From Candidatus Desulfopertinax cowenii (GTDB lineage: Bacteria > Bacillota > Desulfotomaculia > Desulfotomaculales > Desulforudaceae): 64,000 bases of DNA. The stretch is taken from assembly GCA_001899445.1 (NCBI GenBank), contig MPOA01000002.1:1-64000 (forward strand). The letters run 5' to 3'. The notes beneath the pieces are model-generated. The model had not been told where the DNA came from. It did not search any database and was given only the letters and a program-made list of their open reading frames with translations. Below are positions 1 to 64,000 of the stretch, piece by piece (positions within the stretch are counted from its first letter, which is position 1; each line of letters begins with the position of its first letter). A program made the translations under genes and the position numbers.

Positions 1-119
1 GTCTACTGAGGCAAAGGGGTGATATGAACAATTGGCATAATTTAGTTGACGACTTTTGGTGACCAAAAATGACGACTTTCTAGTGGCCAAAAGTGCAGAT
101 TTTTAAATGACCATTGACA
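1..119. mobile_element. terminus of an IS21-family-like insertion sequence (partial)
   Basis: Read from base 119 backwards, the sequence opens with TGTCAATGG and carries internal direct repeats of about 23 bp (47-69 and 70-92, each starting TGACGACTTT and ending GGTGACC/GTGGCC plus an A-run). Ends beginning TGT/CA with several internal copies of a 20-odd bp transposase-binding repeat are typical of IS21-family elements. No transposase coding sequence lies inside the window; it would be to the left of base 1. The assignment rests on end architecture only. Confidence 0.55.
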
Positions 120-135
120 CTCGGTAACATCGATT

Positions 136-661
136 TTATCCTTCACCTGCATAATAATCCTCTGCCTGCGCCGCCTGTTTTTCCTCAGTCAGGCCCCACA
201 GGCCCTTGTTGGCCTCCCTGGCTTCCTGCTGCAGTTTAACAAAAAGATCCGCGTACTTCACGTTAGGCGGGATGGTCATCACCTGGGCATAGCCGTTGAG
301 GAGCAGCTCAGCGTTAAACATTTTGGCTCGCACTTCCGGCTCGCTGTCGCTTGCCGGCTGTTCCAGCCAAATGTAGGCCAGCAGGCGCCCGTAGCGATCC
401 CGTTCTTCCACATCCAGTTCCAGCCAGATTTTGCGGCCGTCCAGCCGGGTTTTGGTATAGGCCGATGCCTCTTTGCCGTAGGGCTCGATTTCCTTGGTTG
501 ATTCGGGGGTATTTACGCCGATGAAGCGAACTTTTTCTTCCTTAACCGCCGGCCAGGTTGACCTGCACTGTATCACCGTCCACCACGCGCGTAATGGTGG
601 CTGGAATCAGTTTTTGCGCAAAAAATCCGGTTTGTTTGCCGGGGGAATTCCCGGCTTGTTC
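136..661 (-). pseudogene. thermonuclease (SNase-like nuclease), frameshifted
   Basis: Staphylococcal-nuclease-type, Ca2+-dependent phosphodiesterase. The intact 3' part (start of open frame near 576) holds KVRFIGVNTPES, DRYGRLLAYIWL, ELLLNGYAQV and the C-terminal EAREANKGLWG, all hallmarks of the SNase fold. The N-terminal Asp-containing motif VVDGDTVQVNLAG lies just upstream (about 546-590) but in another frame and runs into TAA at 544-542. A one-base deletion near 545-550 would explain this. The upstream frame stays open to about 661 (EQAGNSPGKQTGFFAQKLIPA) without a signal peptide or clear start, and it abuts the HD-GYP stub on the other strand. This looks like a real broken gene, but a sequencing error at one base could mimic the frameshift. 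Confidence 0.75.
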
Positions 662-666
662 CCCTA

Positions 667-1047
<381 letters not shown>

Positions 1048-1172
1048 GACTGTTTGCCGAATTGGGCATTTAAGTTGATAAGGATGGGCGGTTTGGGGAG
1101 CTTCGTCTGCGGGTGATCCGGCTGCCGAAGGCGGAGTTGGACCTGGAACAAAAAAGCTGGGGAGGCCTGCTC

Positions 1173-1643
1173 TTGATTAAGTTTTGGAAGACCCTTGAGG
1201 ACTACGGCTTTATGAATACGGTTTCCGCTTTCGGTTTCAAACTAGACGGGTCTTACTGGCCAACGGTAGAGCATTACTACCAGGCGAACAAGTTTGATAA
1301 GACCGCCGTAATAACTTACAGCAGCGGCAGAACCATCCCGGTCCAGTACCACATCAGATGCCAACCAACCGCGAAAATGGCGGCCATCGAAGGCCGAAGG
1401 CGCGACCTGCCCCTGAGGCCCGACTGGGAAGAGGTCAAGGAAGAAGTGGTGCTTAAGGCCCTGCGCGCCAAGTTCACCCAGCATCCCGAACTGAGAGAAA
1501 AGCTCCTGGCCACGGGTGACGAAGAGCTGGTTTACGCTTCCCCCGAGGATTACTACTGGGGGGTCGGCCAAGACGGGACCGGCGCGAACCGTCTCGGGGT
1601 TTTGCTGATGCGCGTGCGCGATGAGCTGCGCCATGCCGGATAG
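1173..1643 (+). CDS. NADAR family protein (YbiA/RibX-like, DUF1768)
   Basis: NADAR proteins are N-glycosidases; known members hydrolyse riboflavin-pathway intermediates or remove ADP-ribose-type modifications. The family pattern is clear: YGF...FKLDGSYWPTVEHYYQA, then AAIEGRRRDLPLRPDWEEVK, ALRAKFTQHPELREKLLATG and the C-terminal YWGVGQDGTGANRLGVLLM. I chose TTG at 1173 because GGGGAGG sits 7 bases upstream and the protein then begins IKFWKTLEDYGF, as family members do; a GTG at 1113 is the alternative. The segment after QANKFDKT (about 15 residues rich in Ser/Thr) does not look family-like and may be a small insertion. The gene stands alone between decayed genes, so its exact substrate cannot be inferred. 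Confidence 0.8.
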   Translation: MIKFWKTLEDYGFMNTVSAFGFKLDGSYWPTVEHYYQANKFDKTAVITYSSGRTIPVQYHIRCQPTAKMAAIEGRRRDLPLRPDWEEVKEEVVLKALRAKFTQHPELREKLLATGDEELVYASPEDYYWGVGQDGTGANRLGVLLMRVRDELRHAG

Positions 1644-1740
1644 GCCGCTCCCGGGGCGGATCGCTGCCGAAAGAAGGCCCGCGCCCGCCCTTCCCCCCAA
1701 AGGCCTCGATTCACAGAGGAGGCGCCGCCGGATCCGGTAA

Positions 1741-1920
1741 CTAGACTATTTTCGCGAAGCGGTTCTGCAGTAAGATCACACCCACAATCAAGCCCAGGCC
1801 AAAAGTCGGCCACAGCGGCCACCATACCGGGACACCAGAAAACTGGAGGACAATGAGAACCAGGAGCATTGCGGCGGAAAGGGCTGCGAGCGGGTAACCG
1901 ATCAGGGCGGTCACGTTCAC
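1741..1920 (-). CDS. small two-helix membrane protein (59 aa)
   Basis: A short frame starts with GTG at 1920, with AAGGAAGGAGGTG about 10 bases upstream. The product is very hydrophobic: helix 1 ALIGYPLAALSAAMLLVLIV, a short loop with PVWWPLWPTFG, helix 2 LGLIVGVILL, then a positively charged tail QNRFAKIV. Helical hairpin topology with the charged end inside is plausible. I do not recognise a family. The strong ribosome site and the sharp hydrophobic periodicity are the reasons for calling it. Confidence 0.5.
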   Translation of the reverse strand: MNVTALIGYPLAALSAAMLLVLIVLQFSGVPVWWPLWPTFGLGLIVGVILLQNRFAKIV

Positions 1921-1940
1921 CTGCCAACACCTCCTTCCTT

Positions 1941-2264
1941 AAAATCCATGTCAGTTGAAGGAAAGGCGGTTGTTTTGCTGGTTACTTTGCCCTGATTACT
2001 TAACACATTCTGACCGCCGGCGCCTCGAGGCCCGAAACTGAGAATTCTCGGGGAACTCCCTTATAATACCAGTTTACACCTAATCCCGCAACGCGTACAA
2101 CCCTAAAACCGGCGTATTCTACGGTTATCGTTGAGTAAGACTTCGGAGGTTGCGAGCCGATCTCTCTCCGGTTCTTTTTCAGGGAGAGTTCTTTGCAGGT
2201 TTTTTCCCCTTTGTGGCGAACAGATTAGTTCTAGCAATTTTGTTTGCAGGAGAGGACCGGAGAA
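1941..2264. other. intergenic region before the transaminase gene
   Basis: There is no gene in this stretch. It holds a TATAAT at 2062-2067 without a good -35, a GAGAATTCTC palindrome at 2040-2049, and an AT-rich leader. I looked for T-box or riboswitch cores and saw none that I could defend. The + strand leader probably carries the promoter of the downstream gene. Confidence 0.35.
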
Positions 2265-3134
2265 GTGACTGAACTGGCGTATCTTGACGGGGAAATTACG
2301 GCCATAAAACAGGCCCGCGTATCAGTTGACGACCGGGCTTTTCTGTTTGGCGACGGGATTTACGAAGTGGTCCGGTCGTATGGCGGCGTTTTCTTCGGAC
2401 TGGAAGAGCACCTGGCCCGGCTGGCCCGGAGCGCGGCGGCGGTTGAAATAAGACTGCCCTTTTCTGAGGCCGAATTTGCGGCGCTGGTGCGGCAGCTACG
2501 GAAAAAGAGCGAGATCGAGGACGCCATGGTGTACATTCAGGTCAGCCGGGGCACGGAGCCACGCCGGCACATTTTTGACCTGAACCTGAAACCGCACGTG
2601 CTGATTGTTGTGCGACACGTGCCGCCTATCCCGGAGCGGTACTGGTCTGACGGTATTACCGCGATTACGGTGCCCGATATCCGGTGGGGCATGTGCTACG
2701 TGAAGGCGACTTCCCTGTTGCCCAATGTCCTGGCCGGCCACCGTGCCCGCCAAGCCGGCGTGGACGAGGCCATTTTCGTGCGCGATGATGGCACGGTGAC
2801 CGAGGCCTATGCCAGCAATGTTTTTTTGGTGCGGGACGGCGCGGTCCTGACCCACCCGGCCGACAACCGGATTCTGGGGGGGATCACCCGGGGATTCGTG
2901 CTAGACCTCTGTCCGGTCCTGGACATCCCGTGCCGGGAAGTAATGTTTTCCAGAGAGGAAATGTATACGGCGGAAGAAGTGTTTCTCACCAATTCGGTGC
3001 ACGAGGTGCGGGCGGTAGTGGAAATCGATGGCCGGAGAATCGCGGATGGCCGCCCAGGTCCGGTCACCAAAAGACTAATCCGGGCCTATAAGGAACTGAC
3101 CTTAAGAGGCGGGAATAGATGTTGCGCGAAATAA
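2265..3134 (+). CDS. dat: D-amino-acid aminotransferase (class IV PLP enzyme)
   Basis: Fold-type IV PLP transaminase, most like D-alanine transaminase, which interconverts D-alanine and D-glutamate for peptidoglycan. Seen: YLDG at the N-terminus, FGDGIYEVVRSY, the dat-type RGTEPRRHIF block, DIRWGMCYVK with the PLP lysine at about residue 147, SLLPNVLA, EAYASNVF and NRILGGITR. The arginine-rich RGTxxRxH segment and the DIRW...K context favour D-amino-acid over branched-chain substrates; ilvE-type activity is the main alternative. GTG 2265 was chosen because GGAGAGG lies 9 bases upstream; TTG 2244 would put that site inside the gene. It appears to be monocistronic, with a hairpin right after the stop. 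Confidence 0.85.
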   Translation: MTELAYLDGEITAIKQARVSVDDRAFLFGDGIYEVVRSYGGVFFGLEEHLARLARSAAAVEIRLPFSEAEFAALVRQLRKKSEIEDAMVYIQVSRGTEPRRHIFDLNLKPHVLIVVRHVPPIPERYWSDGITAITVPDIRWGMCYVKATSLLPNVLAGHRARQAGVDEAIFVRDDGTVTEAYASNVFLVRDGAVLTHPADNRILGGITRGFVLDLCPVLDIPCREVMFSREEMYTAEEVFLTNSVHEVRAVVEIDGRRIADGRPGPVTKRLIRAYKELTLRGGNRCCAK

Positions 3135-3147
3135 TAAAAACTCAAAA

Positions 3148-3179
3148 TGAGGCACGGTGGGTTTTGCCATCGTGCCTCA
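3148..3179. terminator. hairpin terminator between convergent genes
   Basis: A 13-bp stem (TGAGGCACGGTGG paired with CCATCGTGCCTCA, one G-T pair) with a GTTTTG loop. On the - strand it is followed by TTTTGAGTTTTTATTATT, a reasonable U-rich tail for the hypothetical gene at 3207-3518. It may also stop the transaminase transcript from the other side. Confidence 0.7.
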
Positions 3180-3206
3180 AACATTTCGGCCCGTCAGCCG
3201 GCACAT

Positions 3207-3518
3207 TTACAGCAGGTTTTCCTCGGCCCAGACCCGTAACTCTTGGTTGATGTTGTACAGGCCGTCCTGGTTGGTGTTGGCTCCCTGCTCGGCCAGGGCC
3301 TTGACCAGCATTTCCTGCGGGGGTTGTTTGTCAAAGTATTCGGTCTTGCTGCCGAAACGGGTGACGTGATACAAGGCCAGCCGGGGAGTTCCGTCCAGGA
3401 CGTCGATAATAAAGGCGTAACCCGTTCGCCGCTGTTGGAACAAAACGGCCTCGTCCTCCAGGCGAAAGTCCCACATTACTCGCCGTTTGACTCTTTCAAA
3501 GTCCACTTTAGAGTACAT
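3207..3518 (-). CDS. hypothetical protein (103 aa)
   Basis: I do not recognise this family. The product is soluble, mixed charged, with no membrane segment or cysteine pair. It reads like a small alpha/beta protein: MYSKVDFERVKRRVMWDFRL, then hydrophobic strand-like stretches (YAFIIDVLDG, LALYHVTRFG) and a helical, acidic C-terminus (VWAEENLL). AAAGGAG lies 11 bases before the ATG. It is convergent with the transaminase gene and divergent from the SDR gene, so it is transcribed alone, and a terminator follows it. Confidence 0.6.
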   Translation of the reverse strand: MYSKVDFERVKRRVMWDFRLEDEAVLFQQRRTGYAFIIDVLDGTPRLALYHVTRFGSKTEYFDKQPPQEMLVKALAEQGANTNQDGLYNINQELRVWAEENLL

Positions 3519-3635
3519 GCATGCTCACACTCCTTTGCTGTTACGATAATCAATTGCGACAATAAGTATTAATTCTCCTGGCCACGTCTTTTTCCTACCG
3601 GGAGTTGGTCCGCACCTTTACCCCGCCCCTTTCGT

Positions 3636-3664
3636 TTGGCCGACCGGGTCAGTTTCACTATAAT
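3636..3664 (+). promoter_or_regulatory. sigma-A type promoter of the SDR gene
   Basis: TTGGCC at 3636-3641, a 17-base spacer and a perfect TATAAT at 3659-3664. The start codon of the next gene follows 57 bases downstream. Confidence 0.7.
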
Positions 3665-3720
3665 ATAATTTAGGACAGCAATTCCTGGGGTTGCTCCCAG
3701 TCGGATCAGGAGGTATCACG

Positions 3721-4509
3721 ATGCAGTTCAGGGGTAAAATTGTTATTGTCACCGGCGCGGCAACCGGACTCGGCTTGGCTATCGCGAAAGCTTTCGTGTC
3801 CGAAGGTGCCAACGTCACCCTGGTTGACACCGACAAACAGGGCCGCCGGGTGGCCGAGGAACAAGCCCGGGGCGCTTTGTTCATGGGCTCCGATGTGACT
3901 AACGCCTTCGAGGTGGACGAGGCGGTGCTGATGACCGTTCAGACCTTCGGGGGCGTGGATATTCTGGTCAATAACGCCGCGGTGAGCGTGCCCGGCAGTG
4001 TGCTGACCATCAAACCCGACGATTGGCGGCGGGTGTTGGAGGTTAATCTCACCGGAGCCTACCTTTTCGCCCGGGCCTGTGCTCCCGAGATGGAGCAGCG
4101 TGGAGGCGGGTCGATCATCAACATCGCCTCGGCCCAGGGGTTGGCCGCCGAACCGGACAACGCCGCCTACATTGCGTCCAAGGGGGGGCTGATCGCCCTG
4201 ACCAGGAGCATGGCTCTTGACCTGGCTCCCCTGAACATCCGGGTTAACGCCGTCTGCCCCGGGACGATCGCTACCGAGAGGATGGAACAGATGCTGGCTG
4301 CCCACCCTGATCCGGAGAAAGCGCGGCAGGAACGGGCCGATCTCCATGTGCTCCGGCGGCTGGGACGCCCGGAAGAGGTGGCCCGGACCGTGCTGTTCCT
4401 GGCGAGCGACGCGGCTTCGTTTATCACCGGGGCGGTTCTGCCCGTGGACGGCGGCATGCTGGCCGCTTTGGGGATGGCCGGGCGGCCTCCGGCTCGGCCC
4501 ATTCGCTGA
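3721..4509 (+). CDS. SDR-family oxidoreductase (FabG/glucose-dehydrogenase-like)
   Basis: NAD(P)-dependent classical short-chain dehydrogenase of 262 residues. Seen: cofactor motif TGAATGLG at residues 11-18, NNAAV at 84-88, catalytic Ser137-Tyr150-Lys154 (NIASAQ...YIASK), and the FITGAVLPVDGG end typical of tetrameric SDRs. An Asp near residue 36 (LVDTDK) after the second strand suggests NAD preference. ATG 3721 has AGGAGG 9 bases upstream; earlier in-frame starts lack a ribosome site. The substrate is not readable from sequence: a 3-oxoacyl-ACP reductase or a sugar/polyol dehydrogenase are both possible. It is monocistronic behind its own promoter. Confidence 0.85.
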   Translation: MQFRGKIVIVTGAATGLGLAIAKAFVSEGANVTLVDTDKQGRRVAEEQARGALFMGSDVTNAFEVDEAVLMTVQTFGGVDILVNNAAVSVPGSVLTIKPDDWRRVLEVNLTGAYLFARACAPEMEQRGGGSIINIASAQGLAAEPDNAAYIASKGGLIALTRSMALDLAPLNIRVNAVCPGTIATERMEQMLAAHPDPEKARQERADLHVLRRLGRPEEVARTVLFLASDAASFITGAVLPVDGGMLAALGMAGRPPARPIR

Positions 4510-4529
4510 ACATTTCCCCTACAACGGGA

Positions 4530-4826
4530 CTATGCCGGGCTTACCTGCACTACCTCGTGGTCGGTAAGCATTACCAGACGGTTCTCCCGCCAGTCGTAGA
4601 TCGTGTTGTGGTCCACCGGAACGAGTACGGTATACACTTGGTCGCCCTGACCCGAGAGGGCCATAAACCGGGTTTTTACCGGCAGTTTCTCCCGGACGGG
4701 GTCGGGAACCTCGTGCCAGCCCACTACCCGGATGCTCCCGAGGGCGAACTGGAGCGGGGTTCCCGGTTCGGTCTTGGTAACGCGAACCTCGCGTCCCAGC
4801 CAGTTTTCCTGCAGTGTTTGCACCAC
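4530..4826 (-). CDS. hypothetical protein (98 aa)
   Basis: Family not recognised. A small, soluble, beta-rich-looking product (LQFALGSIRVVGWHEV, VYTVLVPVDHNTIYDW, RLVMLTDHEVVQV). It starts on GTG at 4826, directly after an in-frame TAG, so the start cannot lie further up. It is 47 bases downstream of the HesA/MoeB-type gene on the same strand and is probably the last gene of the moaD-hesA-like unit. A role in that pathway is only suggested by position. Confidence 0.6.
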   Translation of the reverse strand: MVQTLQENWLGREVRVTKTEPGTPLQFALGSIRVVGWHEVPDPVREKLPVKTRFMALSGQGDQVYTVLVPVDHNTIYDWRENRLVMLTDHEVVQVSPA

Positions 4827-4873
4827 CTATTCCGGTTCCTGAATGATCAAGCCAGGTGCCTCCTTTTTTACCT

Positions 4874-5623
4874 CTAGTCTGCCGCGGGGGGCACCGGAAT
4901 ATTTCTGTTTCCGCATACCGCGCAGTCCGGATTTTTCCGGTAGCTGAATTCCTCCCAGCCGGGACGGAGGGCGTCCCAGACCAGAAGTTTTCCCACCAAC
5001 AGGCGACCGGTTCCGGTGAGGTACTTGAGGGCTTCGACAGCTTGCAGGCAACCGATTAAGCCGGCTACCGGGCCGAGAATACCGGATGGCGGTGGTTCTG
5101 CGGCCGTTTCCGGGCCAAATAGACAGTGCCAGCAGGGGCCAGCGGGGCGCAGGGTGGTGATGTGTCCGTAGTATTCGCTGACGGCGGCGTGTATCCAGGG
5201 CTTGCTCAGTTCCAGGCAGGTCCGGTTGATCAGTTGGCGTGTGGCCAGGTTGTCGGTGCAGTCGACGACCAGGTCGTAAGCGGCCAGGATGGCGGCGGCA
5301 TTTTCCGGGGCCAGCCGGGTGTGGTGGGGCGTGACGGTAACTTCCGGGTTTAGCGCCGCAAGGTGCCGGGCGGCGGCTTCGGCCTTGGGCGTGCCGACGT
5401 CGGGCGTGTTGTAGAGGACCTGCCGTTGGAGGTTGGTGATTTCCACGGTGTCGTCCTCCACGATTCCGGTTCGCCCCACGCCGGCGGCCACCAGGTAGGG
5501 TAGCACCGCCGAACCCAGCCCGCCGGCTCCCACCACCAGTACCCGGGCGGCAGCCAGGCGCCGCTGCGTTTCCGGGGTCCAGCCCGGCAATCCCAAATTG
5601 CGGGTGTACCGCTCCACCATCAT
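4874..5623 (-). CDS. HesA/MoeB/ThiF-family sulfur-carrier adenylyltransferase
   Basis: E1-like enzyme that adenylates the C-terminal glycine of a ubiquitin-like sulfur carrier using ATP. Seen: nucleotide motif VVGAGGLGSAVLPYL, DDTVEITNLQRQVLY, VVDCTDNLATRQLIN, and two CxxC pairs (CWHC and CAVC) that bind structural zinc as in MoeB/ThiF. The length of 249 residues is normal for HesA/MoeB without a rhodanese domain. The ATG at 5623 overlaps the TGA of the moaD-like gene (ATGA), implying translational coupling. The pair would serve molybdopterin, tungsten-cofactor or thiamine sulfur transfer; the partner is the carrier encoded immediately upstream. Confidence 0.88.
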   Translation of the reverse strand: MMVERYTRNLGLPGWTPETQRRLAAARVLVVGAGGLGSAVLPYLVAAGVGRTGIVEDDTVEITNLQRQVLYNTPDVGTPKAEAAARHLAALNPEVTVTPHHTRLAPENAAAILAAYDLVVDCTDNLATRQLINRTCLELSKPWIHAAVSEYYGHITTLRPAGPCWHCLFGPETAAEPPPSGILGPVAGLIGCLQAVEALKYLTGTGRLLVGKLLVWDALRPGWEEFSYRKNPDCAVCGNRNIPVPPAAD

Positions 5624-5868
5624 CCCCCCGCTACCGGCGGGAATGCTGCCACCCGATCTCCCTCCACCAACCGCTGGTCGAGATCGGCGTGCCGGTTGTT
5701 GACCATAATGATCTTCACCTTGTCCAGGGGCACCCCGGTCTTTTCCAGGAGCTGGCTCACGGTGGTATGCGGTTCGACCGTGACGGTTACGCTCTGGTCC
5801 AACGGATGATCGGGTAGGTATTTGCGCAGGGTGGCGAATACCTTTAGTTCTACTTGCAAGCTCAACAC
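5620..5868 (-). CDS. MoaD/ThiS-like ubiquitin-fold sulfur carrier
   Basis: An 82-residue beta-grasp protein that begins as MoaD does (VELKVFATLRKYLP) and ends in the obligatory Gly-Gly (FPPVAGG). The terminal glycine is adenylated and then thiocarboxylated. The internal VSQLLEKTGVPLDKVKIIMV and LVEGDRVAAFPPV blocks match the family. Versions like this often accompany tungsten-dependent aldehyde:ferredoxin oxidoreductases, but no such gene is in the window. It overlaps the E1-like gene by 4 bases. Confidence 0.85.
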   Translation of the reverse strand: MLSLQVELKVFATLRKYLPDHPLDQSVTVTVEPHTTVSQLLEKTGVPLDKVKIIMVNNRHADLDQRLVEGDRVAAFPPVAGG

Positions 5869-5996
5869 TCCCCCTTCGGAAATAGCCTTTCATTCCCGTT
5901 CTTCGGTGGGGATGCGTCGCTAAGAACTCCCCGGTGTTTGCTGAATTGGTTCTGGATCCCACGGCGGCCCGCAGTTTCCCCTGGAAATAGCACCCA

Positions 5997-6030
5997 TCCT
6001 TCGTGGCGCCGCCCAAGGCGGCATGGGGGG
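5997..6030. repeat. dispersed hairpin repeat, copy 1
   Basis: TCCTTCGTGGC followed by GCCGCCCAAGGCGGC and ATGGGGGG. A very similar string occurs at 62116-62153. The GCCGCC/GGCGGC arms form a short stem. It sits between threonine synthase and the moaD-like gene. Confidence 0.6.
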
Positions 6031-6081
6031 CTAACCTGATTTCCCTACCAGCGCGGCCGGCGGGATCGCAGGAGCGGCTTT

Positions 6082-7578
6082 TTACGCCAGGATCTTCAGC
6101 ACGGCGCCGGCTATGTCCTCCCGGTCGATCACCGTGCGATGCCGGACCGGTTTCTTGTCCAGGTCGCGCAGCCCCGGTGGGATTTCCAGACCCGTGGTAG
6201 CCGCCAAGGCTTCCAGCAGCTGAAATTCGGTCCGGTTCTCCATTTCGGCTGTGCCGAGCAGCGCATGGGCCACCGCTTGGTTAAACTTGAAGGGGCTGGC
6301 GGTGGAGGTGATGATCACCGGGGTATCGTCGCCGGTGGTTGCTCGGTACTTGTCGCTGACGGCCTTGCCGACCGCGGTGTGCGGGTCGATAAGGTAGCCG
6401 TAGTCCCGCCAGGTCGCCCGGATCTCATCCAGGGTCTCGTCTTCGTCCACGAAGTCTGACCAGAACAGGTCGGCCACCCGGGCGTGGGTGGCCGCGTCCA
6501 CCCGGTAGTACCCGGTTTCCCGCAGTTCGGCCATCCAGCCGTCTATGCGGGCGGCGTTGCGGTCGGTCAACTCGTACAGCAGCCGCTCCAGGTTGCTGGA
6601 GATCAAGATATCCATGGACGGCGAAATGGTCCGGTAAAAGGTCCGGTTGCGGTTGTAGATGCCGGTGCGGATAAAATCGGTAAGCACGTTGTTTCGGTTG
6701 GCGGCACAGATCAGCCGGTGCACCGGCAGGCCCAAGCACCGGGCATAGAACCCAGCCAGGATGTTGCCGAAGTTTCCGGTGGGCACCACGAAATTGACGG
6801 CTTGGCCCGGTTTCAGTTCCCCCCGGTTCTGCAGGTCCAGGTAGGCCGAGAAGTAGTAAACGATCTGGGGGACCAGCCGGCCCCAGTTGATGGAGTTGGC
6901 CGAGGAGAACCGGCGCCCGTGCCGGTGCAGGATGGCGTTGACGTCCGGGTCGGTGAAAATCACCTTCACGCCGCTCTGGGTGTCGTCGAAATTGCCCCGG
7001 ACGGCGATCACGTGGACGTTGTTGCCCTCTTGGGTAACCATTTGGAGACGCTGCATTTCACTGACACCTTCCGCCGGGAAAAACACGATGATCCGCATGC
7101 CGGGCACATCCCGAAAACCCTCCAGGGCGGCCTTGCCGGTGTCCCCGGAGGTGGCGACCAGAATGACAGTTTCGGCCGTCTCCCCGGTCTTGACCATCGC
7201 CCGCTTGAGCAGGTGCGGCAGGACCTGCAGGGCCATGTCCTTGAAGGCGCAGGTCGGTCCGTGCCACAGTTCCAGGAAGTGCAACCCGGCGGCGGCGGTG
7301 CGCACCGGGGCGATGGCGGCGTCGCCGAACCTGTCGGTGTTGTAGGCGGGCGCCACGCTTCCCGCGATTTCGGGGCGATCGAAGTCGGCTAGGAAGCGGC
7401 CCAGGATTTCCGCCGCCCGCTGCCGGTAGTCCAGCCCGGCCAGCCGGTCCAGGTCGGCGGCACCCAATGACGGAATCCGTTCGGGTACGAACAGGCCTCC
7501 GTCGGGCGCGATGCCCTGCTTTATCGCCTCCGCGGCCGATACAGGCCGTGACCGGCCCCTGGTGCTTTCGTACAACAT
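6082..7578 (-). CDS. thrC: threonine synthase
   Basis: PLP-dependent enzyme converting O-phosphohomoserine to threonine and phosphate. This is the long form (498 residues) with the N-terminal block YESTRGRSRPVSAAEAI and APDGGLFVPE. The PLP lysine is in HGPTCAFKDMALQVLPHLL, with VATSGDTGKAALEGF and the later TASPFKFNQAVAHAL block. ATG 7578 was chosen with AAGGAGG 11 bases upstream; an in-frame ATG at 7617 has no ribosome site. It is not next to hom or thrB here. The next gene on the strand (moaD-like) is 213 bases away and the gene seems to be transcribed alone. Confidence 0.93.
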   Translation of the reverse strand: MLYESTRGRSRPVSAAEAIKQGIAPDGGLFVPERIPSLGAADLDRLAGLDYRQRAAEILGRFLADFDRPEIAGSVAPAYNTDRFGDAAIAPVRTAAAGLHFLELWHGPTCAFKDMALQVLPHLLKRAMVKTGETAETVILVATSGDTGKAALEGFRDVPGMRIIVFFPAEGVSEMQRLQMVTQEGNNVHVIAVRGNFDDTQSGVKVIFTDPDVNAILHRHGRRFSSANSINWGRLVPQIVYYFSAYLDLQNRGELKPGQAVNFVVPTGNFGNILAGFYARCLGLPVHRLICAANRNNVLTDFIRTGIYNRNRTFYRTISPSMDILISSNLERLLYELTDRNAARIDGWMAELRETGYYRVDAATHARVADLFWSDFVDEDETLDEIRATWRDYGYLIDPHTAVGKAVSDKYRATTGDDTPVIITSTASPFKFNQAVAHALLGTAEMENRTEFQLLEALAATTGLEIPPGLRDLDKKPVRHRTVIDREDIAGAVLKILA

Positions 7579-8005
7579 CTCCGAATTAGCCTCCTTCAAG
7601 CTTTGGTCCAACCCCATTAAACAACATGCCAGCCGCCGGCGTCAAAAGCAGTAAACATCGGGGGCCCCAGACCGCCGTCAACGGTCAAAAACAGCCGGCT
7701 AGATTTTGCATTCTGCCGCCCCGTAACTTCACCCGGCGAATTCTGCCGCTCAAAGACCCCAGAAGCAACTCGCTTCCGGCAGGCACCTCTCGGGGATTAC
7801 AGAGCCGGGTTTCGGCCGCGGCCGGCCCTCTCAGGCTTACCATTCGCCGCTCGAGACCGGAGTTCGGCCATTGGCTGGTTTTTCTTTGGCAGCCCGACCC
7901 ACATTGAAGATAATTAAAAATATTAAGGAAGGGGGGAGGCCGGTGAACTGATCATGCAGGCGAACATATCCTTGCGCAGAGAGTCAAGTTCGGGAGGTGA
8001 ACGCG
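7579..8005. other. intergenic region between divergent thrC and usp genes
   Basis: About 430 bases without a convincing gene. It is GC-rich with several short inverted repeats (for example GCCGCGGCCG near 7818) and ends in an AT-rich stretch (about 7900-7930) that probably holds the usp promoter. On the thrC side it could fold as a leader, but I could not match any known riboswitch or T-box core. Confidence 0.3.
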
Positions 8006-8758
8006 GTGTTTCAAAGAATACTGGTAGCGGTTGACGGGTACGCGCCCTCCCTGGGCGCGGCCAAGAAAGCAGTGGAAACAGCGAGCCGGGACGGTTCAGA
8101 AGTGGTGGTGGTCCAAGTGGAAGAAGAGCTGCCGCTGCTCCCGGAGGAAAAGAACGCGGAAGCGGTCGCCCTGAAAGGGGCTCGGCAGGAGCCTCTCGCC
8201 GCTGAGCCGCTGGACGTGGTTGCGGCCTTTGGCCGGAAGCACGGGGTCGTTGTCAAGACGGTCAAGAAGGTCGGCCGGGTTACGGCCACCATTCTCAGCC
8301 TGGCAAAAGAAGTAAAAGCGGATCTTATTATCGTTGGGGATTCCGGGCGGAGGGGGCTGCAAAAGCTGTACTTTGGCAGCGTGGCCCAGGCCGTTGCGGA
8401 GCACGCGCCCTGCCCCGTCCTGATCGTAAAGAAGGGCACGGTTGACATTACCGATCTCCTGTCCGCTTTGCCCGAGGCGGAGGCGCCCGCACCGGAAGCG
8501 CCCGTTTCGCCGGTTTTCCAGCCGGCGGTGTTCCGGAGGAATTTGGTGTTCGCGGGCGGCCTCCTGGTGTTGTATGCCCTGATGTATTTTGGGTCCGCCC
8601 TTTTGACTTCGGCTCCATTTAAAAACACGGCCGCTTTGGAGGTGTTCGGGCTGCCTCTTGCCATCTGGGCGGGCTGGATAACCCTTATTAGCGGCGTGCT
8701 TGTTATCAGATTTTTCCTGGCAAGGTCAAACCACAAGGGGGCTGGATCCCATGGATAA
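8006..8758 (+). CDS. universal stress protein fused to a two-helix DUF485-like membrane module
   Basis: Residues 1-150 are a UspA domain: ILVAVDGYAPSLGAAKKAVE, VKADLIIVGDSGRRGLQKLYFG and SVAQAVAEHAPCPVLIVKKG, which form the ATP-binding G-2X-G-9X-G-S pattern. After a Pro/Glu/Ala-rich linker (EAEAPAPEAPVSPV) come two membrane helices (LVFAGGLLVLYALMYFGSAL and LAIWAGWITLISGVLVIRFF), arranged like the small YjcH/DUF485 partner of ActP-type symporters. GTG 8006 has GGGAGG 9 bases upstream. The stop overlaps the start of the sodium:solute symporter gene, so the fused module likely acts as a nucleotide-sensing accessory subunit of that transporter (inference). Confidence 0.82.
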   Translation: MFQRILVAVDGYAPSLGAAKKAVETASRDGSEVVVVQVEEELPLLPEEKNAEAVALKGARQEPLAAEPLDVVAAFGRKHGVVVKTVKKVGRVTATILSLAKEVKADLIIVGDSGRRGLQKLYFGSVAQAVAEHAPCPVLIVKKGTVDITDLLSALPEAEAPAPEAPVSPVFQPAVFRRNLVFAGGLLVLYALMYFGSALLTSAPFKNTAALEVFGLPLAIWAGWITLISGVLVIRFFLARSNHKGAGSHG

Positions 8759-10367
8759 TCCGATTGCTTTAACCATTGTCGTCCTGAGCGTCTTCTTGAC
8801 AATGTACATCAGCTACTATAACCGGCGCTACACGCGGACTACGGCGGCGTTCTACGTTGCCGAAGGGAAAATACCGTGGCGGCTCAACGGCGCCGCCATG
8901 CTTGGTGACTACTGCAGCGCGGCCAGTTTCCTGGGTGTCGCGGGAGCGGTAGCCCTGGTCGGTGTCGATGGCTGGTGGCTGGCGCTCGGCTTTTTTGGCG
9001 CGTGGATCGTGCTCCTCCTGGTGATGGCCGGGCCGCTGAAGAGCGTGGGCAAGTACACCGTCGCGGACGTGCTGGCCGCCCGTTTCGGCGAAAAAGCGCA
9101 CGGAATCAGAATCGTGGCGATGCTCAGCACCCTGGTTCTGTGTGTTCTTTACCTGGTGCCGCAGATAGTCGGGGCCGGACATCTTTTCAAGCTCTTGCTC
9201 GGTTGGGACTACCTGCCCACCGTCCTGGTGACCGGCACGCTTATGGCGGCCTACGTCATCATCGGCGGCATGCGGGGCACGACTTATAACCAGGCCATCC
9301 AGGGGGTTGTCCTCTTCGGCGCGATGATCCTCCTGCTAATAGTAGTCAGTATCACTTACTTTGGCGGTAATCCCCTGGCGATCATCGAAAAAGGTCAGGA
9401 AATGGTTCCGCCGGCGGTGGTGGCGGAGGAAGGAGGCGCAGTCGAAGCGCTGGCGCAGATGGAAGTGGCGGAGGCGGAGGCCGCGGTCACCGTGGCCCGG
9501 GAGCTGATGGCTGATGCGCCTAACGCCTTGACGCCCGGAGTCCAGCTGCGAGACTTGCTGAACCAGGCGAGCCTGGTCCTGGGACTCTTTTTAGGCGTGC
9601 TCGGGCTGCCCCACATTTTGATCCGGTTCTACACCGTGCGGAACGCGACGGCCGCCCGAAGAAGCGCGGAGTTCACGATCTGGGGGTTGGCCATATTCTA
9701 TGCCGCGGTGCTCTTGGTTGGCTTGGCCACGATGTACGTTCTCTATCCCACGCTGATCCAACTCCTGACCGAAGGCCAGCAAGGGGTAGCGAAGAACATG
9801 TCTCTGCCAATGCTGGGTCAGTTGCTGGGCGGAGAAACGGCCCTCGGCATTATCGCGGCCGGCGCGCTAGCGGCAATGCTGAGTACGTCGTCCGGACTGC
9901 TCATTTCGGCGACCACCAGTCTGGCCCACGATCTTTACACTACCGTTCTGAAACCGCAAAGCACCGACCAGGAACGAGTGATCTTTGCCAAAACCGGGGC
10001 GGGGGTCTTGGCTGCCCTGGCCATCGGCCTCGCCATTTGGCTCCGGGACCAGAACGTCGCCGTACTCGTCGGGATGTGCTTTGGCATCGCGGCCAGCACT
10101 TTTGCCCCGGCCCTGGTCTTTGCCGTCTGGTGGACCCGGCTGACCAGTCAGGCGGTTATGGCGGGGATGGGTGTGGGCCTGGTGACTTCGGTGGTGTTTA
10201 CCTTTGCCAGGTTCTTCAATATGCCCGATTTCCTCGGGATCCCGGTACTGGTCAACCCGGCGCTTTACAGTGTTCCGGTGGCCGTGCTCACCACCGTGCT
10301 GGTTGCCTACCTGACGAAAGATACCGGGCGAGTGGAGGAATTTCTGGCTTCGGCCCACAGTAGCTAG
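8751..10367 (+). CDS. sodium:solute symporter (SSS family, ActP-like)
   Basis: A 538-residue integral membrane transporter with about 13 helices. Family signs are the N-terminal YYNRRYTRTTAAFYVAEGKI, GDYCSAASFLGVAGAVAL, VLYLVPQIVGAGHLFKLLL, GGMRGTTYNQAIQGVVLF and AGALAAMLSTSSGLLISATT, which fit ActP acetate/glycolate-type permeases. An Ala/Glu-rich insert of about 50 residues (roughly 215-265, VAEAEAAVTVARE) interrupts the loop before GVLGLPHILIRFYTV, as in some archaeal and clostridial members. The ATG lies inside the end of the usp-DUF485 gene, so translation is coupled. Substrate by family: short-chain monocarboxylates; not proven by sequence. Confidence 0.88.
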   Translation: MDNPIALTIVVLSVFLTMYISYYNRRYTRTTAAFYVAEGKIPWRLNGAAMLGDYCSAASFLGVAGAVALVGVDGWWLALGFFGAWIVLLLVMAGPLKSVGKYTVADVLAARFGEKAHGIRIVAMLSTLVLCVLYLVPQIVGAGHLFKLLLGWDYLPTVLVTGTLMAAYVIIGGMRGTTYNQAIQGVVLFGAMILLLIVVSITYFGGNPLAIIEKGQEMVPPAVVAEEGGAVEALAQMEVAEAEAAVTVARELMADAPNALTPGVQLRDLLNQASLVLGLFLGVLGLPHILIRFYTVRNATAARRSAEFTIWGLAIFYAAVLLVGLATMYVLYPTLIQLLTEGQQGVAKNMSLPMLGQLLGGETALGIIAAGALAAMLSTSSGLLISATTSLAHDLYTTVLKPQSTDQERVIFAKTGAGVLAALAIGLAIWLRDQNVAVLVGMCFGIAASTFAPALVFAVWWTRLTSQAVMAGMGVGLVTSVVFTFARFFNMPDFLGIPVLVNPALYSVPVAVLTTVLVAYLTKDTGRVEEFLASAHSS

Positions 10368-10371
10368 CGAC

Positions 10372-10405
10372 GGTGCGCGGACCAAGGCCGAATGCGCCGC
10401 GCACC
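10372..10405 (+). terminator. GC-rich hairpin after the symporter gene
   Basis: GGTGCGCGG and CCGCGCACC form a perfect 9-bp stem 4 bases after the stop codon. No U tract follows, so termination efficiency is uncertain; it may act as a 3' stabilising hairpin. Confidence 0.45.
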
Positions 10406-10458
10406 GCCCCGGCCGGCATGGGCAAGAGCAGCTCACCCCTTTGAGACGATAGGTAAAG

Positions 10459-10495
10459 CACAACCCACCCCTGCTTCGATTTTGGGTGGGTTGTG
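10459..10495. repeat. perfect 12-bp inverted repeat in a long leader
   Basis: CACAACCCACCC and GGGTGGGTTGTG are separated by 13 bases. It lies in the 305-base gap between the symporter and the small-export gene, about 180 bases before the latter. It could be a terminator without a U tract, or part of a structured leader; no known riboswitch core was recognised. Confidence 0.5.
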
Positions 10496-10672
10496 TCTTG
10501 GGCGCCAACGTGGGGGTGAATCACGCAGGCAGCAGTCGGGTCGCCGAAGCAAAGTGTTTTGGGCCCCGGAATTAACGGGCACACTACCCTGAACGGGGTA
10601 CCATTGAACGGAACCTGCTGCCGGTACCGGTGGTAAGTCGAACAAGGAAACGGCCGTCGGAACGAGAATAGA

Positions 10673-11206
10673 ATGTATGGTAATCCGAAGGTTTTTTTAG
10701 GGTTGCAGGTGATGCCGGTGGACCGACTGACAGCCCTTGTGCCGCAAGAACTGTTGATCATGTTGATTGCGGCCGCCCCGGTGCTCGAAATCCGCGGGGC
10801 GATTCCCTTCGCCCAGGGGGTTTTCGGCATGGAACCAGTCCAGGCCCTGGCGTGGGCTTTCCTGGGAAACGTTATCCCGGTCGCTTTTCTGCTTAGGTAC
10901 CTGGGTCCGTTGTCCACGTTCCTATCCCGTCATTTCCCGGTTTGCCGGCGTTTTTTTGACTGGCTCTTCGCCCGCACCCGCAGTCGGAGCGACATTGTCT
11001 GCAAATACGGGCCCCTGGGGTTGGTGCTGTTCGTTTCGGTGCCGCTCCCGGCTACCGGAGGATGGACTGGGGCCATCGCCGCTTTTCTGCTAGGGATCAG
11101 TTTTCAGCGGGCGTTTCCGGCCATCGCCCTGGGCATCCTGGTGGCCGGCGTCCTGGTCACCCTGGCCGTCACCGGTACCCTGTCGGTTCTGGCGAACCTG
11201 GTCTAG
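10673..11206 (+). CDS. small multidrug export family protein (COG2426-like)
   Basis: A membrane protein of up to 177 residues with about four helices. The family signature APVLEIRGAIPFAQGVFGM is present near residue 35, followed by AWAFLGNVIPVAFLL, a conserved cytoplasmic loop with Arg-rich FARTRSRSD, and YGPLGLVLFVSVPLPATGGW. This pattern (ExRGAIP ... PLPxTGxW) is typical of the putative small multi-drug export family, whose actual function is not established. ATG 10673 lacks a clear ribosome site; ATG 10712, 39 bases later, is an alternative start. It follows a long, hairpin-containing leader. Confidence 0.78.
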   Translation: MYGNPKVFLGLQVMPVDRLTALVPQELLIMLIAAAPVLEIRGAIPFAQGVFGMEPVQALAWAFLGNVIPVAFLLRYLGPLSTFLSRHFPVCRRFFDWLFARTRSRSDIVCKYGPLGLVLFVSVPLPATGGWTGAIAAFLLGISFQRAFPAIALGILVAGVLVTLAVTGTLSVLANLV

Positions 11207-11276
11207 TACACCAGTTGCGGGAGGGGACACTGCACCTGCACCGGGCAACCCCTGTCGGCTGGCCGCGTTTCCCGAG

Positions 11277-12107
11277 TCAGTTTTCGCTTATCCAGTGCCG
11301 TAGCACCCGCTTGAACCCCTCATTCAGGAAAGACAGTTTCCACAGGGCGATTTTTTCGAGCCGGTAATTCCGGGCCAGCGCCAGCTTGGGCCCGATGCTT
11401 TCGGGCGTCTCGTAAGGCCGGAGGATCAAAAGGCCCAAGACCAGTTTCCGCGCGGGGACGCCGGCCTCCAGGGCCAGGTAAACGGATTCCTCCACTTTGT
11501 CTAGCGGTTCCGGGGTGGGGCCGTAGTGGTACGACATGGTAATCAGGGCGTTCGCCCACCGGGACAGAGCGGTGTAGTCGTAACCCTGGAACCAGCCGTT
11601 CAGCGGGTGCAGGCACAGGTGCAACGCCTTACGGCGCGGGGTGAGTTCCCTGGCCAGTTGCCGGACCAGCCGGTTGAAGTTCCGGCGCACGGCGGCCAGG
11701 GACCTGCCATCATGCCGGTTCCGGTTGCCGAGTCCCTCCAGGTCCAGGTTCACCCCGTCGAAGGGTGCGGCCTCCCGGACGATCGCGGCCACCAGGCGGT
11801 CCACTCGGGCCCGGTCGGCCAGGAGCGTCTCCAGGCTAGGGCCGTCCAGGTAGGCCACCGTCATGTCCACGGGGAGCCGGTACCGGCGGCAGGTATCCAG
11901 CACCGTTTCCCAGCCCCGAGGCCGGAGGGCATAATCATTGCTGGTGACGAGTTCTCCGGTTTCGTCGAGCGAAAACCAGACTACCGGGACCCGGGTGACC
12001 AGGTCCAGGGCGCCCCGGGACGGGTCGACTTTTGGGAATTCGGCGCCGCACAGCACCGGCCAGTTGCCGTGCCAGGCGTAGAACCCGAGTACCTCCGGTT
12101 TTGGCAT
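11277..12107 (-). CDS. GH18-type glycosyl hydrolase (chitinase/YaaH-like fold)
   Basis: A TIM-barrel protein of 276 residues. Seen: LGFYAWHGNW at the start, and FDGVNLDLEGL at 116-126, the GH18 active-site strand in which Glu124 would be the acid. The usual middle Asp of DxxDxDxE is Asn120, a variation found in spore-cortex and YaaH-type members. ALITMSYHYGP and KLVLGLLILRPYET match later barrel strands. There is no signal peptide and no LysM domain, so the product may be cytoplasmic or exported by another route. GGAG lies 7 bases before the ATG. Sporulation or germination use is inference from family. Confidence 0.72.
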   Translation of the reverse strand: MPKPEVLGFYAWHGNWPVLCGAEFPKVDPSRGALDLVTRVPVVWFSLDETGELVTSNDYALRPRGWETVLDTCRRYRLPVDMTVAYLDGPSLETLLADRARVDRLVAAIVREAAPFDGVNLDLEGLGNRNRHDGRSLAAVRRNFNRLVRQLARELTPRRKALHLCLHPLNGWFQGYDYTALSRWANALITMSYHYGPTPEPLDKVEESVYLALEAGVPARKLVLGLLILRPYETPESIGPKLALARNYRLEKIALWKLSFLNEGFKRVLRHWISEN

Positions 12108-12124
12108 CCGCTTTCTCCTTTCGC

Positions 12125-12163
12125 TTCGCTAAGATGAAAATAACTATATTTCAGGGTAGCGAA
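12125..12163 (-). repeat. inverted repeat at the GH18 promoter region
   Basis: TTCGCT...AGCGAA arms enclose TGAAA...TTTCA arms, centred on an AT-rich core, just upstream of the GH18 start. On the - strand the core includes TATAGT, a possible -10, so the arms could be an operator. Confidence 0.4.
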
Positions 12164-12171
12164 AAGGGTGC

Positions 12172-12202
12172 AGAAATGAAAAACCGCCGTTTGCCCGGCG
12201 GT
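12172..12202 (-). terminator. rho-independent terminator of the nitronate-monooxygenase-like gene
   Basis: On the - strand ACCGCCG, a GGCAAA loop, and CGGCGGT are followed by TTTTTCATTTC. It lies 24 bases past the stop codon at 12226. Confidence 0.8.
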
Positions 12203-12225
12203 GGCTGAGGTCGGATGAGCGCTGG

Positions 12226-13170
12226 TCAGCAGGCCTTGAACTCCCGGATCAGCCGCTCAAAGATCTTGTGCACCGGTAAAATATCCTTGATTTTATAAAC
12301 GTTCTTGCCGGCAAAGACCAGCCCCTGCTCGAGCAGTCCGCGGGCGCTGTTTTCGAGCGCCTGAACAAGGCAGAAATCCTTGGAACAGACTTTCAGGCAC
12401 TTGCGGCAGTTCTCCGGTTTGGGGAGGCCGCCGTTTTTCATCAGGGCGGTAAAGGTGTTTTTTAAGGCCCTTCCGGGCAGGCCCACCGGGCTCTTAATCA
12501 GGATCACGTCTTCGGCGCGGGCCTGGAGGTAGTGGCGCTTGAAAGCATCGGAAACGGTGCATTCTGTACTCAGCACGAACCGGGTACCCATCTGCACCCC
12601 GTCGGCCCCGAGCCGGACCATTTCCGCGATGTCCCGGCCACTAACGATGCCCCCCGCGGCGATTACCGGGATATTCACGGCCTTCTTGATCTCGGGAACG
12701 ATCTCGGCGGTGGTACGGTCGGTGCCCAGGTGTCCCCCGGCCTCCCCGCTCTCGGCGACCACCGCGGCGGCGCCCAGCTTATCGGCCATTTTGGCCAGCC
12801 GGGCGGAAGACACAATCGAAACTACCGGTATCCCGCTTTCGCGGCCCCAGTCAAAAACGTCTCGGGAGAAACCAGCACCCGTGAAGATGACGTCGATCCG
12901 TTCCTTGATTGCGGCCGCCACCAACGCGGCGAAGTTGCGGGCGGCGAACATGATGTTCACCCCGATGATCCCCCGGGTCATAGTCCGGGCCTTGCGGATC
13001 TCCTCCCGCAGTTCCTCCGCGGACATTCCAGTCGCCCCGATTACCCCGATGCCGCCGGCGTTGGCCACCGCGGACACCAGGGGCGCCATGGATACCCTGA
13101 CGGCCATGCCGCCTTGAATAATGGGGTAACGGGGAATAAGATTGCCGATTTTTAGGGTTGGGAAGTTCAA
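12226..13170 (-). CDS. nitronate monooxygenase / FabK-like FMN flavoprotein
   Basis: FMN TIM-barrel protein of 314 residues. Seen: YPIIQGGMAVRVS near the N-terminus, VANAGGIGVIG, GVNIMFAARNF, AVVAESGEAGGHLG (flavin phosphate region with the active-site His), IPVIAAGGIVSGRDIAEMVRLGADGVQMGTRF. The family contains 2-nitropropane dioxygenases and FabK enoyl-ACP reductases. The cysteine cluster CRKCLKVCSKDFC near residue 270 is not part of the core fold and could bind a metal or Fe-S cluster; this subgroup is common in clostridia. The start is TTG 13170, with GAGG upstream. It is a single gene followed by a good terminator. Confidence 0.85.
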   Translation of the reverse strand: MNFPTLKIGNLIPRYPIIQGGMAVRVSMAPLVSAVANAGGIGVIGATGMSAEELREEIRKARTMTRGIIGVNIMFAARNFAALVAAAIKERIDVIFTGAGFSRDVFDWGRESGIPVVSIVSSARLAKMADKLGAAAVVAESGEAGGHLGTDRTTAEIVPEIKKAVNIPVIAAGGIVSGRDIAEMVRLGADGVQMGTRFVLSTECTVSDAFKRHYLQARAEDVILIKSPVGLPGRALKNTFTALMKNGGLPKPENCRKCLKVCSKDFCLVQALENSARGLLEQGLVFAGKNVYKIKDILPVHKIFERLIREFKAC

Positions 13171-13485
13171 ACCTAATTTCCTCTTTTCCGAAAATGGTTC
13201 TAACCCAATTAAAACAAATCAGAACCCATTTGGCAAATGTTTTTTGATTATATTATTTCCTCTATATTATTTCCTCGGCTGATGCTCCCTGAACACGCTG
13301 AGCGGGGCCAGCCTAGGAAAACGGCTGCCAGGACGTGGATCAGGGCGATGAGGATGAGGTTTATCTGTTCCCAGTGCTTTTTACGCCTGCGGACATACCC
13401 TGAGCAACCGAACTATAATCCGGATGTCACTTTTTGCCAACCAGTCACATATGTTAAGGTAGATTTTGGAAAGGAGGGATTCCTT
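13171..13485. other. intergenic region
   Basis: An AT-rich stretch at 13200-13270 probably holds the promoters of the divergent flanking genes. The frame running in from 13237 is open but has no ribosome site, so I treat it as non-coding up to ATG 13486. Nothing else was recognised. Confidence 0.35.
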
Positions 13486-13704
13486 ATGAGCAATACGCTG
13501 AAAATCTGCATAGCGGTACTGGCCCTGATTGCCCTGGTAATTGTTCTGGCGGTTCTGTGGTTCATTACGGGTGACATGTTCGATGTAATGACCTCGGAAC
13601 CGGCAATTGCTCTGCTTTGCGTGGCCCGGCTCGCTATGCTGGCGTTCGGGATCTTCTTCGGGGCTCTCTTGCTGATCCAGGCGGCGAATTCTTGCCGCAA
13701 GTAA
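13486..13704 (+). CDS. small two-helix membrane protein (72 aa)
   Basis: Family not recognised. ATG 13486 follows GGAAAGGAGGG with ideal spacing. Helix 1 is ICIAVLALIALVIVLAVLWF and helix 2 is LLCVARLAMLAFGIFFGALL, joined by an acidic loop (GDMFDVMTSEP). The tail is QAANSCRK. A hairpin with a T-rich flank follows, so it may be a free-standing gene. Confidence 0.6.
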   Translation: MSNTLKICIAVLALIALVIVLAVLWFITGDMFDVMTSEPAIALLCVARLAMLAFGIFFGALLLIQAANSCRK

Positions 13705-13724
13705 GCCGGCCGTACCGGATGTTT

Positions 13725-13766
13725 GCTCTCCCTTGGCGCGTTTTCGGGGGGAGAGCTTATGTTTTT
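13725..13766 (+). terminator. probable terminator after the 72-aa membrane protein
   Basis: GCTCTCCC and GGGAGAGC form an 8-bp stem with a 16-base loop, followed by TTATGTTTTT. Confidence 0.55.
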
Positions 13767-13849
13767 GCGGCGGGGTGCAGGCGGGCCGGTTGCCGGGCAG
13801 GACTTCCACCGGCGGCGGCGAACGGTAACCCTACGGATGGTGGAAAGCA

Positions 13850-14506
13850 ATGCTCAAGGCTCCCGTGCCCTGCCGCCTTGTGTGTTCCGCTTGTCTGGCC
13901 ACCTTCCCGGCCGAGGTGATGGACATGGTCACGGGGCCGGGCGGTTGGCTGGAAAGCGACCTCTGCCACCGGTCCTACGGGGTTTTCCCCTATCCCTTTC
14001 TGGTGGCGGTGTGTCCCTGTTGTCACTGGGCGGCGTACATCCGCGACTTTGACAAGCTGGCTTACCTGCCGCGGTATTCCGACGGTGATCTCGCGCAAGT
14101 GCTGCGCGAGCACCTCCGGGAGCAGCGCGTCCTGTATCCCGGCTCGCGGAAATACCAACTGGCGGCGAGGACTTATGCCCGGGCGGGCACACCGCCGCAG
14201 GGCGTCGGTGAACTGTACCTGCGGGGCGTCTGGTGCGCCCGCCACGAAAGCAATGCGGCTATGGAGCATTACCACCTGCGGGAATCCGTGAAATGGTTCG
14301 AGCGGGCGCTTTCCCAGGGTCTGTCCGGATTCGGCCGGAAACGCGCCGTTTACTTGCTCGGGGAATTGAACCGGCGCCGGGGACGTTTTGACGAAGCGGT
14401 ACGCTGGTTTGATAGCCTTGATTCCGCCCCCGACTGGCTGCGGTCGTGGGCCGGGCGCATGGGCGCCCTGGCCCGGGAACAGAACTCAACAATCCAGATT
14501 TTGTAG
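13850..14506 (+). CDS. DUF2225 family protein (zinc-ribbon plus helical repeats)
   Basis: A 218-residue protein. The N-terminus has CSAC (residues 12-15) and CPCC further on, spaced as a zinc ribbon. The C-terminal half is made of TPR-like helices (EHYHLRESVKWFERAL, GRFDEAVRWFDSL). This matches the DUF2225 pattern found in clostridia, for which no biochemical function is known to me. The gene stands about 115 bases before ftsE on the same strand. A cell-envelope role would be guilt by association. Confidence 0.72.
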   Translation: MLKAPVPCRLVCSACLATFPAEVMDMVTGPGGWLESDLCHRSYGVFPYPFLVAVCPCCHWAAYIRDFDKLAYLPRYSDGDLAQVLREHLREQRVLYPGSRKYQLAARTYARAGTPPQGVGELYLRGVWCARHESNAAMEHYHLRESVKWFERALSQGLSGFGRKRAVYLLGELNRRRGRFDEAVRWFDSLDSAPDWLRSWAGRMGALAREQNSTIQIL

Positions 14507-14622
14507 GCTGGGGCACGCGGTCAGCGGTGCCGGAACTCTGGGGGATGTTTTTTTCCAATTTTAGAGGATTTTTGGGTGCCTTGTCGAAATAGTTCACCGC
14601 ATTTGTTCGGGGAGTGCTGACC

Positions 14623-15309
14623 TTGATCCAGCTTTACAACGTCTCCAAGGTGTACGACAACGGCGTTCCGGCCGTTTCTGATATCAGCCTGCGCATTGCC
14701 AAGGGTGAGTTTGTCTTCTTGATCGGCCCGAGCGGGGCCGGAAAGTCCACTTTGACTAAGCTTATCTTCCGGGAGCAGTTGCCGTCCTCGGGCCAGATTT
14801 TTTTCCGAGGCCGGAATATCCTGCGGTTCGGACCGCGGGAGGTGCTGCAGCTGCGCCGGCAGATTGGGGTGGTCTTCCAGGACTTCCGGCTGCTACCGCG
14901 CAAGACCGTGTATGAAAACGTGGCCTTTGCGCTGGAAGTGATCGGCCGGTCGCGGAAGGAAATCCGGGAGCGGGTGCCGGCGGTGTTGGCCCGGGTGGGC
15001 CTGTCCGGAAAGGAAGACGCTTTTCCCGACCAACTGTCCGGCGGTGAGCAGCAGCGGGTCGGCGTCGCCCGGGCGATTGTGAAAAGGCCGCTGGTGATCC
15101 TGGCGGACGAGCCCACCGGCAACCTGGATCCGGATACCTCCCGGGAAATAATGGATCTGTTCGAAGTGATCAACCGCGACGGGACCACGGTGGTGATCGC
15201 AACCCACGCCTGGGATATCGTGAACCGGATGCGCAAGCGGGTAGTGGCGCTAGAGAACGGCCGGCTGGTCCGGGACGAGGAGCGGGGGAGCTACAGCTAT
15301 GGCGCTTAA
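14623..15309 (+). CDS. ftsE: cell-division ABC ATPase FtsE
   Basis: The ATPase of the FtsEX complex, which couples division or sporulation septation to peptidoglycan hydrolase activation. Seen: [14 protein letters not shown], Walker [10 protein letters not shown] (residues 35-43), Q-loop [10 protein letters not shown], signature LSGGEQQRV, Walker [10 protein letters not shown], and the switch His in [13 protein letters not shown] 14623 gives the usual FtsE N-terminus, with CGGGGAG about 9 bases upstream. It overlaps ftsX by 11 bases, so translation is coupled. 228 residues, as expected. Confidence 0.95.
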
Positions 15310-16186
15310 CTCCCTGTGGTACTGCACGCGCCAGGCTTGTATCTCCCTCACCAGGAACTTTTGGCTCGGCGTGGCCTCCGCGGCCATGATCGCCGTTTCC
15401 CTGATCATCCTGGGCGCCTTTCTCCTGGTGGCGGTGAACGCCAACCAGTTCATGCGGATCGTCGAATCAACCGTGGAAATCAACGTCTTTCTCGAGGACG
15501 ACGCCGACGTCCGGGACCTCCAGCACCGGCTGGCGGGTCTCCGCGGCGTCGAGGAAATCAGGTTTGTGCCTAAGCAGCAGGGGCTGCAGGAACTAAAGAA
15601 GGCTTTCGGCGAGCGGCACGACCTGCTGAGCGGGTTCGAGGGCGAAAACAACCCCCTCCCCGACAGCTTCCGGGTGCGGGCCGAGCGGGCCGAGCTGGTT
15701 CCCACGCTGGCGCAGCAAATTTCTTTTTTCCCCGGCGTGTACAAGGTCCGCTACGGCCAGGAATACGTGGAGGCGCTGGTCAAGGTGACGCGGTGGGTGA
15801 ACGTGGTCGCCTTGGGGGCGGTGGTCCTGCTGGGGGCGGGTGCCGTCTTCCTGATCGTGACTACCATCCGCCTGTCCATGGTGGCCCGCCAGGATGAGAT
15901 CGGGATCATGAAGTACCTGGGGGCCAGTAACTGGTACATCCGGGGGCCCTTTGTCCTGGAGGGGATGGTGGTCGGCCTGGCCGGGGCGTGTGCCGCCGTG
16001 GCCACCCTGGGTGCGGGTTACTACTACTTAGTCGTTGTGTTGGAGCGGTTACCCCTGCTGTTCTTCATCCAGCCGGTGACCGATCCGAATATGCTCTTGT
16101 CCATCTTTGGGGGGCTTCTGGGCCTGGGACTCCTGATGGGAGGCGTGGGCAGCCTGATTTCAGTGCGTAAGTTCCTGCAGGTTTAG
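15299..16186 (+). CDS. ftsX: cell-division membrane protein FtsX
   Basis: Permease-like partner of FtsE with 295 residues. It has four predicted helices: one near 20-45 ([20 protein letters not shown]), then an extracytoplasmic domain of about 125 residues ([20 protein letters not shown]), then helices near 170, 220 and 270. [20 protein letters not shown] is the conserved cytoplasmic coupling segment of the MacB/FtsX fold. The following EnvC-like M23 protein is its natural extracellular effector. Confidence 0.95.
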
Positions 16187-16246
16187 ACGGCTCGACCTGA
16201 CCTGCGCCGCTTTGTTTGGGGGAAAGATCGGAAAGGGGGATGCTGG

Positions 16247-17374
16247 TTGCGCCGTTCCTGGCTTGCCGTCTGGTTGATTCTGGTATTGCTCCTGGCTTTA
16301 GGCGGAGGCATGTACGGCTCGGCTTATGCGAACTTGGAACAGCGGCTAGAACAAACGCGGCGGCAATTGGAAGCAGCCCAGGAGCGGGCGGACTCGGCCC
16401 GGGACGAGATCCGCAGTATCACCCAGGAAATCGCGGCCATCAACTCCTCGATCCAGGCGCGATTGGCCAGGATCGAGGAGTTGACGGCGGTGCTCGAGGA
16501 AGTGACGAACCGGCTCAGGAAAGCCGAGGCCGAGCTGGCCGACGCCGAAGCCCGGCTGGAGGAAATGAACGCGCTGTTTGCCGCCCGGGTACGGAGTATT
16601 TACGTAAACGGTAACGTGTCCTATTTGGAAGTGTTGTTCGGCGCGCGGAGTTTCGGTGATTTCGTCGCCCGGACCGAGTTTTTGAAGGAGATTCTGGCCC
16701 GGGACCGGGAGTTGATTAAAGAGATTGAAGCGGAACGGGAATCAATCGAACGCCAGAAACAGGCCATCGCGGAGCGCCGCCGGGAGGTGGAGGCGCTCCG
16801 GTACGAGCAGGAGAACGCCTACCGGGCCCTTGTCCGTACCCAACAGGAAAAAGAGTCTTTGCTGGTGGTGGCCCGGGGGAGCCTCAACCGGTTCCAGGCC
16901 GAGGTGGACCGGTTGGAGCGCGAAGAACAGGAACTCCTGCGGCAGATCGCCCGGCAACGCGCCGGCAACGATGTGCTGCATACCGGCCGGTTCGCCTGGC
17001 CGGTACCCAATTATGCCTACGTGTCTTCCGGTTTCGGCTGGCGCATCCATCCCATTCTGAGGGTGCAGCGGTTCCATAGCGGCATCGATATCCCGGCACC
17101 CCACGGAGTGCCGGTGAAGGCGGCCGGCACGGGGCGGGTAGTCTACGTGGGTACCTTCCGGGGTTACGGCCATACGGTGGTGCTCGACCACGGGGGCGGG
17201 GTGACTACCCTTTACGCCCACCTTTCCACCATGTACGTGCGCGAGGGGCAGGTGGTGGTGCAGGGCGAGACCATCGCCCGCATCGGCAGCACCGGCCTGT
17301 CCACGGGGCCGCACCTCCACTTTGAGGTGCGAGAACACGGCAATGCAGTCAGCCCCTGGAATTATCTCCGGTAG
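16247..17374 (+). CDS. EnvC/murein-hydrolase-activator-like coiled coil with M23 peptidase domain
   Basis: A 375-residue secreted protein. A signal peptide (RRSWLAVWLILVLLLALGGG) is followed by a long coiled coil (about 28-245) rich in Glu/Arg/Ala heptads, interrupted near 120-150 by the EnvC-type hydrophobic segment (YLEVLFGARSFGDFVART). It ends in a LytM/M23 domain with RFHSGIDIPAP (HxxxD zinc ligands) and HLHFEV. Both zinc motifs are intact, so it may be an active endopeptidase, unlike the degenerate E. coli EnvC. TTG 16247 has GGAAAGGGGG upstream. FtsX is the expected regulator because the gene directly follows ftsEX. Confidence 0.9.
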   Translation: MRRSWLAVWLILVLLLALGGGMYGSAYANLEQRLEQTRRQLEAAQERADSARDEIRSITQEIAAINSSIQARLARIEELTAVLEEVTNRLRKAEAELADAEARLEEMNALFAARVRSIYVNGNVSYLEVLFGARSFGDFVARTEFLKEILARDRELIKEIEAERESIERQKQAIAERRREVEALRYEQENAYRALVRTQQEKESLLVVARGSLNRFQAEVDRLEREEQELLRQIARQRAGNDVLHTGRFAWPVPNYAYVSSGFGWRIHPILRVQRFHSGIDIPAPHGVPVKAAGTGRVVYVGTFRGYGHTVVLDHGGGVTTLYAHLSTMYVREGQVVVQGETIARIGSTGLSTGPHLHFEVREHGNAVSPWNYLR

Positions 17375-17404
17375 GCGCCGAAAATCACCTACCCATGCGT
17401 ATGC

Positions 17405-17428
17405 GGGCCACTTTCCCCGGTGTGGCCC
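17405..17428 (+). terminator. possible terminator between envC-like and ctpA
   Basis: GGGCCAC and GTGGCCC form a 7-bp stem with a 10-base loop. The tail TTGTGATTTGTCTATTTG is T-rich but interrupted. A TATAAT at 17470-17475 just beyond suggests a new promoter for the next gene. Confidence 0.45.
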
Positions 17429-17505
17429 TTGTGATTTGTCTATTTGTAATTTGGGTGAGTTTAAGATAGTATAATAGCCACATAAATCTTGTTTTCCGGT
17501 GGTGT

Positions 17506-18645
17506 TTGGTTTTGCGCCGCAATCAAACTGCGGGGTGGTTTTTCCTGGGGATGGGGGCGGTCCTGGGCGGGCTGCTCGTTATTTTGTCCCTGGCGGTGTT
17601 TACCAATTTTAAGCAACTGGGTAACTTGGCCCATGTGATCCGCCTGGTGCACGCCGAGTACGTGGAGAGCGTGGACAGCAGCCAGCTGATTGAAGGCGCC
17701 ATCCGCGGCATCGTCGAGTCCCTGGACGACCCGTATTCTGTTTACCTGGAGCCGGAGACTTTCGACCGGTTCATGGAACAAGTGAAGGGCTCCTTCGGGG
17801 GTATCGGCATCCTGGTCGGTTACCGGAACGATAGCCTTACCGTGGTGCGGCCCTTTGACGGCACCCCGGCCGCCGAGGCCGGGATCCGGGTTGGGGACGT
17901 GATCCTGGCCGTGGACGGCAAGGACACCCGGGAGATGGATCTGGAGACCGCGGTGCTGTTGATTCGGGGCGAGGTTGGTTCCACGGTGCGGCTCACCGTC
18001 CGCCGGGAAGGTTACGACGAACCGCTAGAATTCACGGTGGAACGGCGCCAGATCCAGGTGCCCACTGTGGAAGGCAAGCTCTTGGACGGGGACATCGGTT
18101 ACGTGGTGATCAGTCAGTTCACTGAACACACCGGTAGCGAACTGGTTTACACGTTGAACAGTTTTGAACGTGAGCTGCGCGGTCTCATTTTGGACCTGCG
18201 CGACAATCCGGGCGGCGACCTGATGGCGGCCGTGGACGTGGCCGACCTGTTCATTGGCGAAGGGCCGATTGTGCACGTCAAGTACCGCACCAACCAGGGC
18301 CAGACCTATTCCGCCAGCCCGCGGCAGATGGACGTTCCCCTGGTGGTGCTGATCAACCAGAACTCGGCCAGCGCTTCGGAAATCGTGGCCGGCGCGGTTA
18401 AGGACACCGGGGTCGGCACGCTGGTGGGCACCAAGACCTTCGGCAAGGGCGTGGTGCAGAACGTCTTTGAACTGAACAACGGCGCTGGACTGAAGCTGAC
18501 CACGGCCCGCTACCTGACACCGTCCGGACACGACCTGAACCAGAAGGGGATTACACCCCACATCGTGGTGGAAGCCCCGGCGGATTTCGACTCCGATCCA
18601 CAGCTGGATAAAGCCCTGGAGATTCTGAAAGCGGGGAACAAGTAA
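17506..18645 (+). CDS. ctpA: S41 carboxy-terminal processing protease (CtpA/CtpB)
   Basis: A secreted or membrane-anchored PDZ protease of 379 residues. An N-terminal helix (GWFFLGMGAVLGGLLVILSL) is followed by the CTP head (HAEYVESVDSSQLIEGAIRG), PDZ domain (SFGGIGILVGYRND to LLIRGEVGSTVRLTVRREG) and the S41 core. The nucleophile Ser is in NQNSASASEIVAGA and the general-base Lys in GTKTFGKGVVQ. In Bacillus, CtpB clips SpoIVFA during sporulation. The start is TTG 17506 or 17512; the ribosome site is weak. A TATAAT at 17470-17475 is the likely -10. It lies 1 base ahead of the MinJ-like gene. Confidence 0.93.
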   Translation: MVLRRNQTAGWFFLGMGAVLGGLLVILSLAVFTNFKQLGNLAHVIRLVHAEYVESVDSSQLIEGAIRGIVESLDDPYSVYLEPETFDRFMEQVKGSFGGIGILVGYRNDSLTVVRPFDGTPAAEAGIRVGDVILAVDGKDTREMDLETAVLLIRGEVGSTVRLTVRREGYDEPLEFTVERRQIQVPTVEGKLLDGDIGYVVISQFTEHTGSELVYTLNSFERELRGLILDLRDNPGGDLMAAVDVADLFIGEGPIVHVKYRTNQGQTYSASPRQMDVPLVVLINQNSASASEIVAGAVKDTGVGTLVGTKTFGKGVVQNVFELNNGAGLKLTTARYLTPSGHDLNQKGITPHIVVEAPADFDSDPQLDKALEILKAGNK

Positions 18646-18646
18646 C

Positions 18647-19897
18647 GTGCCACAAGCGGGTTTCTCCTTTGAATGGGCGCTTGAGGCCGTATTCGTCTCG
18701 GTATTCAACGCCCTCTTCAGTCCGCTGTTCTGGGCGGTTATTCTTCTGGTTGCCTTGCAGTACCGGCGGATCGCTCAGTTGCGCGCGAACTTTCTGGGCG
18801 CCCGCGGCAATTCGGTCCTGGTGGACACCCTGGTCGCCACCGGCTACGGCTTGTTGGGGGGGCTGGTCGGCGGGTACTTGGTCGTGTTCGCCGGCGTAAC
18901 CCTTTCCTTTGAGGGTTCCGGGTTGCTTTATCTGCTTCCGGTGGCCGTGCTGCTGATGCTGGTCAACCCACGGCTACTCTGTTTCGCGTACGCCGGCGGT
19001 CTCCTTGCCGCCTGCCACCTGCTGTTTGGTTTCCCGGACATCAGTATCCCGCAAATCATGGCCCTGGTGGCCGTTTTGCATTTCGTGGAAAGCGTACTAA
19101 TCCTGCTCAGCGGGCACCTGGGGGCGGTGCCGGCCTTTATCCGCCTGCCGGAGGGACAGGTGGTCGGCGGCTTCACCCTCCAGAAATTTTGGCCGATTCC
19201 CATCGTCGCCCTGGCCCTGGTTGGCGGAACGGTGCCGCCCGGAGTGGAACTGGTATCTATGCCCGATTGGTGGCCGCTGATCAAGCCGGAGGTTCCGGGC
19301 GAGGCGTCCACCACCGTGTTCGCCATGCTCACCTTGGTGGCCGGGCTGGGCTACGCCGACATTGCCACCACCCGCACGCCCTCGGACAAGAGCCGGATTA
19401 GTGCGGTGTACCTGGCCGGGTACAGCGTGACGTTGTTCTTGCTTGCGCTGCTGGCCGGGGTGCACGGCGGGGGTTACGCCTGGGCGGCCGCGCTGTTTGC
19501 GCCACTTGGTCACGAATTGATCATCTACATCAGTAAGTTCATGGAGCTTCATGGGCGGCCGCTGTTTGTGCCTCACCCGGCGGGGGTGATGGTGCTGGAC
19601 GTGGTTATGCACTCCCCGGCTTGGAGGGCGGGGCTGCGATCCGGGGATGTAATTCTGGAGATTAGCGGCCATCCGGTTCGCAGCCGGGCGGACCTGCACC
19701 TGCTGGTCAGCCAGCCGGGCCTGAAGGAGATCAACTTTTTGCACGGAAAGAAGCAGTACCGCCGGGAGACGGTAAGCTTAAGGCCGGAGCAGCTGTTCGG
19801 GGTCGTGCCGGTGCCCGAGGGCAATGAGCAAATGTACCTGGAGCTGCAGAGTACGCCGCCGCTGGCGCGCTGGCTGAAGCGCAGCCGCAGTATTTGA
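18647..19897 (+). CDS. MinJ-like multi-pass membrane protein with C-terminal PDZ domain
   Basis: A 416-residue protein with about eight membrane helices (to residue 290) and a PDZ domain at about 305-390 (GVMVLDVVMHSPAWRAGLRSGDVILEI). This is the architecture of Bacillus MinJ/YvjD, which links DivIVA to MinD at division sites. The genomic position right after ctpA, downstream of ftsEX, is also the Bacillus-type arrangement. It starts on GTG 18647, one base after the ctpA stop codon. The orthology is based on architecture and context, not on an alignment. Confidence 0.78.
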   Translation: MPQAGFSFEWALEAVFVSVFNALFSPLFWAVILLVALQYRRIAQLRANFLGARGNSVLVDTLVATGYGLLGGLVGGYLVVFAGVTLSFEGSGLLYLLPVAVLLMLVNPRLLCFAYAGGLLAACHLLFGFPDISIPQIMALVAVLHFVESVLILLSGHLGAVPAFIRLPEGQVVGGFTLQKFWPIPIVALALVGGTVPPGVELVSMPDWWPLIKPEVPGEASTTVFAMLTLVAGLGYADIATTRTPSDKSRISAVYLAGYSVTLFLLALLAGVHGGGYAWAAALFAPLGHELIIYISKFMELHGRPLFVPHPAGVMVLDVVMHSPAWRAGLRSGDVILEISGHPVRSRADLHLLVSQPGLKEINFLHGKKQYRRETVSLRPEQLFGVVPVPEGNEQMYLELQSTPPLARWLKRSRSI

Positions 19898-19975
19898 CCA
19901 CCCGGGGTTAGTGTAAAGTTACTGTAGGAGTTTTTGCAGGAGCTGAGGGAGGGAGAACGAAGAGAGACCGCGCGT

Positions 19976-20005
19976 TTGACAGCGGTGAAAACCCAAAAAT
20001 ATAAT
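19976..20005 (+). promoter_or_regulatory. strong sigma-A type promoter before cooT
   Basis: Perfect TTGACA at 19976-19981, an 18-base spacer and a perfect TATAAT at 20000-20005. It is 48 bases upstream of the cooT start. Confidence 0.85.
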
Positions 20006-20052
20006 TGTATCAGGCAGCCAAATCTAGCTGGCTCGGGAGGCGTGAAACCAAA

Positions 20053-20241
20053 ATGTGCGAAGCGAATGCTTACCTGCGGACCGGGGACGGCGAGGAACTG
20101 ATCCTGGAAGCGGTGGACCGGGTCGTGCCGCACGAGGACGGCCTGTTGCTGGAGGACATCTTCGGCCGGCGCAAGATTATCAAGGCGCGGATCAGCGAAC
20201 TGGCGCTGGTGGATCACAAGATCATCCTGGAGCGCGAGTAA
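20053..20241 (+). CDS. CooT family nickel-binding protein
   Basis: A 62-residue protein starting MCEANAYL; Cys2 is the nickel ligand of CooT, a small dimeric protein of the carbon-monoxide-dehydrogenase maturation system. The body is the usual beta-rich sequence (EELILEAVDRVVPHEDGLLL, RRKIIKARISELALVDHKII). GGGAGG lies 12 bases before the ATG. The paralogue group outside coo operons is widespread in clostridia and may bind nickel or RNA; here it precedes a type-4 UDG with 46 bases between them and probably shares its promoter. Confidence 0.82.
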   Translation: MCEANAYLRTGDGEELILEAVDRVVPHEDGLLLEDIFGRRKIIKARISELALVDHKIILERE

Positions 20242-20287
20242 TGTTCTGCTATTTTGGACGCCGAAGCATTGGGAGTGTTCACGGTTG

Positions 20288-20902
20288 ATGGAGTTCCGTC
20301 CTGGGCAACTCAGCCTGGATGATCTACACGGTCCGCGTACGCTGGACGAGTTGCGGGAGGGCATGGCCGACTGCCGGGGATGCGGCCTGGCCGCCGGCCG
20401 GACCAACCTGGTCTTCGGCGAGGGTAATCCGCGGGCCCGACTGATGTTGATCGGCGAGGGCCCCGGAGCCGAGGAAGACCGGCTGGGACGGCCGTTCGTC
20501 GGTCCGGCCGGTCAACTGCTGGACAAGATCCTGGCAGCTGCCGGCATAAGCCGGAGCGAGGTGTACATTGCCAACGTGGTCAAGTGCCGGCCCCCGGGAA
20601 ACCGGGTGCCCAACCGGGAGGAGGCCGCCGCCTGCCTGCACTGGCTGCGGAAACAGTTTGCGCTGATCGCCCCGCCGCTGGTGGTGATTCTGGGTAGCAC
20701 CGCCCTGAAGAACCTGATCGACCCGCAGGCGTCCATCACGGCCTGGCGGGGACGGTGGATCACCCGCGGTCGGGTGCGTTTCATGCCCACCTACCATCCC
20801 GCTGCGCTGCTCCGGGACCCTTCAAAGAAGCGCGATGTCTGGCGGGATTTCCAAGCGGTGCGCGACGCCTACCGGGAAATCGTGCCCCTTAAGAACGAGT
20901 GA
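20288..20902 (+). CDS. type-4 (Fe-S) uracil-DNA glycosylase
   Basis: Removes uracil from DNA arising by cytosine deamination. 204 residues. The four [4Fe-4S] ligands are visible: Cys29 and Cys32 (CRGC), Cys100 (KCRPPGNR) and Cys116 (AACLHW). The active-site motif GEGPGAEEDRLGRPFVGPAG and the C-terminal TYHPAALLR complete the family pattern. The start is ATG 20288 (TTG 20285 just before). It is common in thermophiles, fitting the heat-prone deamination problem. A clean terminator follows. Confidence 0.93.
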   Translation: MEFRPGQLSLDDLHGPRTLDELREGMADCRGCGLAAGRTNLVFGEGNPRARLMLIGEGPGAEEDRLGRPFVGPAGQLLDKILAAAGISRSEVYIANVVKCRPPGNRVPNREEAAACLHWLRKQFALIAPPLVVILGSTALKNLIDPQASITAWRGRWITRGRVRFMPTYHPAALLRDPSKKRDVWRDFQAVRDAYREIVPLKNE

Positions 20903-20906
20903 CCCG

Positions 20907-20931
20907 CGCCCCCAAAATGGGGGCGGTTTTT
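20907..20931 (+). terminator. rho-independent terminator of the cooT-udg unit
   Basis: CGCCCCC, an AAAAT loop, GGGGGCG and a GTTTTT tail directly after the UDG stop codon. It reaches the stop codon of the convergent gene. Confidence 0.85.
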
Positions 20932-21250
20932 ACGGATTCTGGTCTACGTGGCTTCCCGAACCGTCTTTGTCCGCGCGGTCCTTTTTCACCGTTTCTTCCC
21001 CGGCTTCCACGGTTGACCCGCTTACCACCGGCGGCAGTGGCTTCGTCCAGGCCTGCAGCCCCTGTTTTTTGGCCGCCCGGATCAACGCGTTGAGCTGGCT
21101 CTGTGCCGTACTCAACCGGTGGACGGCGTGATCGATGAAATTTGGATCGGCAAAGTTGAGCGTCATTTCGGCTTCTCTGTAATCCCGCCGGGCCTGGTCG
21201 ATCTCTTTAAGCAGCGGGTGTGCTTTCTTGGCGCGTAAAAAGGAAAGCAT
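20930..21250 (-). CDS. DUF2508 family protein (YaaL-like)
   Basis: About 106 residues. The family core is AHPLLKEIDQARRDYREAEM, then FADPNFIDHAVHRLSTAQSQ and LNALIRAAKKQG, a two-helix soluble protein like Bacillus YaaL. The C-terminal 40 residues are low complexity and charged. ATG 21250 is chosen because GGGGGGTG lies 7 bases upstream; a TTG two codons earlier is possible. In other Firmicutes the gene sits beside recR and bofA; here it is isolated and convergent with the UDG gene. Confidence 0.7.
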   Translation of the reverse strand: MLSFLRAKKAHPLLKEIDQARRDYREAEMTLNFADPNFIDHAVHRLSTAQSQLNALIRAAKKQGLQAWTKPLPPVVSGSTVEAGEETVKKDRADKDGSGSHVDQNP

Positions 21251-21349
21251 TCCCAAACACCCCCCTTAGCACAATTTATGTCAACTGCCGGGCAATTAGA
21301 ATCCAACGCTCCGATTCGAGGGATTATATAGTTGAAGGGGGCGGTATGG

Positions 21350-22612
21350 ATGCCCGCGAAAATCGCCATTATCGGGCTCCTGGTGCTCGCCCTGGGCCTG
21401 TCCGGTTGCGGTCTCCTGAACCGGGGCGGCGCGGCCCGGCCAGCTGAAAAACCGCTTACCATCGCCTACAGCGTGGCGGACGAGAACCGGGACGGAAACC
21501 AGGTGATCAAGCGGATTGTTCAGCGCCGGGCGAAGGCGGACGAGCGGATCCGGGTGACCTGGCGCGACGCGGGGGGTGAGGCCCGCCGGCAGGAACAGGA
21601 CGTCGAACGGTTCATCAAACAAAAAGTCGACGTGGTGGTTATCCAGTTCGTTGAGCCGCAGCTGGGCCCGGGTATCGTCCGGCGCCTGGCCATGAATCAG
21701 ATCAAGGTGGTGGCGTTGGAGACCCTGGCGCCCGATGCGCCGCTGGACGCTTACGTGGCGTCCGAGCAGGTGCGGGCCGGAGAACTGCAGGCCCGTTACG
21801 TGGTGCGCAACCTGCCTGCGGGCGCCCCGGGCCGGGTGTTGGTTCTGGCTGGGGACCCAAACGACCCGGTTTCCCGGAACATCGTTCGCGGCATCGTGGA
21901 CTTTATGAAGGGACAAGCCGGATTCACTCTGGAGGTGCGTGAGCACGCCGCGGCGGATCCCCGGCGGGCGGCCGCCACCGTGGAGGAAGCGTTGAAAGCG
22001 AGCCCGTTGGGCGCCGTACTGGCCACTGACAGCCGGATGGCGGTCGCCGCGATGGAGGTGCTCCGCCGCGAGGGCCGGGGCGCGGGGGTCCTCACCGTGG
22101 GGGTGGGAGCCGACCGGACGGCTGCCGAAGCGTTGGTGGCCGGTGACCACGACGCCGAGGTGGATGTGCGGCCGGACCTCCTGGCCCAGTTCAGCTATGA
22201 CGCCGCCGTGGGCCTGGCTCGGGACGGACACTGGTCCTACGACACTCAGGTGGAGAGCGGTGACTACACCGTGCCGGCGCGGCTGGTTCCGGTCCGGCTG
22301 ATTCAAGGGAACAACGCCTTTTTGCTCGAGGAGTACTACGGCGACCTGACCCGGGGCGGGGGTTCGCCCGGGGGCGGCGGGCAGCAGCAACAGCAGAAAG
22401 GACAGGGGCAGAAACAGGGCGACGGCCAGCAGCAGCAACAACAGCAGCAGTCCATGACCAGATTAAAGATCACCACCCGCGACGGGATGACCATGGAGAT
22501 CGACGTCCCCGGCGAGATCCAGAGTATCGAGGCCCAGCAGCAGGGCCAGGGCGGTCAACAGGGCGGTGGCGATCAGGGCGGCCAACAAGGCGGCGGTCAA
22601 GGCGGTCAGTAG
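21350..22612 (+). CDS. solute-binding-protein-like lipoprotein with Gln/Gly-rich tail
   Basis: A 420-residue lipoprotein. The signal peptide ends in the lipobox LSGC with Cys20. Residues about 40-330 follow the type-I periplasmic sugar-binding fold (XylF/RbsB-like): LTIAYSVADENRDGNQVIKR, VDVVVIQFVEPQLGPGIVRR, GRVLVLAGDPNDPVSRNIVR, GAVLATDSRMAVAAMEVLRR. The tail (about 335-420) alternates Gly and Gln runs, split by a 27-residue non-repetitive piece (TRLKITTRDGMTMEIDVPGE). No permease or ATPase gene is nearby, so it is an orphan binding protein, possibly a sensor or wall-associated protein. ATG 21350 has AGGGGGCGG upstream. Confidence 0.75.
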   Translation: MPAKIAIIGLLVLALGLSGCGLLNRGGAARPAEKPLTIAYSVADENRDGNQVIKRIVQRRAKADERIRVTWRDAGGEARRQEQDVERFIKQKVDVVVIQFVEPQLGPGIVRRLAMNQIKVVALETLAPDAPLDAYVASEQVRAGELQARYVVRNLPAGAPGRVLVLAGDPNDPVSRNIVRGIVDFMKGQAGFTLEVREHAAADPRRAAATVEEALKASPLGAVLATDSRMAVAAMEVLRREGRGAGVLTVGVGADRTAAEALVAGDHDAEVDVRPDLLAQFSYDAAVGLARDGHWSYDTQVESGDYTVPARLVPVRLIQGNNAFLLEEYYGDLTRGGGSPGGGGQQQQQKGQGQKQGDGQQQQQQQQSMTRLKITTRDGMTMEIDVPGEIQSIEAQQQGQGGQQGGGDQGGQQGGGQGGQ

Positions 22613-22767
22613 TCTGTCGTCAGAGGGAGCAATGTGCCTGCGGGGGCCCGGGCTTAGTCCCTGGAAACCAGGCAGGGAATTCAAAGCCGTGCGGAGAATA
22701 AGATAAGCGAAGTGCCCCGACTAAGTGCACCCGGGGCTTGCAGTTAGCGGGGAGAGGAGAGAGATCA

Positions 22768-23283
22768 CTGGCCGAGTTTTACTTGTCACAGCCGTCTGGC
22801 ATGGTGTTGCTTAACTGGGGCGTCCTCGGTCTCCTGGTGGTGACGATGTTGGTGCTGGTATTTGTACGTAAGGGCGTTCAAACGCTTCTGGGATTGATCA
22901 CCACCGGGGCCGTAATGGTGTTATGGGTTTATTTGTCTTTCATCGCTCCGGCACAAACCCGGGTGGTGGTCGGGGATGCGCTGGAGGTGCATACTCCCCC
23001 TTATGCGCGGGAAACCGTTGAGCAAGCCGAAATCCTAGGGGCGTTCGTGGTTGACTGGCAGGACGATCAAAGCTTCCAGCCGAAACGGAAAATAAACGGT
23101 GCCGCGTTCGGCGGCTACCGGGCCGGCCGCTTCAAGCTGAAAAACGGGAGCCACGCAGTGATCATGGCTGCCGGCACAAAGGTTTTGGTTATTGAACTTG
23201 AAGATAAATACCTGCTGTTGGCCCCGGATGATTTTGACGGTTTGGTGGCTGAACTGAACCGCCGTTTTATACCCGTAAACTGA
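22768..23283 (+). CDS. membrane protein with two helices and a C-terminal PH-like domain
   Basis: Helices VLLNWGVLGLLVVTMLVLVF and TLLGLITTGAVMVLWVYLSF are followed by an extramembrane domain (about 65-170) that looks like a small beta-barrel of the bacterial PH/DUF type (AGRFKLKNGSHAVIMAAGTK, VLVIELEDKYLLLAPDD). The start is uncertain: GAGAGGAG sits 8 bases before a CTG at 22768, an in-frame TTG exists at 22738 and the first ATG is 22801. The specific family was not identified. It lies between the Gln-tailed lipoprotein and uvrB, on the same strand. Confidence 0.6.
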   Translation: MAEFYLSQPSGMVLLNWGVLGLLVVTMLVLVFVRKGVQTLLGLITTGAVMVLWVYLSFIAPAQTRVVVGDALEVHTPPYARETVEQAEILGAFVVDWQDDQSFQPKRKINGAAFGGYRAGRFKLKNGSHAVIMAAGTKVLVIELEDKYLLLAPDDFDGLVAELNRRFIPVN

Positions 23284-23392
23284 CCAATAGAAGCGATCAA
23301 CGCGGCAAGAGGGCGAGGGGATAGATGCCTTTTTCGCCTTTTTTGTGCGTCTTTGGCAAGGAATATAATATCTGGTTAGGAGGTGAGGCGCG

Positions 23393-25426
23393 ATCCCGCT
23401 TTTTAAACTGGTTTCCGACTTCGAGCCACGGGGCGACCAGCCGCAGGCGATCGAGGCGCTGGTCCGGGGGCTCGCCGCGGGGTTCCGGCACCAGACCCTG
23501 TTGGGCGTGACCGGTTCCGGCAAGACTTTCACCATGGCCCACGTGATCAGCCGGGTCCAACGGCCGACCCTGGTGATCGCGCCGAACAAAACCCTGGCCG
23601 CCCAGCTGTGCGGCGAGTTCAAAGAGTTTTTCCCGGAGAACGCCGTCGAGTACTTCGTAAGTTACTATGATTACTACCAGCCCGAGGCGTACATTCCGTC
23701 CACGGACACCTATATTGAAAAGGACGCGTCAATCAACGAGGAAATAGACAAACTCCGGCACTCGGCGACCGCGTCGCTGTTCGAGCGGCGGGACGTGATC
23801 ATCGTGGCCTCGGTGTCCTGCATCTACGGCTTGGGTGATCCCGAGGAGTACCGGAACCTGGTGGTTTCGCTGCGCCGCGGTGGCGTTTGCGACCGGGACG
23901 CGGTGCTCCGGAAGCTGGTCAGCATCCAGTACGAGCGGAACGACGTGGACTTTACCCGGGGACGGTTCCGGGTGCGCGGCGACGTGCTGGAGGTTTTCCC
24001 GGCGGCGTCCGGCGAGCGGGCGGTGCGGATTGAATTCTTCGGCGACGACGTGGAGCGCATCCTGGAGTTCGACCCCCTCACCGGGGAGGTGCTCGGGGAA
24101 CGGCAGCACGTGTCCATCCTGCCGGCCAGCCACTACGCCACCTCGCGGGACCGCCTGGAAAAGGCGATCAAGGCCATCGAGAAGGAGCTGGTTGAACGCC
24201 TGGCCGAACTGCGGGTGCGGAACAAGCTCCTGGAAGCCCAGCGGCTGGAGCAGCGGACCAACTACGATCTGGAGATGCTGCGGGAGATGGGCTATTGCAA
24301 GGGAATCGAAAACTACTCTCGCCACCTGACCGGCCGGGCGCCGGGCGAGCCGCCCTTCACCCTGCTGGATTACTTCTCGGACGATTTCCTGATCATCGTG
24401 GACGAATCGCACATCACCGTGCCCCAGATCGGGGGGATGTACGAGGGCGACCGGTCCCGCAAACGGGCGCTGGTGGAGCACGGCTTCCGGCTGCCGTCGG
24501 CCTTCGACAACCGCCCCTTGACTTTCCAGGAGTTTATGTCGCGGGTGCGGCGGGCCATCTACGTCTCGGCCACGCCCGGCCCGTGGGAGCTCGAACACAG
24601 CACCGCCGTGGTGGAGCAGATCGTCCGCCCCACCGGGCTGGTGGACCCCGAGATGGTGGTCCGGCCTACACACGGTCAGATCGACGACCTGCTGGGCGAA
24701 ATCCGGGAGCGGGTCGCCCGCCGGGAGCGGGTGTTGGTGACCACCCTGACCAAGCGCATGGCCGAGGATCTGTGCGACTACTTTAAGGAAGCCGGACTCA
24801 AGGTCCGCTACCTGCACGCGGAGATCAACACCCTGGAGCGGATGGAAATCCTGCGGGACTTACGCCTGGGGACCTTCGACGTCCTGGTGGGGATTAACCT
24901 CTTACGGGAGGGGCTGGACCTGCCCGAGGTCAGCCTGGTGGCCATCCTGGACGCCGACAAAGAGGGCTACCTCCGTTCCGAGCGGTCGCTGATCCAGACG
25001 GCGGGCCGGGCGGCCCGGAACCTGAACGGCAAGGTGATCATGTACGCCGACCGGGTCACCGGCTCCATGCAACGCGCGCTGGACGAGACCGCGCGGCGGC
25101 GCGCGAAGCAGCTCGCCTTCAACCGCGAGCACGGCATCACCCCGCAGACCGTGCAAAAAGCGGTGCGCCGCGTTATCGAGGCCACGCGGGCGGCCGAGAC
25201 CCCGGCACCGTACTACGCTGCGGCCAGCAAGCGGATGTCCAGGGCCGAGCTGAAAAAGCTGATTGCCAAGCTGGAGAAGGAAATGAAACAGGCGGCCCGG
25301 CGCCTGGAGTTCGAGCGGGCGGCCGAGCTGCGGGATGCGCTGATCGAGCTGCGCCTGCAGCTCCAGCCCCGGGGAGCGCGTGCCCTGCGCCCGGCGGAAA
25401 ACCCGCCCCGGAGTGAGTCTTGCTGA
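23393..25426 (+). CDS. uvrB: excinuclease ABC subunit UvrB
   Basis: Damage-verification helicase of nucleotide excision repair. The frame holds [19 protein letters not shown], Walker A GVTGSGKT (38-45), the beta-hairpin [15 protein letters not shown], helicase motifs ([36 protein letters not shown]) and a C-terminal UVR motif ([20 protein letters not shown]). No ATG, GTG or TTG is available before the conserved N-terminus: a TGA precedes by three codons and the next GTG (23501) would delete the start of the Walker A motif. ATC 23393 falls exactly at the expected Met, 9 bases after GGAGG, so I take it as a rare start codon. TATAAT at 23364-23369 is a likely -10. Confidence 0.95.
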
Positions 25427-25548
25427 ACCAGGCCGGCGAAAAACCCTGCTGTTCGAACCACTCGTCCCGGGCGTGGTCGTAAGCCTGTTCCCTGCTTTTA
25501 TCGTGATACTCGGCGGCAGCGCGTTTATGCCGGTACGGAGGCAGTTTG

Positions 25549-28419
25549 GTGGAAATGGAAGATAAAATCGTCGTCCGCGGCGCGCGGATGCACAACCTGA
25601 AAAACATCAACGTGGAAATTCCCCGGAACCGGCTGGTGGTGTTGACCGGGCTTTCCGGCAGCGGCAAGTCCTCGCTGGCCTTTGACACCATCTACGCCGA
25701 GGGGCAGCGCCGTTATGTGGAGTCCCTGTCGGCCTACGCCCGGCAGTTCCTGGGGCAGATGGATAAGCCGGACGTGGACTACATCGAAGGTCTCTCCCCG
25801 GCTATCTCCATCGACCAGAAAACACGGTCGCACAACCCGCGCTCTACCGTGGGCACGGTGACCGAGATTTACGATTACCTCCGGCTGCTGTTCGCCCGGG
25901 TGGGGCGGCCGCACTGTCCGAATTGCGGCCACCCGATCAGTAGCCAGACGGTGGAACAGATGGTGGACCAGGTGCTGGCCCTGCCGGCGGGCACCAAGCT
26001 GCAGATCCTGGCGCCGATGGTGCGGGGCAAGAAAGGCGAACACGCCCGGGTGCTGGAGGAGGCCCGCCGGGGCGGCTTTGTCCGGGTCCGCGTGAACGGC
26101 GAACTGCGGGAGACTAGCGAGGAGATCAAGCTGGACCGGAACAAGAAACACCACATCGAGATCGTCATCGACCGGCTGGTGGTGAAGCCAGGTCTGGAGT
26201 CCCGGCTGGCCGATTCCCTGGAGATCGCCCTCAAGCAGGCCGGCGGCCTGGCCGTCTGCGACGTGATCGACGGGTCCGAGATCGTGTTCAGCCAGAACTT
26301 TGCCTGCGTGGACTGCGGCTTCAGCTTCCGCGAGATCACGCCGCGGCTATTTTCCTTCAACAGCCCGGTGGGGGCCTGCCCGACCTGCACCGGCCTGGGC
26401 AGCCGGCTGGAGGTGGACGTGGACCTAGTCATTCCCGACCGCTCCAAGACCCTGTACGAGGGCGCCGTGGCCGGCTGGTCGTGGTGGACCCGCGGTTACC
26501 ACTACCTGGAGGGATTGGCGGCGCACTACGAGTTCGACCTGCACACCCCGGTGTGGGAGCTGGCGGCGGAACACCTGAACGTGATCCTTTACGGCACCGG
26601 CGGTACCCGGGTGGCCTTCAGCTACCGGGACATGCTGGGCCGGCGGCGCCGTTACACCGCGCCCTTCGAGGGGGTGCTGGCGTACCTGGACCGGCGGCAC
26701 CGGGAAACCACTTCGGAGCACGTCCGCGAGGAAATCGAGCAGATGATGCGCACTCGTCCCTGCCCGGACTGCGGGGGACGGCGGCTGAAGGCGGAAGCGC
26801 TGGCCGTGAAGGTGGGCGGCCTCTCCATCGCTGAGGTGGCGGCGCTTTCGATCGCCGAGGCGGACCGGTTCTTCGCCGAGCTGAACCTGACCGGCCGGGA
26901 GTTGTTGATCGGCCGGCGGGTGCTCAAGGAACTGCGGGAACGGCTGGGTTTTCTGATCAGCGTTGGGCTGGAATACCTGACCCTGGACCGCCAGGCGGCT
27001 ACCCTCTCCGGTGGCGAGGCGCAGCGCATCCGGCTGGCCACCCAGATCGGCTCGGGCCTGGTGGGTGTGTTGTACATCCTGGACGAGCCCAGCATCGGTC
27101 TACACCCCCGGGACAACGGCCGCCTGCTCGAGACCCTGAAACGGCTGCGGGACCTGGGGAACACCGTGATCGTGGTGGAGCACGACGAGGAAACCATTCG
27201 GGCGGCCGACCACATCATCGATATCGGCCCGGGGGCCGGGCGGGACGGCGGCCGGGTGGTGGCGGCCGGGACGCTTACCGACATCGTGCGGATGTCCGCC
27301 TCGGTCACCGGACAGTACCTGGCCGGGCGGAAATCGATCCCGGTACCTCCGGTGCGGCGGCCCGGCGGGGAGCGGCGGGTCGAGGTGGTGGGCGCGCGGG
27401 AACACAATCTGAAGGACATCGACGTGTCCTTCCCGCTGGGGGTGTTCACCTGCGTGACCGGGGTGTCCGGTTCCGGGAAGAGCACCCTGGTGAACGAGAT
27501 TCTGAACAAGGGACTGGCCGCCGCGCTGCAGGGCGCGCGGACCTACCCGGGGGCGCACGACGAAATCCGGGGCGCCGAGCACCTGGACAAGGTGATCAAC
27601 ATCGACCAGTCGCCCATCGGGCGCACGCCCCGTTCAAATCCGGCTACCTACACCGGGGTGTTCACCGACATCCGGGAGCTGTTCTCCCTGACCCCCGAGG
27701 CCCGGGTGCGGGGTTACAAGCCCGGGCGGTTCAGCTTCAACGTGCGGGGCGGGCGCTGCGAGGCCTGCCGGGGCGACGGGATCATCCGCATCGAGATGCA
27801 CTTCCTGCCGGACGTGTACGTGCCCTGCGAGGTCTGTCGGGGCCGGCGGTACAACCGCGAAACCCTGGAGATTCGGTACAAGGGGAAGTCGATTGCGGAC
27901 GTGCTGGACATGACCGTGGACCAGGCCGCCGAGTTCTTCGCGCCGGTTCCGAAGATTCACCGCCGCCTGCGCACCCTGCAGGACGTGGGCCTGGGGTATA
28001 TCCGGCTGGGCCAGCCGGCGACCACGCTGTCCGGCGGCGAGGCGCAGCGGGTGAAGCTGGCCACCGAGTTGTCCAGGCGGGCGACCGGACGGACGCTGTA
28101 CATCCTGGACGAGCCCACCACCGGGCTACACTTCGCGGACATCGCCAAGCTGCTGCAGGTGCTGCATCGGCTGGTGGACACCGGGAATACGGTGATTGTC
28201 ATCGAGCACAATCTGGACGTGATCAAGACCGCCGATTACATCGTCGACCTAGGCCCCGAGGGCGGGGACCGGGGCGGGACGGTGGTGGCGGCCGGCACCC
28301 CGGAGGAAGTGGCGGCGCACCCGGCGTCCCACACGGGCCGGTTTCTGCGGGCGGTACTAAACGGCCCGGGATGCCGGCGCTTGAGCGCCGCCGCCGCGGG
28401 CGTGGAGGGTGAAAGATGA
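25549..28419 (+). CDS. uvrA: excinuclease ABC subunit UvrA
   Basis: Damage-sensing dimeric ABC ATPase, about 956 residues. Two ABC modules are seen: Walker [11 protein letters not shown] and [10 protein letters not shown], signatures [12 protein letters not shown] and [12 protein letters not shown], Walker [12 protein letters not shown] and [11 protein letters not shown]. Zinc modules are [15 protein letters not shown] and CEACRGDG...[13 protein letters not shown] 25549 has GGAGG 7 bases upstream; TTG 25546 and ATG 25555 are alternatives. The gene's TGA overlaps the ATG of uvrC, giving an uvrB-uvrA-uvrC block with 122 bases between B and A. Confidence 0.97.
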
Positions 28420-30251
28420 ACCTGGCCGAAAAGGCGAAGCACTTTCCAGACAAACCGGGCGTGTACCTCTTCCGCGGGGCGCGGGGCGAGGTACTGTACG
28501 TGGGCAAGGCCGTATCCCTGCGCAGCCGGGTGCGGTCTTATTTCACCGGCGCCCAGGACGGTAAGACCCAGGCCCTCGTCGGGCGGGCCGCCGACGTCGA
28601 GTTCATCGTCACTGGCTCCGAAGTCGAGGCGCTGATTTTGGAGTCCAATCTGATCAAGGAGCACCGGCCGCGCTACAACGTGCTGCTCAAGGACGACAAG
28701 AGCTACCCCTACCTCAAGGTGACGGTCCAGGAGGAGTACCCGCGGGTGTTCATAACCCGCACCCAGCCGCGCGACGGCGCCCGGTACTTCGGCCCGTACC
28801 CGAGCGCGGGCGCGGTGCACAAGACCCTGCGGCTTTTAAAGAAACTGTTCCCGCTGCGCACCTGCCGGCAGGTACGCTTTGCCAACGGCCGGCCCTGCCT
28901 GAACTTCCACATCGGGCGCTGCCTCGGCCCGTGCCGGGGCACGGTGGACCCGGAGGAGTACGGGGCGCTGGTGCGGGAGGTGCTGCTGTTCCTGGAGGGC
29001 CGGCACGCCGATCTGGTCCGCGACCTGACCCGGAAGATGGAGGCGGCGGCCGGAAACCTGGAATTCGAGCGGGCGGCGGAGCTGCGTGACCAGTTGCGGG
29101 CCATTGAACAGGTGCTGGCCAAGCAGAACATCGTCTCCGCGCGCCGCGAGGATCAGGACGTGGTGGCGCTGGCCCGGGACGGCAACCGGGGCCGGGCGAT
29201 CGTGCTGGAGATCAGGGAAGGCAAACTCCTGGGCCAGCACAGCCTGGCGCTGGGGGGGGTTGCGGACCGTACGGACGCCGAGGTGTTGGTCGCTTTCTTG
29301 AAACAGTACTACCGGGAGGCGGGATTCATTCCGCCCGAGGTGCTGCTGCCCACGCCGCTGGGTGCGGAGCAGGACCTGATCACCGAATGGCTGGGCCTGC
29401 GGCGCGGGGCCCGGGTGCGGCTGCACGTGCCCCGGCGGGGCCACAGGCGCGAACTGGTGCGGATGGCCGAGAAGAACGCGGCGCTGGCCCGGGAGCAGAT
29501 GCGGTTCGAGCGCAGCGCCGACGCGGCGTTGGCGGAACTGGCCGCCCTGCTGGGGCTGGAGGAACCCCCGGTTCGCCTGGAGGCCTTCGATATCTCGAAC
29601 ATCCAGGGCGCCCAGACAGTTGGCGCCATGGTGGTGTTCGAGCAGGGGCGGCCGGCCCGGGACGAGTACCGGCGGTTCCGGGTGCGCGGTTCCACGGCGG
29701 CGGACGATTACGCGGCCATGCGGGAGGTGGTGGGGCGGCGCTTCTCCCGGGGGCGGGAGGAAAACGAATTAATTGCCAGCGGCCGGATGTCCTCGCGGGA
29801 GGGGCGTTTTCACCGCCTGCCCGACCTCGTACTGATCGACGGGGGCAAGGGACAGCTGAACGCCGCCTTGGAAGCCATACGGGACGCCGGGTTTGACGGG
29901 ATCCCGGTTTTCGGCCTGGCCAAGGAGGAAGAGCAGGTATTCGCCCCGGGCCGGCCCGATCCGTTGCCGGTGCCGCGGGACTCCCAGGCCCTGTACCTGC
30001 TTCAGCACCTGCGCGACGAGGCGCACCGGTTCGCCGTTGATTACCACCGCCGGGCCCGCTCGCGGGAAGGCCTGCGCTCCCTGCTCGAGGAGATCGACGG
30101 CATCGGGCCGGCCCGCCGCCGCGCCCTGCAGCAGGCCTTTCCCTCGCTGGACGTTCTCAAGGCGGCCACCGTCGAGGAACTGGCCGCCGTCCCGTCGATG
30201 AACCGGAAAGCGGCGCGCGCGGTGTACGATTACTTCCACGGTCCCGATTAA
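28416..30251 (+). CDS. uvrC: excinuclease ABC subunit UvrC
   Basis: The nuclease that makes both incisions in excision repair; 611 residues. An N-terminal GIY-YIG domain ([20 protein letters not shown]), a UVR motif ([20 protein letters not shown]), an RNase-H-like endonuclease domain ([30 protein letters not shown]) and a C-terminal helix-hairpin-helix region ([12 protein letters not shown]...[12 protein letters not shown]). ATG 28416 overlaps the uvrA stop. Its TAA overlaps a further small open frame (TAATG). Confidence 0.97.
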
Positions 30252-30367
30252 TGATTATCCAGAGCTTTGGCGTGGCGGACTTAGACGCCGATAAGGTGAC
30301 CGTGCACCTGGTGGACCTGAGTTCCGGGGTGGTGTTCCGGACCTGGGAGGGCGCCTTGAAGCGGTAG
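30251..30367 (+). CDS. possible small protein coupled to uvrC (38 aa)
   Basis: ATG 30251 shares its A with the uvrC stop (TAATG), so it could be translated by reinitiation; there is no ribosome site of its own. The product ([20 protein letters not shown], then VDLSSGVVFRTWEGALKR) reads as a compact soluble beta-rich peptide with coding-like composition. It is not a family I know. It ends 32 bases before a TATAAT (30399-30404) that probably drives the next gene. Confidence 0.35.
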   Translation: MIIQSFGVADLDADKVTVHLVDLSSGVVFRTWEGALKR

Positions 30368-30440
30368 CCGCGCAAACCGCGCGCGTGTATTTTTAGTGTA
30401 TAATACTGTTGAAGTGTGGCCGGTAGCGAGGGGGTTGCCT

Positions 30441-31322
30441 GTGGTCGACTACAGGCTGGTGGCGGTGGATTTGGACGACACCCTGCTGGACAGCGCGCTG
30501 GAGGTTTCGCCCCGCACGGTCCGGGCCCTGGCGCGGGCCCGGGAGAAGGGGGTCATTGTGACCCTGGCCACCGGGCGGATGTTTAGTTCGGCGGCGCCCA
30601 TTGCCCGCCGGCTCGGAATTGATGCCCCGATCATCACCTACCAGGGCGCGCTGGTGAAGAACCCGTTTACCGGCGAAGAGCTGGCGCACCGGGTGTTACC
30701 TAACGGCGTCGCCCGGGCGGTGATCGCGCGCCTGGCGGGCTATGGTTACCACTTCAACGTTTACCTGGACGACCGGCTGTGCATGGAAAGCCTGACCGGG
30801 TTGGGCCGGCGGTACGCGGACATTTGCCGGGTGGAGGCCCACGTGGTGGGCGATCTCCTGGCGTTCTTGGGGGAGCGCAGCCCGACCAAGGTGCTGGTCA
30901 TCGCCCCCGAAGACGAGATCCTGGCCTTGATGCGGGAGATGAAGGCCGTTTTTCCCGCGGAGCGGGTGCACATCACCCGGTCCAAGCCTTATTTCCTGGA
31001 ATTCTCCCATCCCCGGGCCACCAAGGGGCAGGCGCTGAAATACCTGGCGGAACGGTACGGGATCCCCCGGGAGGCGGTGATGGCCATCGGAGACGGTTAC
31101 AACGACCTGGACATGGTGGAGTACGCCGGCCTCGGGGTGATGATGGACAACGCCCGGGACGAGGTCAAACGCCACGCCGACTACGTTACGGCTTCCAACG
31201 ACGCCGACGGCGTGGCCGAGGCGATTGAACGGTTTATCCTGGACAAAAGCCCCCCGCGTTGTCCGCTAGCGGCACCGCGAAGGGCGAAAACCGGGCGCCG
31301 TTTGCAGGGCGGAAACGGGTAG
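30441..31322 (+). CDS. Cof-type HAD-superfamily phosphatase
   Basis: A 293-residue HAD hydrolase with a C2B cap, the type acting on sugar phosphates or phosphorylated cofactors. Seen: motif I AVDLDDTLLD with the nucleophile Asp, motif II TLATGRMFSS, the K in ATKGQALKYL, and motif IV AIGDGYNDLDMVEYAG. GTG 30441 has AGGGGG 6 bases upstream. Its position before a ROK kinase, a debranching enzyme and a hexose-phosphate isomerase suggests a sugar-phosphate substrate. The C-terminus carries about 25 extra basic residues after the fold ends. Confidence 0.87.
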   Translation: MVDYRLVAVDLDDTLLDSALEVSPRTVRALARAREKGVIVTLATGRMFSSAAPIARRLGIDAPIITYQGALVKNPFTGEELAHRVLPNGVARAVIARLAGYGYHFNVYLDDRLCMESLTGLGRRYADICRVEAHVVGDLLAFLGERSPTKVLVIAPEDEILALMREMKAVFPAERVHITRSKPYFLEFSHPRATKGQALKYLAERYGIPREAVMAIGDGYNDLDMVEYAGLGVMMDNARDEVKRHADYVTASNDADGVAEAIERFILDKSPPRCPLAAPRRAKTGRRLQGGNG

Positions 31323-31385
31323 GCGGGGCCGGGCGGGAAAATGAGCTTGCGGAAACGGGGGCAGCTTGTTTGGGGGGGCGACGGT

Positions 31386-32363
31386 ATGGCCGGTTACGTG
31401 GCCGGGGTGGATCTGGGCGGCACCAAAATCTACACCGTGCTGGCGAACAGGGAAGGCGAAATTGTGGCCGAGGTGAAGGTGCCCACTGGAGCCGGTTGGG
31501 GTTACAGGCAGGTCCTGGACCGCATCGCGGAGACGGTGGACGCGGTATGCGACCGGGCCGGCGTCAGCCTGGACGCGGTGGCCGCCGTCGGGGCCGGGGC
31601 GCCGGGACCGCTGGATCCCCGGACCGGTGTCGTCCACCAGGCACCTAACCTGGGCTGGCGCGACGTGCCGTTCCGGGACGACCTGGCGGCGCGCCTGGGG
31701 CGGCCCGTGTACCTGGAAAACGACGCCAACCTGGGCGCCCTGGGGGAATACACCTTCGGCACCGGGCGTGGTTGCTCCGAGATGGTGTTTGTCACGGTCA
31801 GCACCGGGATCGGCGGCGGTCTCATCCTGCACGGGGAGATCTACGGCGGCGCGGGCGGCGGCGCCGGGGAAATCGGGCACATCAAGGTCGTTCCCGGCGG
31901 CCCGCGCTGCGGGTGCGGGGGCCGCGGGTGCCTGGAGGCGGTGGCCTCCGGGACAGCCATCGCCCGGCGGGCCCGGGAGTTCATCACCGCGGGCGCAGGG
32001 TCGGAAATCCTGGCCCGGGCGGACGGGGAGGCGGAGAAGGTCACCGCCGTCACCGTGGCGGCGGCGGCCCGCGCGGGCGACCCCGACGCCCGCGCCATCC
32101 TGGACGAGGCCGCCGGGCATCTCGGGACTGGGCTGGCCGTGGTCGTCAACCTGCTCAACCCGGAACTGGTCGTCCTTGGTGGCGGGGTGATGAAGAGCGG
32201 TAAACTGTTCTGGGAACCGCTGGACCGGTCGCTGCGGGAGCAGGCCCTGGAAGCGGCCTACCGCCGGGTGTGCCTGATGCCAGGTGCGTTGGGCGGTCGG
32301 GTGAGTGCCCTGGGCGCGGTCGCCCTGGCCCGGCGCGGAATCGGCATTCAGTCCGGGGGGTAG
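31386..32363 (+). CDS. ROK-family sugar kinase (glucokinase-like)
   Basis: ATP-dependent hexose kinase of 325 residues. Seen: AGVDLGGTKIYTVLA (phosphate 1), GAGAPGPLDPRTG, ENDANLGALGEY with catalytic Asp, STGIGGGLILHGEIY, and the ROK zinc motif GEIGHIKVVPGGPRCGCGGRGCLE. ATG 31386 follows a G-rich ribosome site. With the debranching enzyme next door, phosphorylation of glucose released from storage polysaccharide is the simplest reading, feeding the downstream isomerase and glycolysis. Confidence 0.9.
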   Translation: MAGYVAGVDLGGTKIYTVLANREGEIVAEVKVPTGAGWGYRQVLDRIAETVDAVCDRAGVSLDAVAAVGAGAPGPLDPRTGVVHQAPNLGWRDVPFRDDLAARLGRPVYLENDANLGALGEYTFGTGRGCSEMVFVTVSTGIGGGLILHGEIYGGAGGGAGEIGHIKVVPGGPRCGCGGRGCLEAVASGTAIARRAREFITAGAGSEILARADGEAEKVTAVTVAAAARAGDPDARAILDEAAGHLGTGLAVVVNLLNPELVVLGGGVMKSGKLFWEPLDRSLREQALEAAYRRVCLMPGALGGRVSALGAVALARRGIGIQSGG

Positions 32364-32384
32364 AATACCTCCGGGGGGCGGTGT

Positions 32385-34364
32385 ATGCACTTTGGCAAGG
32401 CTGATTGGTGGGATTTCCACCGCGGTACCGAGCGGGAATGGCTGGTTACCAACGGTTTGGGCGGCTTTGCCTCCGGAACGCTGGTGGGGGCCAATACCCG
32501 GCGCTACCATGGCCTGCTGGTGGCCGCGTTGAACCCGCCCACCGGACGGGTACTCCTGTGGTCCAAGCTGGACGAACGGTTCGCCGCGGGCGGGGAGTTT
32601 TTCAACCTGGCCACCAACCAGGCGCGGGGTGAGGTCACCGAGAGCGGTTTTATTCACCTCCAGCGGGTGGATGTTGACCCGTTCCCCCGTTTCGTGTACG
32701 CTTTCCGGGACGTGTTGGTGGAGAAGACCGTATTCCTGCTGCACGGTCGGAACGCGGCCGTGGTCTTGTACCGGGTGCTAAACGGGTCGGAGCCCGGAAA
32801 GCTGGTCCTGGTGCCCTTGGTCAACCACCGGGATTACCACGGCAACACCTACCGCGAGAACGTGACGTTTCGGGTCCGTCCGCACCCGCGGGGGGTGGAT
32901 GTTCAACCGGAAGGCGGCGGGGTGGCGCTGCACCTGCGATCCACGGCCGGACGCTTCACCGCCCGGCCCGACTGGTACCTGGGGATGTATTACGTGGCTG
33001 AGGCCGAACGGGGATTGAACCCCAGTGAGGATCATTTCATCCCCGGCTTCTTCGAGATCGAATTTGACTCCGGCGAGGCCCGGACGTTCGCGGTTATCGG
33101 CGGGCTGCAGCCGCTGGAACCGGATCCGGAGGCGGCTCTCCGGGAGGAGCGCGCCCGGCTGGACGAGTTGGTACGGCGCTCCGGCCTGGACGATGATTTC
33201 GCCCGACGGCTGGTGCGGGCCGCGGACGCCTTCATCACCCACCGCCGCTCGACCGGGAAGACCACCATCGTCGCCGGCTACCCCTGGTTTACCGACTGGG
33301 GCCGGGACGCTATGATCGCGCTGCCCGGGCTCACCCTGGTGACCCGGCGCTTTGCCGAGGCGCGCGAGATCTTGCAGACCTTCGCCCGGTACGCCGAGCG
33401 GGGCCTGATCCCCAACGTGTTTCCCGACGAGGGAGAAAGGCCACTCTTCAACACGGTCGACGCCTCGCTTTGGTTCGTGCACGCGGCATACAAGTATCTC
33501 CAGTACACCGGGGACGATTCCTTCATCCGCGAGCATATCTGGCCGGTGCTGCAGGATATCATTAAGTGGTACGCGCGGGGCACCGACTTTAACATTGGCG
33601 CCGATACTGACGGACTGATCCGGGCGGGCCGCCGGGGCATCCAGTTGACCTGGATGGATGCCAAGGTGGAGGAGTGGGTGGTTACCCCGCGGTACGGGAA
33701 ACCGGTCGAGATCCAGGCCCTCTGGTACAACGCGCTCAAGATTTCGGAAACGCTTGCGCGCCGCTACGGCTTCCCGGAGGCCGAGCCCGGCCTGGCCGCG
33801 CGGGTGCGGGAGAGCTTCCGGCGGGAGTTCTGGCGACCCGAAGGGGATTATCTCTATGACGTGGTCGGGGACGAGGGTAAGGACGCGAGCCTTCGTCCCA
33901 ACCAGCTCCTGGCGCTGAGCCTGCCCTTCACCATGCTGGACCCGGTGCGGGAAGGCCGGCGGATCGTCCAAACGGTCTGGCGGGAGCTGTATGCCCACTA
34001 CGGCCTGCGTTCCCTGGCGCCGGGCGACCCGCGGTACCGGGGGGTGTACCGGGGAGACCGGTGGGCGCGCGACGGCGCCTACCACCAGGGCACGACCTGG
34101 AGCTGGCTGATTGGCCCGTTCGTCACGGCCTACCGGTGCGTGCACGGGTACTCCGAGGCTTCCCGGGTGCGGGCCGCGGCCTTCCTGGCGCCTTTCCGTA
34201 ACCACCTGCGCGACTACGGGATCGGCTTGGTATCCGAGATCTTCGACGGCGACGAGCCGGTGACGCCCCGCGGCTGTATCGCCCAGGCCTGGGGCGTGGC
34301 CGAGGTGCTTCGGGCCTACGTGGAAGACGTACTGGAACAAGCCCCGAAAACGATTTTAGATTAA
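32385..34364 (+). CDS. glycogen debranching enzyme (amylo-alpha-1,6-glucosidase type)
   Basis: A 659-residue GH133-like enzyme. The N-terminal domain begins EWLVTNGLGGFASGTLVGAN and RRYHGLLVAAL; the C-terminal (alpha/alpha)6 barrel contains YPWFTDWGRDAMIALPGLTL, LIPNVFPDEG, NTVDASLWFVHAAYKYL, IQLTWMDAKV and NALKISETL. Acidic catalytic residues lie in the WGRDAM and WMDAK blocks by family analogy. It removes alpha-1,6 branch glucose from glycogen-like polymers. The start is 21 bases after the ROK gene stop, so both are probably co-transcribed. No glycogen synthase or phosphorylase is in the window. Confidence 0.92.
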   Translation: MHFGKADWWDFHRGTEREWLVTNGLGGFASGTLVGANTRRYHGLLVAALNPPTGRVLLWSKLDERFAAGGEFFNLATNQARGEVTESGFIHLQRVDVDPFPRFVYAFRDVLVEKTVFLLHGRNAAVVLYRVLNGSEPGKLVLVPLVNHRDYHGNTYRENVTFRVRPHPRGVDVQPEGGGVALHLRSTAGRFTARPDWYLGMYYVAEAERGLNPSEDHFIPGFFEIEFDSGEARTFAVIGGLQPLEPDPEAALREERARLDELVRRSGLDDDFARRLVRAADAFITHRRSTGKTTIVAGYPWFTDWGRDAMIALPGLTLVTRRFAEAREILQTFARYAERGLIPNVFPDEGERPLFNTVDASLWFVHAAYKYLQYTGDDSFIREHIWPVLQDIIKWYARGTDFNIGADTDGLIRAGRRGIQLTWMDAKVEEWVVTPRYGKPVEIQALWYNALKISETLARRYGFPEAEPGLAARVRESFRREFWRPEGDYLYDVVGDEGKDASLRPNQLLALSLPFTMLDPVREGRRIVQTVWRELYAHYGLRSLAPGDPRYRGVYRGDRWARDGAYHQGTTWSWLIGPFVTAYRCVHGYSEASRVRAAAFLAPFRNHLRDYGIGLVSEIFDGDEPVTPRGCIAQAWGVAEVLRAYVEDVLEQAPKTILD

Positions 34365-34386
34365 TGTTGAGGAGGCGGGTGAAAGA

Positions 34387-35451
34387 ATGCGCGTTGATTT
34401 GGATGATGTGCAGGCGTTGCACGACCTGGACTCCATGGGGATGCTAGGCGCGGCCTGGAACCTCCCCGAGCAGTGCGAGCAGGCCTGGTCCCTGGCCCAG
34501 GACCTGCCCCTACCGCAAGTCAGGGACTGGCGGCAGATCCTGGTTACTGGGCTGGGGGGGTCGGCTATCGGGGGTGACCTCCTGCGGGTGTTCGCCGGCG
34601 ACAAACTGGGCATTCCGGTGCTGGTGAACCGGGACTATACCCTGCCGTGGTTCGTGGACCGGAACACGCTCGTTTTCGCGGTCAGCTATTCCGGGAATAC
34701 GGAGGAGACCTTGAACGCGTACGACGCGGCCCGGGAGCGGGGGGCGACCATCGTGGCGATCACCACCGGGGGCCAGCTGGGACGGCGCGCTGCTGCCGAC
34801 GGCGTGCCCGTGGTCCGGGTGCCCAGGGGCATCGCGCCGCGGTCGGCCACCGGTTACTTGTTCATCCCCATGGTTGCCCTGCTGGAACGGCTGGGGATGT
34901 TTTTCGGGATGCGGGCCGAGGTCGAGGGCCTGGTAGCGCACCTGCGGGAGCTACGTCGCCGGTATGGTTCTGAGACGCCGGTTCGGAACAACCCGGCGAA
35001 GCAGCTGGCGCTGAATCTGCAAAACCGGCTGCCGGTGATCTGGGGGGTTGCGGGCACCACCGAGGTGGTCGCCCAGCGCTGGAAGGGGCAGTTCAACGAG
35101 AACGCCAAGGCTCCGGCCTACTGGAACGTTTTTCCTGAACTGAACCACAACGAGGTGGTCGGATTTGGACAGCCGGAGGAGATCCTGGACCGCATCTGGC
35201 TGGTGCTGCTGCAAGACGAAGCCGACCACCCCCGGGTGAAACTGCGCATGAAGATCACCCGGGACATGGTCAAGAAGGCGGCCGGGATCACCGAGGTGCA
35301 GTCCTCGGGCCCGAACGGGCTGGCCCGGGTGTATTCCTTGATTTATCTGGGTGACTACGCTAGCATGTACTTGGCGGCCCTGGCCGGGATCGATCCGGGG
35401 CCGGTCCGGGTGATCGACTACCTGAAGAACGAACTGGCCAAACACAAATAG
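34387..35451 (+). CDS. bifunctional phosphoglucose/phosphomannose isomerase
   Basis: A 354-residue SIS-domain isomerase interconverting glucose-6-P, fructose-6-P and mannose-6-P. Seen: [43 protein letters not shown], the Glu/His active-site region [20 protein letters not shown], and a C-terminal [13 protein letters not shown]. The family is best known from Archaea and deep bacterial lineages. GAGGAGG precedes the ATG. It is downstream of the debranching enzyme and completes a glucan-to-fructose-6-P module. Confidence 0.92.
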
Positions 35452-35464
35452 GGATGAGGCGCTG

Positions 35465-36352
35465 ATGGCGGCGAACAGGTTCCTAATTGTTACCGGATTG
35501 TCAGGAGCGGGGAAGACCCAGGTCATTCGGTGCCTGGAGGATCTGGGCTTTTTCTGCGTGGACAACCTACCTCCGAAGCTGATCCCCAAGTTCGCTGAAC
35601 TTTGTGCCCAAACGACGGGCAGAATCGAACGGATCGCCCTGGTGGTGGACATCCGGGGCGGCGAGTTCTTTGCCACGGTGCTGGACGTGCTGGAAGACCT
35701 GGAGAAGCAGGGTATCCGGTACGAGGTTCTCTACCTGGAGGCGTCCAACGAAACCCTGGTGCGCCGCTTTAAGGAATCCCGGAGGCCGCACCCCCTGAGC
35801 CCCTCCGGTGAGGTTTTGGAGGGTATCGAGGCCGAGCGGCAGGCGCTGCTGGACCTGCGCGGGCAGGCCCACAAGATCATCGACACCTCCAACTTCTCGG
35901 TCACCCAGCTCAAACAGGAAATCGCCAACCTTTACGGGGAAGACAGCCACCAGGAGCGTTTGGCCATCACCAGCATCTCCTTTGGCTACAAGTACGGCAT
36001 TCCCCTGGACGCCGACCTGGTGATTGACGTCCGGTTTTTGCCCAATCCCCATTACGTTCCCGAACTCCGGCCGCTGACCGGGCTCGACGAACCGGTAAGG
36101 AAATACGTTTTGGAGTCGCCGACCACCCACGAATTCCTTGCCCATCTGGAGAGCCTGTTCAACTTCCTGATTCCCCAGTACATTCGGGAGGGCAAGACTA
36201 CCCTGACTTTGGCCATCGGCTGTACCGGGGGCAGACACCGTTCGGTGGCTGTGGCCGACTGGCTGAGTACACGATTGCGGGAACAAAAGCACCGGATTGC
36301 GGTGCGGCACCGGGACCTGGGCCGAAACGACGAGTCCGGAGCCAATTGTTAG
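35465..36352 (+). CDS. rapZ: RapZ/YvcJ nucleotide-binding regulator
   Basis: P-loop NTPase of 295 residues that in E. coli guides the GlmZ sRNA and in Bacillus (YvcJ) binds nucleotides. Walker [21 protein letters not shown] (8-15 core), [10 protein letters not shown], a Walker-B-like [33 protein letters not shown] and the C-terminal [16 protein letters not shown] are all present. It starts 14 bases after the isomerase gene. In most Firmicutes it is followed by yvcK and whiA; here whiA follows directly. Confidence 0.94.
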
Positions 36353-36434
36353 TCATATATTTGGCTGATGGACGTTATTATGACGGATGATTTCCCTCCC
36401 GCAGGGGATTTATATCGGTACTTTGAGCCTGTTA

Positions 36435-36443
36435 TGTTATAAT
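36435..36443 (+). promoter_or_regulatory. extended -10 promoter element before whiA
   Basis: TGTTATAAT gives TGn directly upstream of a perfect TATAAT (36438-36443). No -35 is evident, which extended -10 promoters can do without. The whiA start is 28 bases downstream, so the leader is short. Confidence 0.65.
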
Positions 36444-36470
36444 AGAGACCGTGGGAGGGTGACATTTGCG

Positions 36471-37412
36471 GTGTCTTTTTCGGCTCAGACCAAGAATGAG
36501 CTGGCCCGGATCGAAGGGTCAACCTGCTGTCGGGTGGCCGAGCTGGCGGCGCTGGTGATGTTCAGCGGCCGTTTCACTCCCGGGGGCGGCCTCGTGGTAA
36601 CGACCGAGAACGCCGCGGTTGCCCGGAAGGTATTCAAGGCCCTGAAGGCGCTGTTCGGACTGTCCGTTCGGGTTGAAGTGCGCCGTAAGCAGCGGCTGAA
36701 GAAGAACAACGAGTACCTGATCCAGGTCGAAAACCAGGAAGGGCTGAAATCCGCCCAGGAAAAGATGGCGCTGATCACCGCTTCCGGGCGGTCCCGCTCC
36801 GGCCTGAAGTGGGACCTGGTGAGGCGAGAATGCTGCCGGCGGGCCTATCTTCGGGGGGCGTTCCTGGCCCGGGGGTCGGTTTCCAGCCCCCGCGGCGCCT
36901 ACCACCTGGAGATTACGGTGACCGGCCGGAAAATGGCCGCCAACCTGGCGGGGTTAATGCAGAAGCTGGGCCTCGAGGGCCGATACTCCCCGCGCAAGCG
37001 CGGTTGGGTGGTCTATATCAAGGACGGGGAACAGGTCGCCGGGGCGTTGAACCTGATGGGTGCCCACGCCGCCCTGCTGAGTTTTGAGAACGCCCGCATT
37101 TACAAGGACATGCGGAACCAGGTAAACCGGCTGGTAAACTGTGACACGGCTAACGTGAGCAAAACGGTGCTGGCCGGTGTCCGCCAGGAGAAAAGCATCC
37201 GCCTGGTCGTGGAACGCCTCGGCCTGGAAAACCTCTCCCCGCCTCTGCGGCAAGTGGCCCGGTTGCGGCTGCAGAATCCGGAAGTCAGTCTGCGTGAGCT
37301 GGGTGAAATGGCCCAACCTCCCCTCAGCAAGTCCTGTATCAATCATCGCCTGCGAAAGTTGGAGCGAATCGCACTTTGTCTTACGGAAACCCAAAAACAA
37401 TCGGGGGCTTAA
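36471..37412 (+). CDS. whiA: WhiA DNA-binding protein
   Basis: Homing-endonuclease-fold plus helix-turn-helix protein of 313 residues; in actinomycetes a sporulation regulator, in Bacillus involved in division and chromosome segregation. Seen: SFSAQTKNELARIEG, CCRVAELAALVMFSG, ECCRRAYLRGAFLARGSVS, the C-terminal HTH with NLSPPLRQVARLRLQNPEVS and LRELGEMAQPPLSKSCINHR. GTG 36471 lies 11 bases after GGGAGGG. No yvcK gene separates it from rapZ. Confidence 0.93.
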   Translation: MSFSAQTKNELARIEGSTCCRVAELAALVMFSGRFTPGGGLVVTTENAAVARKVFKALKALFGLSVRVEVRRKQRLKKNNEYLIQVENQEGLKSAQEKMALITASGRSRSGLKWDLVRRECCRRAYLRGAFLARGSVSSPRGAYHLEITVTGRKMAANLAGLMQKLGLEGRYSPRKRGWVVYIKDGEQVAGALNLMGAHAALLSFENARIYKDMRNQVNRLVNCDTANVSKTVLAGVRQEKSIRLVVERLGLENLSPPLRQVARLRLQNPEVSLRELGEMAQPPLSKSCINHRLRKLERIALCLTETQKQSGA

Positions 37413-37557
37413 TTTCCCCGGCGGGATTATTTTTTAGACCTTTAGATTTGGTATAATGTGGTTAAATTGCTTTTCCCGGCCGGGTAGCGGGAGCACGCGC
37501 CGGATTATGAGGTTATTATGGGCCAAGAAAACTCATACTAGGGAAGGAGTGGCGGTT

Positions 37558-38592
37558 GTGACGATTAAGCTGGGGATCAACGGTTTCGGCCGAATCGGGA
37601 GGCTGGTATTGCGGGCGGCTCTGGCCCGGGATGAGGTAGAGGTGGTGGCGGTAAACCACAAGTCGCGGCGGGTGAAGGTCACGCCCGAGTACGCGGAAAC
37701 CCTACTGCACAGCCTCCGCTACGATTCGGTACACGGACGGCTGCCGCTAGAGGTCGAGGCGAAAAAGGACGTTTTCCTGTTCCGGGGCAAGGAGATCAAG
37801 GTCCTGGCGGAAGGGGACCCGGCGGCAATTCCCTGGGGTGAACTGGGCGCGGATATCGTCGTGGAATCGACCGGGGTGTTCCGCGACGCCGAACGGGCGG
37901 CCGGTCACCTCCGGGCCGGGGCGAAAAAGGTGATTATCAGCGCGCCGGGCAAAAACGTGGACGCTACGATCGTCATGGGAGTCAACCAGCAACAGTACGA
38001 CCCCCAAAAACACCACATCATCTCCAGCGCCTCCTGCACCACCAACTGCCTGGCGCCGGTGGCCAAGGTGCTGCACCAGCGGTTCGGAATTAGAAAGGCG
38101 CTGATGAACACGGTGCACGCCTATACCAACGACCAGCAGTTGCTGGATATGCCTTATAAGGATCCCCGCCGGGGGCGGGCGGCCGCCCTTTCGATCGTGC
38201 CGACGACTACCGGGGCAGCCAAGGCGGTGGGTCTGGTGCTGCCCGAACTGGAGGGCCGGATCAACGGTTTCGCGCTGCGGGTGCCGGTGCCGAACGTGTC
38301 GGTGGTGGACCTGGTGGCCGACCTGGAGCGCAAAACCACGGCGGAGGAGGTCAATGCGGCGCTCAAGGCGGCGGCCGAGGGTGAACTAAAGGGCATCCTG
38401 GCCTACCAGGACCTGCCCCTGGTGTCCACCGACTACAACGGCGACCCGCATTCGGCAACGGTCGACGGCCTCTCGACCATGATGCTGCAGGGTAGCCTGG
38501 TCCGGGTGGTGGCCTGGTACGACAACGAATGGGGTTACTCGAACCGGGTGTTGGACCTGGCCGCTTACCTCGTCGCGCAGGGACTTCGTTAA
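37558..38592 (+). CDS. gap: glyceraldehyde-3-phosphate dehydrogenase
   Basis: NAD(P)-linked glycolytic enzyme, 344 residues. Seen: KLGINGFGRIGRLVLRAAL, catalytic Cys in SASCTTNCLAPVAKVL, HAYTNDQQLLD, RAAALSIVPTTTGAAKAVGL, and WYDNEWGYSNRVLDL. GTG 37558 has AAGGAG upstream. A TATAAT at 37452-37457 after a T-rich stretch is the probable -10. It heads a gap-pgk-tpiA-gpmI-eno operon. In many relatives the regulator cggR sits in front of gap; it is absent here. Confidence 0.96.
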   Translation: MTIKLGINGFGRIGRLVLRAALARDEVEVVAVNHKSRRVKVTPEYAETLLHSLRYDSVHGRLPLEVEAKKDVFLFRGKEIKVLAEGDPAAIPWGELGADIVVESTGVFRDAERAAGHLRAGAKKVIISAPGKNVDATIVMGVNQQQYDPQKHHIISSASCTTNCLAPVAKVLHQRFGIRKALMNTVHAYTNDQQLLDMPYKDPRRGRAAALSIVPTTTGAAKAVGLVLPELEGRINGFALRVPVPNVSVVDLVADLERKTTAEEVNAALKAAAEGELKGILAYQDLPLVSTDYNGDPHSATVDGLSTMMLQGSLVRVVAWYDNEWGYSNRVLDLAAYLVAQGLR

Positions 38593-38658
38593 CCGACCCA
38601 GCTGTAACGGTCGCCTCCCTGATTCCTTAAACCCCGTTGTTGTATGGAGGGAAGACCA

Positions 38659-39840
38659 TTGGGAAAGAAAACGCTACGGGACGCCGAGGTCAAGGGAAAA
38701 AAGGTTTTTGTCCGGGTTGACTTTAACGTTCCGATAGACAAGGAAGGAAACGTCACCGACGATACCCGCATCCGGGCCGTCCTACCCACCATCGAGTACC
38801 TGTTGGTGCGCGGGGCGGCCGTTATCCTGGCTTCGCACCTGGGCCGTCCCAAGGGCCGGCCGGACGAGCGTTTCACCCTCCGGCCGGTAGCCCGCAGGCT
38901 GGGTGAACTGCTTGGACGGGAAGTCCGCTTCGCCGGGGACGTCGTGGGACCGGGGGCCGAGACGGCCGTCGGGTATCTGAAACCCGGTGACGTGTTGTTG
39001 TTGGAAAACGTTCGTTTCTACCCCGAGGAGGAACGGAACGATCCCGAGTTTGCCGCCAAGCTGGCTTCCCTGGCGGACCTGTTCGTGAACGACGCCTTCG
39101 GCGCCGCCCACCGGGCGCACGCTTCCACCACCGGTATCGCCGCGCATCTCCCGGCCGTGGCCGGTTTCCTGATGGAAAAGGAACTGGAGACCTTGGGTCG
39201 GCTTTTGGCCGACCCGAAGCGCCCGTTTGTGGCCGTGATCGGAGGGGCCAAGATTTCCGACAAGATCGGGGTACTGGAACGGCTATTGGAAAGGGCCGAC
39301 CTGCTACTGATCGGTGGCGGCATGGCCAATACCTTCCTGGCCGCTCAGGGATACGACCTGCAGGCTTCCCTGGTGGAAACCGACAAGCTGGACGTGGCCC
39401 GGACGCTCCTGGCCAAGGCTGGTTCCGGCGAGCGGGTGATGCTGCCGGTGGACCTGGTGGCCGCGCCGGACCGGGAACGCCCCGACGAACGGGTCACCGT
39501 TCCGGTGGACTGTATCCCCGCGGGTTGGGCCGCTCTCGACATCGGCGCCGAGACGCTGAAGCTCTTTGAAGACAAGTTGCGCCCGGCACGCACTGTGTTC
39601 TGGAACGGTCCCGTGGGCCTATTCGAAGTGCCTGGTTTCGACGCCGGCACCCTGGGCCTGGCTAAGGCGATCGCGGCGCTGGACGGCACCACGATCATCG
39701 GTGGCGGCGACACCATCGCGGCCCTGAAGCGGGCGGGCGTGGCCGACCGGGTGAGTCACGTGTCCACCGGCGGGGGCGCTTCGCTGAAGTTGCTGGAGGG
39801 CAAGGAGCTGCCCGGCGTCGCCGTCCTGCAGGACCGGTAA
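38659..39840 (+). CDS. pgk: phosphoglycerate kinase
   Basis: Glycolytic ATP-forming kinase of 393 residues. Seen: [88 protein letters not shown] and [22 protein letters not shown] 38659 is chosen (GGAGGGAAG 5-8 bases upstream, usual length); ATG 38644 would place that site inside the gene. Confidence 0.96.
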
Positions 39841-39889
39841 CGGGGCCGGGATGCTCCCGTCTTTCTTTACTTGTTAAGGAGGTTCGAGA

Positions 39890-40660
39890 ATGCGCCGGCC
39901 CATCATTGCGGGCAACTGGAAAATGTACAAGACTCCGGCGGAGGCCGTGGAGTTCGTGACCCGGCTCCGGGAGGCCACCACCGGCCTAGACGGAGTGGAG
40001 ATCGTGGTCGCGCCCCCGTTCCCGGCCCTGGCGCCGGTGAGGGAAGTACTGGCCGGGTCGCACATCGGCCTAGCGGCGCAGAACATGTTTTGGGAGACCG
40101 AGGGAGCTTTCACCGGCGAGGTCTCACCGGTGATGCTAGCGGAAACCGGTTGCCGCTACGTGATTCTGGGGCATTCCGAACGGCGGCAGTACTTCGGGGA
40201 AACCGACGCCAACGTAAACCACAAGGTACGGGCAGCCCTGGAACACGGCTTAGTCCCCATCGTCTGTGTTGGGGAATCGCTCTCGGAGCGCGAGGCCGGC
40301 TTGACCGAAAAGGTGGTTACCACCCAGGTGGAGCAGTGCCTGGCGGGACTGTCATCGGCCGCGGTGGCGGGACTGGTGATCGCTTACGAACCGGTGTGGG
40401 CGATCGGCACGGGTCGTACCGCCAGCCCCGATGACGCCCAGGAGGTGAACGCCCGTATCCGGGAACTAATCGGAAGTCTTTTCGGTGCCGATGCGGCCGC
40501 CCTGGTACGAATCCAGTACGGGGGCAGCGTCAAGCCGGACAACACCCGGGAGCTGATGTCCCGCCCGGATATCGATGGCGCCCTGGTGGGCGGGGCCAGC
40601 CTGAAGGTCGAGAGTTTCGCGGGAATCGTCCGCGGGTGTGAGGAGGCCGCGAAAATTTGA
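39890..40660 (+). CDS. tpiA: triosephosphate isomerase
   Basis: A TIM-barrel isomerase of 256 residues. Seen: RRPIIAGNWKMYKT with catalytic Lys, GHSERRQYFGET with His, AYEPVWAIGTGRTASPDDAQ with catalytic Glu, and QYGGSVKPDN. AAGGAGG precedes the ATG. Its TGA overlaps the TTG start of gpmI. Confidence 0.96.
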   Translation: MRRPIIAGNWKMYKTPAEAVEFVTRLREATTGLDGVEIVVAPPFPALAPVREVLAGSHIGLAAQNMFWETEGAFTGEVSPVMLAETGCRYVILGHSERRQYFGETDANVNHKVRAALEHGLVPIVCVGESLSEREAGLTEKVVTTQVEQCLAGLSSAAVAGLVIAYEPVWAIGTGRTASPDDAQEVNARIRELIGSLFGADAAALVRIQYGGSVKPDNTRELMSRPDIDGALVGGASLKVESFAGIVRGCEEAAKI

Positions 40661-42186
40661 GCCGGGTAGCCCCGTTCGTCCTGGTGATCCTGGACGGCTG
40701 GGCGGAGGATGAACGGGTGGAGGGAAACGCAATCGCCCAGGCGGCTACCCCCAATTGGGACCGCTACCGAAAACTCTGGCCTTGCACCCGGCTGCAGGCC
40801 GCCGGCGAGGCCGTGGGACTGCCGGAAGGGCAGATGGGCAATTCCGAGGTGGGGCACCTCAACCTGGGTGCGGGCCGCGTGGTGTACCAGGATCTGACCC
40901 GTATTTCCCGCGCCATCCGGGACGGGAGTTTTTTTAAGAACCCGGTGCTGGTGAACGGCATCGAGGCGGCTCGGGACCGGGGCGGCGTCTTACACCTGAT
41001 GGGGCTTTTGTCGGACGGGGGCGTGCACAGCCACCTCACTCACCTGTTCGCGCTGCTGGAACTGGCCGGGCGGCTGGGGCAGCGGGAAGTGTATGTGCAC
41101 GCCTTTCTCGACGGCCGGGACGTACCCCCGGCCAACGCCCTGGAATACGTGGACGCGCTGGAGGATAAACTCAACACCTTGGGATACGGAACGGTGGCCA
41201 CGGTGATGGGGCGGTACTACGCTATGGACCGCGACCGGCGCTGGGAGCGTACCGCCCGGGCCTATGCGGCCATGGTATCCGGCGAAGGCCTGGCGGCGCC
41301 GTCTGCCCGGCGGGCGGTGAAGGCGGGGTACGACCGTGGTGAGACCGACGAGTTTCTGCAACCGACCGTGATTGTCCGAAACGGCGAACCGGTGGCCCTG
41401 GTGACCGGCCGGGACGCGGTGATTTTCTTCAACTTCCGGCCCGACCGGGCCCGTCAGATCACCAGGGCATTTACCGACGCCGGATTCACCGGCTTTGACC
41501 GGGGGCCGGATCCGCCGCATCCGCGCTTTGTTTGTTTGACCGAGTACGACCGGACCATTGACGCGCCGGTGGCCTTCGGTCCCGAGTACATCCGCAACAC
41601 CCTGGGCAACGTATTCTCCCGGCACGGGCTGCGCCAGCTCCGGCTGGCCGAGACCGAGAAGTACGCCCACGTTACCTTTTTCTTCAACGGGGGCGTGGAA
41701 CAACCCGACCCGGGCGAGGACCGGATCCTGGTCCCCTCGCCCCAGGTAGCTACTTACGATCTGCAGCCGGAAATGAGCGCTCGGGAGGTAACCAGGACCT
41801 TTCTGGCGAATATGGAAAAATACGATGTAATTATCATGAATTTTGCTAATCCCGACATGGTGGGACATACCGGGGTTCTGGCGGCGGCCGTGCGGGCGAT
41901 CGAAACGGTAGACAAGTGCCTGGGGCAAATCGTAGAGACCGTCTTGGCCCGGGACGGGACCGTACTGATTTGCGGGGATCACGGCAATGCCGAGCGGATG
42001 ATGGACGAGAACGGCAATCCGTTCACCGCCCACACCGCCAATCCGGTACCCCTGGTGGCGATCGGCAGACAAGTGGCTTCCCGCTCGCTACGCCCTGGGG
42101 TTTTGGCGGACGTGGCGCCCACTATTCTGGACCTGCTGGGGCTGCCCCAGCCGGAGGAGATGACGGGTTCTTCTTTGTTGACTTGA
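40657..42186 (+). CDS. gpmI: 2,3-bisphosphoglycerate-independent phosphoglycerate mutase
   Basis: Mn-dependent alkaline-phosphatase-superfamily mutase of 509 residues. Seen: VLVILDGWAEDERVEGNAIA, the phosphoserine motif GQMGNSEVGHLNLGAGR, HLMGLLSDGGVHSHLTHL, VHAFLDGRDVPP, FNFRPDRARQI, NFANPDMVGHTG and CGDHGNAERM. The TTG start overlaps the tpiA stop codon (TTGA), implying coupling. Because this mutase needs no 2,3-bisphosphoglycerate cofactor, that metabolite is not supplied for glycolysis here, which matters for the cDPG-synthetase-like gene downstream. Confidence 0.96.
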   Translation: MSRVAPFVLVILDGWAEDERVEGNAIAQAATPNWDRYRKLWPCTRLQAAGEAVGLPEGQMGNSEVGHLNLGAGRVVYQDLTRISRAIRDGSFFKNPVLVNGIEAARDRGGVLHLMGLLSDGGVHSHLTHLFALLELAGRLGQREVYVHAFLDGRDVPPANALEYVDALEDKLNTLGYGTVATVMGRYYAMDRDRRWERTARAYAAMVSGEGLAAPSARRAVKAGYDRGETDEFLQPTVIVRNGEPVALVTGRDAVIFFNFRPDRARQITRAFTDAGFTGFDRGPDPPHPRFVCLTEYDRTIDAPVAFGPEYIRNTLGNVFSRHGLRQLRLAETEKYAHVTFFFNGGVEQPDPGEDRILVPSPQVATYDLQPEMSAREVTRTFLANMEKYDVIIMNFANPDMVGHTGVLAAAVRAIETVDKCLGQIVETVLARDGTVLICGDHGNAERMMDENGNPFTAHTANPVPLVAIGRQVASRSLRPGVLADVAPTILDLLGLPQPEEMTGSSLLT

Positions 42187-43488
<1,302 letters not shown>

Positions 43489-43500
43489 AAGTTGAATACG

Positions 43501-43566
43501 TGCTTGTACGAGAGCGTCATTTGTGGAGAGCTTGACGTTTTGCCGTTGTCATCCCGCGTACAAGCA
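43501..43566. repeat. 10-bp perfect inverted repeat spanning the secG promoter
   Basis: TGCTTGTACG at 43501-43510 and CGTACAAGCA at 43557-43566. The right arm falls inside the -35/-10 spacer of the secG promoter; the left arm begins 12 bases after the eno stop. Confidence 0.55.
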
Positions 43567-43575
43567 TGCTATACT
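43546..43575 (+). promoter_or_regulatory. promoter of secG
   Basis: TTGTCA at 43546-43551, an 18-base spacer and TATACT at 43570-43575, 31 bases before the secG start. Confidence 0.65.
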
Positions 43576-43606
43576 GTTCACTAGTAAAATGCCGAGGTGT
43601 AGTGGC

Positions 43607-43831
43607 TTGTTAAAGGAAATCGTAATGGGAATTCACGCGTTGATTGCTATCGGTCTCATCGCCGTGGTGCTATTGCAGTCGGGCAAGAGCGCTGGCCTTT
43701 CCGGGGCCATCGCTGGTGGCGCCGAAACCTTTTTTGGCAAGAAAAAGGGGCTAGATACGTTTTTGAGTAAAGTAACCGTGGTGTTGGCCGTTGTTTTTGG
43801 CCTGCTGTCCCTGATCTTGACCGTGTGGTAG
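43607..43831 (+). CDS. secG: preprotein translocase subunit SecG
   Basis: A 74-residue two-helix membrane subunit of the SecYEG channel. The hallmark [20 protein letters not shown] follows the first helix and the second helix is [23 protein letters not shown] 43607 is chosen because GAGGTG lies 7 bases upstream; ATG 43625 is an alternative. The position after eno is usual in Firmicutes, but rnr, its usual next neighbour, is displaced by about 6 kb. Confidence 0.92.
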
Positions 43832-43894
43832 ATGTTCCCTTATCTTTATTTTATTGTCCTTGTCTGAATGACTTGCCAACGGAGGGGGTGATTC

Positions 43895-43927
43895 ATGCTG
43901 GGGGTAGCAGGAAGCACTCGGTACTGA
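43895..43927 (+). promoter_or_regulatory. possible 10-codon leader peptide before hppA
   Basis: GGAGGGGG stands 6 bases before an ATG that opens a ten-residue frame (MLGVAGSTRY) and stops 41 bases before hppA. A strong ribosome site on such a short frame suggests a leader or translational attenuator rather than a functional protein. Confidence 0.4.
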
Positions 43928-43968
43928 TACGTTGATATTCTTGATTATGATGGAGGTGGACGTATTAC

Positions 43969-45978
<2,010 letters not shown>

Positions 45979-46006
45979 ACCACCGGGCAGCGGTTTTCAC
46001 CGTGAA

Positions 46007-46038
46007 GGCCCCCGCCGAAAGGCGGGGGCTGCTGATTT
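46007..46038 (+). terminator. rho-independent terminator of hppA
   Basis: GCCCCCGCC, a GAAA loop and GGCGGGGGC, followed by TGCTGATTTTC, 29 bases after the stop. Confidence 0.85.
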
Positions 46039-46195
46039 TCCGGGGGTTTCGGTTTCGGCGTGTTTTCGCGAGCGCCACCGGCTAAAGCGGCGTCCGCCCG
46101 CGGTAAGGGATTTATCCCGGAAAACGGGCCACACTAAACACGGGACGCATACGATGTCATTCCCGGCCGATAAACACGCAAAGGAGCGGGAACCA

Positions 46196-47518
46196 ATGAC
46201 ACGCTGCAAGGTAATGATCATGGGGGCCGCGGGACGGGATTTTCACAACTTTAACACCTGTTTCCGAAACGATCCGGAGTACGAAGTGGTGGCCTTCACC
46301 GCTACCCAGATTCCGGACATCGAGGGGCGCACCTACCCCGCGCAACTGTCCGGGGAACTGTACCCGCGGGGCATTCCGATTTACGCCGAGGACGATCTGC
46401 CCCGGCTGATCCGGGAGCTTGAAATCGAACAGGTAATTTTTGCCTACAGCGACGTATCCCACGCGCAAGTGATGCACAAGGCTTCCCTGGTCCTGGCCTG
46501 CGGGGCGGATTTTCGCCTGCTGGGACCCCGCGCAACGATGCTCCGCTCCCAGGTTCCGGTGGTAGCCGTCACGGCCGTGCGCACGGGGGCCGGCAAGAGC
46601 CAGACCACCCGTCGGGTGGCCGAGATCCTGACCGGCGCCGGCCGGCGGGTGGTGGTGGTGCGCCATCCGATGCCGTACGGCAACCTGGCCGCGCAGGCCG
46701 TCCAGCGTTTTGCCAACTACGCCGACCTGGACCGGCACCGTTGCACCATTGAAGAGCGGGAGGAATACGAGCCGCACCTTGACCGGGGAAACGTGGTCTA
46801 CGCCGGGGTGGACTACGCGGCCATTCTCCGCCAGGCCGAATCCGAGGCGGAGGTGATTCTATGGGATGGGGGGAACAACGATCTGCCTTTTTACGTCCCC
46901 GAGCTGCACCTCGTCGTGGTTGATCCGCACCGTCCCGGTCACGAGGTATCCTACCACCCCGGGGAAACCAACCTCCGGATGGCCCACGTGGTGGTGATCA
47001 ACAAGCTGGACTCGGCGGACCCGGCCAACGCTGAAACCGTAAGGATGAATCTCCGCCGGGTCAATCCCCGGGCGGTAGTTGTGGAGGCCGATTCCCCGGT
47101 GACGGTGGACGACCCCGGGGCGGTACGGGGCCGGAAGGTGTTGGTGGTGGAGGACGGGCCAACCCTGACTCACGGGGACATGGCCTTTGGAGCCGGGGTG
47201 CTCGCGGCCCGCCGGCACGGGGCGGCCGAGATCGTTGATCCCAGGCCTTACGCGGTGGGTTCGATCCGGGAAGCCTTGGCCAAATATGACCAACTTACCG
47301 AGGTGCTCCCGGCTATGGGGTATGGTGCTGAACAAATCCGGGAACTGGAGGAAACGATCAACCGTACTCCGGCCGAACTGGTGGTGATCGGCACGCCGAT
47401 CGATCTGCGCCGGGTGCTCAGCCTGGACAAGCCAACCGTCCGGGTGCGGTACGAACTGGTCGAACGGGGAAAACCGGACCTGGAGGACATTATCAAGGAA
47501 AGAATCCTGAAGGATTAA
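46196..47518 (+). CDS. cyclic 2,3-diphosphoglycerate synthetase-like P-loop protein (COG2403 type)
   Basis: A 440-residue protein. An N-terminal Rossmann-like domain (CKVMIMGAAGRDFHNFNTCF, EYEVVAFTATQIPDIEGRTY) is followed by a P-loop ATPase/GTPase domain with VTAVRTGAGKSQTTRRVAEI, VILWDGGNNDLPFYVPELH and VVVINKLDSA. Methanogen cDPG synthetase belongs to this family and closes 2,3-DPG into a cyclic diester, but bacterial members are mostly uncharacterised GTPase-annotated proteins. ATG 46196 has AAGGAG 8 bases upstream. Given the cofactor-independent mutase nearby, a true cDPG role is not assured. Confidence 0.8.
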   Translation: MTRCKVMIMGAAGRDFHNFNTCFRNDPEYEVVAFTATQIPDIEGRTYPAQLSGELYPRGIPIYAEDDLPRLIRELEIEQVIFAYSDVSHAQVMHKASLVLACGADFRLLGPRATMLRSQVPVVAVTAVRTGAGKSQTTRRVAEILTGAGRRVVVVRHPMPYGNLAAQAVQRFANYADLDRHRCTIEEREEYEPHLDRGNVVYAGVDYAAILRQAESEAEVILWDGGNNDLPFYVPELHLVVVDPHRPGHEVSYHPGETNLRMAHVVVINKLDSADPANAETVRMNLRRVNPRAVVVEADSPVTVDDPGAVRGRKVLVVEDGPTLTHGDMAFGAGVLAARRHGAAEIVDPRPYAVGSIREALAKYDQLTEVLPAMGYGAEQIRELEETINRTPAELVVIGTPIDLRRVLSLDKPTVRVRYELVERGKPDLEDIIKERILKD

Positions 47519-47615
47519 TTCTGGTGTGAGTGTAAGGTTTAAGTAGGTGATACCCGAGTGCCGAGTCCAAGTGCTGGCGGTTATAGAAGACCTCGACGAA
47601 TTCAAAAATGGCACC
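47519..47615 (-). pseudogene. IS3-family transposase (OrfB) C-terminal remnant
   Basis: On the - strand one frame reads IFEFVEVFYNRQHLDSALGY, which is the signature end of IS3/IS150-type integrase-like transposases (family form IFEYIEVFYNRxRxHSALGY). The rest of the transposase and both IS ends are missing. It begins directly at the stop of the cDPG-synthetase-like gene. A perfect 7-bp inverted repeat (TGTGGTA/TACCACA, 47629-47651) lies beside it. Confidence 0.75.
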
Positions 47616-47682
47616 CGGGATCAGGACCTGTGGTATTTTCATCCTACCACAAAGTTACCCATACGAAGCAGCGAGGAACCGA

Positions 47683-48675
47683 TTAAACAAAGTACTGGAC
47701 AATATATTGCAGGGCCAGAAAGGTGACGATGGCGCCCAGGATGCCCTTGATCAACCGGTCGGGCATGTATTTCTGTAACCGCGCTCCGGTGTAGGTCCCC
47801 AGCAGTCCACCAATGCCGAACAGGATGCCGAGTGCCCAGTCGGGGACGATTGAAGCCTGGCTGCCCACCGCCGTGAAGGCCAGGCCGGTGAAGAAGATCA
47901 CCCCGGCGATGGAGGTAAGGAATGTGCTGGCCAGGGCCGCCCCGGCTACCGTGTAGATCGGCAGGTTGAGCACTGAAACGCAGAAGGGGGCGATGATCGC
48001 GCCGCCGCCGATACCGTAGATGCCGCCCACCATTCCCACCACCATGGCCAGCGTGAAAATGGTGACCGTACCGAAAGAGTACTTTTCGTCCCAGAATTCG
48101 TACTCGATCCGCCGCAGGGAAACGGTGTGGATTCGAACCACGGCGTCGGCCGGAAGCCCGGCGGCTAGACGGGCCTTTTGCTCGTTTTGGGCCTTTTTCA
48201 TCTGGTCCTGGAACTTCTCGCTCATTTCCTGAATCCGAGCCCGGCTTTGCTGGTAACGGGGAGTTAATTCGTACAGGAGCCGTACTCCCAGGTACAGGAG
48301 CACCACGCCCACAAAGAGTTTGAAGGTGCGGGGATCGGGTAGGTAGTAGATTCGGATCAGGGCACCGGCGAACACGCCGGGCAGGGTGCCCACAACCACC
48401 ACCCAGGTCAACGGCCAGGCCATCCGGCCTTCCTTGATATAGCGGTATAGTCCGCCCGGGATGGCCACGATGTTGTAAATAAGGTTGGTCGGGCTGACCG
48501 CCGGGCTGGTGAAACCAAGCGCACTCACCTGGAACGGCAGGAGCATGAAGGCGCCCGACACCCCGGCAGGGGTGGTGGCGCAGGCGACTAAGAAGGCCAC
48601 CAGCGGGGGGATCAGGGGAAATACCTCAACCCCCGAAACCGGAAACACAATAGTAGGCAGGGATACGACTGTCAC
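47683..48675 (-). CDS. TSUP-family permease (TauE/SafE-like)
   Basis: A 330-residue membrane protein in two four-helix halves. The family repeats are LVAFLVACATTPAGVSGAFM...PTNLIYNIVAIPGG in the first half and VGMVGGIYGIGGGAIIAPFC in the second. The family moves sulfite, sulfonates, sulfoacetate or other anions. The cytoplasmic loop between halves is enlarged by about 70 hydrophilic residues with coiled-coil-like character (SRARIQEMSEKFQDQMKKAQ). GTG 48675 has GAGGGG close upstream. It is transcribed alone, opposite to its neighbours. Confidence 0.88.
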   Translation of the reverse strand: MTVVSLPTIVFPVSGVEVFPLIPPLVAFLVACATTPAGVSGAFMLLPFQVSALGFTSPAVSPTNLIYNIVAIPGGLYRYIKEGRMAWPLTWVVVVGTLPGVFAGALIRIYYLPDPRTFKLFVGVVLLYLGVRLLYELTPRYQQSRARIQEMSEKFQDQMKKAQNEQKARLAAGLPADAVVRIHTVSLRRIEYEFWDEKYSFGTVTIFTLAMVVGMVGGIYGIGGGAIIAPFCVSVLNLPIYTVAGAALASTFLTSIAGVIFFTGLAFTAVGSQASIVPDWALGILFGIGGLLGTYTGARLQKYMPDRLIKGILGAIVTFLALQYIVQYFV

Positions 48676-48928
48676 CCCTCACCCAAGGATTGCCACTAAT
48701 AAAAAGCCAAGTGCATTCCGCACTTAGCATAACACGAAGGTGGCGATACGGCAACGACCATGTGCCGGTCTTCGACTATAATAATCTACGAGCCGGCGGG
48801 TTTGAGTGAAATGTTTTCGGGCGTGGGACGCGTTTGCGAAAAATGTCCGCGTAGTGTAAAATATGGGAGACAACCGGAAACGGGAGTTTACGATTACGGA
48901 AGTCTACGATTAAGGTTGCGGACTATTG

Positions 48929-49330
48929 ATGTACCAGAAAGCCACGCACATGTGTTTCGCCTGCAGTCCGGACAACCCGATCGGCCTCAGACTGGTGTTT
49001 GAGGATGAGAGCGAGATCTGCCGCACCCGTTTCGTGCCCGGGGTCGAGCATCAGGGTTGGATTGGCCGGATCCACGGGGGGATCCTCGCCACCTTGCTGG
49101 ATGAGGTCATGGCGCAGTTGCTTTATCGGCGGGCGGAGACGGCGGTGACGGCGGAACTGACCGTACGCTTTAAGCGTGCGGCTCCGGTCGGGCGGGAACT
49201 GCTGGTGGAGGCTCGGCAGGTCGGGGCCCGCGGCCGCCTGATCGAGGTGGAGGCCGAGGCCCGGTTCACCGACGGAACGGTGGTGGCCACGGCCCGGGCC
49301 AAGTTCCTCAAGGTACCCATGGACATCTAA
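48929..49330 (+). CDS. hotdog-fold thioesterase (PaaI-like)
   Basis: A 133-residue acyl-CoA thioesterase-like protein. MCFACSPDNPIGLRLVFE at the start and HQGWIGRIHGGILATLLDEV hold the hotdog active-site region (HGG...LLDE), followed by VTAELTVRFKRAAPVGRELL. The Cys pair CFAC near the N-terminus recurs in this clostridial subgroup. ATG 48929 (with TTG 48926 in front) has no strong ribosome site. Substrate unknown. Confidence 0.8.
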   Translation: MYQKATHMCFACSPDNPIGLRLVFEDESEICRTRFVPGVEHQGWIGRIHGGILATLLDEVMAQLLYRRAETAVTAELTVRFKRAAPVGRELLVEARQVGARGRLIEVEAEARFTDGTVVATARAKFLKVPMDI

Positions 49331-49464
49331 CGCTACCCTTGCCGCTGTGGATTGGGGGTGGGGTGCTCCTGCGGGCGGCTTATTGCCGTTTGTTGCCGGT
49401 TACGGGTTGGCCGGCGGTGATTATGGTAACAATTATAACCAGGAGATAAACGGGAGGTTTAATT

Positions 49465-50016
49465 GTGAAACGCGACGAAGCGCTGGCCCTATTGAAGAAA
49501 CACGTGCAGAACAAGAATCTGCAGAAGCACTGCCTGGCCACCGAGGCGGTGATGCGCCGGCTGGCGCGGCACTTTAACGAGGACGAGGAGTTGTGGGGCC
49601 TGACCGGACTGCTGCACGACATCGACTACGACCGGACCAAGGACGAGCCCGACCGGCACAGCATTGAGGGCGCCGCGATGCTGGAAGAACTCGGGCTACC
49701 GCCCGCGGTCGTGTACGCGGTGAAGGTACACAACGAACGCCACGGTCTGCCCCGGCGGACTCTTTTGGACAAGGCGCTGTACGCCACTGATCCGCTGACC
49801 GGTTTCATCGTCGCCGGCGCGCTGATCCGTCCGGAAAAGAAGCTCGCGGCGGTGGACGTGTCCTTCTTAATTAACCGGTTTAAGGAAAAAGCTTTCGCCC
49901 GGGGGGCGAACCGCGAGCAAATGCAGACCTGCACGGAGCTAGGCCTGTCCCTGGAAGAATTCTTCGGGCTGGGCCTGGAAGCCATGCAGGAGAACGCCAA
50001 GGAGTTGGGGCTTTAA
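49465..50016 (+). CDS. HD (HDIG-type) metal-dependent phosphohydrolase
   Basis: A 183-residue HD-domain protein. Seen: QKHCLATEAVMRRLARHFNE (first His), GLTGLLHDIDYDR (HD pair), HSIEGAAMLEELGLPPAVVY and VKVHNERHG. The histidines and Asp of the HD metal site are all present. GTG 49465 has GGAGG 8 bases upstream. It precedes rnr by 6 bases, so the two are probably co-transcribed; an RNA- or nucleotide-linked role is plausible but not shown. Confidence 0.85.
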   Translation: MKRDEALALLKKHVQNKNLQKHCLATEAVMRRLARHFNEDEELWGLTGLLHDIDYDRTKDEPDRHSIEGAAMLEELGLPPAVVYAVKVHNERHGLPRRTLLDKALYATDPLTGFIVAGALIRPEKKLAAVDVSFLINRFKEKAFARGANREQMQTCTELGLSLEEFFGLGLEAMQENAKELGL

Positions 50017-50022
50017 GTTTTT

Positions 50023-52137
50023 ATGGTTACCAAAGAGCAAATTGTGCAGTATATGCGCAAAGGCGCCTACCGGCCGATGACGGAGGACGAGCTGCTCCGG
50101 GCTTTCGGCGTCAAGAAGCGGGGTTCCCGCGGTTTTAAGAAACTGCTGCAGGAGATGGAGACCGAAGGGCTGATCTACCAGACCCGGGCCGCCCGCTACG
50201 GGTTGCCCGAGAGGATGAACCTGGCGGTGGGCCGGCTCCAGGGACACCCCCGCGGATTCGGCTTTGTGATTTGTGACCACCCGGACAGCCCCGATGTTTT
50301 TGTACCGGCGTCCGGCTTGAACGGGGCGATGCACGGGGACCGGGTCGTAGTGCGGGTCAACCCCGGCCGGAACGGCAAGCGGGAGGGCGAGGTAATCAAG
50401 ATCCTGCACCGGGCCAACGAGCAGGTGGTCGGCACTTTCCAGCGCCGGCAGGGCTACGGCTTCGTGGTGTGCGATGAGCCCCGGTTGCCGCACGACGTGT
50501 TCATCCCGCACGGTAAACTGAACGGCGCCCGGTCTGGAGACAAGGTGGTGGCCACCATCACCGCCTGGCCCGACAAACGCCGTGGCCCGGCGGGCAGGAT
50601 CACGGAAGTGCTGGGCCCCGGGGACGCACCAGGGGTGGATCTCCTGGTGCTCTGCCGCCGGTTTGGATTACCGGAAGTTTTCCCGGAGCGGGTACTGGCG
50701 GCGGCCGACCGGGTTCCGGATGCGGTCACGCCGCGGGACCTGGATGGACGCCGGGACCTGCGCGGTGATCTAATCGTCACCATCGACGGTGAGGACGCCA
50801 AGGACCTGGACGACGCGGTCAGTCTAAAACCCCTGCCCGGCGGCCTCTACCAGCTGGGGGTACACATCGCCGACGTCGGCTATTACGTGCCCGAAGGCAG
50901 CGTCCTGGACCAGGAGGCGTTTGCCCGGGGCACCAGCGTTTACCTGCCCGGAAAGGTGCTCCCCATGCTCCCGGAGCGCCTGTCCAACGGGATCTGCAGT
51001 CTGAACCCCCGGGTCGACCGCCTGGCCATATCCGTGGTTATGGATATTGACCGTGCGGGTGACGTGGTCCGGTACGAAATTTTTCCGTCCGTGATCCGGA
51101 CGGCGGGGCGGCTGACTTACACCGGAGTGCGCCGGACACTGTTGGAAGGCAACGGTGCGGCCGGGGAACCGTACCGGGAATTCGCCCCCACCCTGCGCCT
51201 GATGCAGGAGCTGGCCCTGATCCTGTGCACCCGCCGTTTCCGCCGGGGGGCGATCGATTTTAACCTCCCGGAAGCCAAGGTGATCCTGGACCAAAACGGC
51301 CGGGTGACTGATCTGGTGAAAGTGGAACGCACCATCGCCGAGCAGATCATCGAGGAGTTCATGTTGATGACCAACGAGGTGATCGCGCGGCACCTGCACG
51401 GCCTGGAGGTTCCGTTCCTGTACCGGGTCCACGAGAAGCCCAGCGGCGACAAGTTGGATGGATTGCAGACGTTGCTCCAGACCCTAGGCTACAGCATCCC
51501 CGGCTTCCCCCGGGTGCGGCCCGGCGCGCTGCAGAACATCCTGGACAAAGTGGCGGGCAAGAAAGAGGAACGGCTGGTGAACGGGGTGATGCTGCGTTCA
51601 ATGCAGCAGGCGCGGTACAGCACCGAGCGGCTGGGCCACTTCGGGCTGGCCTCCCGGGACTACACCCACTTCACCTCGCCGATCCGCCGTTATCCGGACC
51701 TGGTTAACCACCGGATCATCCGGGATGTTCTGGCCGGGGGCGGTATCTTAAGCGAGAGCCGGAAACAGGCCTTGCGGAACCGGCTGCCCGGCATTGCCCA
51801 GCGATCTTCCGAACGGGAACGGCTGGCCGTGGAGGCCGAGCGAGAAGCGGTAGACGGGCACAAGGTGGCTTACATGCAGCACCACATCGGGGAGACTTTC
51901 CCCGGGATCATCAGCGGCGTCACCAACTTCGGGATGTTCGTGGAATTGGAAAACACGGTAGAGGGCAAGGTCAGCCTAACCAGCATGACCGACGACTACT
52001 ACGCCTACGATCCGGCGGGTTTCCGGCTGGTGGGCCAGCGGACGCATAAAGTGTACCGGCTCGGGGATGAGGTGGTCGTCAAGGTCGCCCGGGCGAGCGT
52101 CGAAGAACGGCAGATTGATTTTGTGCTTGCGGGCTAA
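50023..52137 (+). CDS. rnr: ribonuclease R
   Basis: A processive 3'-5' exoribonuclease of 704 residues that degrades structured RNA. Domains: an N-terminal helix-turn-helix (MTEDELLRAFGVKKRGSRGF), two cold-shock domains (GHPRGFGFVICDHPDSPDVF; RRQGYGFVVCDEP), the RNB domain with catalytic acids in TIDGEDAKDLDDAVSL and FTSPIRRYPDLVNHRII, and a C-terminal S1 domain (GETFPGIISGVTNFGMFVEL). Usually rnr lies between secG and smpB; here about 6 kb separates secG and rnr, and rplM follows. Confidence 0.95.
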   Translation: MVTKEQIVQYMRKGAYRPMTEDELLRAFGVKKRGSRGFKKLLQEMETEGLIYQTRAARYGLPERMNLAVGRLQGHPRGFGFVICDHPDSPDVFVPASGLNGAMHGDRVVVRVNPGRNGKREGEVIKILHRANEQVVGTFQRRQGYGFVVCDEPRLPHDVFIPHGKLNGARSGDKVVATITAWPDKRRGPAGRITEVLGPGDAPGVDLLVLCRRFGLPEVFPERVLAAADRVPDAVTPRDLDGRRDLRGDLIVTIDGEDAKDLDDAVSLKPLPGGLYQLGVHIADVGYYVPEGSVLDQEAFARGTSVYLPGKVLPMLPERLSNGICSLNPRVDRLAISVVMDIDRAGDVVRYEIFPSVIRTAGRLTYTGVRRTLLEGNGAAGEPYREFAPTLRLMQELALILCTRRFRRGAIDFNLPEAKVILDQNGRVTDLVKVERTIAEQIIEEFMLMTNEVIARHLHGLEVPFLYRVHEKPSGDKLDGLQTLLQTLGYSIPGFPRVRPGALQNILDKVAGKKEERLVNGVMLRSMQQARYSTERLGHFGLASRDYTHFTSPIRRYPDLVNHRIIRDVLAGGGILSESRKQALRNRLPGIAQRSSERERLAVEAEREAVDGHKVAYMQHHIGETFPGIISGVTNFGMFVELENTVEGKVSLTSMTDDYYAYDPAGFRLVGQRTHKVYRLGDEVVVKVARASVEERQIDFVLAG

Positions 52138-52146
52138 ATCTTTTCC

Positions 52147-52175
52147 TTGACAGCAAAATTTCGCGGCATTAAAAT
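52147..52175 (+). promoter_or_regulatory. promoter of rplM-rpsI
   Basis: Perfect TTGACA at 52147-52152, a 17-base spacer and TAAAAT at 52170-52175, giving a leader of about 65 bases before rplM. Confidence 0.85.
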
Positions 52176-52246
52176 GGGGATGTATGACTCCAAGCTCGGA
52201 AATGCTTGATTTTCGTGGTTTAAGTGTTTTCAGGAGGGTAATAAGA

Positions 52247-52675
52247 GTGAGCACCTATATGGCCAAGGCAGAGGATGTAGAACGGAAATGGTTCATCCTG
52301 GATGCCGCCGGCAGACCGCTGGGCCGGCTGGCGACCGATGCCGCCCGGCTTCTCCGGGGTAAGCACAAGCCGACTTTCACCCCCCACGTGGACTGCGGGG
52401 ATCACGTGATCATCATCAACGCCGCCAAAGTGGCGCTGACCGGCAACAAGCCGCGGGACAAGTTTTATTACCGGCACTCGGGCTATCCTGGCGGCCTGAA
52501 GGCGGTGGATTACCGTACCTTTTTGGCTCAAAAGCCAGAAGAGGCGGTGCGCAAGGCGGTGGTGGGCATGCTCCCGCACAACCGGCTGGGAGCGAAAATG
52601 GCGAAAAAATTGAAAGTATATGCTGGTCCCCACCACCCGCATGCATCCCAAAAGCCGGAAGTCTGGCAACCGTAA
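52247..52675 (+). CDS. rplM: ribosomal protein uL13
   Basis: A 142-residue large-subunit protein. Seen: [74 protein letters not shown] and [23 protein letters not shown] 52247 is preceded by GGAGGG and gives the usual length. It forms an operon with rpsI 17 bases downstream. Confidence 0.96.
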
Positions 52676-52692
52676 AGGAGGGAGAGACAAGG

Positions 52693-53085
52693 ATGGCGCA
52701 AGTACATTTTTACGGCACCGGCAGAAGGAAGAACGCCATCGCCAGGGTGTTTCTTTCTCCAGGTTCCGGAAACATCACGGTCAACGGCCGCGACCTTCAC
52801 CAGTACCTGGGCCGGGGCACACTGGAGATGATCGTCAGGCAGCCGTTGGAAACCACCGGTACGGCCGGAAAGTTCGACGTCCGGGCGACTGTTACCGGTG
52901 GTGGCGTCAGCGGCCAGGCCGGAGCGATTAAGCTCGGTATCGCCCGGGCGCTGGTACAGGCCGACCCGAACCTGCGTCCGGCTCTGAAGAAGGCCGGTTT
53001 CCTCACCCGTGATCCGCGGATGAAGGAAAGAAGGAAGTACGGACTCAAGAAGGCCCGCCGCGCGCCCCAGTTTTCCAAGCGTTAA
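52693..53085 (+). CDS. rpsI: ribosomal protein uS9
   Basis: A 130-residue small-subunit protein with [60 protein letters not shown] and the basic C-terminus [12 protein letters not shown] whose last residues reach the P site. GGAGGGAGAG precedes the ATG. Confidence 0.97.
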
Positions 53086-53111
53086 CTTCCCAAGTGTTCA
53101 GGAACATAAAG

Positions 53112-53156
53112 CCCCCTCGGGACGCATATTCCTTAACAAAGCGTATCTTGAGGGGG
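53112..53156 (+). promoter_or_regulatory. hairpin sequestering the cwlD ribosome-binding site
   Basis: CCCCCTC at 53112-53118 pairs with GAGGGGG at 53150-53156, the Shine-Dalgarno of cwlD; an inner ACGC/GCGT stem (53122-53125 with 53141-53144) adds support. Closing the hairpin would hide the ribosome site. It could alternatively serve as a weak rpsI terminator, but no U tract follows. Confidence 0.5.
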
Positions 53157-53163
53157 TATGTTT

Positions 53164-53955
53164 ATGCCGATCTGGATCGGCGTGTACCGTCTCGGCCTGC
53201 GTCATGTGGCGATACTGGCCTTGGTTTCGTTGGTCCTTTTCGGCGTTTGGCGTGCCTACCAGGCGGTTGACCAGCACCTGCAACAGCGGGCCATCGCTGC
53301 CCTATCCTGGGTTCTGGTCGGCAAGGTGATCGTGGTGGACGCTGGTCATGGGGGCGTCGACTCGGGTGTCGGCCGGGGACCGGTTGCCGAAAAGGACGTC
53401 AACCTGGCCATTGCCCTGAAACTGGCGAACTACCTGCGCCAAGGCGGGGCGACGGTGCACCTGACCCGCGACGACGATCACCGGATGGGCACCCGTTACC
53501 GGGAAGACCTGGCCCTCCGGGTGCGGCTGGCGGAGGAGGAACAGGCCGACGTCTTCGTCAGCATCCACGCCAACAGCTTTCCCCGCGATCCCAGCCAGCG
53601 CGGGGCGGCGACCTTCTCCCAACTGGGAGAGGAGGAGAGCGCGAAGCTGAGCCGGGCGATTCTCTCCGAAATCGTCCGGCTGCTCGGGAACACCAACCGT
53701 AAACCTAAGGAGATGGACTTTTTTCTCGGACGCAACGCTACGATGCCCACTGTGATCGTGGAAACCGGTTTTGTGACTAACACCAGGGAGTTCAAGCTCC
53801 TGCAGGACCCGGCTTACCAGAGCCGGATGGCCTTCGCGATTTACTCCGGGATTGTCAAATACCTGGCCGAACAGACCACGCCTACCACCAGGTGGGTGGA
53901 CGAAAAGATCATCGAAACCTTCCTCCGTGGGGAGCCGAAACCCCTCGCTCCGTAG
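53164..53955 (+). CDS. cwlD: N-acetylmuramoyl-L-alanine amidase CwlD
   Basis: Zinc amidase (Amidase_3) that makes muramic-delta-lactam in the spore cortex; about 263 residues. An N-terminal membrane/signal helix (HVAILALVSLVLFGVWRAYQ) precedes the catalytic domain: IVVDAGHGGVDSGVG (His), VAEKDVNLAIALKL (Glu), DVFVSIHANSF (His) and PTVIVETGFVTN (catalytic Glu). ATG 53164 was chosen because GAGGGGG is 7 bases upstream; ATG 53158 is too close to it. The rplM-rpsI-cwlD order is also seen in other spore formers. Confidence 0.9.
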   Translation: MPIWIGVYRLGLRHVAILALVSLVLFGVWRAYQAVDQHLQQRAIAALSWVLVGKVIVVDAGHGGVDSGVGRGPVAEKDVNLAIALKLANYLRQGGATVHLTRDDDHRMGTRYREDLALRVRLAEEEQADVFVSIHANSFPRDPSQRGAATFSQLGEEESAKLSRAILSEIVRLLGNTNRKPKEMDFFLGRNATMPTVIVETGFVTNTREFKLLQDPAYQSRMAFAIYSGIVKYLAEQTTPTTRWVDEKIIETFLRGEPKPLAP

Positions 53956-54090
53956 GCGACTACGTTCTCCGGACGCCCTTTACTTGAAAACGTGTCCGCC
54001 GCAGGAGGAATCAGGAATCCCGGGGCCGAAAGAAGACAAAAAAAGAGGTGAATTCGATCGGCTCCGGAGGGGTTAACGATTCGCGGGGCG

Positions 54091-55380
54091 TTGTATGTTT
54101 TGCTGTTCACCGGGATTCTGCTGTGGGGTGCCGCGGTGCCGGCCGCCGGGGCCGGCGTGGCCATCGACTACGAACCGCTGGGGCAGGAACTGGCCGCCTA
54201 CCTGAACGGCCGGGCCGGTGAATACGGCGTGTATGTAGTGGACCTGCATTCCGGCGTTTCCTTCGGGCACAACGCCCGGGAACCTTTCCACGGGGCCAGC
54301 ACCTTCAAGGTCCCGCTCAACCTCTACCTATTCGCGGAGATCGCTGCTGGGCGGGTGAACCCCAACGCCCGCCTGACCTACCGTGAGGCGCATTACGAAA
54401 GCGGTACCGGATATCTCCACCGGGAGAAATTCGGGACTTCCTTCTGCATCGAGCGCCTGGCCCGGGACTCCATCGTGTACAGCGACAACGTGGCCACCAA
54501 CATGCTCCTGGATTATCTGGGCCGGAGCAAGGTGATCGGGTACATGCGGGGACTCGGGGCCACCGTCGTCAGCGACCGGGCGAACGTGACCTGCGCCAAG
54601 GACCTGGCCCTCTATTTCCATGCCGTCCTGGAATTCGCCCGAGAGTACCCGGAACATGGGGAGCGCCTCCTGGGCTATCTACGGAATACGGTGCACCGGG
54701 ACCGCATTCCCCGGTCCCTGCCTCCGGGAATCCCGGTGGCGCACAAGATCGGCAACTGGCCGGCCCAGGGCAGCTGGCACGATGCCGGGATCGTGGAGCA
54801 CCCTACCCGGCCGTACATTATCGCCATCCTCAGCAAGGGTACGCCGGGCTACGCGTACGCCTGCGCGACGGTGCGAGAGGTTTCGCGCCGGGTGTACGCC
54901 TACCAGGGCGATCCCTTTTACCGCCTGACGGTGCACGTGAACGGGCAGCCGGTCGGGCTGTCCGGGGTACTGAACCGGGACGGGCGGTTCCTGGTGCCGG
55001 TACGCGGTTTTGTGGATCTGCTACCCGGTTATGCCGTGCACTGGGTGCCGGAAGACCGGGCGGTGTTGATCCTCGGTACGGGGCGGGTGGTCCTGCGCCT
55101 GGAAGGTGACGCAGGCTTGACGTTTCACGGGGGACGCACCTACCTGCCGCTGCGCCGGATAGGCGAGGAACTGGGTTACGTGGTCCGCTGGGATCCGGAG
55201 ACGGGTACGGTGCACCTGAGTGTTCCCGGGTTCTTGGAACCGGGAGCGGGCAATGAGGGCGCAGCACCGGGCGAACCAGACTCTGCCGGAGAAGAAGCGG
55301 ACCTCCCCGGAAACGGGGAGAAACAAGACCCAGGGGCGAATTTTGTGGAAGGTCTTGAATTGCAGGGAGTTTCCGGCTAA
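54091..55380 (+). CDS. class A beta-lactamase-fold serine hydrolase with copper-amine-oxidase-type domain
   Basis: A 429-residue exported protein: signal peptide (LLFTGILLWGAAVPAAGAG), serine hydrolase domain (about 35-280), then a PF07833-type copper-amine-oxidase N-terminal domain (about 285-385, FLVPVRGFVDLLPGYAVHWV, TYLPLRRIGEELGYVVRWDP) and an acidic low-complexity tail. Active site: Ser-x-x-Lys in GASTFKVPL, YSDN, and a KIG in place of KTG (AHKIGNW). The Glu166-type deacylation motif of true beta-lactamases is not evident, so a PBP-like or degenerate role is likely. The start is unclear: TTG 54091 lacks a ribosome site, whereas an in-frame ATT at 54079 has GGAGGGG 6-8 bases upstream. 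Confidence 0.82.
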   Translation: MYVLLFTGILLWGAAVPAAGAGVAIDYEPLGQELAAYLNGRAGEYGVYVVDLHSGVSFGHNAREPFHGASTFKVPLNLYLFAEIAAGRVNPNARLTYREAHYESGTGYLHREKFGTSFCIERLARDSIVYSDNVATNMLLDYLGRSKVIGYMRGLGATVVSDRANVTCAKDLALYFHAVLEFAREYPEHGERLLGYLRNTVHRDRIPRSLPPGIPVAHKIGNWPAQGSWHDAGIVEHPTRPYIIAILSKGTPGYAYACATVREVSRRVYAYQGDPFYRLTVHVNGQPVGLSGVLNRDGRFLVPVRGFVDLLPGYAVHWVPEDRAVLILGTGRVVLRLEGDAGLTFHGGRTYLPLRRIGEELGYVVRWDPETGTVHLSVPGFLEPGAGNEGAAPGEPDSAGEEADLPGNGEKQDPGANFVEGLELQGVSG

Positions 55381-55417
55381 AATATTATTAACCAACTGAT
55401 TAGGGGGCATAGCCTAG

Positions 55418-55501
55418 ATGTTCGAATGGAAAAACCCCAGCACGTTCCTGTTTATCGGCCTGGGCATCTTCTGCTACATGATGGTCATCATCATGAGCTG
55501 A
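55418..55501 (+). CDS. possible 27-aa single-helix membrane peptide
   Basis: ATG 55418, 11 bases after AGGGGG, opens a short frame MFEWKNPSTFLFIGLGIFCY plus MMVIIMS. One membrane helix preceded by a short polar N-terminus. Family unknown. The frame lies in a 290-base gap between two well-supported genes and ahead of a strong terminator, as a small gene would. Confidence 0.45.
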   Translation: MFEWKNPSTFLFIGLGIFCYMMVIIMS

Positions 55502-55569
55502 GCTAAACGCCCGCCTTCGCTTCAGGCGCCAAATTTAAAAACGCTCTTTCCTTACGGGTTTTTCAGGAT

Positions 55570-55597
55570 AAACGCCGCATGCGGCGTTTTCGCTTTT
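55570..55597 (+). terminator. rho-independent terminator
   Basis: A perfect 20-bp palindrome (AAACGCCGCA/TGCGGCGTTT) followed by TCGCTTTTTAA. It ends the unit upstream of the flavoprotein gene. Confidence 0.8.
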
Positions 55598-55669
55598 TAA
55601 AGGGCATGGAAGTGACAAAAGTCGGCACATTCCCATATTGTGGTGGAGAAATACCACAAGGGGATGTCT

Positions 55670-56866
55670 ATGCTCTGTGACGTAACGGTAATCGGGGCCG
55701 GACCGTCCGGTTGCGCTGTGGCCCGGGAGATCGCCCGTCACGGCTACACGGTGACGGTGCTTGAAGAACACGGCCAGATCGGCAAACCGGTGCGCTGCGC
55801 CGGGTTGGTCAGTCCCCGCGCCATAAAGCTCGCGGGAGTTCCCCAGGCGGTGGTCCTGAACCGGATCACGGGGGCGCAGGTGTTTTCGCCACGGGGTGCA
55901 CACCTTCAACTGTCCGGCCCGAAGGAACAGGCGGTGGTGGTCGACCGGAGCGCATTCGACCGTGCCCTGGCGGCCCAGGCGGAAAAGGCCGGGGCGGTGT
56001 TCGTGTATTCCGCCCGGGCGGCCAGATTTGAGCGCCGTGGCGGCGTGCTGGTGATCCGCTATGCTCGCAACGGATCGGAAGGCGAAGTGAAGACCCGGTT
56101 GCTGATCGGTGCCGACGGGGTAAACTCCGCGGTGGCTGCCTGGATCGGCCGGGAGCCGCCGGTGGAACAGGTGCGGATGTTTGCCGCCGAGGCCGCGTTG
56201 CGCACCGCGCCCGAAACCCTGGGTTTGGTTCGCGTTTTCCTGGGGCAGGCGATCGCCCCCGGCTGGTTCGGCTGGATCATCCCGGTTTCGAAAGACCGCG
56301 CCCGGGTTGGGGTGGGGGTGGCGCGCAACGGTGGACTGAATGTCCGGGCTGCTTTCGACCGGCTTTGCAGCGCCTTTCCGGAACACTTTGCCGGGCTGCG
56401 CCTGCTGCAGCCGACCGGCGGGACCGTGCCCCTGGGGCTGGTGAGGCGGAGCTTTGCGGACGGTGTGCTGCTGGTCGGCGACGCGGCCTGCCAGACCAAG
56501 CCCCTCACCGGGGGCGGTATTTACATGGGGCTCCTAGCGGCCGGCATCGCTGCCCGGGTCGCGGTGCGGGCCCTGAAACGTGGTGACCTTTCGGCTTCCT
56601 TCCTCAAGGCCTACCAGGACGAGTGGCACCGAAAAATAGCGGACGAAATCAGGTTCGGGATGGAACAACGCAGTCTTTACAACCGCCTGGACGACGCCCA
56701 GATTGACATGGTGCTGTGTTTCTTCAACCGCCCCTTCTGGCTCGGTTTCGCTCTGCGGTTTGGCGATTTCGATTACCACTCCTGGCTGGGCAGGAAACTT
56801 TGGGTGCTGCCGGCCTGGCTGCAGCAGTGGGCGGGTCATGGGAATCAAGATTGGGCGGAAAATTAG
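55670..56866 (+). CDS. geranylgeranyl-reductase-family FAD oxidoreductase
   Basis: A 398-residue FAD protein. Dinucleotide motif VTVIGAGPSGCAVAREIARH, GKPVRCAGLVSPRAI (the C-x-G block of geranylgeranyl reductases), LLIGADGVNSAVAAWIG, GWIIPVSKDRARVGVGVA, and VLLVGDAACQTKPLTGGGIY. Such enzymes reduce isoprenoid chains or act as electron-transfer flavoproteins. ATG 55670 has AAGGGG 6 bases upstream; ATG 55664 and GTG 55640 are weaker. The stop lies 29 bases inside the next open frame. Confidence 0.85.
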   Translation: MLCDVTVIGAGPSGCAVAREIARHGYTVTVLEEHGQIGKPVRCAGLVSPRAIKLAGVPQAVVLNRITGAQVFSPRGAHLQLSGPKEQAVVVDRSAFDRALAAQAEKAGAVFVYSARAARFERRGGVLVIRYARNGSEGEVKTRLLIGADGVNSAVAAWIGREPPVEQVRMFAAEAALRTAPETLGLVRVFLGQAIAPGWFGWIIPVSKDRARVGVGVARNGGLNVRAAFDRLCSAFPEHFAGLRLLQPTGGTVPLGLVRRSFADGVLLVGDAACQTKPLTGGGIYMGLLAAGIAARVAVRALKRGDLSASFLKAYQDEWHRKIADEIRFGMEQRSLYNRLDDAQIDMVLCFFNRPFWLGFALRFGDFDYHSWLGRKLWVLPAWLQQWAGHGNQDWAEN

Positions 56867-57094
56867 AAGGTTTTTGCGGCCCGGGGTCGAAACTTTGGAA
56901 ATGAATTACCGGCACTGCGCTGCTCGGGTAGAAACCCGGCGGGAGGGGAACCATGTGCTGGAGGTGCGGTTGGAGCTGAACGATCATTACGGCCGCCTCG
57001 TTGTGACGGCAAGCGTACTTTTCTGGAGGACGCTGCCGAGGAGATCCGGGTTCGGGTGCCGGCCGGGGTCAAGGTGCTGGCCTGCTGGTGCTAA
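56838..57094 (+). pseudogene. unknown small gene, frameshifted first copy of a tandem pair
   Basis: The frame from ATG 56838 begins MGIKIGRKIRRFLRPGVETL and reaches VRLELNDHYGRLV. A one-base deficit near 57000-57005, relative to the second copy, then moves it out of frame. With that base restored it would continue DGKRTFLEDAAEEIRVRVPA and end at TAA 57092-57094. Because of the shift, ribosomes would instead read in-frame through into the second copy (ATG 57126 lies in the same frame). No known family. The start overlaps the end of the flavoprotein gene. Confidence 0.6.
56967..57058 (+). repeat. internal direct repeat, copy 1
   Basis: The core 56991-57058 matches 57162-57230 with one missing base and few substitutions; 54 consecutive bases (from GACGGCAAGCG to GGTTCGGGTG) differ at a single position. 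Confidence 0.85.
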
Positions 57095-57125
57095 GCACGC
57101 AAGTGTTAGGCTGGGAGGGAAAAAG

Positions 57126-57446
57126 ATGCTGGTGGCACGGCTGGAGCTGGGTACGCTGCACGGCCGCCTCTGTTTTGACGGCAAGCGTACTTTTCTGGAG
57201 GACGCTGCTGAGGAGATCCGGGTTCGGGTGGAGCCCTATCTGAACCAGGAGCTGGAATACAAGACGGGCACTTGGGTGGACGGAGAAAAGGTGGTGGAAG
57301 TGCACCGGGTGGCGCCTGGAACGCGGGACCACTTCAGCGTGTTGGTCTGGCACTACCTGCCGCATCGGGCGCGGGTGCGGGTGTCGGTGGTGAAGAGCGA
57401 GGGTGACGGAGAGGCAGACGTGCTGTCCGCCCCGGGTGAGAAGTGA
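57126..57446 (+). CDS. unknown protein (106 aa), second copy of a tandem pair
   Basis: ATG 57126 follows GGGAGGGAAAAAG. The product starts MLVARLELGTLHGRLCFDGK and contains RTFLEDAAEEIRVRVEPYLN, then a Gly/Val-rich beta-like half (TGTWVDGEKVVEVHRVAPGT, HYLPHRARVRVSVVKSEGDG). No signal peptide or membrane helix is seen and no family was recognised. The N-terminal third duplicates the neighbour gene. It may also be read as the C-terminal half of one long frame from 56838. Confidence 0.6.
   Translation: MLVARLELGTLHGRLCFDGKRTFLEDAAEEIRVRVEPYLNQELEYKTGTWVDGEKVVEVHRVAPGTRDHFSVLVWHYLPHRARVRVSVVKSEGDGEADVLSAPGEK
57138..57230 (+). repeat. internal direct repeat, copy 2
   Basis: In-frame copy of the repeat at 56967-57058; the spacing of the copies is 171-172 bases. 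Confidence 0.85.
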
Positions 57447-57479
57447 GCGGCGGACCGGGTTGGAAGTGGGAGACGGCGG

Positions 57480-58325
57480 TTACTGGCGGCGCCGTTCCGC
57501 TTTCTCCTCATCCTCATAAGGTACCGGGATGAACTGGACCGAGGGGCGCCGCTGGGCCGGCTGGGGATACATTTCCATCAGCCGATAGATGTCCCGGGAC
57601 AGTCCGGTGGTGACCGGCAGGCCCAGGGCCTGGAGTTTTTCCGCGGTGATCGGATAGTCGTGCGTCCACTGGCCGGAGGCGAGGGTATAGGCCACCTCCT
57701 GCGCGGTGGACGCTTCCATTTTCCCGGCCAGCAGGTAGTAGGCGAAGTCCTCCACCTGCCGCAGAGCCTTGGCTGAGATATCGGCCATGAACAGGGTGCG
57801 GTCGGATACCCTTTCCTTACCCTTGAGGCGCACCGCTTCTATGATGGACGCCGCCGGGAGTTGCCCGAGCTGGGGGTCGATCGGGCCGAGCACCGCGTTT
57901 TCATCCATGATGATCTCGTCGGCCGCCAGGGCGATCATGGTACCCCCTGACATGGCGTAGTGCGGGACCATCACCGTGACCTTGGCTGGATGCCTGAGCA
58001 GGGCGCGGGCGATCTGTTCGGATGCCAGTACCAGCCCCCCGGGAGTGTGCACCACCAGGTCAATCGGCAGGTTGGGGGGTGTCAGTCTGATCGCCCGCAG
58101 GATCTGCTCGGAGTCCTCGATATTGATAAACCGGGTCAGCGGAATCCCGAAGAGGCTGATCAGTTCCTGGCGATGGATCAGCGTAATCAGCCGGGAACCA
58201 CGCTTTTTCTCGATTTTCCGGATCAGCCTGATCCGGGCCTTGTGCACCTGGCGCTGCCGGACCATCGGCAACAGCGCGGCTAGGATCAGGACGATCCAAA
58301 AGATTTCAAAAGGAGTGATGCCCAC
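57480..58325 (-). CDS. membrane-anchored SDH/SppA-like serine protease
   Basis: A ClpP/crotonase-fold protease of the serine-dehydrogenase-proteinase (SDH) family, 281 residues. An N-terminal helix (FEIFWIVLILAALLPMV) anchors it. The body has ITLIHRQELISLFGIPLTRF, LPIDLVVHTPGGLVLASEQI, and the nucleophile in VPHYAMSGGTMIALAADEII. GTG 58325 follows GAGGGGG by 5 bases and matches the family length. It is convergent with the duplicated unknown genes and divergent from the LysE-like exporter. A role in membrane protein turnover is the usual inference. Confidence 0.87.
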   Translation of the reverse strand: MGITPFEIFWIVLILAALLPMVRQRQVHKARIRLIRKIEKKRGSRLITLIHRQELISLFGIPLTRFINIEDSEQILRAIRLTPPNLPIDLVVHTPGGLVLASEQIARALLRHPAKVTVMVPHYAMSGGTMIALAADEIIMDENAVLGPIDPQLGQLPAASIIEAVRLKGKERVSDRTLFMADISAKALRQVEDFAYYLLAGKMEASTAQEVAYTLASGQWTHDYPITAEKLQALGLPVTTGLSRDIYRLMEMYPQPAQRRPSVQFIPVPYEDEEKAERRRQ

Positions 58326-58549
58326 GGTGGCCCCCTCGTTGTTGCTTCCCGGGAAACCGTGAAACTTTGCGCCAGCATCGCCGGGATGTGGTAAGATGTT
58401 AAACGTCAATTATATATTCTGCACGCGGAGGTCGGTTTTTACGCCGGATCGATCCAATCTCCACCGGGTTGCATGCGCCGCAGTCCGGGCGTCGCCGGCC
58501 GATTGTCTGGATCGTGGTTCGGACGACCTCCCGGAAGGAGTTGCCGGAC

Positions 58550-59227
58550 TTGTCCATCGAAATGATTTTTGTCACTTCCCTGATTGTGGGCTTGACCGGG
58601 GCGATGATGCCCGGGCCCCTCCTCACCGTGACGATCGCCGAAACCGCCCGGTGCGGTTTCCGGGCCGGCCCCCTGCTGATCCTGGGGCATGGGATACTGG
58701 AGCTGGTTTTGATTGTCGCCCTGACCGCCGGTTTGGCGACCATCCTGATCCGCGCCGAGGTGACCGCCGTGATCGCCACGGTCGGCGGCGCCTTTTTGCT
58801 GTGGATGGGCGGCACCATTGCCCGGGATGCGCTGCTGGGCCGGGTGAAACCGGCGGTGGTTCGGGAAACAGACCCCGCGACGGGCCGGCCGGTTGCCGGG
58901 CCCGGCGGCGCGCCGCGGCTGATCGGGCTGGGGATTGCCACCAGCCTGGCTAATCCGTACTTCATCCTGTGGTGGGCGACCATCGGTCTGGGCTACATAA
59001 CGCTATCCCTGGAGCGGGGCGTGGCGGGGTGGGCCGCCTTCTTCAGCGGGCACATCCTGGCCGACCTGGGCTGGTACAGCCTGGTGGCCGGGGCGGTGGC
59101 CGGCAGCGGGCGGTTTCTCACCCCCGGGATCTACCGGGGCATCCTGGCGGTATGCGGCGCGTTTCTGGTAGTGCTGGGCGGGTACTTCATTTACAGCGGC
59201 CTGGTAAAAAATTTATGGTTGGGATAG
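58550..59227 (+). CDS. LysE-family amino-acid exporter
   Basis: A roughly 225-residue, six-helix exporter. Seen: MIFVTSLIVGLTGAMMPGPL near the start (family GxxxGAxxPGPL), GFRAGPLLILGHGILELVLI, a central hydrophilic loop, and ATSLANPYFILWWATIGLGY. TTG 58550 has AAGGAG 9 bases upstream. It ends 53 bases before the Memo-AMMECR1 gene and may be co-transcribed with it. Confidence 0.85.
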   Translation: MSIEMIFVTSLIVGLTGAMMPGPLLTVTIAETARCGFRAGPLLILGHGILELVLIVALTAGLATILIRAEVTAVIATVGGAFLLWMGGTIARDALLGRVKPAVVRETDPATGRPVAGPGGAPRLIGLGIATSLANPYFILWWATIGLGYITLSLERGVAGWAAFFSGHILADLGWYSLVAGAVAGSGRFLTPGIYRGILAVCGAFLVVLGGYFIYSGLVKNLWLG

Positions 59228-59280
59228 AATAAAAAGGGATTATTACAAGAGATTATTACCAATTTGAGGAGGCCCGAATA

Positions 59281-60699
59281 ATGGGGGTTGTGCTGTGCGG
59301 TATCGCACCCCACCCGCCGGTGATGGTGCCCGAAGTGGGCGGGAGGCGGGCCGAAGAGACCGCCGCGTCCCGGGACGCCCTACTGGAACTGGGACGGCGG
59401 ATACTAGCCGGCGGCGCCGGGGCCCTGGTGATGATTACGCCCCACGGCCCGGTCTTCCGCGACGCGGTCGGCATTGTCACGGTTCCCCGGCTGCGGGGGG
59501 ATCTGGGGCACTTTGGTGCCCCGGAGGTGGCCTTCGACCTGCCCAACGACCGGGAGCTGGCCGCTGAGATCCGGGCCCGGTGCGAACGTCACGGCCTACC
59601 CGTGGCGGCGGTGGGCCGGGAGACGGCCCGGTTTTACCGGCGACCGGCCCCCTCCGAACTGGACCACGGAGTGACCGCCCCGCTGTACTGGCTGCGGCAG
59701 GCCGGGGTGGAACTCCCGCTGGTGGTGGCGAGCGTGGGTTTCCTGCCCCGCGAAAAACTGTACCTTTTCGGCCGGGCCGTGCGCGAAGCGGCCGCGGCCC
59801 TGGATAAAAAGGTGGCCCTGGTAGCCAGCGGCGACCTGTCCCACCGGCTGACCCCCGACGCGCCCGGGGGCTACAGTCCCTGCGGCCAGGAATTCGACGC
59901 CCTGGTGGTCGATCTGCTCCGGCGGGGCGACGTGCGGAGCCTAGTCGAAATCGACGAATATCTAGCCGAGGAAGCCGGCGAATGCGGCCTGCGGCCGATC
60001 ATCATGCTGCTCGGCGCCCTGGACGGCGATGATTTCAAACCGGAAGTGCTGTCTTACGAGGCACCTTTCGGGGTGGGCTACATGGTAGCCGCTTTCACGC
60101 CCGTGGAAGCCCGGCCCGACAACCGCAGCGATACGGAGGAAGCACCGACGGAACGTGAACCGGACCCGGCCGCCGGGCGGGCCGGAGAGAGTTACCTGGT
60201 GCGGCTGGCCCGAGAGCGGGTCGAGAGCTTATACCGTGGTGAGGGCGAGCGCAGGCGCCCCGGGGCGGACGAAGTGCCGCCCGAGTTCCAGCGGCCCGGC
60301 GGAGTGTTCGTTTCCATCAAGAAGCACGGCCGGCTGCGCGGCTGCATCGGCACCATTGAACCAACCCACGTGTCCGTTTACGAAGAGGTGCTGCAGAACG
60401 CCGTGGCGGCCGCCCGGCACGACCCGCGCTTCCCGCCGGTGCGCCGCGACGAACTGGACGAGCTGGAGTATTCGGTGGACGTGCTCTCGCCGCTTGAACC
60501 GGTGACGGACCTGTCCACCCTCGACCCGAAGAAGTACGGGGTTCTCGTCACCCACGGCGGCCGCTCCGGGGTGTTACTGCCCGACCTGGAGGGGATTGAT
60601 ACCGTTGGGAAACAGCTGGCCATTTGCCGGGAAAAGGCGGGCCTTCCTCCGGATGTTCCGGTCACCGTCTACCGTTTCACCGTTACCCGTTACACTTGA
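59281..60699 (+). CDS. AmmeMemoRadiSam system: Memo-like dioxygenase-fold fused to AMMECR1
   Basis: A 472-residue fusion. Residues 1-275 are a Memo/class III extradiol-dioxygenase-like domain: [74 protein letters not shown] with putative metal ligands. After an acidic linker ([20 protein letters not shown]) comes an AMMECR1 domain (about 295-470): [40 protein letters not shown] and [24 protein letters not shown] precedes the ATG. The radical SAM partner follows 26 bases later. The chemistry of this three-domain system is not established. Confidence 0.92.
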
Positions 60700-60725
60700 G
60701 GTATGCGGAAAGAAGGTTTGCACTG

Positions 60726-61739
60726 TTGCGCCGGGCCGAGTTTTTCGTCCGCGATTCCGAGAAAAGGCATCTTACCTGTCACCTCTGTCCCAACCGCTGT
60801 GTGATCAGGGACAACAAGACCGGGGTGTGCCGGGTACGCAAGAACATAGACGGTGTGCTATACGCCCTCAACTACGGGGAAGTCTCCTCCTATGGTATGG
60901 ACCCGATCGAGAAAAAACCTCTGTATCATTTTTACCCCGGACACCAGATCTTTTCCCTGGGCACGGTGGGCTGCAACCTGCACTGCCGCTTTTGCCAGAA
61001 CTGGGAGATTGCCCACGGGGAACCGCCCACGGTGCGCGTCACTCCCGAAGAGATCGTGCACCTGGCCCGGCAGCAGCGGCAGTGCATCGGCATTGCCTAC
61101 ACCTATTCCGAACCCCTGGTCTGGTACGAGTTCGTGTCCGAAACGGCCGTGCTGGCCCACGAAGCCGGACTGAAAAACGTGCTGGTGACCAACGGGTTCA
61201 TCGAGCAGGAACCGCTGGAAAAACTGCTTCCGCACGTAGACGCCATGAACATTGACGTGAAGGCCTTCACCAACGACTATTACCGCCGGCTCTGCGCCGG
61301 ACGGCTGGACCCGGTGCGGCGCACGGTGGAAATCGCGGTCCGACACTGCCTGGTGGAGCTGACCACCCTCCTGGTCACCGGCGAGAATGATAGCCCCGGA
61401 GAAATTCGGGAACTGGTGGACTGGATCGCCCGGGTGGACCGGGAAATCCCGCTGCACCTGTCCCGGTATTTTCCCCACTACCGTTTCGACGCGCCACCGA
61501 CGCCGCTTGCGACCATGCGCTGCGCCCGGGAAATCGCCCGGGAGAAGCTGCCCTACGTGTACCTGGGCAACGTGGGGGACGTGGAAAACGGTTATACTTA
61601 CTGTCCGCAGTGCCGGAAGAAGGTGATCGAGCGCTCAGGTTACATCATCCGGGCGGTGCACCTGCGGGAGGACAACCGTTGCCGCCACTGCGGATACGCC
61701 CTGAACATCGTGGGGGAGGCCCGGGCGACTGCCTCCTAG
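60726..61739 (+). CDS. amrS: AmmeMemoRadiSam system radical SAM enzyme
   Basis: A 337-residue radical SAM enzyme related to pyruvate-formate-lyase activating enzymes. An N-terminal cysteine cluster (CHLCPNRC) is followed by CxxxCxxC in LGTVGCNLHCRFCQNW binding the [4Fe-4S]/SAM cluster, ALNYGEVSSYGMDPIEKKPL, KNVLVTNGFIEQEPLEKLLP and PLHLSRYFPHYRF. Its C-terminus has two more CxxC pairs (CPQC and CRHC). TTG 60726 has AAGG upstream. With the fused Memo-AMMECR1 gene it makes a complete AmmeMemoRadiSam pair. A terminator follows about 50 bases after the stop. Confidence 0.93.
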   Translation: MRRAEFFVRDSEKRHLTCHLCPNRCVIRDNKTGVCRVRKNIDGVLYALNYGEVSSYGMDPIEKKPLYHFYPGHQIFSLGTVGCNLHCRFCQNWEIAHGEPPTVRVTPEEIVHLARQQRQCIGIAYTYSEPLVWYEFVSETAVLAHEAGLKNVLVTNGFIEQEPLEKLLPHVDAMNIDVKAFTNDYYRRLCAGRLDPVRRTVEIAVRHCLVELTTLLVTGENDSPGEIRELVDWIARVDREIPLHLSRYFPHYRFDAPPTPLATMRCAREIAREKLPYVYLGNVGDVENGYTYCPQCRKKVIERSGYIIRAVHLREDNRCRHCGYALNIVGEARATAS

Positions 61740-61787
61740 TCTTTGCCGGCCGCCGAATCCTGGGCTTTCGAATCCGTTCCGGACCGG

Positions 61788-61809
61788 ACACGCCGCGGGC
61801 GTGTTTTTT
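61788..61809 (+). terminator. rho-independent terminator of the AmmeMemoRadiSam unit
   Basis: ACACGCC, a GCG loop, GGCGTGT and a six-T tract. Confidence 0.85.
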
Positions 61810-62115
61810 CAAAGTTAAGGCTAGGTAGATTCTGCCCTGAAAATGGTCGTTCGCCGTCGTGTTTCCTTCGCGGCCGGTGCTCCACGCCGACGGCAGCACG
61901 GCTCGTTCGGGGCGCTGCACCGCCTCCTGCGGATTACGGTCTATCGCCTTTTCAACTTGCAGTTGCAAATGCTTCTGAACCAGCTTTCAACAATGCTTTG
62001 GGGCTAATCCGGCCGCGTCCTCGTCGGCGGCAGCGCCGACCTCACTTGTGCCGGCTGACCGTTACCGGCGCTACGCAATGGCCACGGCCGGAAACACTGC
62101 AACGAACGATTTTCG
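61810..62115. other. non-coding region with short inverted repeats
   Basis: No supportable gene. It holds a TTGCAGTTGCAA near-palindrome around 61960 and an AACGAA/TTCGTT pair at 62101-62125 near its right edge. Frames across it lack start signals and family similarity. Confidence 0.4.
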
Positions 62116-62153
62116 TCCTTCGTTGGTGCCGCCCGTTAGGGCGGCATGGGGGG
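62116..62153. repeat. dispersed hairpin repeat, copy 2
   Basis: TCCTTCGTTGGT then GCCGCCCGTTAGGGCGGC and ATGGGGGG, nearly matching 5997-6030. It abuts the left end of the inverted-repeat element at 62157. Confidence 0.6.
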
Positions 62154-62156
62154 TCT

Positions 62157-62385
62157 GCTGAAAAACTCAGTCTGCCGTGCTGAGGATTTTATCGGAGGTC
62201 ACATTGGGAGCTTATTCAAGAAACGAGCGAAGCCGAGGGATAACGGCGACCGACTGTCTGAGGCCGCGAAGCGGGCGAGCCTCTAACGCCGCCCGAGGCG
62301 AGCGAGTTCATTCCTTAGCGCGGACTCGAGTAGCCGGAGATAATGCCTCAGCACGGCAGACGAGGTGTAGATAGTTTTTTTCAGC
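62157..62385. repeat. 229-bp element bounded by inverted repeats (MITE-like or structured RNA)
   Basis: GTCTGCCGTGCTGAGG at 62170-62185 and its exact complement at 62346-62361 form 16-bp arms. The similarity extends outwards (GCTGAAAAACT at 62157 versus AGTTTTTTTCAGC ending 62385) and inwards (ATTTTATC versus GATAATGC). The interior has local stems (GAGGCCGC...GCCTC near 62250-62283) and repeats of GCGAGC/GCGAAGC-type words. No coding frame. It sits 29 bases before the argC promoter. Confidence 0.65.
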
Positions 62386-62413
62386 AAAATTTGAGTAAAA
62401 AATAGGGCCGGGG

Positions 62414-62442
62414 TTGAATAAATAAACACCCTTATGTATAAT
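62414..62442 (+). promoter_or_regulatory. promoter of the arg operon
   Basis: TTGAAT at 62414-62419, a 17-base spacer and a perfect TATAAT at 62437-62442, 30 bases before the argC start. No clear ArgR box was recognised. Confidence 0.8.
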
Positions 62443-62471
62443 TATGAGCATTACTTTTGGGGGTGGAGCAG

Positions 62472-63512
62472 TTGATCAAGGTTGGGATTATCGGGTCCAC
62501 CGGCTACACAGGCGCCGAACTGGTGCGCCTCCTTTCCCGCCACCCGCACGCGGAAATCGTTGGCCTGACCTCCCGTACTTACAGCGGCGAGCCTTACTGG
62601 CGGGTTTACCCGCATCTCAAGGGGTATACCGACCTGCAGTGCGAGGAGCTGGACCTGCCGCGCTTGGTCGACCGGGCGGACGTAATCTTCACCGCCTTGC
62701 CGCACGGGCATTCCGTGGAGGTGGCGCGGGAGGTGCTTTCCCGGGGTAAGAAACTGATCGACCTGGGCGCCGACTTCCGGTTCAGCGCGCGGGAGGTGTA
62801 CGAGTCCTGGTACCGAGTGCCCCATACCGCTCCGGAACTCCTGGAACGGGCGGTATACGGCCTGTCCGAGATCAACCGGGACGCCATCCGGGGCGCCGAT
62901 CTGGTGGCCAACCCGGGCTGCTATCCCACGGCCTCCGTCCTAGGCCTGGCACCCTTACTGGCCAAGGGCCTCATTGACACCCGGGAGATCGTGATCGATG
63001 CCAAATCTGGTGTTTCGGGTGCCGGCCGGGGCTTCTCCCAGAAAACCCACTTTTCGGAAACGAACGAAAACTTCCAGGCCTACGGCGTGGCTGGGCACCG
63101 GCACACCCCGGAGATCGAGGAACAGCTGGGCCGCCTGGCGGGCCGGGAAATCACCGTTTCCTTTACCCCCCACCTGGTGCCCATGGTACGGGGTATCCTG
63201 GCTACCATTTACACCAGGCCCACGGTCCTGCCGGAGGCGGAGGAGCTTTACGCGCTTTACATGGACTTTTACCGGGAAGAATCGTTTGTGCGGTTGCTAC
63301 CGCCCGGGGTGCTGCCCCAGACCAAGGCGGTGGCCGGCACCAACCACTGCGACCTCGCCCTGGTTCCCGATCCGCGCACCGGCCGGATTGTGATCCTGGC
63401 CGCTATCGACAACCTGGTCAAGGGCGCTTCCGGCCAGGCGGTGCAGAACATGAACCTCATCTTTGACCTTGACGAAACCACGGGGCTGGTTTTCCCCGGG
63501 TTGTATCCCTAG
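62472..63512 (+). CDS. argC: N-acetyl-gamma-glutamyl-phosphate reductase
   Basis: NADPH-dependent third step of arginine synthesis; 346 residues. Seen: IKVGIIGSTGYTGAELVRLL, FTALPHGHSVEVAREV, LIDLGADFRF, catalytic Cys in VANPGCYPTASVLGL, KSGVSGAGRG, HRHTPEIEEQLGRLAG and the C-terminal NLVKGASGQAVQNMNL. TTG 62472 has GGAG upstream and gives the usual N-terminus. argJ follows 16 bases later. Confidence 0.95.
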   Translation: MIKVGIIGSTGYTGAELVRLLSRHPHAEIVGLTSRTYSGEPYWRVYPHLKGYTDLQCEELDLPRLVDRADVIFTALPHGHSVEVAREVLSRGKKLIDLGADFRFSAREVYESWYRVPHTAPELLERAVYGLSEINRDAIRGADLVANPGCYPTASVLGLAPLLAKGLIDTREIVIDAKSGVSGAGRGFSQKTHFSETNENFQAYGVAGHRHTPEIEEQLGRLAGREITVSFTPHLVPMVRGILATIYTRPTVLPEAEELYALYMDFYREESFVRLLPPGVLPQTKAVAGTNHCDLALVPDPRTGRIVILAAIDNLVKGASGQAVQNMNLIFDLDETTGLVFPGLYP

Positions 63513-63528
63513 GAGGGTGGAGGTAAAC

Positions 63529-64000
63529 TTGGAGCTTGAGTGGCTGGACAATGGCGGCATAACAGCGGCAAAGGGGTTTCAGGCCAGCGGTACGCACGCC
63601 GGGTTGAAGCGCAACAAGAAAGACCTGGCGCTGATTTTTTCGGAGGTGCCCGGTGCGGCGGCCGGGGTGTTCACCGCCAACCAGGTCAAGGGCGCGCCCC
63701 TGCTGATTTCCATGCCCCGGGTGCGCGCGGGGCGCCTGCAGGCGATGATCATCAACAGTGGTAACGCCAACACCTGCAACGGCCCGGCCGGCCTGGAGGA
63801 CGCCCAGGAGATGGGCCGCCTGACGGCCGAAGCGCTTGGTATTCCGGAAGAAACGGTGCTGGTCAGCTCGACCGGCGTGATCGGGCAGCGGCTGCCGCTG
63901 GCGAAGATCGCGGCCGGTATTCCGGAGGCGGTGCGCCGCTTAAGCCCCGCCGGGGGCCTGGACGCCGCCGAAGCGATCATGACCACCGATACCGTGCCCA
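63529..64000 (+). CDS. argJ: glutamate N-acetyltransferase ArgJ (partial, cut by window end)
   Basis: Arginine-cycle enzyme that transfers acetyl from N-acetylornithine to glutamate. The visible 157 codons include ITAAKGFQASGTHAGLKRNK, GVFTANQVKGAP, IINSGNANTCNGPAGLEDAQ, the oxyanion-type VSSTGVIGQRLPL, and MTTDTVP at the very end, shortly before the autocleavage Thr expected in the missing part. TTG 63529 has AGGAGGGTGGAGG upstream. It is the second gene of the arg operon. Confidence 0.94.
   Translation, partial: MELEWLDNGGITAAKGFQASGTHAGLKRNKKDLALIFSEVPGAAAGVFTANQVKGAPLLISMPRVRAGRLQAMIINSGNANTCNGPAGLEDAQEMGRLTAEALGIPEETVLVSSTGVIGQRLPLAKIAAGIPEAVRRLSPAGGLDAAEAIMTTDTVP

Follow-up and report, generated by a model that had tools for sequence, protein, structure and literature searches.

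An orphan XylF-like lipoprotein with a conserved, predicted hairpin module in its Gln/Gly-rich tail

In the window (the whole stretch of 64,000 nucleotides that was analysed, from Candidatus Desulfopertinax cowenii) we studied a gene for a lipoprotein and established its lipobox, its binding fold, its status as an orphan of transport, the loss of a ribose-type pocket, and both the conservation and the predicted hairpin shape of a module in its tail. We read the protein as a receptor or scaffold that stands alone, is tethered to the membrane and displays a docking hairpin, and not as part of an importer, and we give this reading a probability of about one half. More tentatively, the protein may represent an undescribed family of surface receptors that act alone in anaerobic Firmicutes of at least 18 families and that would combine the XylF fold with a new ligand and a new 25-residue docking hairpin for a fixed partner; our literature search found no published account of the lipoprotein family.

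Table 1. Features of the lipoprotein locus, in window coordinates
Feature	Position	Strand	Remarks
Small divergent ORF, DUF2508/YaaL-like, outside the lipoprotein	20930..21256	-	Immediate upstream neighbour in 38/64 loci
Orphan XylF-like lipoprotein gene, 420 aa	21350..22612	+	Sole Peripla_BP_4 match of the genome
Lipoprotein signal peptide, lipobox ending in Cys20 (codon 21407-21409)	21350..21409	+	Cys20 invariant, 28/28 and 57/57 rows
Short tether from lipid-bearing Cys to binding domain	21410..21454	+	13-20 aa across the family
Type-I periplasmic binding domain, XylF-like, residues 36-330	21455..22339	+	PF13407, PDB profile, AlphaFold2/Foldseek; pocket residues changed
Gln/Gly-rich flexible linker, residues 331-368	22340..22453	+	pLDDT <50 at 338-364 (AlphaFold2)
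Conserved C-terminal hairpin module, residues 369-395	22454..22534	+	Alignments, profile scans, pN/pS, AlphaFold2
Gln/Gly-rich end, residues 396-420, optional in the family	22535..22609	+	2-43 aa among 57 members

Binding fold and pocket

The reading frame begins at an in-frame ATG (21350), and our ORF check gives a TTG at 21332 as the other possible start. It belongs to a genome of 1.78 Mb in 6 contigs that is given as 99.96% complete; a promoter scan of positions 20880-22800 returned no match. The initial annotation had claimed a clean lipobox and a type-I binding fold, and both claims hold. The N terminus has the n-region, the hydrophobic core and the lipobox Cys of a type II signal peptide, the lipobox being LVLALGLSGC (LSGC at residues 17-20), with a Cys20 that is invariant across the 57 aligned rows. 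Pfam places PF13407 (Peripla_BP_4) on residues 55-291 (E 2e-34), the AlphaFold2 model resembles closed E. coli XylF (PDB 3ma0; E 1.5e-23 by Foldseek), and E. coli XylF is also the best PDB match of the family profile (E 2.2e-33). The protein shares the two-lobed type-I fold with XylF (PDB 3m9w/3ma0) and with CUT2/Peripla_BP_4 proteins, but unlike these it has no transporter and carries in addition a linker, a hairpin and Gln/Gly-rich loops. Against TIGR02634, the NCBIfam xylF equivalog, it scores 65.7 bits, well under the cut-off of 389.55.

The binding of sugar, which the initial annotation had read from the fold, was not borne out. The ribose contacts of RbsB, as given in the available parts of two sources, are N13, F15, F16, D89, R90, R141, F164, N190, D215 and Q235 (PMC3676853; PMC2630998, Table 3), and the available text on tteRBP states that its pocket is identical to that of RbsB (PMC2315655). 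We mapped these contacts through tteRBP by a low-identity sequence alignment, which may be shifted by one at single positions, and found that the lipoprotein keeps none of the ten, which makes sugar binding doubtful; XylF, in contrast, keeps four (the equivalents of D89, R90, N190 and D215). The residues at the ten positions are R47, G49, N50, E124, T125, I178, A202, D227, G253 and V273, and contact positions are fixed to these other residues across the family (G253 in 57/57 members, so that the position of RbsB D215 is always Gly, G49 in 56/57, D227 in 55/57, N50 in 53/57 and E124 in 50/57). This pattern in the alignment suggests a conserved site of a different kind; the fixed pocket could also be structural and empty.

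The module and its Gln/Gly-rich surroundings

The tail had been described as Gly/Gln runs split by a 27-residue insert of conserved appearance, and its conservation is confirmed, well beyond what chance would produce. The insert, MTRLKITTRDGMTMEIDVPGEIQSIEA (residues 369-395), referred to here as the module, is present in all 56 full-length orthologues from named genomes (55 by regular expression and L046 by eye) and in 28/28 rows of the first alignment of relative genomes, with the consensus KTxLRITTQDGKTVEVQIxGEIKKIES. The 56 orthologues (those of more than 400 aa) come from a family-alignment scan of named genomes that gave 65 loci, nearly all in Desulfotomaculia or Firmicutes MAGs; L034 and L091 fell outside the orthologue cluster, and we excluded L094 (Poribacteria; a 355-aa protein without the module) and six split or cut loci, in four of which the module is also visible (L052, L083, L087 and L095; it was not seen in L069 and L079). 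The first alignment holds 28 of 30 loci from relative genomes, with the window protein standing for L001 and with L006 and L027 omitted.

Mean column identity is 75% in the module (54 distinct copies) versus 35% over the whole protein. Among 57 sequences, the mean pairwise identity reaches 0.695 in the module and 0.486 in the binding domain, and is lower in the linker (0.282), the Gln/Gly-rich end (0.32) and the signal peptide (0.242). Within seven genomes of the same family pN/pS ranges from 0.06 to 0.39 in the module and from 0.14 to 0.47 in the binding domain; given the module's values, it is the peptide that is kept, and not the DNA alone. AlphaFold2 predicts a strand-turn-strand structure for the module (strands at residues 369-375 and 381-387), with pLDDT of about 85-87 in the lipoprotein and about 80 in the orthologue L050, between flanks that fall below 50 in both models; on these models the hairpin could fold back onto its own binding domain. 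In three members (L018, L023 and L050) the protein stops directly after the module and the Gly/Gln end is almost absent, so the end is dispensable and the module is not.

Searching for homologues of the insert alone led back to the same protein. The module occurs once in the genome that carries the lipoprotein, and its profile, run against 398 genomes of the phylum, matched 62 genomes at E<=0.1. All 33 matches at E<=2e-4 fall in the same kind of lipoprotein, one per genome (33 genomes from 16 families, 10 of these outside the order); 13 of them coincide with the scan of relative genomes, and the 20 that were fetched show the binding domain together with the module. Eleven weaker places fetched from the E<=0.1 list comprise three more of the same lipoprotein (L133, L134 and L137, in two further families), four FtsH proteins and four unrelated sequences, and the best match of the module profile in the PDB (E 0.39) is not significant. 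Two loci (L123:9885-11138 and L125:9900-11150) carry two tandem copies of the module in one protein, a doubling that fits the expectation for a binding unit.

FtsH proteins of one family (f57; L127-L130) have, in the extracytoplasmic domain (PF06480), a hairpin strikingly like the module (for example, IDGKEFEINIPGTIEKIEQ), and the likeness is confined to that family. The profile similarity to this domain is weak (hhalign probabilities of 33% and 17% for the module versus 34 FtsH domains, and E 0.92 for the PDB match to FtsH), and the resemblance is likely a convergence and not homology.

The lipoprotein itself matched 84 of 100 relative genomes; it is lost in the other 16 and is thus not essential to the group. 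One relative (G015) has a distant match only, and another (G009) has an N-terminal piece of the orthologue without the module, plus another binding protein. Named holders include Desulforudis, Pelotomaculum, Desulfofundulus, Desulforamulus, Desulfotruncus, Sporotomaculum and Desulfallas. A scan of genome contigs with the single sequence confirmed no relative, whereas the scan with the family alignment did, and a plasmid search gave, among the matches listed, only ordinary XylF-type proteins at about 60% coverage. Contigs titled Deltaproteobacteria, Armatimonadetes and Actinobacteria (L038, L048 and L068) hold a lipoprotein gene of the Desulfotomaculia type, and these MAG labels may be wrong.

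Around the module, residues 331-420 are rich in Gly and Gln, and the last 88 codons include 21 CAG, 7 CAA, 15 GGC, 5 GGT, 5 GGG and 1 GGA, in agreement with the CAG/CAA and GGC/GGT runs reported at the outset; the repeats found in the window DNA are short only (CAG x8 at 22427-22450 and a 12-mer x3.7). Across 57 members the linker measures 23-65 aa (median 48) and the end 2-43 aa, and together they consist of Gly (0.335), Gln (0.264), Ser (0.084), Glu (0.084) and Lys (0.073), with a Gln fraction that varies from 0.04 to 0.66 within the family, which means that polyglutamine itself is not kept. The suggestion of a flexible tether is supported by the variable length of the linker and its low confidence in AlphaFold2. 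The view of the tail as an oddity of a single protein did not survive: with the hairpin in every full-length orthologue, the tail is neither absent nor random in relatives, and 44/56 of them even have an added insert of at least 8 residues (8-80), mostly Gln/Gly-rich, within the binding domain, near residue 62 (10/56) or residue 156 (34/56). The expected variation in tail length between close relatives was found in part, for the ends differ (25, 29 and 33 aa) and the linkers hardly do (37-38 aa in three).

Neighbouring genes and alternative roles

The recurrent neighbours at 64 loci are ftsE, ftsX, M23, S41, PDZ, UDG, the DUF2508-like ORF, uvrB, uvrA and uvrC. Positions 14614-19897 of the window keep the order ftsE, ftsX, PcsB-like M23 peptidase, CtpB-like S41 protease and PDZ membrane protein; the window copy of the DUF2508/YaaL-like ORF is below the Pfam cut-offs, and its orthologue in L047 matches PF10704. 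A 181-aa bPH_5 protein (PF10882, E 2.7e-8) is encoded at 22738-23283 (+), between the lipoprotein gene and uvrB. At 11/20 loci outside the order QueG is found upstream, and at 13/20 a cupin glucose-6-phosphate isomerase gene is convergent; PrkA also occurs in such neighbourhoods (the neighbours that we take to be QueG, PrkA, YhbH and SpoVR were named from their sequence). Because the neighbourhood differs in this way between groups (FtsEX/UDG/uvrBAC versus QueG/cupin/PrkA), the context names no partner, and none was found from the neighbourhoods of the 64 loci and the 20 outside loci. Function through linkage to ftsEX/uvr was rejected, since the linkage is broken outside the order. Two further ties were rejected in their strict form: that to chemotaxis, because 8/14 relatives without CheW have the lipoprotein, and that to sporulation, because spoIVA is present in 12/16 relatives without it.

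These neighbourhoods bear on an alternative that we think unlikely, in which the lipoprotein is a scaffold or regulator of the cell envelope, its former sugar fold serving as a scaffold for protein or glycan and its hairpin and linker anchoring it in or through the wall. The lost ribose pocket and the recurring low-complexity loops agree with such a role, as does the position of the gene, within the order, beside the division/wall cassette; outside the order, however, this link is broken, with ftsE, ftsX, M23 and S41 all upstream in 1/20 loci (L107), and the tail has no Pfam match and thus no known wall-binding domain among the Pfam families. The alternative has a parallel in LpoA-type lipoproteins. 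Also an orphan lipoprotein, LpoA contains a type-I binding fold and acts as a regulator of a wall synthase; our lipoprotein differs from it in both family and cell envelope.

It is rather improbable that the lipoprotein is the sensor part of a signalling system encoded elsewhere, in which its domain, once loaded, would act on a membrane receptor. Its nearest fold is XylF, and there is a precedent in XylFII-LytS, in which, by the available text of the source, a binding protein and the sensor domain of a kinase form a complex (PMC9769921); on this account XylFII, too, is an XylF-like protein that acts outside transport, on a membrane receptor. Unlike XylFII, the lipoprotein has no kinase recognised in its recurrent neighbourhood and has different pocket residues, and the descriptions of XylFII in that part of the source come without a hairpin tail. 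Cluster representatives and partial family scans showed no adjacent sensor kinase and no recurrent kinase-like partner among the recurrent clusters of the 64 loci and at the 20 outside loci, and the xylose/ribose contacts are not kept.

Quite improbable, in turn, is that the tail is chiefly a sticky or phase-separating Gln/Gly-rich polymer to which the hairpin is incidental. Gln/Gly-rich segments do recur at three places (the tail and the two insert sites of the binding domain), but no part of the protein is better conserved than the hairpin and the polymer is among the least conserved, and the wide range of the Gln fraction argues that Gln itself is not required.

The initial annotation had seen no importer nearby, and this held on a wider scale: within flanks of up to 10 kb at 64 loci, ORF clustering and an ABC-signature scan recognised none. 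A pair of ABC ATPase/permease type does lie 5-7 kb upstream, and it is FtsE/FtsX (FtsX_ECD by Pfam), which is ABC-type but serves cell division. Peripla_BP_4 proteins, of which the lipoprotein is the single match in the whole genome, normally serve PF02653 permeases, and the genome has six of these in three pairs. Two pairs are associated with Peripla_BP_6 proteins and branched-chain amino-acid-type ATPases, the third with a Bmp/PnrA protein and an ATPase. With a binding protein of its own for each pair, no CUT2-type permease is free in the whole genome, and a transporter hidden elsewhere in the genome was rejected because all six permeases already have partners. A linked permease in a rearranged locus was looked for as well, and none was found; 6/100 relatives have no PF02653, and 5 of these 6 keep the lipoprotein (G019 and G076 at 99% completeness). 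The lipoprotein is a real orphan of transport, and the highly improbable reading in which it shares a permease in trans (of the LIV or Bmp type), or is left from a lost or rearranged CUT2 transporter, is largely refuted.

Proposed role and its consequences

As a stand-alone receptor or scaffold, the lipoprotein might work as follows. The short lipid tether would hold the XylF-type two-lobed domain on the outside of the membrane; the cleft, if the pocket still binds something, would take a ligand that is neither a simple pentose nor a simple hexose; and the disordered Gln/Gly-rich linker would carry the short beta-hairpin outward. There the hairpin would most likely dock on a partner, perhaps a protein of the membrane or a component of the wall, and docking would couple the state of the ligand, or simply the location of the protein, to that partner. 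That substrate-binding proteins can stimulate receptors, and not transporters, is a known principle according to the available text of one source (PMC9602780).

Members of this group, which apparently has neither a transporter nor a sugar pocket, are likely annotated as binding proteins of sugar ABC transporters, which would lead metabolic models of deep-subsurface and syntrophic anaerobes astray. For the search for the partner the conserved hairpin offers a ready bait, and ligand screening has a ready target in the fixed pocket.

Follow-up and report, generated by a model that had tools for sequence, protein, structure and literature searches.

A LigB-type AmmeMemoRadiSam gene pair in Candidatus Desulfopertinax cowenii: family assignment, genome context and a putative metal site

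The conservation of AMMECR1 and MEMO1 extends from microbes to humans, and in prokaryotes they belong with a radical SAM enzyme to the AmmeMemoRadiSam system, which is described by three protein models, i.e. TIGR04335 (protein A, AMMECR1), TIGR04336 (protein B, Memo-like) and TIGR04337 (the radical SAM enzyme). AMMECR1 occurs in 50.66% of 1,293 anaerobic bacteria versus 3.38% of 4,227 aerobic ones, and it is the highest-weighted anaerobe marker among 20 selected Pfams (PMC13386939). In humans, a mutation in the LRGCIG motif of AMMECR1 gives rise to a syndrome (PMC5502304). Our literature search recovered no paper giving a reaction, substrate, product or phenotype for the system. Here we describe the locus in a stretch of 64,000 nucleotides from Candidatus Desulfopertinax cowenii (the window; the genome that contains it measures 1.78 Mb). 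By mapping the family matches, predicted folds, residue conservation and genome context of the two genes, we find that both genes are intact and that they represent, in a layout common in the phylum, an unexceptional example of an enzyme pair already known from anaerobes.

The fusion protein and its radical SAM partner

The first gene (59281..60699, plus strand) encodes a protein of 472 residues that consists of a LigB-type domain (residues 9-269) and an AMMECR1 domain (residues 307-470), and a ribosome site, GAGGAGG, lies just 5' of its start. The gene for the radical SAM enzyme (60726..61739, plus strand, 337 residues) begins 26 nt downstream, most likely at the TTG codon at 60726, because homologues align from residue 1; the longer frame that is listed, with its start at 60624, would begin inside the fusion gene. 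Both frames are open and intact where the original prediction had placed them, and its reading of the two genes as an AmmeMemoRadiSam pair is borne out by scores of 136.1 bits for the fusion protein against TIGR04335 (cut-off 99) and 330.6 bits for its partner against TIGR04337 (cut-off 220). We therefore identify them, with near certainty, as a LigB-type AmmeMemoRadiSam gene pair.

The first domain had been called Memo. It does share a single chain with AMMECR1 (Pfam E-value of the latter 7.4e-45) and it does stand in the Memo slot, so that the label is fair by position, yet its family match is LigB (PF02900; E 3.4e-45, 154.7 bits, cut-off 26.3) rather than Memo (PF01875; cut-off 27 bits), for which the Pfam search gave no match in either the fusion protein or the genome containing the window. 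TIGR04336 scores 22.7 bits against the fusion of the window (cut-off 26) and 28.8-46.4 bits against three LigB-type relatives (46.4 and 36.4 for two that are fused, the third being a standalone protein), PF01875 reaches 42.5 bits against a relative of the same fusion, and a profile comparison between the LigB domain of the window and true Memo returned a probability of 95%. The domain is a member of the dioxygenase-Memo superfamily that lies nearer to the dioxygenase side. The predicted structure of the fusion protein (mean pLDDT 89.9; pTM 0.66, the mutual orientation of the two domains being uncertain) has TK2203 as the nearest solved fold to its LigB domain (Z 33.3, rmsd 3.2 over 260), followed by ring-cleaving dioxygenases at Z 25-29 (LigB-type enzymes overall at Z 25-33), and human MEMO1 is found at Z 19.4 (rmsd 3.1 over 230).

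Two further features of the pair had been pointed out. The linker between the domains is indeed acidic in the window (9 D/E and 4 K/R in 33 residues), but it is neutral or basic in most related fusions, i.e. its acidity is not conserved and does not distinguish this protein. Likewise, the extra cysteine pairs of the radical SAM enzyme are present but shared: C18, C21, C25 and C35 are, together with C83, C87 and C90 of the intact cluster motif C83-x3-C87-x2-C90 (GCNLHCRFC), invariant in 26/26 homologues from Firmicutes and Chloroflexota, and the C-terminal CxxC...CxxC ribbon is common to most of these 26, missing from the short clostridial forms. The AMMECR1 motif R353-G354-C355-I356-G357 is invariant in 80 distinct fusions.

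The nearest fold to the predicted structure of the radical SAM enzyme (pLDDT 92.6) is that of the pyruvate formate-lyase activating enzyme (Z 24.5, rmsd 2.6 over 224 residues), and the list of similar folds also holds nucleotide-acting radical SAM enzymes, QueE and TYW1 among them. Against the equivalog models of the activases the protein scores below the cut-offs (PFLA, 59 bits, cut-off 231.75; YjjW, 59.1 bits, cut-off 250.2). A homologue encoded on the minus strand in an acidobacterium (locus L152; the same organism as locus L125) carries an intein-like LAGLIDADG insert of about 380 residues, positioned exactly at the third cysteine of the CxxxCxxC motif (GCDLHCGY, followed by the insert C...SN and then by CQNW).

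Distribution and genome context

A long match to the radical SAM enzyme was recovered in 58 of the 60 genomes of the order, that of the window included; the two exceptions are G010, which has a fragment, and G021, a genome that is 57% complete. The fusion gene and the radical SAM gene are adjacent and on the same strand in all 57 loci from relatives within the order, with a gap of 18-673 nt. Across 149 genomes of the phylum, the radical SAM enzyme and AMMECR1 are both present in 113 and both absent from 34, and each occurs alone only once (AMMECR1 in G082, and a radical SAM fragment in G093). The open frames that hold the AMMECR1 matches of the phylum are mostly some 450-530 residues long, about a dozen being short; fusion of AMMECR1 is common there, and the slot beside it is filled by LigB, mostly in fused form. 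That this slot is the one of Memo follows from three loci of Chloroflexota (L128, L130 and L134), in which a true Memo gene (PF01875; 322.9 bits against TIGR04336 for the one in L128) lies between the genes for the radical SAM enzyme and AMMECR1. Standalone PF01875 genes of the phylum were considered as the missing Memo and rejected, those read (L138, L140, L141 and L142) lacking the CG motif. Most of their products begin with a lipoprotein-like or membrane segment, and they seem to form a different branch; the ones with lipoprotein-like signal sequences (L138, L141 and L142), which are present in several genomes of the phylum, probably represent an extracytoplasmic branch of Memo.

Directly upstream of the pair lies a gene for a LysE-family exporter (58550..59227, plus strand; PF01810, E 6e-32), the probable first gene of the run. 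Its listed frame begins at 58469, and we place the start at TTG 58550, probably, on account of the upstream GGAAGGAG and of homology that begins around residue 28 of the listed frame. The original prediction had named this exporter as a possible functional partner, and a comparison of neighbourhoods upholds the link within one order: in 35/57 loci LysE immediately precedes the pair in the same orientation, and it is retained in 17 of the 22 loci that have lost both the upstream ribosomal/amidase genes and the downstream arg genes, against 8 of the 18 in which both flanks are kept, which implies that the linkage of LysE to the pair is kept better than that of the remaining region. The arginine cluster was rejected as the cause of this adjacency, LysE being adjacent in 14/30 loci with arg genes downstream and in 21/27 without. 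Outside the order the link disappears, as none of 62 sampled LysE-owning genomes from other orders of the phylum has LysE near the pair and five of them (G066, G104, G163, G180 and G181) lack the radical SAM enzyme altogether. Taken together, this is suggestive of an association that is a feature of one order and not a general one. In G031 a LysE remnant of 47 residues (contig C44, 63853-63993), apparently a decayed copy, lies beside the fusion and radical SAM genes.

The second proposed partner, an SDH-type ClpP-like serine protease encoded divergently (57480..58409, minus strand; NF047768 at 419 bits, PF01972), did not survive the same comparison and is judged to lie outside the system. Among the 57 loci of the order it is found beside the pair in 11 relatives belonging to two families only, it is owned by 28 of the 60 genomes (i.e. 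absent from about half), and in about 17 it lies away from the pair; in G008 the protease and LysE stand together on contig 47, and the pair is on contig 34. Adjoining the protease gene is a small gene (57126-57446; 106 residues, no Pfam match) that is found again beside the protease in relatives, with an apparent partial, frame-disrupted copy directly upstream (56890-57095).

Downstream, argC (62457..63512, plus strand; TIGR01850 at 455 bits) opens onto an arginine cluster that is syntenic (arg genes follow the pair in 30/57 relatives of the order) and is likewise judged outside the system. Between the radical SAM gene and argC, a repeat that is dispersed in the genome and measures about 230-260 bp (62140-62400) contains a perfect 16-nt inverted repeat (arms 62170-62185 and 62346-62361, 160 nt between them) and has, itself included, 10 near-full copies and 2 fragments, which are 78-94% identical to the copy in the window. 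Upstream, many relatives have genes for a FliK-like protein and an FlhB tail, i.e. divergent neighbours of flagellar type. In the window, the gene at 54091-55380 joins a class A beta-lactamase-like domain and a copper amine oxidase N-terminal-like domain in one protein; a similar protein (41%) is encoded near the pair in Acetivibrio (L117).

A putative metal site and the chemistry it may serve

The metal ligands and the radical SAM cluster, by which the original prediction had proposed to judge the pair, look intact: in the alignment H11, H55, H188 and C235 of the LigB domain are constant in 80/80 distinct fusions, as are C83, C87 and C90 of the partner in its own 26 homologues. E234 is Glu in 77/80 fusions (Gln in two, Val in one). 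It aligns with a Glu of 2-amino-5-chlorophenol dioxygenase (3vsg_B) and of HPCD (8iq8) that is the third metal ligand in these enzymes, and in the same alignments H11, H55, E234 and H188 match the two-His-one-Glu ligands and the catalytic His of a class III extradiol dioxygenase. C235, in turn, aligns with the only cysteine of Memo, which is C244 in the human protein and is named as a metal site in the title of structure 7m8h (see also PMC7694686). The site thus looks intact, and metal-binding residues of the dioxygenase and Memo families appear to adjoin each other in this fusion, as E234-C235. The Glu-Cys pair may already be familiar to specialists, and we do not claim priority for it.

Our preferred explanation, to which we give about even odds, is an anaerobic radical SAM modification whose substrate is bound or completed by the fusion protein. 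The two genes would be expressed together, within the order often behind a LysE exporter that may export a product. The radical SAM protein would bind a [4Fe-4S] cluster at C83/C87/C90 and cleave S-adenosylmethionine to a 5'-deoxyadenosyl radical that abstracts hydrogen from the substrate, assisted by the four invariant N-terminal cysteines, as a zinc knuckle or a second cluster. The AMMECR1 domain would bind or finish the substrate via its RGCIG pocket, and the LigB domain would hold a metal by H11, H55 and E234 and/or C235, with H188 in an acid-base role. Because the hosts are anaerobes, this site probably works without O2, as a metal lyase, a hydrolase or a binding site; O2-dependent ring cleavage is unlikely in an anaerobic lineage. 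A more specific version, in which the LigB domain is a living intermediate between ring-cleaving dioxygenases and Memo, its O2-independent metal reaction is coupled to the radical SAM chemistry and LysE exports the product in this order, is tentative and in our view rather doubtful. The replacement of E234 by Q or V in three fusions weighs against the general mechanism, as does the fact that eukaryotic AMMECR1 and MEMO1 are not known to have a radical SAM partner, so that radical chemistry is perhaps not the common core.

The eukaryotic proteins, which persist with no such enzyme known beside them, also weigh against the possibility that the target of the radical SAM enzyme is the fusion protein, in which a residue in the RGCIG loop or at the Glu-Cys metal site would be matured to a radical or an oxidised state, the fusion then being the working enzyme. 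The idea draws on the resemblance to the pyruvate formate-lyase activating enzyme, which acts on the peptide of a partner, on the tight pairing of the two genes and on the invariant Gly-Cys loop and the invariant Cys beside the metal Glu; since, however, Pfam found no glycyl-radical domain in the fusion protein and the nucleotide-acting QueE and TYW1 share the fold list, we regard it as unlikely. The resemblance to TYW1 and QueE leads to another reading, in which a nucleotide or tRNA base is modified and AMMECR1 serves to bind the nucleic acid or the nucleotide. For the contexts of Memo, Burroughs et al. (2019, J Biol Chem) reportedly proposed modification of both nucleotide bases and isoprenoids, and another paper cites that work for Memo-AMMECR1-radical SAM systems. 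The genome context argues otherwise, as truA of the ribosomal block is the only gene for tRNA or nucleotide modification that is found repeatedly next to the pair within the order, and we consider this reading improbable as well.

An isoprenoid or lipid modification would be consistent with that reported isoprenoid link and with the geranylgeranyl-reductase-like gene at 55640-56866 (231 bits for TIGR02032), but the gene is near the pair in no other fetched locus of the order and was rejected as a partner, so that we give this possibility very little credence. The model of the original prediction, i.e. that LysE exports the product or the SDH protease processes a peptide, fares little better: the adjacency of LysE, also where both flanks are rearranged, speaks for it, whereas its absence from the pair in other orders, the protease being elsewhere or missing in most genomes, and the joint location of both genes on a contig without the pair in G008 make it quite improbable.

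With LigB and AMMECR1 in a single chain and one radical SAM enzyme as its partner, the pair represents a compact version of the system for purification. The apparent adjoining of dioxygenase and Memo residues makes the role of the system accessible to testing, as the Glu-Cys pair offers two point mutants by which to tell which kind of metal site it uses.

Comparison with known systems

The locus is closest to the AmmeMemoRadiSam system, with which it shares protein A and the radical SAM enzyme, their adjacency and common direction, and an anaerobic lineage; it differs in the B slot, where a LigB-type domain forms one chain with protein A. The pyruvate formate-lyase activating enzyme has a radical SAM barrel like that of the partner protein but matches residues 49-280 only, leaving the N-terminal four-cysteine segment and the C-terminal ribbon outside, and no glycyl radical enzyme partner was seen at the locus in the window. 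The class III extradiol dioxygenases (2-aminophenol 1,6-dioxygenase, HPCD, LigB and DOPA dioxygenase) resemble the LigB domain in fold, and their H, H and E metal residues and catalytic His have apparent counterparts in it, whereas the domain of the window is fused to AMMECR1, paired with a radical SAM enzyme, found in anaerobes and equipped with an extra invariant Cys beside the Glu. TK2203 of Thermococcus kodakarensis (5HEE), the best structural match at 25% identity, is unfused and has no Glu-Cys pair where the alignment would place it. Human MEMO1 (PF01875), finally, has the CG motif and His residues in common with the domain, besides the fold, but no Glu precedes its metal Cys and its sequence family is not matched by the protein of the window.
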